From NCBI GenBank assembly GCA_017481875.1, contig JAFUOP010000013.1, forward strand, positions 1 through 32,453: DNA of 32,453 nt, in the 5' to 3' direction. Positions within the stretch are counted from its first letter, which is position 1, and each line of letters opens with the position of its first letter. Source of the stretch: Bacteroidaceae bacterium. Lineage in GTDB: Bacteria; Bacteroidota; Bacteroidia; Bacteroidales; Bacteroidaceae. Positions 1 to 32,453 of the stretch are shown one piece after another. The translations under genes were made by a program, and so were the position numbers. The notes below the pieces were generated by a model. That model had not been told where the DNA came from. It made no database searches and was given only the letters and a program-made list of their open reading frames with translations.

Positions 1-939
1 GCGTTCGGGGATTGCACCGGCCTCACAGATGTATATTGCCATGCAACAACAGTACCGGAAACAAGCAGCAATGCTTTTAATAATTCTAATGCAACAAATG
101 CAACCCTCCACGTGCCGGCAACAGCAATAGAGAGCTACCGCACCACCGCACCATGGAGCGAGTTTGGTACTATAGTTGCCATTGAAGGAAGTGAAGAAGA
201 TGGCGACGAGCCCTCAATTACAACCGGCGAAGCCATAGACCTTGGCTTGCCCAGCGGTATTAAGTGGGCAAGCTGCAATATAGGTGCCACAGCACCCGAG
301 GAGTACGGTGGCTACTACGCTTGGGGAGAGACCGAGGAGAAAGATTCCTACGATTGGAGCACATATAAATGGTGCAACGGTACAAAATATTCTATGACCA
401 AATACTGCACCAATAGCATTTATGGCACAGTAGATAATAAAACCACTCTCGACCCTAAAGACGACGTAGCCCACGTAAAATGGGGCGGTAACTGGCGTAT
501 GCCCACCCTTACCGAGCAACAAGAGCTCATAGACAATTGCACCTGGACCTGGGCTACACGTAACGACATAAACGGTTACATTGTTACGGGCCCCAATGGC
601 AACAGCATTTTCCTGCCCGCAGCGGGCTTCCGCAGCCAAAAAGCGACCAAGACGCAAGGTTCTGCGGCTCACTATTGGACGGGAAGTTTGAATGACGACA
701 ATAGCAGTGCATTTACATTCTACTTTTATAACAAAGGGCACAGATGTATTTCCAATTATAGAGATCGTGGCCACACAGTCCGCCCCGTTTACGACGATGG
801 CAGTTCAACCTCCATTGAAATTATCACACCCGAGGTGAACAACGAGAATACAATATACGACCTGCGCGGGCAAAAATTAACAGAGATAACCGCACCCGGC
901 ATATATATTGTAAACGGCAAGAAGGTTATTGTGAAATAA
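1..939 (+). CDS. BspA-type LRR / FISUMP-like surface protein, 3' part (5'-truncated)
   Basis: The frame is open from the first base, so the N-terminus lies outside the window; 312 residues are visible. Residues 1-60 are the tail of a BspA/LRR_5 domain (AFGDCTGLTDVYCHATTVP, then a NATLHVPATAIESYRT cap). Residues about 76-268 form a FISUMP-like module with the Bacteroidales signature DLGLPSGIKWASCNIGA and EEYGGYYAWGE, ending in HTVRPV. The last 28 residues (YDLRGQKL, GIYIVNGKKVIVK) resemble the short C-terminal tail of many Bacteroidales secreted proteins and may be a sorting signal. The likely role is cell-surface or secreted binding or adhesion; the ligand is unknown. A GTG at 112 is not a credible start because homologous LRR sequence continues upstream of it. 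A palindromic terminator follows 18 bases after the stop. Confidence 0.85.
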   Translation, partial: AFGDCTGLTDVYCHATTVPETSSNAFNNSNATNATLHVPATAIESYRTTAPWSEFGTIVAIEGSEEDGDEPSITTGEAIDLGLPSGIKWASCNIGATAPEEYGGYYAWGETEEKDSYDWSTYKWCNGTKYSMTKYCTNSIYGTVDNKTTLDPKDDVAHVKWGGNWRMPTLTEQQELIDNCTWTWATRNDINGYIVTGPNGNSIFLPAAGFRSQKATKTQGSAAHYWTGSLNDDNSSAFTFYFYNKGHRCISNYRDRGHTVRPVYDDGSSTSIEIITPEVNNENTIYDLRGQKLTEITAPGIYIVNGKKVIVK

Positions 940-956
940 AAAGCACAGCAACACAA

Positions 957-1000
957 ACACAAAAAGCAGGTTCACTTGCAAGTGAACCTGCTTTTTGTGT
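957..1000 (+). terminator. Perfect 44-bp palindromic terminator
   Basis: Two 22-base arms are exactly complementary, with an A-run before and a T-run within the 3' side (CTTTTTGTGT). It ends the surface-protein gene and insulates it from the AmpG-like gene. Its symmetry would let it work in both directions. Confidence 0.85.
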
Positions 1001-1009
1001 TATAAATAG

Positions 1010-1040
1010 TTGCTATGCAAGAGGAAAAAAATTACCTTCG
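1010..1040 (+). promoter_or_regulatory. Promoter of the AmpG-like gene
   Basis: TTG at 1010-1012 is separated by 20 bases from TACCTTCG at 1033-1040. This fits the Bacteroidota -33/-7 layout with one change (TTCG for TTTG) in the -7 box. The ATG lies 27 bases downstream of the box. Confidence 0.6.
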
Positions 1041-1067
1041 CAAAAGGATTTTACAAAAACACAAAAT

Positions 1068-2333
1068 ATGCAACAAAACAAAAGTGGCTGGGGCTGGATA
1101 CCCACGCTCTACTTTGCCGAAGGACTCCCCTACTTTGCCGTAACGGTGATATCGGTTATACTATACAAGCGTATGGGTGTGAGCAACACCGACATAGCCC
1201 TCTACACAAGCTGGCTTTACCTGCCTTGGGTGATAAAACCCTTTTGGAGCCCCATTGTGGAGATGCTCAAGACACGCCGCTTGTGGATTGTGGGCACACA
1301 GCTCATTATGGGTGCAATGCTTGCCGCTGTGGCATTCACGCTGCCGTTGAACGACTTTTTCCGCTGGTCGCTTGCGATATTTTGGCTTATGGCATTCAGC
1401 TCGGCCACACACGACATTGCTGCCGACGGCTTTTATATGCTGGGGCTCACAGGCGAGCAACAATCCTTCTTTTCTGGGATACGCAGCATCTTCTATCGCA
1501 TAGCCACCATATTCGGGCAGGGCGTGCTCATAATAATAGCCGGCCTGTTAGAGAAAAAGACAGGCTCTATAATTACCGCCTGGAGCATAACATTTGCAGC
1601 CACAGCCGCCATTATGCTGCTGCTTGGCGGCTACCACGCCAAAACACTGCCCACACCCGCTAACGACGTGTCGCGCAGCATAAGCGGTGTGAAAGAGGCT
1701 ATAACAAATTTCAAGGAGATTCTTGTATCTTATTTCAAAAAGCCGGGCATAGCAACAGCCGTGCTATTTATGCTGCTCTTCCGCCTGCCCGAAGCACAGC
1801 TAGTGAAGCTGCTGAACCCCTTCTTGCTCGACAGCCGTGAGGCGGGCGGTTTGGGACTATCTACCGAGCAGATTGGCATTACATACGGCACAATAGGTGT
1901 CATAGGCCTCATAATAGGTGGCATAGCGGGTGGAATTGCAATCTCAAAAAAAGGGCTTAAATACTGGCTATGGCCAATGGTTATGGCAATATCAATACCC
2001 GACCTTGTGTATGTATATCTGAGCATGGCGCAACCCGTTGAGCAATACATTATAGACCTGTGCATATTTATAGAACAGATGGGCTATGGGTTCGGCTTCA
2101 CAGCCTATATGCTATATTTAATTTATTTTGCACAAGGCAAATACCCCACAGCCCACTATGCAATATCAACAGCATTTATGGCACTTGGAATGATGCTCCC
2201 GGGAATGGTAAGCGGTTACATACAACAGATTTTGGGATATGAGCTATTCTTTTGGTGGGTGATGATATGCTGTTTTGCTACTTTTGCAGTATCGGCTATG
2301 CTAAAAATTGACCCCGACTTTGGAAAGAAATAA
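1068..2333 (+). CDS. AmpG-like MFS permease (probable muropeptide / amino-sugar uptake)
   Basis: A 421-residue inner-membrane protein with about 12 hydrophobic segments and the AmpG-family N-terminus WGWIPTLYFAEGLPYFAV, followed by PWVIKPFWSP and the DIAADGFY motif near residue 125. AmpG family members import anhydromuropeptides or related sugars from the periplasm for peptidoglycan recycling. The next gene, 39 bases downstream, is a BadF/BadG-type sugar kinase, which fits salvage of GlcNAc or MurNAc. The ATG at 1068 is the first start after the predicted promoter and aligns with the family N-terminus. Substrate is inferred from family and context; another organic solute is possible. Confidence 0.75.
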   Translation: MQQNKSGWGWIPTLYFAEGLPYFAVTVISVILYKRMGVSNTDIALYTSWLYLPWVIKPFWSPIVEMLKTRRLWIVGTQLIMGAMLAAVAFTLPLNDFFRWSLAIFWLMAFSSATHDIAADGFYMLGLTGEQQSFFSGIRSIFYRIATIFGQGVLIIIAGLLEKKTGSIITAWSITFAATAAIMLLLGGYHAKTLPTPANDVSRSISGVKEAITNFKEILVSYFKKPGIATAVLFMLLFRLPEAQLVKLLNPFLLDSREAGGLGLSTEQIGITYGTIGVIGLIIGGIAGGIAISKKGLKYWLWPMVMAISIPDLVYVYLSMAQPVEQYIIDLCIFIEQMGYGFGFTAYMLYLIYFAQGKYPTAHYAISTAFMALGMMLPGMVSGYIQQILGYELFFWWVMICCFATFAVSAMLKIDPDFGKK

Positions 2334-2342
2334 AAATAGGTG

Positions 2343-2350
2343 TATCTTCG
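2343..2350 (+). promoter_or_regulatory. Possible internal -7 box before the kinase gene
   Basis: TATCTTCG lies between the permease stop and the kinase ATG at 2373. It has the same TTCG form as the -7 boxes at 1033 and 22394. I see no clear -33 element, so the kinase may simply be read through from upstream. Confidence 0.35.
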
Positions 2351-2372
2351 CGGAAAATTACAGGATAGATAT

Positions 2373-3209
2373 ATGATATTGATAGCAGACAGTGGCTCTA
2401 CAAAAACAGATTGGGTACTATTCAACGGTGATAGCATCATTACCAGAGTAAAAACTCAAGGGTTCAACCCCACACAGCAGAGCACCGAAGATATATACAA
2501 TGTGCTTTCAAAGGAGCTTACAGGCAACATAGACACTACAGCCCCACAAACAATATATTTCTACGGAGCCGGTTGTGCATATGAGAATGCCAACAAACGT
2601 ATGCAAGCCGCGCTGGAGAATATTTTCACAACACGCAACATACACATTCACAGCGACCTTCTTGCGGCAGCTCGGGCACTCTGCGGGCACGAGGAGGGTA
2701 TCGCCTGCATTTTAGGCACAGGCTCAAATTCCTGCCTCTACGATGGGAAAAAGATAACAGACAACACCCCCTCACTAGGCTACATTCTGGGCGACGAAGG
2801 CAGTGGCGCACACCTGGGCCGTCAATTGGTGAGCGACTGTATAAAGAAACAGCTTTCGGCACCACTCTGCGATAAATTCCTAAAAAAATACGACCTCACC
2901 ATTGCGGGTATATTGGAGCGAGTATATCACGAGCCACTACCCAATAGATTCCTGGCAAGTTTTGCACCATTCTTGCACGAGAACCGCAATAACGCCGAAA
3001 TTCACAACCTACTTATACAATGCTTCACACAATTCTTCCAGCGCAACACAATGGTCTATCGCCGTTCTTGGCTGCCAATACATATTATAGGAAGTATCGG
3101 AGTGAATTTTGCACAAGAGATAAAAGAGACTGCCGAAAGCCTTGGTTTGTCTATCGGCAATATTGTTGAGAGCCCCATAAACGGATTAATAGAATATCAT
3201 AAAAATTAA
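2373..3209 (+). CDS. BadF/BadG/BcrA-type amino-sugar kinase (GlcNAc/MurNAc kinase-like)
   Basis: A 278-residue ASKHA-fold kinase. Residues 6-14 (DSGSTKTDW) are the phosphate-1 loop, Asp95 in SDLLAAARALCG is the likely catalytic base, 115-120 (GTGSNS) is the phosphate-2 loop, and 140-145 (GDEGSG) is the glycine-rich substrate/adenosine region. This family phosphorylates GlcNAc, MurNAc or glucosamine in the cytosol. Together with the preceding AmpG-like permease it suggests a cell-wall sugar salvage step; no MurQ etherase is in the window. I chose ATG 2373 because the phosphate-1 loop then begins at residue 6 as in relatives, while a GTG at 2340 would run through the possible -7 box. The sugar cannot be decided from sequence alone. 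Confidence 0.8.
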   Translation: MILIADSGSTKTDWVLFNGDSIITRVKTQGFNPTQQSTEDIYNVLSKELTGNIDTTAPQTIYFYGAGCAYENANKRMQAALENIFTTRNIHIHSDLLAAARALCGHEEGIACILGTGSNSCLYDGKKITDNTPSLGYILGDEGSGAHLGRQLVSDCIKKQLSAPLCDKFLKKYDLTIAGILERVYHEPLPNRFLASFAPFLHENRNNAEIHNLLIQCFTQFFQRNTMVYRRSWLPIHIIGSIGVNFAQEIKETAESLGLSIGNIVESPINGLIEYHKN

Positions 3210-3220
3210 TTATTAATAAA

Positions 3221-4192
3221 ATGAAGAAATTACTATTTACTGCAGCAGCTGCTCTTGTAGCAGTGGCAGCAATCTCTTGCGGAAGCAACGAGAACGCAAC
3301 TACCATTACAAAAGGTGATTTAAACAAAATGGATAGCCTTTCATACATCTATGGAATGGCTATTGGTCATCAATTATGCATTGAAGGCGGCATAGTTAAA
3401 GAGCTGGAGCTTGATATGAACCGCATTCTATCTTCACTTGCAAATTCAGCAATGGGTAAAGAGAATATTGTAGGCAACGACACCCTAAAAGAGGAGACCA
3501 TGCAGAAGATATATATGAAAGTTTTCAGTCGTGAGCGTCAGCAAGAGATACAGGCTGCAAAACAGGACTCTACAGGCAACACACCTCTTTATGCCAATGA
3601 AGAGACACGCCAATTGACTTCGGCTTTCGTTGGTACAGACTTAGGTTTAAATATTATTAAAAACAACCTTCCTTTGCAACTTGTATGGGTAGAGAAAGGT
3701 ATCAATGAGGTGTATGAGGGCAAAGCTCCTATGAGCAACATTGATGCAAATAAATATATGAGAGATTATTTTGCCGTAAAAGTTCCCGCACAGAACAAAA
3801 AGGCATCTGAAGAGTGGCTTGCTAAAATAGAAAAGCAAAGAGGTGTAAAGAAAACCGAAAGCGGACTTCTATACAAAATAGAGGAAGAGGGTGATATGAG
3901 CGCGAAACCCACATCATTGGAAGATGTTGTAAAAGTACACTACGAGGGAACAACCCGCACAGGCAAAGTATTCGACAGCAGCTACAAGCGCAACGCTCCC
4001 ATAGATTTTGCTCTTAACAGAGTAATAAAAGGCTGGGGCGAGGGATTGCAGCTTGTAGGCAAAGGCGGTAAAATCACTTTGTGGATTCCTTCAGAGCTTG
4101 CTTACGGCGAGAGAGGTGCCGGTGCAGACATTGGCCCCAATGAGGCTCTCTGCTTCGTGGTTGAGCTTCTCGATGTAAACCCCGGCAAATAA
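3221..4192 (+). CDS. FKBP-type peptidyl-prolyl isomerase, lipoprotein
   Basis: A 323-residue protein with a lipoprotein signal, MKKLLFTAAA followed by a lipobox ending at Cys20 (AISC). Residues about 30-220 form a helical, charged N-terminal part like the dimerisation arm of FkpA/Mip proteins, and about 230-320 form an FKBP domain (VHYEGTTRTGKVFDSSY, IKGWGEGLQLV, IPSELAYGERG). It should catalyse prolyl cis-trans isomerisation and act as a chaperone at the periplasmic face of a membrane. It starts 11 bases after the kinase stop and is probably in the same transcript, which ends at the 4211-4240 terminator. The N-terminal arm looks longer than in E. coli FkpA. Function confidence is high; client proteins are unknown. 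Confidence 0.9.
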   Translation: MKKLLFTAAAALVAVAAISCGSNENATTITKGDLNKMDSLSYIYGMAIGHQLCIEGGIVKELELDMNRILSSLANSAMGKENIVGNDTLKEETMQKIYMKVFSRERQQEIQAAKQDSTGNTPLYANEETRQLTSAFVGTDLGLNIIKNNLPLQLVWVEKGINEVYEGKAPMSNIDANKYMRDYFAVKVPAQNKKASEEWLAKIEKQRGVKKTESGLLYKIEEEGDMSAKPTSLEDVVKVHYEGTTRTGKVFDSSYKRNAPIDFALNRVIKGWGEGLQLVGKGGKITLWIPSELAYGERGAGADIGPNEALCFVVELLDVNPGK

Positions 4193-4210
4193 GAACCACA
4201 CACATAAACA

Positions 4211-4240
4211 CACAAAAACCACCCGTGGGTGGTTTTTGTG
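4211..4240. terminator. Bidirectional terminator between FKBP and sstT genes
   Basis: Fourteen-base arms (CACAAAAACCACCC and its complement) around a two-base centre, with A-run and T-run on the two sides. It lies between convergent genes and can serve both. Confidence 0.85.
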
Positions 4241-4265
4241 TTTATAGGATTTTTATTTATACCAA

Positions 4266-5510
4266 TTATTTCTTGTCGCTGCTTGCCAGGCGGTTATGCA
4301 TATCGGTGGCAATGGTGAACATAGCATCGCCACTGGAATTGAGAGCAGTTTCCACCGAATCCTGCACCACCCCGATGATAAAGCCCACAGCCACCACCTG
4401 CATTGCCACATCGTTGCTTATGCCAAAGAGCGAACAAGCCATAGGGATGAGCAACAACGAACCGCCGGCCACACCCGAAGCGCCACAGGCAGCCAAGGTG
4501 GCCACAATACTTAGCAACAAGGCACTGCCCAAGGAGACCTCTACCCCCATAGTGCTGCAAGTGGCCAAGGTCATAACAGTGATTGTTACAGCCGCACCGT
4601 TCATATTTATGGTACTGCCAAGTGGAATGCTCACCGAATAGAAATCCTCGTCAACCCCCATACGTTTGCACAGCGCCATATTCACAGGTATATTGGCTGC
4701 CGACGAACGAGTGAAGAATGCACTCACGGCACTCTCCTTAAGACACTGCCACAGCAAAGGATAGGGGTTACGCCTTATAAGCATCCACACAACGGCAGGG
4801 TTGAGAACAACCGACACCACACACATACTGCCCACAAGCAGCAACAGCAGCTTGCCGTATGTGGTAAATATCTCCAAACCGCTTGCCGACACCGAACTAT
4901 ACACCAAACCCAATATGCCGAACGGTGCGCACTGAATAACCCAACGCACAACCTGTGAAACAGCCTCGGCACAGTCGTGAATAATATTTATGGTGGCAGC
5001 GGTAGCAAGTTTTTTCAGCGCCAGGCCAAACACTATCGCCCAGAACAGGATGCTCAAATAGTTGGCCTTCATAACCGCCGTCACAGGGTTGCTCATTATA
5101 TCGGTTACAATATTGTGGAACACATCGCTCAATGCACCCGGGACCGCGCTACCCACACTCTCCACATTGGCAAGCACAATGTTTACAGGGAAAAGTTCAC
5201 TCACCAGCACCGCAAGAACAGCCGCCATAAGCGTGGTAAGAATATAAAGCGAAATAACCATTCTGAACCTGCTGCCCAACCCTTCACGCGCCTTTGATAC
5301 CGAGGATGTAACCAGCACAAACACTAAAATGGGAGCTACGGCCTTGAGCGCACCCACAAACAGGTCGCCAAGCATAGCTATGCCATTTTGCCCGGGGAGC
5401 AGCAATGCCAAAATGGCACCTACAACTATGCCCATTGATATGCGCAGCATAAGATTGGTTCTCTGCCACGCTCTCACAGCTATTCTAAAGAGAGCAAACA
5501 GTTTTGCCAT
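4266..5510 (-). CDS. sstT: Serine/threonine:sodium symporter (SstT-like, DAACS family)
   Basis: A 414-residue inner-membrane transporter. Diagnostic segments are AFFTRSSAANIPVN (the serine-rich hairpin), STINMNGAAVTITVM (the NMNGxA substrate/sodium site), SGVAGGSLLLIPMACS (second hairpin) and VVQDSVETALNSSGD. These match the SstT branch of the dicarboxylate/amino-acid:cation symporter family, which imports serine and threonine with Na+. It is the last gene of a five-gene minus-strand run beginning with serC; 36 bases separate it from yigZ. Its place behind serine biosynthesis genes supports serine as substrate. The start MAKLFALFRIAV puts about 25 residues before the first membrane segment. 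Confidence 0.88.
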   Translation of the reverse strand: MAKLFALFRIAVRAWQRTNLMLRISMGIVVGAILALLLPGQNGIAMLGDLFVGALKAVAPILVFVLVTSSVSKAREGLGSRFRMVISLYILTTLMAAVLAVLVSELFPVNIVLANVESVGSAVPGALSDVFHNIVTDIMSNPVTAVMKANYLSILFWAIVFGLALKKLATAATINIIHDCAEAVSQVVRWVIQCAPFGILGLVYSSVSASGLEIFTTYGKLLLLLVGSMCVVSVVLNPAVVWMLIRRNPYPLLWQCLKESAVSAFFTRSSAANIPVNMALCKRMGVDEDFYSVSIPLGSTINMNGAAVTITVMTLATCSTMGVEVSLGSALLLSIVATLAACGASGVAGGSLLLIPMACSLFGISNDVAMQVVAVGFIIGVVQDSVETALNSSGDAMFTIATDMHNRLASSDKK

Positions 5511-5546
5511 AATGTGATAATTTATTAAAACCTATTTATGCACCCG

Positions 5547-6173
5547 TCATTCGGGTTTCTCCATCTTCAAATCACCCTTGCTGGCGATAGCAAGTTTTTC
5601 GTACCTCTCCACAAGACGTGGCATACGAGAAAGACGCATAGACAGGCGCACCACACATTCATTATCAAAAACCTGCTCCACCACTTTGGGGGCCTCCTCC
5701 TTGACTATGCGCAACACGTCGTTGAGCAACGGATACGAAAAACGCAGGGTAATTTCCGAATTTATTGTTTTCTCAATGTGGGGAACAGCCTCCAATGCCT
5801 CGGCAGCAGCCAGGCGATAGGCAACTATAAGCCCGCTTGTGCCCAATTTTACGCCACCAAAATAGCGGACAACAATAACCAACACATTTGTAAGTTCCTT
5901 GCTATGCAACTGCCCAAGAATAGGCTTGCCCGCAGTGCCCGACGGCTCACCGTTGTCGTTGGCACGCTCCTGGTCGCCACGCTCGCCCAAGCGATAGGCA
6001 TAGCAGACGTGCCGTGCATCGTAGTACTTTTTCTGGTAGGCATCTACCTGCTCCTTCACCTGCTCCGTAGTGGTTACAGGAATTGCAAAAGCGAGGAATT
6101 TACTCCTCTTTTCGGTGTAAATTCCCTCGCCTTGCTCCTCTATAGTTTTGTATGTATCTTCCGTTATCTGCAT
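5547..6173 (-). CDS. yigZ: YigZ/IMPACT family protein
   Basis: 208 residues with the UPF0029/Impact signature: DNGEPSGTAGKPIL near residue 75 and VLVIVVRYFGGVKLGTSGL near 100, followed by a C-terminal ferredoxin-like domain (EITLRFSYPLLNDVLRIV). The N-terminal GIYTEKRSKFLAFA is typical. Length is normal for the bacterial family. The molecular role is unsettled; the eukaryotic relative IMPACT modulates the amino-acid-starvation kinase GCN2, and bacterial members are uncharacterised or loosely tied to translation. It starts 4 bases after the DUF1015 gene and is surely co-transcribed with it. A regulatory link to serine supply is only inference. Confidence 0.88.
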   Translation of the reverse strand: MQITEDTYKTIEEQGEGIYTEKRSKFLAFAIPVTTTEQVKEQVDAYQKKYYDARHVCYAYRLGERGDQERANDNGEPSGTAGKPILGQLHSKELTNVLVIVVRYFGGVKLGTSGLIVAYRLAAAEALEAVPHIEKTINSEITLRFSYPLLNDVLRIVKEEAPKVVEQVFDNECVVRLSMRLSRMPRLVERYEKLAIASKGDLKMEKPE

Positions 6174-6177
6174 TAAA

Positions 6178-7425
6178 TTATGACAACTCGTGAATTACTA
6201 ATCCCGAACGCAATTTTGGCTCGAACCAGGTGGTTTTAGGGGGCATTATATTGCCTGTGTCGGCAATATCTGTGAGTTGTTTCATCGACACAGGGTAAAG
6301 TGCCAATGCCATTTTCATCTCACCGCTATCTACACGACGTTTAAGCTCACCCAGCCCACGAATACCACCAACAAAATCTATTCGTTTGTCGGTGCGCAAG
6401 TCGTTGATACCCAAAATATCCCTTAAAATGAGGTTCGACGATATTGTAACGTCGAGCACCCCTATGGGGTCATTGTCGTCATACACACCCTCTTTTGCTG
6501 TAAGCTTGTACCACAAGCCATCGAGATAAAGAGAGAATGTGTGCAACGCTGTGGGCTTGTATATATCCGCCCCCATCTTCTCAACAATGAAATTCTGCTC
6601 CAACGCTTTCAGGAACTCGGCAGACGAGAGACCATTGAGGTCCTTTACCACGCGATTGTAATCTATGATTGTAAGCTGCCCCGCGGGGAAGCATACCGCC
6701 ATAAAATAGTTGTATTCCTCGTCGCCACAGTGTGCAGGGTTGTTGTCGGCTTTCTCCTTGCCCACTAGCGCAGCCGCAGCCGAGCGATGGTGCCCATCGG
6801 CAATGTAGAGCGACGGCATTGTGGCAAACTCATTGGTTATTGTGGCAATGTCGGCATCGTTGTTCACCACCCACAAACGGTGGCGGAAGCCGTCGAGCTG
6901 TGCTGTAAAGTCGTATTCCGGCTCACAGGCTGTGTAACGTGCTACAAGAGCATCGAGCACACTGTTGTCGGGGTAAGCAAAAAACACAGGCTCGATGTTG
7001 GCATTGTTCACACGCACGTGGCGCATACGGTCCTCCTCTTTGTCCTTGCGGGTGAGCTCATGTTTTTTAATGACACCGTTCAAATAGTCGTTCACATAAG
7101 CACACACCACCAAGCCATACTGTGTATGGCCATTCATAGTCTGTGCATAAATATAATACTGCTCCTTAGCGTCTTGCACCAACCAGCCTTGCTGCTTGAA
7201 CTTTGCAAAATTCTCCGCAGCTTTGGCATACACCTCGGGAGCGTGTTCGTCGGTGCCCACAGGAAAATCAATCTCGGGGCGTATTATGTGATACAACGAT
7301 TTCTCATTGTCGCCGGCCTCGGCACGAGCCTCATCGGAATTGAGCACGTCGTAAGGGCGGCTCTGCACCTGTTCCACCAATTCACGCGGAGGGCGTATTC
7401 CTTTGAATGGTTTTACTACTGCCAT
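6178..7425 (-). CDS. DUF1015 family protein in the serine operon
   Basis: 415 residues, full length for DUF1015. Visible family marks are the N-terminal KPFKGIRPPRE, RPYDVLNSDEA at 23-33, HELTRKDKEEDR at 122-133, EPVFFAYPDN, and DGHHRSAAAA at 210-219. No catalytic activity is firmly known to me for this family. The DGHHR motif recalls the GHHR/GHRR box of the ParB/sulfiredoxin fold, which also includes free-serine kinases (SerK, SbnI); that resemblance is my inference from a short motif. It starts 6 bases after serA and is followed 4 bases on by yigZ, so it is translated with the serine genes and probably works on serine, phosphoserine or their regulation. Cytosolic; no signal peptide or membrane segment. 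Confidence 0.85.
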   Translation of the reverse strand: MAVVKPFKGIRPPRELVEQVQSRPYDVLNSDEARAEAGDNEKSLYHIIRPEIDFPVGTDEHAPEVYAKAAENFAKFKQQGWLVQDAKEQYYIYAQTMNGHTQYGLVVCAYVNDYLNGVIKKHELTRKDKEEDRMRHVRVNNANIEPVFFAYPDNSVLDALVARYTACEPEYDFTAQLDGFRHRLWVVNNDADIATITNEFATMPSLYIADGHHRSAAAALVGKEKADNNPAHCGDEEYNYFMAVCFPAGQLTIIDYNRVVKDLNGLSSAEFLKALEQNFIVEKMGADIYKPTALHTFSLYLDGLWYKLTAKEGVYDDNDPIGVLDVTISSNLILRDILGINDLRTDKRIDFVGGIRGLGELKRRVDSGEMKMALALYPVSMKQLTDIADTGNIMPPKTTWFEPKLRSGLVIHELS

Positions 7426-7431
7426 GGTTTA

Positions 7432-8352
7432 TTATTTATTTACGCGGAAACGCTCGCAACCCTCTTCAAAGAAAGCGACAATCTGCTTGGCGGCAGCTAT
7501 ACCGGCATTTATATTAGCTTCTGCAGTCTGTGCACCCATCTTCTTGGGAGTAGCAAAGAAACGGCCCTCGAATTTAGAGAACTCCTCCAATGCGGCGGGA
7601 GCAATATCTGTAACATACTTAATGTCGGTACGCTCGGCCATAAGTTCAATGAGCTCGGGCTCGTTTATAACCTCCTTGCGGGCAGTATTCACAAGAAGAG
7701 CTTTTTTGGGCATAGAGCCTACAAGTGCCTTGCCAATAGAGTTCTTTGTTTCGGGAGTGGCAGGAACGTGCAACGACACTACATCGCACATTTTGTATAG
7801 CTCCTCTGCCGAATCGACACGCTTCACGCCATCGGCATCGACAATCTCCTGGGGAGTAAATATATCATAGATATAAATATCCATACCAAAACCTTTGGCT
7901 ATGCGGCCCACATTACGGCCCACGTTGCCATAAGCGTGAATACCGAGCTTTTTACCCTTCAACTCCATACCCGATGTTCCGTTGTACATATTGCGGCAAG
8001 CATATACCATCATACCAAAAGCAAGCTCGGCAACGGCGTTGGAGTTCTGGCCCGGGGTGTTCATCACACATATTCCGCGCTCAGTGGCTGCAGCCAAATC
8101 TACATTATCGAAGCCTGCACCTGCACGCACAACAATTTTGCACTGCTTGGCAGCGTCCATAACCTCGGCATCTATCACGTCGCTGCGTATTATTATAGCA
8201 TCTACACCGGCAACAGCAGCAAGGAGAGCCTCTTTTCCTGCATATTTTTCCAAAAGAACAACTTCGTAGCCGGCTTTCTCGGCTACCTCTTTTATGCCAT
8301 TAACAGCAACCGCAGCAAAGGGTTTCTCGGTGGCAACCAATATCTTTTTCAT
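7432..8352 (-). CDS. serA: D-3-phosphoglycerate dehydrogenase, short ACT-less type with Lys for catalytic His
   Basis: 306 residues; oxidises 3-phosphoglycerate to 3-phosphohydroxypyruvate with NAD, the first step of serine synthesis. RAGAGFDNVD (residues 76-85) and NTARKEVINE (222-231, Arg225 catalytic) are clear. The nucleotide loop is AYGNVG at 140-145, with Ala for the first Gly of GxGxxG. At 268-273 the usual catalytic His position reads TPKKMG, so Lys replaces His, as in the short PGDH class described from Entamoeba histolytica. There is no C-terminal ACT domain, so feedback inhibition by serine through ACT is not expected. It lies 15 bases after serC and 6 bases before the DUF1015 gene. 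Confidence 0.92.
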   Translation of the reverse strand: MKKILVATEKPFAAVAVNGIKEVAEKAGYEVVLLEKYAGKEALLAAVAGVDAIIIRSDVIDAEVMDAAKQCKIVVRAGAGFDNVDLAAATERGICVMNTPGQNSNAVAELAFGMMVYACRNMYNGTSGMELKGKKLGIHAYGNVGRNVGRIAKGFGMDIYIYDIFTPQEIVDADGVKRVDSAEELYKMCDVVSLHVPATPETKNSIGKALVGSMPKKALLVNTARKEVINEPELIELMAERTDIKYVTDIAPAALEEFSKFEGRFFATPKKMGAQTAEANINAGIAAAKQIVAFFEEGCERFRVNK

Positions 8353-8367
8353 AATATAAGTTCTAAA

Positions 8368-9435
8368 TTATTTTGACTGTTCAAACTCCTTCATGCAATC
8401 CACTAAACGCTGAACTCCCTCAACAGGCATTGCATTGTAGCACGATGCACGGAAACCACCTATAGAACGGTGTCCCTTAATATTGCAGATACCCTTTGAT
8501 GTGGCAAACTGCATAAAGTCGGCCTCCAGCTCTTTGTATTCGTCGGCCATTATAAAGTCGATATTCATAACAGAACGGTCCTCAACAGCAGCAGTACCCT
8601 TGAACATACGGTTGCGGTCAACCTCGTCATACAGCATTTGCGAACGCAATTCGGCACGGCGCTGCATTTCGCACACACCACCCTGTGCCTTTATCCAACG
8701 CAGGTTCTCAAGAGCCACATAAATGGGAAATACAGGAGGGGTATTGTACATAGAACCGCCGTCGATGTGTGTGCGGTAGTTGAGCATTGAAGGAATCTTG
8801 CGCTCCACCTGCCCCAAAGCATCTTCTTTTACAATGGCAAAAGCAACACCTGCGGGGGCAAGGTTCTTTTGCGCACCACCATAAATACAGTTATACTTGC
8901 TCACGTCGATGGGGCGAGAGAAGATATCCGACGACATATCGGCTATCAAAGGTACGGGAGAATCAATGTCGTGGCGAATCTCAGTACCATAGATTGTATT
9001 GTTTGTGGTAATGTGGAAGTAGTCGGCATCGGTGGGAATAACATAGTCCTTGGGAATATAGCTGTAGAGCTTGTCTTTTGAAGAAGCTACCTCAACGGCC
9101 TCACCAAGAATCTGCGCCTCCTTCAGCGCCTTCAACGACCAGGTACCGGTGTTCAAATAAGCAGCTTTGGTTTTTAAGAAGTTATAAGGCACCATACAGA
9201 ACTGCATACTTGCACCACCACCGAGGAAAAGTGTTGTGTAACCATCGGGGATATCGAGTATCTCTTTAAAAAGGGCGCGTGCTTCATCAATCACGGCAAC
9301 AAAATCCTTTGAACGGTGGCTTATTTCCAATATAGAGAGGCCAATGCCATTAAAATCGAGAACAGCCTTTGCAGCGGCATCAAAAACCTCTTGGGGCATA
9401 ACAGAGGGCCCTGCATTAAAATTAATCTTTTTCAT
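8368..9435 (-). CDS. serC: Phosphoserine aminotransferase
   Basis: 355 residues; a PLP enzyme that transfers the amino group of glutamate to 3-phosphohydroxypyruvate to give phosphoserine. The N-terminus [17 protein letters not shown] at 72-79, and the PLP lysine Lys190 in [12 protein letters not shown] are all present, and the C-terminus carries the GGFRASCYN segment. Length matches the SerC family. It is the first gene of the minus-strand serine run and has its own promoter (9555-9562) and a structured leader of about 110 bases. No serB phosphatase is present in the window, so the last step of serine synthesis must be encoded elsewhere or by an unrecognised gene. Confidence 0.95.
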
Positions 9436-9492
9436 ATCAAAAAAATCGTTATGTATTATAGTTTATTTCTACCTTATATAAAAATAAAACGA

Positions 9493-9552
9493 GACTGCCC
9501 CGGCAGCAAACCGCACCGGCAGCCTTTCTTTGTGATATTCAACAAAGAAAGG
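9493..9552 (-). promoter_or_regulatory. Structured leader / operator candidate of serC
   Basis: A dyad at 9523-9532 and 9543-9552 has ten-base perfect arms (CAAAGAAAGG) with a ten-base spacer and sits at the predicted transcription start. A second hairpin pairs 9493-9499 with 9518-9524 (seven pairs, one G-U) and shares two bases with the first, so the two compete slightly. On the coding strand it is followed by a T-rich tract. It could be a repressor site or an attenuator; sequence alone does not decide. Confidence 0.45.
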
Positions 9553-9554
9553 TG

Positions 9555-9562
9555 CAAAGATA
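9555..9562 (-). promoter_or_regulatory. -7 box of the serC operon promoter
   Basis: Minus-strand TATCTTTG followed by CACC matches the Bacteroidota TAnnTTTG box exactly. The serC ATG is about 120 bases downstream. A TTG lies somewhat farther upstream than the usual 19-21 bases. Confidence 0.7.
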
Positions 9563-9663
9563 GCTCTTTTTTTAAGAGAGAATAATCACAACAACTTTTT
9601 TTTGCCTTTTTGCTAAAAAAAGTTATCAACAGGCTGACAAATATTCGTTTTTAATGCATAAAA

Positions 9664-9700
9664 TTGCACAAAACAGCACATTTAAGTGCCATTTGTGCAA
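9664..9700. terminator. Dyad after the helicase gene, likely terminator or protein site
   Basis: TTGCACAAA at 9664-9672 pairs with TTTGTGCAA at 9692-9700, and inside them GCAC (9676-9679) pairs with GTGC (9686-9689) around a six-base loop. On the minus strand TTTT follows, so it may end the helicase transcript 28 bases past its stop. The arm sequence recurs in the FadL-type promoter dyad at 32054-32086. Confidence 0.5.
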
Positions 9701-9727
9701 CAAAAAGGTTGGATTCAAAGACGTTTG

Positions 9728-11074
9728 TTACCCCCTCACAGGCTCGAATATAGTTTTAATACCCTTGATTTTTTCGCCTTGCACGGTTTTAAGCACATCG
9801 CGCATTCTGTTCATCTTCACAGCCACATAGGAGTAGCGGTCGAACACCATAATGGTACCCACCTCGTCGGCACGAAGTCCACCCTTTTTCATAAAGAAGC
9901 CTGCAAGGTCGCCACGGCTTATCTTGTCGCGCTTGCCCTTGCCCACATATATAGCAGCCCACTGCGCAGGCTGCGGCAACACAGCCTTACGCGGCAGTAC
10001 ATACTCTTGGAGCACATCGGGAACATAATCGGGCAACTCCTTACCCTCAAAGGTAATTAAATACACAGCACCTTCGGCTTCCCAACGGGCAGTGCGCCCG
10101 TTGCGATGGGTAAAGATATCGGCACTCATAGCACGCTGATAATGCACTACGTGCTTAACATCTTTTATATCGAGCCCTCGGGCGGCAATATCGGTACTCA
10201 CAAGAATATTGGCACACGATGCTGCAAACCTATAAAGAGCTAGTTCTCTATCTTTCTGCTCCATAGCACCATGGTAGGCAGCACAGCGCAGCCCGTTTTT
10301 AACGAGGAAAGCCCTCACCTCATCAACACTCTCGCGGAAATTACAAAAAACAATAGCCGGCTCACCATTGAAAGAGCACAAAAGCCTGAACAACGATTGC
10401 AAGCGTTCATCAGGTGTAGTAGTTACACTATAAAAAGAGGTACGTGCAAGCGGTTGCATACCATGTTTGCGAAAATCGAGTGGTTCACCGTAATTGGTAC
10501 CCGCAAAAAGAGGTATCTCCTTGGCATCGGTGGCCGATAGCAGATAACGCGCCTCTACAGCCGACAACAAAGAGAGCAGATTATCCATCTCCTCGCAAAA
10601 GCCCATCTCCAAGCACTTGTCAAACTCATCAATTACCACAAGCGAGCAATCATCTACTGCAAATGTACCCTTTTTTATATGGTCGATAAGGCGGCCCGGA
10701 GTACCAACCACCACTACAGGCGAGGCACCTGCAAACATTGCAGCCTCCTGCTCCACAGGGCGGCCACCATGCAACGCAACCATCTGATATTGCAACCTCA
10801 TTCCGCGCCACACCTCGTTCACCTGCTTGGCAAGCTCACGTGTTGGGACTATTATCACAGCCCTGACATTTTTTTTATTGCAACTCTCTATACGCTCAAG
10901 CAGTGGCAATAGATAAGCAAGAGTTTTTCCCGTACCTGTGGGCGAGAGCAATATCATACTATTTGCTGCGCGACAATGCTCTATGGCACGTTCTTGCATT
11001 TCATTTATATCCTCTATCTTTAGATTGACCAGGGCTTCGCTTTGTATTTTCGTAATTACACGATTCATCTTCAA
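9728..11074 (-). CDS. dbpA: DEAD-box RNA helicase with DbpA-type RNA-binding domain
   Basis: 448 residues, cytosolic. Helicase motifs in order: SPTGTGKT 44-51, PTRELA 77-82, TPGR 125-128, DEFD 149-152, SAT 180-182, and HRNGRTAR near 320. The C-terminal 75 residues (AAIYVGKGKRDKISRGDLAG, then VGTIMVFDRYSYVAV) match the DbpA/CsdA RNA-binding domain, which in E. coli DbpA recognises 23S rRNA helix 92. It should therefore act in large-subunit assembly. Two deviations from consensus stand out: DEFD for DEAD, and Asn-Ala in HRNGRTAR for the usual HRIGRTGR. It begins 7 bases after the sulfatase stop, so the two are probably co-transcribed. The orthology to DbpA is by domain layout. Confidence 0.85.
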   Translation of the reverse strand: MKMNRVITKIQSEALVNLKIEDINEMQERAIEHCRAANSMILLSPTGTGKTLAYLLPLLERIESCNKKNVRAVIIVPTRELAKQVNEVWRGMRLQYQMVALHGGRPVEQEAAMFAGASPVVVVGTPGRLIDHIKKGTFAVDDCSLVVIDEFDKCLEMGFCEEMDNLLSLLSAVEARYLLSATDAKEIPLFAGTNYGEPLDFRKHGMQPLARTSFYSVTTTPDERLQSLFRLLCSFNGEPAIVFCNFRESVDEVRAFLVKNGLRCAAYHGAMEQKDRELALYRFAASCANILVSTDIAARGLDIKDVKHVVHYQRAMSADIFTHRNGRTARWEAEGAVYLITFEGKELPDYVPDVLQEYVLPRKAVLPQPAQWAAIYVGKGKRDKISRGDLAGFFMKKGGLRADEVGTIMVFDRYSYVAVKMNRMRDVLKTVQGEKIKGIKTIFEPVRG

Positions 11075-11081
11075 TTTGTTA

Positions 11082-12608
11082 TTATTTATTCTTTTCGGCC
11101 TGCAACAGCATCTTCAGCTCTTCAACCACAGCAGGAAACTCATTGGCTACATTCTCTTTTTCATAAGGCGCACGCATATCATAGAGCTGTGGCGCAAGAG
11201 AGTAGCCCGTTTCAATCTGTGGCCCCCAAGGAACAATTGCAGGGCCACCTTTCGGCTCTATATATTTCCACAAGGGTGTGCGCAGAGAAAGAGTGTGATT
11301 TGCAGCTTGAGTTATAACATACTCACGCGAACAGTTTTCGCCACCAAGCCACGCAGCAAGACAATCTCTACCATCTATAAGCGAATCGGCAGAAGCCTCA
11401 ACACCCACAAGAGCCGCCATTGTGGGTAGAAAATCGACCTGCGACACAAGGCCGGCGCACTCCCCTTCACAAGGCACAACTGCCGGCCAGGACACTATAA
11501 AAGGCACGCGCGCACCACCCTCAAAAGCACTGTATTTACCACCGCGTAACCCACCTGTGGGAGAGTGAGTTCCCAACATCTCATCGGCACGGTCGGAATA
11601 GCCATCATCTGTTACAGGGCCATTGTCGCTTGTGAGTATAATTAAAGTATTTTCCAATATTCCACACTCGCGCAGAGCTCCTACAAGCTGCCCCACCGAC
11701 CAGTCGAACTGCGCTATTGCATCACCACGTAACCCCATACTGCTACAACCTCTGAAGCGTTCGTGCGGGAAACGTGGGACATGAATGTCATTTGCTGCAA
11801 AATAGAGAAAGAAAGGCTCTGAAGCATTAGAGTGTATGTAATCGACGGCATGGGCAGTTATAGAATCGGCTATATTTTCGTCTTTCCAAAGCGCACTACC
11901 TCCACCTTTCATATAGCCAATGCGGCCTATTCCATTGACTATAGACATATTATGCCCGTGGCTAGACTTTAAATTATACAACAATTCGGGGTTGTTCTTC
12001 CCTGTAGGCTCTCCATCAAAATTTGCTTTATAACTAACCTCTATGGGCGCAGAGGGATCATACCCAGCCACCACCCCGTTTTCTATAAAAACACAAGGCA
12101 CGCGGTCGGCAGTTGCAGCCATAATATAATGGTCATCAAAACCTATATCGGCAGGCGAGGGCGACACCCGGTCATTCCACTCCTGCTCACCTGTTACGGC
12201 CCCCAAGCCAAGGTGCCATTTACCAAAAACAGCAGTACGATAACCCGCATTCTTAAAGACATCGGCAACTGTATGATTTTCGGGCTTGATAATCATTGCT
12301 GCATCACCTGCTGCGACATCAGTTCCCTCTCTGCGCCAAGCATATACGCCTGTTAGCAAAGAGTAACGCGAAGGCGTGCTTGTAGAAGCAGTTGCATAGG
12401 CATTCGCAAATAAAACACCCCTTTCCCGCAAGGCGTTTATATTAGGAGTGGGAACTCCCTGCGCACCATAACACTCAACATCGCCATAGCCTAAATCGTC
12501 TGCATAAATCAACAGAACATTCGGCTTAACAGGCTCCTCGGCACACGCCTGAATAGGTAGCGTTGCAAAAAGAGCCATAGAGAGAAAAACATTTTTTTCA
12601 GCAGCCAT
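11082..12608 (-). CDS. Secreted Ser-type sulfatase (arylsulfatase-like)
   Basis: 508 residues from ATG 12608. Residues 1-23 are a signal peptide ending ACA before EEPVKPN. The alkaline-phosphatase-fold sulfatase marks are IYADDLGYGD (Asp37, Asp38, Ca2+ ligands), the maturation motif S77-T-P-S-R81 followed by YSLLTG, GKWHLG, and TSDNGP. The Ser form needs an anaerobic radical-SAM maturase (anSME) to make formylglycine. It should hydrolyse sulfate esters of host or algal glycans in the periplasm or at the surface; the substrate is unknown, and no polysaccharide locus surrounds it. The frame runs up to 12677, but a predicted -7 box at 12634-12641 falls inside that extension, so 12608 (or 12620) is preferred. 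Confidence 0.88.
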   Translation of the reverse strand: MAAEKNVFLSMALFATLPIQACAEEPVKPNVLLIYADDLGYGDVECYGAQGVPTPNINALRERGVLFANAYATASTSTPSRYSLLTGVYAWRREGTDVAAGDAAMIIKPENHTVADVFKNAGYRTAVFGKWHLGLGAVTGEQEWNDRVSPSPADIGFDDHYIMAATADRVPCVFIENGVVAGYDPSAPIEVSYKANFDGEPTGKNNPELLYNLKSSHGHNMSIVNGIGRIGYMKGGGSALWKDENIADSITAHAVDYIHSNASEPFFLYFAANDIHVPRFPHERFRGCSSMGLRGDAIAQFDWSVGQLVGALRECGILENTLIILTSDNGPVTDDGYSDRADEMLGTHSPTGGLRGGKYSAFEGGARVPFIVSWPAVVPCEGECAGLVSQVDFLPTMAALVGVEASADSLIDGRDCLAAWLGGENCSREYVITQAANHTLSLRTPLWKYIEPKGGPAIVPWGPQIETGYSLAPQLYDMRAPYEKENVANEFPAVVEELKMLLQAEKNK

Positions 12609-12633
12609 AGTAAATATCATTGTTTTCACTATG

Positions 12634-12641
12634 CGAATATA
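12634..12641 (-). promoter_or_regulatory. -7 box of the sulfatase promoter
   Basis: Minus-strand TATATTCG, one base off TAnnTTTG, lies 26 bases upstream of the chosen ATG. It faces the grpE promoter across a short divergent region. Confidence 0.45.
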
Positions 12642-12737
12642 GCAATTCCATCTATAATTCACAGCATCAACTGCCATTCAATGGAGACAAAAACGAGAAA
12701 ACTGCCAAAATGACACACATATTTACACAAAAAAGAG

Positions 12738-12774
12738 TAACTTTGCCGGAAATTGCGCCAAAAACCCTTTTGGC
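12738..12774 (+). promoter_or_regulatory. grpE promoter and leader hairpin
   Basis: TAACTTTG at 12738-12745 matches the TAnnTTTG box. GCCAAAA at 12757-12763 pairs with TTTTGGC at 12768-12774 around a four-base loop in the leader, about 45 bases before the grpE ATG. I see no CIRCE element. Confidence 0.55.
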
Positions 12775-12818
12775 AAGCTATTTGTTATTTCTTAAATGAA
12801 CAAATCAAGAAAATAATT

Positions 12819-13403
12819 ATGAGCGAAAACAAAACCGATAAAGAGTTTGAAAACGAGACTATAGACGAAACAAAAAACAACACACCGGAACCCGCGCAAG
12901 AAGAGGCTGCTACAGAAGAAACTACCGAGCTCACAGGCGAAGAGTTGCTACAAAAGCAGCTTGACGATGCCAATGAAAAAATAGCCACACTCGAAGATAA
13001 ATATTTGCGACAAGTTGCAGAATTCGACAACTATCGCAAACGCACCATCAAAGAGAAAGCGGAACTTATAAAAAACGGCGGAGAGCGTGCAATAGAATCA
13101 ATTCTGCCGGTACTCGATGACTTCGAGCGCGCAATACAGAATATGTCGAAAGACGAAAGCACTGCCGAAATGCTTACAGGCGTAGAGCTCATATACAACA
13201 AATTCATAGGTATATTAAAGCAGAACGGCTTGCAGAAAATAGAAACCGAGGGAAAAGATTTTGACACAGACTACCACGAAGCAATAGCTATGATACCCGC
13301 CCCCGACGAGAGTCTGAAGGGGAAAGTATTGGATTGTGTTCAAACAGGTTATATACTAAACGATAAAGTAATACGCCACGCAAAAGTTGCAGTGGGTGAA
13401 TAA
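12819..13403 (+). CDS. grpE: Nucleotide exchange factor GrpE
   Basis: 194 residues. GrpE exchanges ADP for ATP on DnaK in the cytosolic Hsp70 cycle. An acidic disordered N-terminus (about 1-50) precedes a long helix ([20 protein letters not shown]) and the hallmark FDNYRKRT, then [13 protein letters not shown] and the C-terminal beta domain with [11 protein letters not shown] and [12 protein letters not shown] chose ATG 12819 because the frame upstream (from 12753) lies inside the leader and does not resemble GrpE. dnaJ follows after 8 bases. dnaK is not in the window. Confidence 0.95.
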
Positions 13404-13411
13404 CAAAGAAT

Positions 13412-14563
13412 ATGGCAAAACGAGACTACTATGAAGTGCTGGGCGTAGATAGAAACGCATCGGCAAGCGACATAAAAAAAGCCTACCGCAAAAAAGCGAT
13501 AGAGTACCACCCCGACAAGAACCCCGGCAACAAAGAAGCCGAGGAGAAGTTCAAGGAGGCAGCCGAGGCGTACAGCGTACTTAGCGACCCCGACAAAAAG
13601 GCACGTTACGACCAATTCGGTTTTGAAGGTGTGAGCGGTGCCGGTGGTGCCGGAGGATTCGGACAAGGCATGGACATGAACGACATATTCTCCATGTTCG
13701 GCGACATTTTTGGTGGCGGTGGCGGCTTTGGCGGCTTCAGCGGTTTTAGTGGCGGACGCAGTTCGGGCCCGGCAAAATTCCGTGGCAGCGACCTCCGTGT
13801 AAAGGTAAAGCTTACGCTACAGGAGATTGCCAATGGCGTTACAAAAAAATTCAAACTAAAGAAGAACGTAGCCTGCCAACACTGTGGTGGCAGCGGTGCC
13901 GAAGGCAACGCAACAGAGACCTGCCCCGAGTGCAACGGAACAGGCCGTGTAGTGCGCACACAACAGAGTTTCTTTGGAATGATGCGTACCGAGGTGGCTT
14001 GTACACGTTGTAATGGCACAGGTAAGATAATAAAGAACAAGTGCAAGCACTGCAATGGCGACGGAGTTGTCATGGGCGAGGAGGTTGTAGAGGTGCAAAT
14101 ACCCGCAGGTGTTGCCGACGGAATGCAGCTCTCTATGCGTGGCAAAGGCAACGCCGGCAAGCACAACGGCATTAACGGCGACCTGCTCATACAGGTAGAG
14201 GAAGAGAAGCACCCGCAGCTTGTGCGCGACGACAACGATTTGATATACAGCCTATTACTCGACATACCCACAGCCACTCTCGGTGGAGTTGCAGAAATAC
14301 CCACCATAGAGGGCAAGGCCAAAGTAACCATCGATGCCGGCACACAGCCCGGCAAGGTGCTGCGCCTGCGCGGCAAGGGACTGCCTTCGCTCAATGGCTA
14401 CGGACGTGGAGACATTGTAGTAAACGTGAGCGTTTACATACCCGAATCACTCTCACGCGACGAGAAAAAAGCAATGGAAAGCTTCAAGGAATCGGACAAT
14501 TTCCGCCCCAGCGAAAGCATTAAGGAGCAGATATTCCGCCGTTTCAAGAACTTCTTCGACTAA
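13412..14563 (+). CDS. dnaJ: Hsp40 co-chaperone DnaJ
   Basis: 383 residues. The J domain (1-70) carries HPD at 33-35. A Gly/Phe-rich linker with many GGFGG runs follows, then four zinc-binding repeats [24 protein letters not shown] and CKHCNGDG, and the C-terminal substrate-binding domains. It stimulates DnaK ATPase and delivers unfolded proteins. It is translated together with grpE, and folC follows after 19 bases. All expected elements are intact. Confidence 0.97.
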
Positions 14564-14582
14564 TATAAAACAAAAAAACGCT

Positions 14583-15890
14583 ATGACATACGACGAAACA
14601 GTCGATTATCTCTTTAATTGCGCACCGCCCTTCCAGCAAGTAGGCGGTGCTGCTTACAAAGAGGGGCTTGCAAACACCATTGCAATAGACAACCACCTGG
14701 GCAATCCACACCGTAAATTCCGCACAATACACGTTGCCGGCACCAATGGCAAGGGCTCCACGTCGCACACCCTTGCAGCAATACTGCAAGAGGCCGGCTA
14801 CAAGGTGGGGCTATACACTTCGCCACACCTTATCGACTTTCGCGAGCGCATAAGAGTAAACGGCATACCGGCAAGCAAGCAATTCGTCATAGATTTTGTA
14901 GAGAGAGAAAGAGGCTTCTTTGAGCCCCTCTCCCCCTCATTTTTCGAGCTTACCACAGCTATGGCATTTACCTACTTTGCACAAGAGCAGGTAGATGTGG
15001 CAATCATAGAGGTGGGGCTTGGAGGCAGGCTCGACTGTACAAACATTATCACCCCCGACCTCTGTGTAATCACAAACATAAGCCTCGACCACACACAATT
15101 CCTTGGAAGCACAACCACGGCTATAGCTGCCGAAAAAGCAGGCATAATAAAGCCTGGAATACCTGTAGTAATTGGCGAAGCTACACCGGAAATCAGAAAA
15201 ATTTTCACAAAAAAGGCAGTCGAAGAGGGCGCGCCAATATTTTTTGCACAAAACGAGAACAATCTAATTTCAGCCACGCCAACAAAGCAAGGCATCACAT
15301 ACACAACCACCCACTATGGAGCATTTGCAGGTGAGCTTGCAGGCGAGTACCAAATAAAAAATACCCAAACCATTCTCACCGCCCTGCACGAGCTTTTGAA
15401 AAAAAATTACAGAATCACTGCCGACAACATACAAAAAGGATTCGCCAATGTATGCAAACTCACAGGTTTTATGGGGCGGTGGCAGAAGGTAAGCGACAAC
15501 CCGCTTACGGTGTGCGACGCAGGGCATAACATAGGAGGCATTGAATACATAACAGCACAACTCGCACGGCAAAAGTGCGACACCCTGCGTATAGTTTTTG
15601 GTATGGTGAGCGACAAAGACATAACGGCCGTGCTCTCCATGATGCCACGCAATGCAGCCTATTACTTCACCCAAGCAAGCATAAAACGCGCTATGCCGGC
15701 CAACGAGCTACGTTCTAAAGCCGCAGAACACGGGTTGCAAGGCAACAGCTACCCCACAGTGGCCACAGCTCTGCAAGCGGCACAACAAGATGCAGCGAAA
15801 GACGATTTTATATTCATCGGCGGCAGTTGTTTCATAGTTGCCGACCTGCTTGCCCACATAACAGACCAAAGAGAGAACAACACTTTGTAA
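14583..15890 (+). CDS. folC: Folylpolyglutamate / dihydrofolate synthase
   Basis: 435 residues. The ATP-binding loop GTNGKGS is at 53-59, with the family segments SPHLIDFRERI, SFFELTTAMAF, VGLGGRLDCTN and CDAGHN (start of the C-terminal domain). FolC adds glutamate to folates and, in most bacteria, also makes dihydrofolate from dihydropteroate. It is a cytosolic member of the Mur-ligase superfamily. It sits 19 bases behind dnaJ with no visible promoter, so it is probably carried on the heat-shock transcript. No clear terminator follows before galM; the 224-base gap is A/T-rich and holds only weak promoter-like TTTTGCACC at about 16077. Confidence 0.93.
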   Translation: MTYDETVDYLFNCAPPFQQVGGAAYKEGLANTIAIDNHLGNPHRKFRTIHVAGTNGKGSTSHTLAAILQEAGYKVGLYTSPHLIDFRERIRVNGIPASKQFVIDFVERERGFFEPLSPSFFELTTAMAFTYFAQEQVDVAIIEVGLGGRLDCTNIITPDLCVITNISLDHTQFLGSTTTAIAAEKAGIIKPGIPVVIGEATPEIRKIFTKKAVEEGAPIFFAQNENNLISATPTKQGITYTTTHYGAFAGELAGEYQIKNTQTILTALHELLKKNYRITADNIQKGFANVCKLTGFMGRWQKVSDNPLTVCDAGHNIGGIEYITAQLARQKCDTLRIVFGMVSDKDITAVLSMMPRNAAYYFTQASIKRAMPANELRSKAAEHGLQGNSYPTVATALQAAQQDAAKDDFIFIGGSCFIVADLLAHITDQRENNTL

Positions 15891-16114
15891 CAAAAAAATG
15901 TTCAAGTAGAAGAAAAACTGCATTACAACATAATTTTCCAAAATAAATTAAAACAACAGGCAAAAATTCCACTACATTTTTTTGCGGTAAAACATATTTT
16001 TATTTTATTTGCAATATTATTGATGCAAAATAGGGCGCAACTGCACGAGCAATTGTTATGCAACGGCTTTTGCACCATTTTACACCCAAGTATTTTTTAA
16101 GCAAATAAAAGAAT

Positions 16115-17197
16115 ATGAGCTGTACAGAAAACTTATCGCAATTGAAAGCTGCCGATTTCAAAAAGAACGTAGGTGGCAAAGAAACCGCGCTGTTCATTCT
16201 TAAAAACAAACAAGGCAGCGAAGTTGCAATAACCAATTATGGTGGTGCCATTTGCACAATTATGGTACCCGACAAAAACGGCAATTATGCCAATGTTATC
16301 CAGGGACACGACAGCATAGACAACCTCCTTGCAAGCCCCGAGCCTTTCTTGAGTACTTTAGTAGGCCGCTACGGCAACCGTATATGCAAAGGTAAGTTCA
16401 CTATTGAAGGAAAGGAATACCAGCTTGCAATAAACAACGGCCCCAACCACCTGCACGGTGGCCCCACAGGTTTCCACGCCCGCGTATGGGACGCAGAGCA
16501 AGTAGATGCACAGACACTTAAGCTGCACTACGTATCGGCCGACATGGAAGAGGGCTTTCCCGGTGAGCTCGACATTACAGTAGTATATTCTTGGAGCGAC
16601 GACAACGAGCTCAAAATCACATACAAAGCAACTACCGACAAAACAACCATCGTAAACCTCACAAGCCACGGTTTCTTCTCATTGTCGGGCATTGCAAACC
16701 CCACAGCAACAATAGACAACCTTATATGCGAGATAAACGCAGACTTCTTTGTTCCCATCGACGACACATCGGTACCCTACGGCACCATTGTACCCGTCAA
16801 AGGCACAGCATTCGACTTCACCACTCCCACAGAGGTTGGTGCACGCATCGATGCCGACGAGGAGCAGATTAAGCACGGTGCAGGCTACGACCACTGCTAC
16901 GTATTAAATAAAAAAGAGGTAGGCGAGCTGAGTTTTGCTGCCAAAGTTACCGAGCCTGTAAGCGGCCGTACAATGGAGGTTTACACCACTGAACCCGGCG
17001 TGCAGGTATATACATCGAACTGGCACAGCGGTTTTGCCGGCTGGCAAGGTGCCACATTCCCCAAGCGCAGCGCAATCTGCTTCGAGGCACAGCACTTCCC
17101 CGACTCTCCCAACCGCGCACACTTCCCCAGCGTGGTATTGAAACCCGGTGAGGAGTATTCACAAGTTACCGTGTATAAATTCGGAGTAGAAAAATAG
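16115..17197 (+). CDS. galM: Aldose 1-epimerase (mutarotase)
   Basis: 360 residues; interconverts alpha and beta anomers of galactose and glucose, feeding galactokinase. Key residues read from the sequence are His112/His114 in NGPNHLHGG, His185 in NLTSHGFFSL, Asp259 in GAGYDH, and Glu324 in CFEAQHFPDSPN, the general base. No signal peptide is seen, so it is cytosolic. It is the first gene of galM-permease-galK, with 45 bases to the next. It uses ATA isoleucine codons repeatedly, unlike the two genes that follow. Confidence 0.93.
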   Translation: MSCTENLSQLKAADFKKNVGGKETALFILKNKQGSEVAITNYGGAICTIMVPDKNGNYANVIQGHDSIDNLLASPEPFLSTLVGRYGNRICKGKFTIEGKEYQLAINNGPNHLHGGPTGFHARVWDAEQVDAQTLKLHYVSADMEEGFPGELDITVVYSWSDDNELKITYKATTDKTTIVNLTSHGFFSLSGIANPTATIDNLICEINADFFVPIDDTSVPYGTIVPVKGTAFDFTTPTEVGARIDADEEQIKHGAGYDHCYVLNKKEVGELSFAAKVTEPVSGRTMEVYTTEPGVQVYTSNWHSGFAGWQGATFPKRSAICFEAQHFPDSPNRAHFPSVVLKPGEEYSQVTVYKFGVEK

Positions 17198-17242
17198 GAA
17201 AGTACATTATTAACAAACCTAAATAAATAAAATTTAAACATT

Positions 17243-18505
17243 ATGAGTAATCAAAAGAAACAATGGGGAGCCATTATCGTTATGATTGCGCTCTTCGCAA
17301 TGATTGCCTTCGTTACAAACCTGTGTACACCTATGGCAACCATTATCAAAAACCAAGGTCCTATTTCAAACGTGCTTGCACAGATTGGTAACTATGGTAA
17401 CTTTGTTGCTTATTTGGTTATGGGTATCCCCGCAGGTATGCTCATCTCTAAATTCGGTTACAAAAAGACCGCCCTCATTGGTCTTGCAGTAGGTGCAACA
17501 GGTATTCTCATTCAGTGGGTAAGCGGTTTGCTTGATGTTGAGCAGAACCTCGGCCTTGTATTCGGCGTTTACCTTGTAGGTGCATTCATTGCAGGTCTTT
17601 GCATGTGTATTCTTAACTGCGTTGTAAACCCCATGCTTAACCTTTTGGGTGGTGGCGGTAACAGCGGTAACCAGCTCATTCAGATTGGCGGTGTGTTCAA
17701 CTCATCTGCAGCTGTAGCTTGCTACATTCTTATGGGTGCTCTCATTGCCGATGCATCAAAAGCAAAAATCGCCGATGCTACTCCCGCGCTTATGATTGCC
17801 CTTGCAATCTTCGTTATCGCATTCATTGTTATCTCTTTCACAAAGATTGAAGAGCCCGAGCAGGCTCCCGTTGAGCTCAGTCTCATCAAGGGTGCTATGA
17901 GCTACCGCCACTTTGCACTCGGTGCATTGGCTATTTTCTTGTACATGGGTATCGAGGTTGGTGTACCTAACTTCGTTCAGCAGTACTTGATTGCCGACGG
18001 TATTCCCGCAGGTACAGTAGGTATGCTTGTAGCTGTTTACTGGTTTATGATGCTCATCGGCCGTTTCGTTGGTGCGGGTATCGGTAACAAGGTATCGAGC
18101 CGCGCTATGATTACCACAGTATCTATCGCAACACTCATTCTCGTATTGTTCGGAATGTACGCTCCCACCGATGTTATCGTATCATTCCCCGGTGTCGATT
18201 GGGGCCAGTTGGTACTCATTTGGCAGCCTATTCCCGTTGGTATCTTTGCATTCTTGCTTGTAGGTCTCTGCACATCGGTTATGTGGGGTGCTATCTTCAA
18301 CATGGCTGTTGAGGGCCTTGGCAAGTACACCGCAATCGCTTCGGGCATCTTCATGACAATGGTATTCGGTTGCGCTGTAATGATGGCTATTCAGGCTGCT
18401 GTTGCCGATGCTACTAACTACATTACCAGCTTCTGGGTAGTTGTGTTCTGCGCTGCATACCTCTTGTTCTATGCACTTGTTGGCTCAAAACCCGCAAAGA
18501 AGTAA
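17243..18505 (+). CDS. MFS hexose permease, FHS glucose/galactose type
   Basis: 420 residues with about 12 membrane segments. The N-terminus (IAFVTNLCTPMATIIKNQG), YLVMGIPAGMLISKFGYKK and CVVNPMLNLLGGGGNSGNQL are typical of the fucose/hexose:H+ symporter subfamily. Placement between galM and galK points to galactose, and glucose, as substrates. Inner membrane. Codons are strongly biased to GGT, GTT, ATT/ATC with no in-frame ATA that I could find, suggesting high expression. Fucose or another sugar cannot be excluded on sequence alone. Confidence 0.85.
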   Translation: MSNQKKQWGAIIVMIALFAMIAFVTNLCTPMATIIKNQGPISNVLAQIGNYGNFVAYLVMGIPAGMLISKFGYKKTALIGLAVGATGILIQWVSGLLDVEQNLGLVFGVYLVGAFIAGLCMCILNCVVNPMLNLLGGGGNSGNQLIQIGGVFNSSAAVACYILMGALIADASKAKIADATPALMIALAIFVIAFIVISFTKIEEPEQAPVELSLIKGAMSYRHFALGALAIFLYMGIEVGVPNFVQQYLIADGIPAGTVGMLVAVYWFMMLIGRFVGAGIGNKVSSRAMITTVSIATLILVLFGMYAPTDVIVSFPGVDWGQLVLIWQPIPVGIFAFLLVGLCTSVMWGAIFNMAVEGLGKYTAIASGIFMTMVFGCAVMMAIQAAVADATNYITSFWVVVFCAAYLLFYALVGSKPAKK

Positions 18506-18556
18506 TTAAGATTTATTATAACCTTTTAGTAACTAACCTATAAAATTATAAAAGCT

Positions 18557-19711
18557 ATGGATATAGATTTCGTAAGAAGTAGATTCATCAAACACTTCGA
18601 TGGTACAACAGGAAGTATCTATGCCTCTCCCGGCCGCATCAACCTCATTGGCGAGCACACCGACTACAACAACGGTTTTGTATTCCCCGGTGCAGTTAAT
18701 AAAGGTATTATGGCCGAGATTAAGGCTAACGGCACAGACAAGGTTTGCGCTTACTCTATCGACGAGAAAGACTACGTAGAGTTTGGCCTAAACGAGGAAG
18801 ATGCACCCCGCGCATCTTGGGCACGTTACATCTTCGGTGTATGCCGCGAGATGATTAAACGTGGCGTTGACGTTAAGGGTTTCAACACCGCATTTGCAGG
18901 TGATGTACCCCTCGGTGCAGGTATGTCCTCATCTGCTGCTTTGGAGAGCACATTTGCTTTCGCATTGAACGATATGTTCGGCGACAATAAAATCGACAAA
19001 TTCGAGCTTGCAAAGGTAGGCCAGGCTACAGAGCACAACTACATCGGTGTTAAGTGCGGTATCATGGACCAGTTTGCCAGCGTATTCGGAAAGGCAGGCA
19101 GCCTTATCCGTCTCGACTGCCGCAACTTGGAGTACCAGTACTTCCCCTTCAAGCCCACAGGCTACAAACTCGTTCTTTTGAACACTTGCGTTAAGCACGA
19201 ATTGGCAGGTTCACCCTACAACGAGCGTCGTTTGAGCTGCGAGCACGTAGCAGAGCTCATTAAGGCTAAACACCCCGAGGTTCAGTCTTTGCGTGATGCA
19301 AACTTTGAGATGCTCGAGGAGGTTAAGCCCGAGTTGAAGCCCGAGGATTACAGCCGCGCTAAATATGTTATCGGTGAGGTTGTTCGCGTTCTCGACGTAT
19401 GTGCAGCTCTTGAAGCAGGCGACTACGAGACTGTAGGTAAGAAGATGTACGAGACACACTTCGGCTTGAGCAAGGACTACGATGTAAGCTGCGAGGAGCT
19501 CGACTTCTTGGTAGATGTAGCTATCGACTGTGGCGTTACCGGTTCACGTATGATGGGTGGCGGTTTCGGTGGTTGCACCATCAACCTTGTAAAAGAGGAG
19601 CTATACGATATCTTCATCGAGAAAGCCAACGAGCGTTACAACGAGAAATATGGTAAATCGCCCAAGGTTTACGACGTTGTTATCGGCGACGGTTCTCGCA
19701 AAATTTGCTAA
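18557..19711 (+). CDS. galK: Galactokinase
   Basis: 384 residues; phosphorylates alpha-D-galactose at C1, first committed step of the Leloir pathway. GHMP kinase marks: the galactokinase signature GRINLIGEHTDY at 26-37, the ATP loop LGAGMSSSAALE at 119-130, catalytic Asp171 in GIMDQFA, and GGGFGGC near the C-terminus. It lies 51 bases behind the permease and ends the unit at a perfect palindromic terminator. It shares the permease's biased codon use. galT and galE are not in the window. Confidence 0.97.
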   Translation: MDIDFVRSRFIKHFDGTTGSIYASPGRINLIGEHTDYNNGFVFPGAVNKGIMAEIKANGTDKVCAYSIDEKDYVEFGLNEEDAPRASWARYIFGVCREMIKRGVDVKGFNTAFAGDVPLGAGMSSSAALESTFAFALNDMFGDNKIDKFELAKVGQATEHNYIGVKCGIMDQFASVFGKAGSLIRLDCRNLEYQYFPFKPTGYKLVLLNTCVKHELAGSPYNERRLSCEHVAELIKAKHPEVQSLRDANFEMLEEVKPELKPEDYSRAKYVIGEVVRVLDVCAALEAGDYETVGKKMYETHFGLSKDYDVSCEELDFLVDVAIDCGVTGSRMMGGGFGGCTINLVKEELYDIFIEKANERYNEKYGKSPKVYDVVIGDGSRKIC

Positions 19712-19733
19712 TTCCCTGTTTAGCATAAACGAA

Positions 19734-19767
19734 AAAAAATCGAGGTGCAGCTGCACCTCGATTTTTT
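19734..19767. terminator. Perfect 34-bp palindromic terminator after galK
   Basis: Seventeen-base arms, AAAAAATCGAGGTGCAG and its exact complement, lie between convergent galK and the small lipoprotein gene. A-run and T-run flank it, so it can act in both directions. Confidence 0.88.
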
Positions 19768-19786
19768 GTTTACATATAATTGAATG

Positions 19787-20230
19787 CTATTTGCACAATG
19801 AAACATAACGATTTTCATTCAAAACAAAACATTGTTCAAAAGGAAAGGCAACAAAATCCTCGGGAATAAATGTTGAAGAAAAACAAGCATCACCAAAACC
19901 CGGTTCCGAGTATGCCTCAACGACACCATCGCTCACAAAAAGCAGTGTAGAAAAGTAGTCAAAGTTTGCATTCGCTCTACAACGTCCCCTTAAGCTATCC
20001 GACATTTTCAGTTTTGCAAACACCCCTTTATCCACATTCGCATAAGGATGTAGAACATAGATGCTATCATACTCATTCTCACAATATTGTGCAAATGAAA
20101 ATGGCACCCCCACAGCTTGTTCATCAAAAGAGAATAGAAGTTCGTGTTCCGAAGGGCCACACGAGCACAGTATAAACAAACAAAATACAGGTAAGAGGGA
20201 TGTCCTACAAACCAATTTGCAACATTCCAT
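19787..20230 (-). CDS. Small Cys-rich putative lipoprotein, unknown function
   Basis: 147 residues that I do not recognise. A basic N-terminus, hydrophobic core (LLPVFCLFIL) and lipobox L-C-S-C at 21-24 suggest a lipoprotein; the mature part would be 124 residues, with several further Cys and no obvious domain. The frame is closed neatly between tex and the terminator that ends galK, has no overlap with another gene, and its start lies 33 bases after the tex stop, so it may be the last gene of the tex transcript. Function is not inferable. It could also be a fast-evolving lineage-specific envelope protein. Confidence 0.6.
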   Translation of the reverse strand: MECCKLVCRTSLLPVFCLFILCSCGPSEHELLFSFDEQAVGVPFSFAQYCENEYDSIYVLHPYANVDKGVFAKLKMSDSLRGRCRANANFDYFSTLLFVSDGVVEAYSEPGFGDACFSSTFIPEDFVAFPFEQCFVLNENRYVSLCK

Positions 20231-20262
20231 CTTTTGCAGATTTAATTACGTTATTAAAGATT

Positions 20263-22377
20263 CTATACCCCCTTCATACTAAGGCTTATGCGGCGGCGTT
20301 TCAAATCGACCTCCACCACACGCACCATTACCTGTTGCCCCAGCTTAACCACATCGGTGGGAGAAGAGACATAGCGGTCGGCAAGCTGTGATATATGCAC
20401 AAGCCCGTCCTGGTGTACACCGATATTAACAAATGCGCCAAAGGCTGTAATATTGGAAACCAGCCCGGGAAGAACCATACCCTCGCGCAAGTCCTCAATT
20501 TCGTGCACATTGGCATCAAAAGCAAAAGCACGCGCCTTTTCACGCGGGTCGAGCCCACGTTTGTTCAGCGCATCTATAATATCATTGAGTGTTGGCATAC
20601 CTACCTTATCGGTAATATAGTTCTTAAGCACCACACGTTTGCGCAGCTCACTATCGGTAATAAAATTCTCCAAGCTCACGCCAAGGTCGGCAGCCATCTT
20701 CTCCACAATGCCATACGATTCGGGGTGCACAGCGGTATTGTCGAGCAACTCTTTGCCACCAACAACACGCAAGAAGCCTGCAGCTTGCTCAAACGCCTTG
20801 TTGCCCAAGCGCGGCACTTTAAGCAGTGCCTTGCGCGAGCGAAAATCGCCATTTTCGGCACGGTACTTCACAATATTGTCGGCAAGCACAGGGCCCAAGC
20901 CCGATATGTGAGTAAGTATCTGCTTGGTAGCCGTATTCAGGTTCACCCCAACCATATTTACACAACTCTCGACAACCACGTCGAGCCTATCTTTCAACTT
21001 GCCCTGGTCAACACTATGCTGATACTGCCCCACCCCTATCGAGCGAGGCTCTATTTTCACAAGCTCCGACAAAGGGTCTATCAAGCGACGACCAATAGAC
21101 ACCGCACCACGCACCGTAACGTCCTCTTCGGGAAACTCCTCGCGTGCCACAGCCGAAGCCGAATATACCGACGCGCCGTCTTCATTAACTACAAAGACAT
21201 CGGGAGCAAGCCCCAAGCGACGCACAAAATCCTCGGTCTCACGCCCCGCAGTGCCATTACCTATGGCATAGGCCTCTATAGAATAACGCTTCACAAGAGA
21301 GGCTATAGTATCTGCGGCACCCTCACGGTCGTTCTGTGGCGGGTGAGGGTATATAACGGTGTGGTGTAGCAGATTACCCTGTTTATCGAGAGCAACAACT
21401 TTGCAGCCGGTGCGGAAACCCGGGTCTATTGCAAGCACAGCCTTCTGTCCAAGGGGTGAGGATAGCAATAACTGACGTAGATTTTCCGCAAAAACAGCAA
21501 TAGCCTCGTCGTCAGCCTTTTGCTTGGCATTGGAACGTGCTTCATTCTCCATTGATGGCGCAAGCAGGCGTTTGAAACCATCGGCCACAGCAGCCTCCAT
21601 TATATTCTTCACAGGAGAACCACGTTTTATGAAACGACGGAACAGCTGTTCCTGAGCCTCGTCGCCATCAACTGTTATATTCATACGCAGGAATCCCTCT
21701 TCCTCGCCACGCATAATAGCAAGCAAGCGATGAGATGTAATACGCGCCAAGGGCTCCTGCCACTCATAGTAATCGGAATATTTTATGCCATCGGGCTCTT
21801 TGCCCTTCACCACACGCGACGACAATACCCCTTGACGTGCAAACAGCCTGCGCATTGCTGCACGCGCCCCTTCATCTTCGGCAATACGTTCGGCAATTAT
21901 ATCCGATGCACCGGAGATAGCTTCATCTACCGTTGGAACATCTTTGTTTATAAACATTCTTGCCCTGCCGGCAACATCATTTGTCTGTTGCAACCAGATA
22001 ATGTCGGCAAGCGGTTCCAGGCCTTTTTCTCTAGCAATTGTTGCACGCGTACGGCGTTTAGGTTTGTATGGCAGGTAAATATCTTCAAGCTCAACAGCAT
22101 CAAAGCAATTGTCTATGCGCCGCTTAAGTTCCTCGGTAAGCTTCCCTTGCTCCTCTATAGTAGCCACAATAGTAGCTTTACGCTGCACAAGAGTTTTCAG
22201 TTTTTCATACATATCCTTCACATTACCCACAGCCACCTCGTCCATCGACCCCGTAGCCTCTTTACGGTAACGAGCAATAAATGGTACTGTGGCACCTCCT
22301 TCGAGCAACTCCACAGTATTGCGCACATTAACAGGCGCAAGCCCAAACTCTTTCGATATTAAATTTACAAGCATCAT
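20263..22377 (-). CDS. tex: Tex-type S1 RNA-binding transcription accessory protein
   Basis: 704 residues from ATG 22377. The order is N-terminal helical Tex domain (LVNLISKEFGLA), the YqgF/RNase H-like core (AIDPGFRTGCKVVALDKQG), helix-hairpin-helix repeats (HISGLGPVLADNIVKYRAENG), and a C-terminal S1 domain from about residue 625 (GMVLPGLVSNITAFGAFVNI). Tex is a conserved nucleic-acid-binding protein that affects transcription and RNA handling; its precise task is not settled. The frame extends to 22455, but the -7 box at 22394-22401 lies inside that stretch and the extra residues do not resemble Tex, so 22377 (or 22374) is the better start. Divergent to tkt. Confidence 0.95.
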   Translation of the reverse strand: MMLVNLISKEFGLAPVNVRNTVELLEGGATVPFIARYRKEATGSMDEVAVGNVKDMYEKLKTLVQRKATIVATIEEQGKLTEELKRRIDNCFDAVELEDIYLPYKPKRRTRATIAREKGLEPLADIIWLQQTNDVAGRARMFINKDVPTVDEAISGASDIIAERIAEDEGARAAMRRLFARQGVLSSRVVKGKEPDGIKYSDYYEWQEPLARITSHRLLAIMRGEEEGFLRMNITVDGDEAQEQLFRRFIKRGSPVKNIMEAAVADGFKRLLAPSMENEARSNAKQKADDEAIAVFAENLRQLLLSSPLGQKAVLAIDPGFRTGCKVVALDKQGNLLHHTVIYPHPPQNDREGAADTIASLVKRYSIEAYAIGNGTAGRETEDFVRRLGLAPDVFVVNEDGASVYSASAVAREEFPEEDVTVRGAVSIGRRLIDPLSELVKIEPRSIGVGQYQHSVDQGKLKDRLDVVVESCVNMVGVNLNTATKQILTHISGLGPVLADNIVKYRAENGDFRSRKALLKVPRLGNKAFEQAAGFLRVVGGKELLDNTAVHPESYGIVEKMAADLGVSLENFITDSELRKRVVLKNYITDKVGMPTLNDIIDALNKRGLDPREKARAFAFDANVHEIEDLREGMVLPGLVSNITAFGAFVNIGVHQDGLVHISQLADRYVSSPTDVVKLGQQVMVRVVEVDLKRRRISLSMKGV

Positions 22378-22393
22378 ATTATTATTTACAAAG

Positions 22394-22401
22394 CGAAGAT
22401 A
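22394..22401 (-). promoter_or_regulatory. -7 box of tex
   Basis: Minus-strand TATCTTCG lies 16 bases from the chosen ATG; it has the same TTCG variant as the boxes at 1033 and 2343. It decides the tex start. Confidence 0.5.
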
Positions 22402-22529
22402 GCACAAAAGAGGGCAAATAAAAATTCTAAAGAGTGAAAAGCTCTTAAAAAACAATATTGTTATGAGATAAAATATAAATCATTGGAAAATCGTTGCAGA
22501 ATTATGCACTACTTTCAAACAAAAAGTAC

Positions 22530-22537
22530 TATTTTTG
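22530..22537 (+). promoter_or_regulatory. -7 box of tkt
   Basis: TATTTTTG followed by CAA matches TAnnTTTG exactly. The predicted leader is about 70 bases and contains the hairpin at 22563-22597. No well-placed -33 TTG is seen. Confidence 0.6.
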
Positions 22538-22562
22538 CAATTAAATATATAAGTAATAAAAC

Positions 22563-22597
22563 AAGCGGGATACTCTGCCAAGAACTGTATCGCGCTT
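22563..22597 (+). promoter_or_regulatory. Hairpin in the tkt leader
   Basis: AAGCGGGATAC (22563-22573) faces GTATCGCGCTT (22587-22597): ten of eleven pairs, one G-G mismatch, 13-base loop. It lies wholly between the predicted start of transcription and the ATG and lacks a T-run, so it is not a simple terminator. It could be an RNA control element or a protein-binding dyad. Confidence 0.45.
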
Positions 22598-22615
22598 CAA
22601 AAATAAGATAAAGAC

Positions 22616-24628
22616 ATGAACAGCAAGCAACTGATGAACAAGGCGGCAGACAACATAAGAATACTTTCTGCTGCAATGGTTGAGAAAGCAAAATCGGGAC
22701 ACCCCGGCGGTGCTATGGGTGGTGCCGACTTTATTAATGTTCTCTATTCCGAGTTTATGGTTTACGACCCTGAAAACCCGCTATGGGAGGGCCGCGACCG
22801 TTTCTTCCTCGACCCCGGGCACATGTCTCCTATGCTCTATTCAGTGCTTGCGCTAAGCGACAAATACACAATGGACGAGCTCAAGGAGCTACGTCAATGG
22901 GGCAGTGCCACTCCGGGCCACCCCGAAGTAAACTTTGCTCGTGGCATTGAAAACACTTCGGGCCCTCTGGGCCAGGGACACACCTACGCCGTGGGTGCTG
23001 CCATAGCTGCAAAATTCCTTGAAGCACGTTTAGGCAAAGAGGTTATGGGCCAGACAATTTATGCCTTCATTTCCGACGGTGGTGTGCAAGAAGAAATTTC
23101 ACAAGGCGCAGGCCGCATGGCAGGTTTCTTGAAGCTCAACAACCTCATTATGTTCTACGATGCCAACCAGATACAGCTATCGACACGCTGCGACCAAGTA
23201 ATGTGGGAAGACACAGCCAAGAAATATGAGGCTTGGGGTTGGAAAGTTATAACCATTGATGGCAACGACTGCGATGCAATACGTGCAGCCCTCACCGAGG
23301 CTAAAGCAGAGCAAGAACGCCCCACCCTCATCATTGGCAACACAGTGATGGGCAAGGGAGCACGCAGAGCCGATGGCACAAGTTATGAATTTGACTGCGC
23401 AACACACGGAGCACCACTCGGTGGCGATGCCTATATAAACACAATCAAGAACTTGGGTGGCGACGTAGAAAACCCATTCGTGTTCTTCCCCGAGGTGAAA
23501 GAGATGTACAACAACCGCCTTGCCGAGCTCCGCAATATTGTAGCTGAGCGCAAGCAGCAGAAAGCAGCCTGGGCGGCAGCAAACCCCGACAAAGCCGTAA
23601 AACTTGCAGAGTGGTTTGGTGGTGTACACCCCACAATCGACTGGGCCGGCATAGAACAGAAAGCCGACAGCCCCACTCGCAACGCATCGGCAACAGTGCT
23701 TGGAATTCTTGCCGAGAAATATGAGAATATGATTGTATCATCTGCCGACCTCAGCAACAGCGACAAGACCGATGGCTTCCTCAAAAAAACACACGCATTT
23801 ACTCCCGGTGATTTCACAGGTGCATTCCTGCACGCCGGTGTTTCGGAGCTCACAATGGCCTGCCTATGCATAGGTATGGCATTGCACGGTGGCGTTATTG
23901 CCGCTTGTGGAACATTCTTTGTGTTCAGCGACTATATGAAACCCGCAATACGTATGGCAGCCCTAATGGAATTGCCCGTTAAGTTTATATGGTCTCACGA
24001 CGCCTTCCGTGTAGGCGAGGACGGCCCCACACACGAGCCCGTAGAGCAAGAGGCGCAAATACGTCTGATGGAAAAGGTGAAGAACCACCATGGCCACAAC
24101 TCAATGCTCGTACTCCGCCCTGCCGATGTAAATGAAGCCACACAGGCTTGGAAGCTGGCAATGGAGAACGACTGCACACCCACAGGACTCATCTTCTCAC
24201 GACAGAATATTACAAACTTGCCCGAGGGCACCAATTACGCCGACACAAGCAAGGGAGCATACGTAATTGCAGGCTCCGACGAGGACTATGATATTATACT
24301 CCTTGCATCAGGCTCAGAGGTATCTACCCTTGTTGAGGGTGCAAAACTGCTAAAAGCCGATGGTATAAAAACACGCATAGTATCTGTACCCTCCGAAGGA
24401 CTTTTCCGTTCACAGTCCACACAGTACCAAGAAAGCATACTACCCCGCGATGCTAAAATATTCGGCCTCACAGCCGGCCTCCCCTGCAACCTGCAAGGCC
24501 TTGTAGGCCCCTGTGGAAAAGTTTACGGCTTAGAGTCATTCGGTTATTCGGCACCCTTTAAAGTGTTAGACGAAAAACTCGGCTTCACTGCACAAAATGT
24601 ATATGAGCAGGTAAAAGCAATGTTGTAA
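22616..24628 (+). CDS. tkt: Transketolase
   Basis: 670 residues, normal length. It transfers two-carbon units between sugar phosphates with thiamine diphosphate in the non-oxidative pentose phosphate pathway. N-terminal KSGHPGGAMGGADF and DPGHMSPMLYS, then the cofactor region ISDGGVQEEIS with FYDANQIQLS downstream, the pyrimidine-binding half with FTPGDF and SHDAFRVGEDGPTHEPVEQ, and a C-terminal domain. rpiB starts 19 bases after the stop, giving a two-gene pentose phosphate unit that ends at the 25089-25123 terminator. Confidence 0.97.
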   Translation: MNSKQLMNKAADNIRILSAAMVEKAKSGHPGGAMGGADFINVLYSEFMVYDPENPLWEGRDRFFLDPGHMSPMLYSVLALSDKYTMDELKELRQWGSATPGHPEVNFARGIENTSGPLGQGHTYAVGAAIAAKFLEARLGKEVMGQTIYAFISDGGVQEEISQGAGRMAGFLKLNNLIMFYDANQIQLSTRCDQVMWEDTAKKYEAWGWKVITIDGNDCDAIRAALTEAKAEQERPTLIIGNTVMGKGARRADGTSYEFDCATHGAPLGGDAYINTIKNLGGDVENPFVFFPEVKEMYNNRLAELRNIVAERKQQKAAWAAANPDKAVKLAEWFGGVHPTIDWAGIEQKADSPTRNASATVLGILAEKYENMIVSSADLSNSDKTDGFLKKTHAFTPGDFTGAFLHAGVSELTMACLCIGMALHGGVIAACGTFFVFSDYMKPAIRMAALMELPVKFIWSHDAFRVGEDGPTHEPVEQEAQIRLMEKVKNHHGHNSMLVLRPADVNEATQAWKLAMENDCTPTGLIFSRQNITNLPEGTNYADTSKGAYVIAGSDEDYDIILLASGSEVSTLVEGAKLLKADGIKTRIVSVPSEGLFRSQSTQYQESILPRDAKIFGLTAGLPCNLQGLVGPCGKVYGLESFGYSAPFKVLDEKLGFTAQNVYEQVKAML

Positions 24629-24647
24629 ACAAAAACAAGCATAGAAT

Positions 24648-25085
24648 ATGAGCAAAATAATCGGACTGGCAAGCGACCACGCAGGGTATCCACTCAAAGA
24701 GACCGTAAAACAATGGCTCACCGAGTGGGGCTACAGCTACAAGGATTTTGGAACAAACAGCACCGACAGCTGCAACTACCCGGAATTCGGGCACGCACTT
24801 GCCAATGCAATAGAGGGTGGAGAGTTTGAAACCGGTATTGCAATCTGCGGCACAGGTAACGGCATAAATATGTCGGTGAACCACCACGTAGGTATTCGCG
24901 GTGCCCTATGCTGGCAACCGGAAATTGCCGAGCTTGCACGCCAGCACAATAATGCCAATATTCTTGTCATGCCGGGGCGTTTCATTGACGAGGAAACCGC
25001 CAAGCAATGTGTAGAGAGATTCTTGAACACACCTTTTGAAGGAGGCAGACACCAAGCAAGAATAGATGCCATTCCGGTAAAATAA
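24648..25085 (+). CDS. rpiB: Ribose-5-phosphate isomerase B
   Basis: 145 residues, RpiB/LacA/LacB family. Asp10-His11 in LASDHAGYPLK, the enediolate base Cys67 in ICGTGNGINMSVN, His100 in ARQHNNANIL, and Arg111 in PGRFID are present. It converts ribose 5-phosphate to ribulose 5-phosphate in the cytosol and so supplies transketolase, its operon partner. Cys67 and the NGIN loop favour RpiB over the galactose-6-phosphate isomerase subunits. Confidence 0.95.
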   Translation: MSKIIGLASDHAGYPLKETVKQWLTEWGYSYKDFGTNSTDSCNYPEFGHALANAIEGGEFETGIAICGTGNGINMSVNHHVGIRGALCWQPEIAELARQHNNANILVMPGRFIDEETAKQCVERFLNTPFEGGRHQARIDAIPVK

Positions 25086-25088
25086 AAA

Positions 25089-25123
25089 CACAAAAAAGCC
25101 TGCCGCAAGCAGGCTTTTTTGTG
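25089..25123 (+). terminator. Terminator after rpiB
   Basis: Fifteen-base arms (CACAAAAAAGCCTGC and complement) with a CGCAA loop and a six-T tract. Confidence 0.88.
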
Positions 25124-25192
25124 AACATACACCGCCAAAGAAAAGTTATATAACACACACAGTAAAGCACGTCCACCAAAAAAGAAAGAGCA

Positions 25193-26533
25193 ATGAATTT
25201 TATTGTAAGGTACAAGCACCACTACTCCACCATAATACGCTTGGGAACCCCAATCGTACTTGGGCAGTTAGGTAATGTCATACTAGGCTTCATCGACACC
25301 ATTATGGTAGGGCAATATAGCGGTGCTGCACTTTCAGCTGCAGGTTTTGTAAACAATATCTTTAACTTAGGAATTTTCGCTATGCTTGGCTTCAGCTACG
25401 GAGCAACACCCATAATTGGAGCATTCTATGGACGTAACGAAAACGACAACGTGGGACACTCGTTCCGCGACAGTATATGGGCAAATATACTTTTCGGGAC
25501 AATCATTATAATGGCATACAGCCTGCTATACATTAACCTTGAGCACCTTAACCAGCCCAAGGAACTTCTACCGCTAATGCGCCCCTATTTTATCACACTG
25601 CTGGCGTCGCTACCCTTTGTCATTCTATTTAACAGTTTCAAGCAATTCACCGACACTGTAGCTGCAACAAAAACAGCAATGTGGGTTATTATTGTCGGTA
25701 ATATTACAAATATACTCCTTAACTACATACTGATTTTTGGAAAATGCGGATTTCCGGAAATGGGGCTTACCGGTGCAGGCATAGCCACACTGCTCTCACG
25801 CGTACTTATGGCAGTACTATATGTAATATTAATAGCCGGGCAAAAAAAGTTTATAAACTATAAAAATGGCTTTAAAACACAGCGGAGCAAGCGAAAAGAT
25901 GTAACCCGACTATTCAAAGTAGGCACACCACTTGCCGTGCAAATGGGAATGGAAACAGCATCATTCTCTTTAGCATCACTCCTTATGGGCTGGCTGGGAG
26001 CTGTTGAGCTTGCTGCATTTCAGGTAATGTGCACCACCGGGTCTCTATGCTTCCTTGTATATTATGGCATTGCTGCAGCTGCCTGCATACGCATAAGCCA
26101 CTACCGTGGCCGCGGAGAGTGGAACAAAGTAAACGACATTGCAAATGCAAGCCTGCATATAATACTCTTTACAGCAGCAATACTATCAACAATTATAATT
26201 ATTTTCAAATGTCAACTGGCCGCAGTATTCACATCTGACGTTGCAATACAAGAAATGTTCATAGCATTGTTAATACCACTACTTGCATATCAAATAAGCG
26301 ATGGGATACAGATAAACTACGCCAATGCACTACGTGGCATAGAGATAACAAAGCCTATGAGTATATATGCATTAATTTCATACATACTTCTTGCTCTACC
26401 GGTAAGCTACATCTTTGGATTCACCCTGGAGCTTGGCAGTATAGGTGTTGCCTATGGACTCCCGGTAGGCCTTACAAGTGCCGCAATTCTCTACTTTACA
26501 CGTTTCCACAAGGAGATTAAAAACAAGATTTAG
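25193..26533 (+). CDS. MATE family efflux transporter
   Basis: 446 residues with 12 predicted membrane segments in two similar halves. The N-terminal LGTPIVLGQLGNVILGFIDTIMVGQYSG is written here as two motifs, LGTPIVLGQLGN and DTIMVGQYSG, and matches NorM-like MATE proteins; the second half begins near KVGTPLAVQMGMETASFSL. These inner-membrane antiporters export cationic drugs or metabolites with Na+ or H+. It lies alone between two strong terminators. No regulator gene is adjacent and no clear promoter box is visible in the 70-base gap. Substrate unknown. Confidence 0.9.
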   Translation: MNFIVRYKHHYSTIIRLGTPIVLGQLGNVILGFIDTIMVGQYSGAALSAAGFVNNIFNLGIFAMLGFSYGATPIIGAFYGRNENDNVGHSFRDSIWANILFGTIIIMAYSLLYINLEHLNQPKELLPLMRPYFITLLASLPFVILFNSFKQFTDTVAATKTAMWVIIVGNITNILLNYILIFGKCGFPEMGLTGAGIATLLSRVLMAVLYVILIAGQKKFINYKNGFKTQRSKRKDVTRLFKVGTPLAVQMGMETASFSLASLLMGWLGAVELAAFQVMCTTGSLCFLVYYGIAAAACIRISHYRGRGEWNKVNDIANASLHIILFTAAILSTIIIIFKCQLAAVFTSDVAIQEMFIALLIPLLAYQISDGIQINYANALRGIEITKPMSIYALISYILLALPVSYIFGFTLELGSIGVAYGLPVGLTSAAILYFTRFHKEIKNKI

Positions 26534-26584
26534 AAACCCAATATTGCAATAACTACAACACCTACAACACCTACCCCTATACAC

Positions 26585-26629
26585 AAAAAATGTGGCTAAT
26601 GAAGCAGTACTTCATTAGCCACATTTTTT
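26585..26629. terminator. Long bidirectional terminator (20-bp stem)
   Basis: Arms 26585-26604 and 26610-26629 are perfectly complementary around the loop CAGTA, with A-run and T-run at the ends. It serves the MATE gene and the convergent barrel gene. Confidence 0.9.
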
Positions 26630-26665
26630 TATTTCAGTAATAAGTTACCTATTCTGTAATGCTAT

Positions 26666-28078
26666 TTAAAAAGGAACATTTATACCAAATGAAACACTTG
26701 CATTCATATCCTCAATAGGAACAAACTGCTTATTAACCTTGCTCAAGAAACAATCTGTGCCAATGAAGAATCCAAAGCCGGGGCAATGAATATTTGCCAT
26801 AGCACCAAAACCGGTTCCATAATCTGTTACAGTTCCACTAACGGCAAAATCGAGAACTTTATTGGGAGAGAGACTCAACACAAGCGATGCCTGGTTGTAC
26901 GAGAATACATCATCGAAGCAGTGTGTGTAAAGGAAACCTGCCGACAACTTATTGTAGAAAGGCATCTTATACTCAGCACCAATATTGAACTTAGCTCCAA
27001 TACCTGTGGTAACACTGCTCTCACCTTTATCTTCCAACGCGAAGAAATCCTCTAAATCATCACGCATGCTCGACCATTGGTCGTCGAGTGTAGTGCTTTG
27101 AGCACCATTTTCGGGGCTGTGTATGCCCATATTCTCAAAACCGTCGAAAACATATTTATCCTCGGGAGCAATTGCAGCATTAGCAGCACCACTCCAAGAG
27201 ATGAAGCCTAAATCGGTAATAGAAGCCGATACTGTAAGACCATCGACAAGAACCTCGCTTAAATCATATGTAGCACCCAAATCGATACCCATACCAAAGC
27301 CCTGCATACCTACTGAAATATCTTCATATCCATCGACAACGGTTTTTCCACTTACTGTTTTCTCGTCAGAATACTTGAACGCGCCACCAAGTGCTATATT
27401 GGCCTCACCTTTTGCAGCAATCTCCCAACGGGTACCACTTGTGTGAATATCCATCTGGTCGAAAGTCATATCGGCATAACCAAGACCGAAAAGGAATTTA
27501 ACACGTCCACCAACAGTTAGAGCATCGTTAATTTTACGAGAGTGTCCAAGAGAAAGATCGGCAAAATTACGTGTCTGCATTTTCATATCACTAAATGAAT
27601 AATCGTCATTGCCCATCTTCTTCATGAATTCAAACATTCCGTAAGGAAGATTCATTCCTGTATTAGAACGCACTGTAAGGTCAATGGTATTAACACCGCC
27701 AAAAGCATTGAATGCCACAGAAAGGAGTGTGAAATCCAAGTCCATACGCATTATATTCTCGTCTTCAAGGTCGCCCAAGAATTCGTCGGCACTCACAGAG
27801 TTATGCATAAATGTAACAAGCTCATCGCCATTGTAAGGGCTGTCATAAAGGAAATTACCTACACCAACATTACCCATAGCACTAACCTGCACACCACCCA
27901 ACACAGGAACGGCAACGTGGTTACGGGTACTCTGTAAAGCCGGATTCAAACGATAGCGATATATATTACCGTCCATAAAATATCCGGTTCTCAAAGCCTG
28001 GGCCTGAATATCGGCAGCAAAGAGAACGAGCGCAGCAACAAAAAGCACTCTAAACATATTTAAAGCTATATTTTTCAT
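26666..28078 (-). CDS. DUF5723-like outer-membrane beta-barrel protein
   Basis: 470 residues from ATG 28078 (MKNIALNMFRVLFVAAL), with a signal peptide ending near ADIQAQA. The mature start, RTGYFMDGNIYRYRLNPAL, then alternating polar/hydrophobic strands, and the final SVSFGINVPF with terminal Phe fit an outer-membrane barrel of the DUF5723 type found across Bacteroidales; family assignment is from memory of its motifs. Function is unknown. It follows the coiled-coil lipoprotein gene by 45 bases on the same strand and ends at the shared terminator, so the pair is probably one transcript. The frame can start at 28114, but those 12 residues precede a better signal peptide. Confidence 0.75.
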   Translation of the reverse strand: MKNIALNMFRVLFVAALVLFAADIQAQALRTGYFMDGNIYRYRLNPALQSTRNHVAVPVLGGVQVSAMGNVGVGNFLYDSPYNGDELVTFMHNSVSADEFLGDLEDENIMRMDLDFTLLSVAFNAFGGVNTIDLTVRSNTGMNLPYGMFEFMKKMGNDDYSFSDMKMQTRNFADLSLGHSRKINDALTVGGRVKFLFGLGYADMTFDQMDIHTSGTRWEIAAKGEANIALGGAFKYSDEKTVSGKTVVDGYEDISVGMQGFGMGIDLGATYDLSEVLVDGLTVSASITDLGFISWSGAANAAIAPEDKYVFDGFENMGIHSPENGAQSTTLDDQWSSMRDDLEDFFALEDKGESSVTTGIGAKFNIGAEYKMPFYNKLSAGFLYTHCFDDVFSYNQASLVLSLSPNKVLDFAVSGTVTDYGTGFGAMANIHCPGFGFFIGTDCFLSKVNKQFVPIEDMNASVSFGINVPF

Positions 28079-28123
28079 ATTCATTCTTATATTTATATTA
28101 CAATTCATTAACATACGCCGGTA

Positions 28124-30328
28124 TTAGTTCAAATCTACAATTATAGGCTCGTCTATGGTAACAGCAATGTTTCTCAAAGTAACATATGCATTCTCATTCA
28201 ACTTCACATTATAACCATGACCGTTAAGTTTGATATCGAGGTTGCATATTTTCTCAATTGTGCCATCAGCCGCACTTAACACAGCCTTAACATTGGTAGC
28301 TACAGGCTCTGCATCGTGTCCTTTACCGGCCTTAATTACAATAGGCTTGCCATTCTTATCAACAAAATTAGCAACAACGCCTTCTATTTTCTTACCGTTA
28401 CTATCGAGTGCAATAACATCGACATCAAAATCGGCAGGAACAGTATTTAGGGCCTCAAACTCAACAGAAACAGATTTTACTTCAGTAATATAGTCGGTAA
28501 TATCCTCGGGGTTCTCTCCCAAAACATCTTCAATGGTTTCTGTGTAGGTAAGCTTCACCTCATTGAATATCATAGGAATATTTATATCATAAGCACCGCT
28601 TATCAGCATCTCATTGCCAAGCGTTACCTCTTGTACCTTATTCACAATTTTAGGTTTAATATCCTCTATCTTAACCTTGTGAGGAACTTTGGCAAGCAGA
28701 GAACTGAGGTTGGCCTCACCCGCTTTGAAAAAGTCATTTGTTATATGGTATATATTCTCACCTTTTACTATAGTAAGAGGAATCTGCACACCATTGCCGG
28801 TTGTTATCTCATTGCCATTGTCGTCATAGCTACGTAGAACGATTGTAGCTTCAGCTTCAAGCTCTGCACTACTGTTAATGGTAATATCTATTTGCGGATT
28901 GGCAAAGTCGAAAATTGCACCATTCTCATATACAAAATCCATATCCTCACCTAAATCAAGCTCAACCATATCTACGCTGATTGGGTCAATCTCGGGAGCA
29001 AATACACCTTTAACCTTCTTTAGAGTGAAAGAGTACTCACCGTTAGCGGTCTTCTCGCCAATAGAAACAGTAGCATCGAGAGTAACATCTTCAATAGTAA
29101 GCGCGTTAGCCAAGCTTACCTCAATGGCGTTAGCAGTTATACAACCTTCTGCAGAATACTCCTGCTCAATGTCGATTTTTCCGTTTACAATCTCAACATC
29201 GTCTTTTGTAAAATCGAAACCTTTTACTTTATATACACGGGTAAGGTGCTTTATATTTTTATTATTCTCATCTCTGTGTGTCGCACCACCCTCAATATAC
29301 AGCTTGTTAAATTTACCATCTGCCGAGGGAACAATATCTGCACCTTCCTCAAATACCAAGAACTTGGGAACACCCACATAGAATCTCTCACCCTCCTGAT
29401 TTCCATAAAGATTTATAGTTTTTACAAGCTCACCAAAATCTTGCTTGTCATCTCCATGTACCGCAATGGCAATATCGATGGTAAGGTCGGTAAGTTCTTC
29501 AAATGTAACGGTCTCAACCTCTTTAACCTCATCGGGAACATCTACAGAGAGGTTATAGTTAATTTTTGAAGTCTCACCTGTAATCTCGTGATTAATCTCT
29601 CCAAGGTTAACATCCTTGGCCAACGCCTCATCATACTTCTTAATCACCTCGTTGTATTGCTCAGCAATTTCATTCATTGCATCGGTGTAAGCCTGGTCTA
29701 TAGCTTCATTAGCCTCAATGAATTGGGTATTAATGCTGGCAACAGCCTCCTGGTATGCTTTATCAGCCTCCTCTTTTGCCTGTTTGTTAAGTGCAGGGTC
29801 GCTTATTTCTGCATCAATCTTCTTATAAGCGTCTTTTTTTGCCTGCTCAGCTTCGGCCATAGCATCATTTTTTGCCTGCTCAGCTTCGGCTTTAGCATTG
29901 TTCTTTGTATCCAAAGTTCTCTGCTCAACGTCATTTCTTGCAGCAATAGCCTCGCTCTTAAGCTTTTCTATATCCGCTTTAGATTGGGTAATAATCTGAA
30001 GGTCGAAACTTTCACTGTGGCTCACAGGCTTAACTGTTACATCAACCTCATCTATTTCCACACTTGTTTCATCGATTTTATCTCCTTTTGTTATCACATA
30101 GTTACCCTCGGCATCAGTATTTAGTACATCACTGCTTTCAGGGTCAATCATCTCGGTAAGCATAATTTTTTCAGTCGAACCGAGAGGCAATGAGATTCCA
30201 TCACCTACTGCTACTGTTGCATCAATATCTTTTGACAAATCATGTGTATCTTCAACACTACATGCTGCCATAAAAGAAGCTAATGCCATAAATGCAACCT
30301 TAGCTGTCATTTTTGTTTTAATCTTCAT
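28124..30328 (-). CDS. Large coiled-coil lipoprotein, unknown function
   Basis: 734 residues, not assigned to a family I know. Signal peptide and lipobox end at Cys23 (SFMAAC). Residues about 30-115 are beta-like, 117-238 are a charged helical coiled coil rich in Ala, Glu, Lys and Gln, and 240-734 are beta-rich, apparently several repeated sandwich-type domains (for example DITINSSAELEAEATIVL). Within the helix an eleven-residue unit AEAEQAKNDAM recurs as AEAEQAKKDAY (147-168), mirrored in a 33-bp DNA repeat. The lipid anchor plus rod suggests a periplasmic or surface-exposed spacer. It heads a two-gene unit with the barrel protein and has its own promoter at 30376-30383. Confidence 0.75.
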   Translation of the reverse strand: MKIKTKMTAKVAFMALASFMAACSVEDTHDLSKDIDATVAVGDGISLPLGSTEKIMLTEMIDPESSDVLNTDAEGNYVITKGDKIDETSVEIDEVDVTVKPVSHSESFDLQIITQSKADIEKLKSEAIAARNDVEQRTLDTKNNAKAEAEQAKNDAMAEAEQAKKDAYKKIDAEISDPALNKQAKEEADKAYQEAVASINTQFIEANEAIDQAYTDAMNEIAEQYNEVIKKYDEALAKDVNLGEINHEITGETSKINYNLSVDVPDEVKEVETVTFEELTDLTIDIAIAVHGDDKQDFGELVKTINLYGNQEGERFYVGVPKFLVFEEGADIVPSADGKFNKLYIEGGATHRDENNKNIKHLTRVYKVKGFDFTKDDVEIVNGKIDIEQEYSAEGCITANAIEVSLANALTIEDVTLDATVSIGEKTANGEYSFTLKKVKGVFAPEIDPISVDMVELDLGEDMDFVYENGAIFDFANPQIDITINSSAELEAEATIVLRSYDDNGNEITTGNGVQIPLTIVKGENIYHITNDFFKAGEANLSSLLAKVPHKVKIEDIKPKIVNKVQEVTLGNEMLISGAYDINIPMIFNEVKLTYTETIEDVLGENPEDITDYITEVKSVSVEFEALNTVPADFDVDVIALDSNGKKIEGVVANFVDKNGKPIVIKAGKGHDAEPVATNVKAVLSAADGTIEKICNLDIKLNGHGYNVKLNENAYVTLRNIAVTIDEPIIVDLN
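29841..29906 (-). repeat. 33-bp tandem repeat inside the lipoprotein gene
   Basis: Two adjacent 33-bp units starting GCCTGCTCAGCTTCGGC (plus strand) at 29841 and 29874 encode the two eleven-residue coiled-coil units. The high identity at DNA level points to recent in-frame duplication. Confidence 0.75.
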
Positions 30329-30375
30329 ATTTACACTGTTTTATGTTAATAATAATTCAATCTTCTAAACGATTG

Positions 30376-30383
30376 CAAAAATA
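30376..30383 (-). promoter_or_regulatory. -7 box of the lipoprotein gene
   Basis: Minus-strand TATTTTTG followed by CAA matches TAnnTTTG exactly, 48 bases before the ATG. Upstream lies a T-rich (plus-strand A/C) tract at 30384-30427. Confidence 0.6.
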
Positions 30384-30592
30384 ACACAAAAAACAAAAAA
30401 ACATAAAATAAAAAAACAAAAAACAAGAACGAAAGTCAATTTTTTAACTATTAAACTGATGCACAAAGAAATAGCATCGCCAAAACGCAACTTAAGCACA
30501 AAAGAAAAATGTTCAATTTTATTTAAACAGCTCCACAAAAGCTGTTGCGCACATATCACAGGAAAGAATTATTAACAACCGGCAACAATAAA
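30384..30592. other. Intergenic stretch without recognisable gene
   Basis: The gap between the two envelope genes is 321 bases in all. This part begins with a low-complexity A/C tract and then ordinary A/T-rich sequence. A 64-codon minus frame exists but is hydrophobic low-complexity T-rich translation and overlaps the promoter. I see no RNA gene. Confidence 0.6.
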
Positions 30593-30630
30593 GGCAAAAA
30601 AAATGCGCCTCCCTTGCAAGGAGGCGCATT
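30593..30630 (-). terminator. Terminator of the FadL-type gene
   Basis: Eleven-base arms (AATGCGCCTCC, 30602-30612; complement 30620-30630) with a seven-base loop. On the minus strand the stem is followed by an eight-T tract (30593-30600). Confidence 0.88.
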
Positions 30631-30649
30631 AAAAATATCTATTATAAAA

Positions 30650-31996
30650 TTAGAAGCGGAAATCAACACCAACAGCCACGTTGTATGTCTTGCGCATGTA
30701 GTGTGAAGCACCGCTCACACCGTGAGCATAGTTGGCATAGCAAGCACCGAAGTTCAAATCCCAGTTCTCATTGAAGCTGTACTTACCACCGGCACCAACC
30801 ATAAATGAGTCGTCGATGAAAGAAATATCGCTCAAGTAGCTCTCATTCACACCAAAATCGCTAAACTGTACACCGGTAGAGAGAAGGAGCTTGTCAGTAA
30901 CCTTAACCTCTACACCGGCGAGCAACTCGTATGTGTTGCGGCTCAAAGTCTTCATTGTGTTAGCCTTGCTCATCAAAGATTCAATTGTGGCGTCCTTGTC
31001 AAAGTAATATGTTGTAGCACCCATAACCTTCACGCGGTCGCAGATATCATACGAAGCACCTACTGAAAGTTTTGCGGGAGCATCGTTGCGGAACTTTACA
31101 CCATCGCTCAATGTGGGTAGAGCAGCCAACAATTTCTCCGATGTAGTACCCTTTGTATCGTTCTCTATAATGTTAATTGCGCGGAATTCATACTTAACAC
31201 CCAAGTTAAAACCACCCACTTTGTAATCAACACCTACAATGGGAGCAAAAGCAACACCGGTTTGAGTCAATTCAAGCTCATAGTTGGGAGCAGCACCTGC
31301 CACAACAGCCTCATAAGGAGCAAGTTGAGGAATTGCGCTCATAGGAACCTCTGCCACACCTGTATTATACATAACACCGTTGGGGAAAGATGTCAAAATA
31401 GATCCCTCATATGTAAGGCTTGTATAATTGGCACGAAGACCACCGTAAACCGAGAAATTATCATTTACCTTATAGGCTGCACCAAGCTGCAAGCTGAAAA
31501 GATACTGTGTAGATGTAAAAGTAGAAGAGGTGCTGTAGCCTGTAACACCGGCAAGAGCGGGGTTCACAGCAGCCAATCCTTGAGCAAACAAGCCGTTAAC
31601 CATATTATTGAAAACAGGGAGACCATTATCAAAATTAGCCTCGCCACCACCACCGGGCATACCAAAGAAAGCACTGAAAGCCCAATCGCCAGTCTTATAT
31701 GTAGCGTGGAAAGTAGGCATAATGGGAACATAAACCTCACCCTTATACTCTTTACCGGCATTTAATACATCACGGTCCTGCCAAATCATCTGCCAGTTAG
31801 CAGAAACGGTCCAACCCTCCTTCAAGAAAGCTGTACCGGCAGGGTTAAAGTAAACAGCATCTGCGTCCAATGAAGCATAACGAGCAGGGTTACGAACAAA
31901 AGCAGCACTCTGGTTTGTGTTTGTCAAAAGACCACCTGCAAACGATGCGATTGCAAATGAAGCTACTGCAATAGTAGAAAAAACTCTTTTAATCAT
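30650..31996 (-). CDS. OmpP1/FadL-type outer-membrane protein
   Basis: 448 residues. A signal peptide (MIKRVFSTIAVASFAIASFA) precedes the FadL-like plug region: NQSAAFVRNPARYASLDADA and VYFNPAGTAFL. About 14 amphipathic strands follow, and the chain ends in VAVGVDFRF with terminal Phe for barrel insertion. FadL-family barrels carry hydrophobic compounds such as long-chain fatty acids or aromatics across the outer membrane; the ligand here is unknown. It stands alone with its own promoter, which is overlapped by a 12-bp-arm dyad, and its own terminator. Absence of fatty-acid catabolic genes nearby leaves the substrate open. Confidence 0.85.
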   Translation of the reverse strand: MIKRVFSTIAVASFAIASFAGGLLTNTNQSAAFVRNPARYASLDADAVYFNPAGTAFLKEGWTVSANWQMIWQDRDVLNAGKEYKGEVYVPIMPTFHATYKTGDWAFSAFFGMPGGGGEANFDNGLPVFNNMVNGLFAQGLAAVNPALAGVTGYSTSSTFTSTQYLFSLQLGAAYKVNDNFSVYGGLRANYTSLTYEGSILTSFPNGVMYNTGVAEVPMSAIPQLAPYEAVVAGAAPNYELELTQTGVAFAPIVGVDYKVGGFNLGVKYEFRAINIIENDTKGTTSEKLLAALPTLSDGVKFRNDAPAKLSVGASYDICDRVKVMGATTYYFDKDATIESLMSKANTMKTLSRNTYELLAGVEVKVTDKLLLSTGVQFSDFGVNESYLSDISFIDDSFMVGAGGKYSFNENWDLNFGACYANYAHGVSGASHYMRKTYNVAVGVDFRF

Positions 31997-32053
31997 AATA
32001 TCAAATTTAAAAAGTTACTGATTCTTTTTTATAAATACTATTATATTTAAAAT

Positions 32054-32086
32054 CTGCTGCACAAAGGTACACCATTTGTGCAACAG
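32054..32086 (-). promoter_or_regulatory. Promoter with overlapping dyad, FadL-type gene
   Basis: On the minus strand CTGTTGCACAAA and TTTGTGCAGCAG form 12-base arms (11 pairs plus one G-T) around a nine-base spacer. The exact -7 box TACCTTTG (32062-32069) overlaps the right arm. An operator that would block polymerase is the simplest reading; a hairpin is possible only if transcription starts farther upstream. Confidence 0.55.
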
Positions 32087-32206
32087 GAGTAAATAAACAG
32101 GCTATTTTAACGTAAAAAACGCATATAATGAAAGGACATTATCCTTTTTATACATCTACACAATACAATATAGACCATATAAAAAAGAATAAAACAAATT
32201 GCATAG

Positions 32207-32245
32207 CACCTGGGCGCAAATACAAAAGATGACGGGTACTACCGA
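32207..32245. repeat. 39-bp direct repeat, copy 1
   Basis: Identical over 39 bases to 32415-32453, starting CACCTGGGCGCAAATAC and ending GGGTACTACCGA. The distance from start to start is 208 bp. Bases before the two copies differ. Confidence 0.9.
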
Positions 32246-32253
32246 AATGCAAT

Positions 32254-32287
32254 AAAAAAAGCAAGAGCAATTAATAATCACTCTTGC
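32254..32287 (-). terminator. Minus-strand terminator after the tRNA-like tail
   Basis: GCAAGAG at 32261-32267 pairs with CTCTTGC at 32281-32287; the minus strand then runs into seven T (32254-32260). It implies transcription from the right, through the tRNA-like sequence. Confidence 0.7.
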
Positions 32288-32290
32288 CGT

Positions 32291-32421
32291 TGGTCGGGGC
32301 GACAGGAAAGCGACAAGCTTAGACAATGCGAGCAGCCTATGGTCGCGTGCAGCACAGACGAAGTTTGTGCCACGCGGGTGGCGATAAGCGAGCATTGTCA
32401 ATCGAACCTGCGACCACCTGG
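32291..32421 (-). other. tRNA(Pro)-like 3' half split by a structured insert
   Basis: On the minus strand, CCAGGTGGTCGCAGGTTCGAT reads in two pieces: CCCAGGTGGTCGCAGG then TTCGAT, as in the anticodon stem, variable loop and T arm of a proline tRNA; after about 95 inserted bases it resumes as TCCTGTCGCCCCGACCA, the T-stem and acceptor 3' strand with CCA. No acceptor 5' strand, D arm or anticodon loop is present, so it is not a working tRNA. The insert (about 32307-32400) folds into nested helices: GACAATGC 32322-32329 with 32392-32399, CGCGTG 32344-32349 with 32371-32376, and GCACAGAC 32352-32359 with 32363-32370 around GAA. The outermost pairing is GGTCG (32292-32296) with CGACC (32411-32415). 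It may be a structured RNA, a tRNA-derived repeat, or an integration-site relic. Confidence 0.5.
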
Positions 32422-32453
32422 GCGCAAATACAAAAGATGACGGGTACTACCGA
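32415..32453. repeat. 39-bp direct repeat, copy 2, ending at the window edge
   Basis: Same 39 bases as 32207-32245. The last base of the identity is the last base of the window, so the true repeat may be longer and the 208-bp unit may be tandem. Confidence 0.9.

Follow-up and report, generated by a model that had tools for sequence, protein, structure and literature searches.

The question raised by this locus is what forms the repeat at which the contig ends and what has been inserted into it. The window, meaning the whole 32,453-nucleotide stretch that was analyzed, is the entire contig C48 of a Bacteroidaceae genome of 2.02 Mb (48 contigs, 75.8% complete). Identical 39-bp copies lie at positions 32207 to 32245 and 32415 to 32453, with a start-to-start spacing of 208, as the first-pass annotation had described, and an exact pair at such close spacing is not due to chance. 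The window end cuts off the second copy simply because contig C48 goes no further. What follows position 32453 is not different sequence: the second 39-mer continues on the plus strand for 62 further bases of the repeat, identical in contig C35. Window positions 32207 to 32307 (101 bp) are 100% identical to C35:103-203, and the true repeat length is therefore 101 bp rather than 39; the remaining 107 bp of the 208-bp unit contain an insert, which we refer to as E. The final 141 bases of the window also equal the initial 141 of C35, and exact overlaps of this length typically mark a de Bruijn graph break. The suspected tandem repeat at the contig end is thus borne out by both the 101-bp identity and the 141-bp overlap. 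Two congeners support the link between C48 and C35: in genome G016 (locus L153), the gene following the tRNA-Pro region has a start that reads like that of the window's outer membrane transport protein gene (OMPP1/FadL type; 30650 to 31996, minus strand), and in G023 (L152), the flanking sequence is similar to that of the window.

Read along the minus strand, C35 and the window carry an intact tRNA-Pro, a terminator, a decayed tRNA-Pro with an insert in its T loop, the same terminator again, the broken-off 5' part of a third tRNA-Pro copy, unrelated sequence, and the OMPP1/FadL-type gene. ARAGORN identified the intact gene as tRNA-Pro(TGG) at C35:187-263 (minus strand) and found no tRNA in the window; on this ground the window was judged to contain neither a tmRNA nor a functional tRNA, the complete cloverleaf being confined to C35. 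The decayed copy, pseudo-copy 1, comprises on the minus strand a degenerate 5' part with D and anticodon arms (32415 to 32453, the second 39-mer, assigned by comparison with tRNA-Pro of congeners), the 5' strand of the T arm (GTCGCAGGTTCGA, 32402 to 32414, compared with the intact tRNA), and a tRNA-Pro-type 3' end (CCTGTCGCCCCGACCA, 32306 to 32291). Behind it lie a terminator-like hairpin and T run (32254 to 32288, minus strand), whose sequence is identical behind the intact tRNA-Pro in C35. The first 39-mer (32207 to 32245, minus strand) is the 5' part of the third, truncated copy. The tRNA(Pro)-like 3' half, its T loop cut by about 95 bases, and the terminator noted in the first pass are all present, and the minus strand of the whole 214-nucleotide window end folds moderately better than shuffled sequences (z, -1.95). 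The suggested array of small-RNA genes with their own promoter did not hold up, because what looked promoter-like is a decayed stretch of tRNA: the 39-mer aligns with the D/anticodon part of congeners' tRNA-Pro pseudo-copies, and TATTTGCG appears better read as a decayed anticodon arm (ATTTGCGCC versus TTTGGGACC in the intact tRNA-Pro).

The tRNA-Pro region was compared across the genus. A 420-bp query from the end of C35 matched 40 of 44 genomes of the genus, a figure that includes genomes matching insert E alone, and 28 tRNA-Pro loci besides that of the genome itself were compared. Eight have one or two more full tRNA-Pro starts downstream (L156, L158, L159, L161, L170, L172, L173, and L174, with L161 and L173 running off the contig), which makes two or three full tRNA-Pro(TGG) genes in tandem in these congeners. 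Another six (L162, L164, L166, L167, L171, and L179) carry one to three insert-free units of a tRNA-Pro 3' half with its terminator. L153 has a single truncated copy, and L152 has two units, each with a T-loop insert as in the window. Twelve loci are without further copies, with just 31 to 303 bp of sequence compared in five of them; one of these five (L155) holds, by eye, a decayed piece of E. In these half units, the 5' parts degenerate in a common pattern that corresponds to the 39-mer stretch, and the 3' half is nearly unchanged. The 208-bp unit resembles tRNA pseudogenes and tandem tRNA arrays in being tRNA-Pro derived, adjoining an intact gene, and having its terminator, but it differs in that several congeners keep an intact 3' half and terminator with a shared 5' degeneracy, and in that the window copy is split by E. 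The tandem 3'-half units of the six loci may be pseudogenes homogenized by conversion, or they may serve some use. Because G033, the sole genome of the genus without a hit to the model of E described below, still has a 3'-half unit (L166), the tRNA array does not need E.

Integration that targets tRNA genes leaves a duplicated tRNA 3' end, and the tRNA-Pro 3' halves with terminators at those same six loci, in one to three units each, match this expected trace. The tRNA part might accordingly be what a succession of integrative elements left behind after using the tRNA-Pro 3' end as attachment site, with E as an unrelated later passenger. We consider this very unlikely: the units share a degenerate 5' part and so look like decayed whole tRNA copies, the same locus in other congeners holds full tRNA-Pro genes in tandem, and no integrase was noticed beside it. 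The tRNA part is an ordinary tandem duplication followed by decay. The scar of an element inserted at a tRNA gene, also proposed in the first-pass annotation, is likewise not what we find, as the insertion lies in the T loop of a pseudo-copy and the functional tRNA is intact next door. The tandem repeat, its derivation from a tRNA, and the insertion therefore stand from that interpretation, and the small-RNA gene array and the integration scar are not supported; what it missed is that E belongs to a structured repeat family found across the genus.

E occupies about 95 bp of the T loop (32307 to 32401), with boundaries taken from an empty/filled pair: the same site is empty in G016 (L153) and filled in G023 (L152), where about 96 bp stand between TTCGA and the following CTCTC. 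In this one pair, 0 to 3 bp are lost and a target site duplication is absent; other E sites show, by eye, host repeats that differ in length and are either direct or inverted. The inserts of the window and G023 share their junctions and most of their sequence. We assign E to the plus strand, the strand whose fold retains the conserved G-U pairs. Its predicted fold begins with a small 5' hairpin, H1 (AAGC-GACAA-GCTT, 32308 to 32320; AAGCC-ATA-GGCTT in G023), followed by a nested main hairpin, H2 (32322 to 32399, arms GACAATGC and GCATTGTC), which encloses GA opposite GA, a 3-bp helix, a GUCGC stem, a 2-nucleotide bulge, and an apical stem with a triloop. The conserved 55-nucleotide core of H2 (32330 to 32384, plus strand) scores 80.6 bits against model R1, which has 55 positions and 18 pairs and was built from nine copies; further copies in the genome were first found by BLAST.

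The model yields 17 hits in the genome itself at an E value of <0.001, representing 16 copies since one lies in the contig overlap, with one more weak match at an E value of 0.04. Six of the 17 hits fall no more than 320 bp from the end of a contig (C40, C33, C35, C48, and C21), two of these six being a single copy on either side of the C48/C35 overlap, and the family probably breaks assemblies. Across this gut-bacterial genus, there are at least 976 hits in 44 genomes, a lower bound given that at most 130 candidates were scored per genome; 43 of the 44 genomes are positive, with 1 to 76 hits and a median of 18. In a sample of the family, 21 of 301 genomes are positive at an E value of 1e-5, all from the same genus, and the 280 genomes from 29 other genera gave no match at that threshold (19 candidates scored per genome). 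In a sample of the order, 3 of 393 genomes are positive (14 candidates scored per genome), namely, the genome itself and two of another family. An exact degenerate pattern matched 42 stretches over GTDB genomes, all titled as Bacteroidaceae or Bacteroidales MAGs and 39 of them with ruminant sample names; the same pattern had no match in viral contigs, and the window copy had none by blastn in plasmids or phages. No Rfam 15 family overlapped E at the window end at E values of up to 5, and at eight further loci (L053, L036, L028, L058, and L054 among them, and L014, which had no match of any kind), only tRNA, 5S, and LSU rRNA matched at the gathering threshold; among the Bacteroidetes RNA motifs that PMC2864571 lists, these scans cover those adopted into Rfam. 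We recognized no paper describing the family in the open-access literature searched, and E apparently represents an undescribed, genus-centered structured repeat family, akin in kind to REPs and MITEs.

The fold of E is supported by covariation. In 60 distinct rows, 98.4% of cells pair, changes on both sides of a pair number 196 versus 45.5 ± 8.6 in shuffled alignments, and the covariation score is 0.518 versus 0.180 shuffled, although this alignment was fitted to the model, which favors such a result. The nine founding copies alone show 13 both-side changes versus 3.6. Among 61 copies of less than 85% identity read at fixed offsets, several pairs occur as three or four pair types with 97 to 100% pairing, and the outer-arm pairs are weaker (51 to 85%). 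Two wobble pairs, one U-G and one G-U, are near invariant (61/61 each; 59/60 each in the fitted alignment), and a C·A opposition at the arm base is found in 41 of 61 copies. The outer arms vary between copies, and among 80 representatives, the longest helix averages 6.0 within a copy versus 4.9 with another copy. Imperfect terminal inverted repeats, a MITE criterion, are present. The sequence around E is structured as well: on the H1 side, the 36 nucleotides before it fold at a mean of -7.0 kcal/mol versus -3.0 for mononucleotide shuffles (66 of 80 representatives), the 3' side folds at -4.5 versus -3.2 kcal/mol, and the two flanks pair with each other over 3.26 bases versus 1.99 shuffled (maximum of 500 shuffles, 2.68).

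The placement of E relative to genes is strongly biased. From 156 nonredundant copies, we took the 60 with 700 bp on either side, of which four were called inside an open reading frame (L035, two of L036, and L027). At L035 and L036, a long codirectional gene ends 21 to 117 nucleotides upstream of the copy, so the overlapping frame is probably spurious; the L027 copy lies behind a 5S gene. The upstream gene is codirectional in 53 of the remaining 56 copies, a count in which copies of the same array and orthologous sites are not independent. Upstream same-strand frame ends form 53 clusters, and the nearest copy lies 3 to 36 nucleotides behind the stop codon in 25 of them; having been drawn from same-strand frames only, with some clusters probably spurious, this set is no test of strand. 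The window copy is an exception to the bias, being antisense to both neighbors. Upstream genes named by NCBIfam are ribH, gdhA, proB, and yebC, with guaA also supported; two others we take to be dnaG-like and murF-like, as they had no NCBIfam match at the cutoff used. The dnaG-like gene has a model hit at 9 of 30 loci and none at 21. Copies often follow a hairpin and form arrays, some of which repeat the host 3' end (murF-like L126 and gdhA L120). At three further loci (L016:1212-1266, L130:351-405, and L132:290-344), the copy follows a 5S gene, intact or cut, and is antisense to it, within a palindrome that by eye resembles the 5S 3' end. Copies in similar palindromes occur at L014:1141-1195, where no 5S gene was found, and at L054:1501-1555, where none was seen. 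Some sites are common to several congeners, indicating that some of the copies are old and were inherited.

Among 29 guaA-type loci, E is present at 26 and absent at L191, L196, and L210. The E-less L196 keeps an AAAAAAC-nnn-GTTTTTT hairpin, and in L184, the same hairpin directly precedes E. At several guaA loci, the hairpin before E extends into the coding end, with its 3' arm after the stop codon, and the stop preceding the mirrored arm is TGA in L198 and L199 and TAA in L190. Near-perfect palindromes span the guaA stop codon at L182, L189, L190, L198, and L199, with the mirrored arm looking as if copied from the stop codon that it follows. Both genomes of the other family have their best copy behind guaA, at 37 (G697) or about 50 (G464) nucleotides, in a shared local gene order. 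G464 has a second copy after this one, and G697 has two weaker copies about 1 kb farther along, beyond the next open reading frame. The simplest reading is that guaA and its tail passed between families. GuaA there (435 amino acids) is matched fully by the C-terminal GMP synthase models and over 76 of 190 positions by the GATase domain. A GMP synthase that lacks most of its glutaminase domain recurs at L246:3698-5005 (minus strand), L247:3050-4357 (plus strand), and L181 to L208, nearly always tailed by E.

Repeated host 3' ends in the murF-like and gdhA arrays, host sequence mirrored in H1 after the stop codon (guaA at L198 and L199 versus L190), and pairing flanks would all suit a passive palindrome that is copied with its host flanks by replication template switching or slippage at hairpins, with no dedicated enzyme. 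We regard this as improbable: covariation over dozens of pairs, together with conserved unpaired bases, points to a selected fold, and local slippage would not suffice to scatter copies over many unrelated loci. Alternatively, E may be a structured RNA element of 3' untranslated regions that binds protein, stabilizes, or terminates, with selection keeping the sense orientation and recombination spreading copies. The codirectional upstream genes, the near-invariant U-G and G-U pairs, and the occupancy of guaA-type genes agree with such a role, and the sense bias and G-U pairs keep this reading alive. However, the upstream genes are functionally unrelated (ribH, gdhA, proB, yebC, and guaA), E often follows a terminator-like hairpin and so may be little transcribed, copies in the tRNA pseudo-copy and behind 5S genes are antisense to those RNAs, dnaG-like loci are mostly without a hit, and the copy number ranges from 0 to 76. 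On balance, we find an RNA function of this sort rather unlikely.

We favor, with moderate confidence, the reading of E as a nonautonomous, REP/MITE-like structured mobile element that prefers hairpins and here sits in a decaying tRNA-Pro array. The claim of mobility rests on the dispersal of copies, the one empty/filled pair, and the differing copy numbers; we infer that a trans-acting enzyme moves E, that single-stranded DNA is the recognized form, and that unequal exchange multiplies it. In such a scheme, tandem decayed tRNA-Pro copies with their terminator would have arisen downstream of the intact tRNA-Pro(TGG) (C35, minus strand), and E, with H1 followed by the nested covarying H2, would have entered the T loop of one decayed copy. 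Some factor would recognize the folded single strand, most likely of DNA, and place E beside or inside existing hairpins, such as the terminator after a stop codon, the T arm of a tRNA, or a palindrome behind a 5S gene. Unequal exchange at host sequence repeats adjoining E could then produce arrays such as the window unit and the two G023 units. Several observations weigh against a mobile element: no mobilizer is linked in the loci examined, the L153/L152 pair has no target duplication, the sense bias behind genes also fits RNA function, and invariant G-U pairs are typical of RNA. In addition, H1 at some loci looks as though it was made with the insertion rather than pre-existing, as the coding end is mirrored behind dnaG-like and guaA genes. 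A bolder and tentative possibility, which we rate as less probable, is a new class of folded mobile unit of about 100 nucleotides, recognized through its conserved bulges and wobble pairs, for which an enzyme would insert strand specifically behind or into host hairpins, form a new palindrome (H1) by copying the host flank, and allow the unit to cross families as a guaA passenger.

A mobilizer was sought among transposases and reverse transcriptases. The genome itself, at 76% completeness, contains no Y1 transposase and no RVT_1 domain; in the genus, Y1_Tnp occurs in 5 of 44 genomes and RVT_1 in 18. E is absent from all five Y1 loci and from the five reverse transcriptase loci examined among the 25 RVT_1 matches listed, and by eye, the open reading frames between six pairs of copies include no obvious recombinase that could mark an autonomous parent. 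The five genomes with Y1 have higher hit numbers (P = 0.03, uncorrected, from a pair of tests), and hit numbers with and without reverse transcriptase compare at P = 0.11. A RAYT/REP system was rejected because Y1 genes are not linked to E, as was a reverse transcriptase or group II intron, given no link to E among the reverse transcriptase loci examined.

Several known systems resemble E in part. Like REPs and MITEs, E is a short, noncoding palindrome that is dispersed and carries no gene. REPs of the GTAG and CGTC classes are likewise described as dispersed structured palindromes outside genes (PMC3733652). E differs in its length of about 95 bp, its H1 and nested H2, its strong sense bias behind stop codons, and its ends: among 61 aligned copies, no GTAG tag is shared, the ends being mostly TCGACAA or TAGACAA, and TTGTCAA, and none carries the CGTC end tag, that class being a palindrome of 20 to 40 bp. 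The GTAG class has a Y1 tyrosine transposase (RAYT), in contrast to the E-free Y1 loci here. CGTC-class REPs are described as having no dedicated transposase and as occurring in Bacteroidetes among others, some inside larger palindromes (PMC3733652). Head-to-tail arrays are frequent for E, whereas head-to-tail dimers are reported as negligible or underrepresented for REPs (PMC3733652). The BrickBuilt MITE of Porphyromonas gingivalis shares with E a noncoding, intergenic, multicopy nature, a narrow host range, and tandem repetition (PMC4596501). It is described, however, as having terminal inverted repeats like those of the IS5 family, and target duplication is given as usual for MITEs (PMC4596501), in contrast to the single empty/filled pair of E. 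In hairpin placement, E resembles group IIC introns, which are placed directionally at terminator hairpins, but no intron domains were recognized by eye and no reverse transcriptase was found in the genome itself or linked to E at the loci examined. In its position behind stop codons and its head-to-tail arrangement, E resembles integron attC sites, structured hairpins just behind the stop codon, but no gene cassettes were noticed between the six pairs of copies, and the most conserved part of E is apical.

Structured repeats that follow a strand rule, and are so far mobilizer-less, offer a practical route to single-strand recombination enzymes or to RNA signals at 3' ends. One genus with 44 genomes, 0 to 76 hits, filled and empty sites, and a covarying structure makes both target choice and mechanism testable. 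The repeats also break assemblies and split tRNA-derived sequence, misleading annotation.

Two further groups of genes were noticed. The gene before position 1115 of contig C10 (L012) has a copy behind its stop codon; a window gene at 112 to 939 (plus strand), behind which none was seen, shares with it a similar lectin-like C-terminal motif, YW..SL...GHTVRPV. A diversity-generating retroelement, prompted by the C10 copy, was rejected, as no RVT_1 was found in the genome itself (76% complete) and the other upstream genes are unrelated. Short peptides ending in GNLW(N/S/A)K or similar repeatedly have E just behind the stop codon (L021, L041, L046, L112, L134, L143, and L067), with variant ends at L080 and L085.
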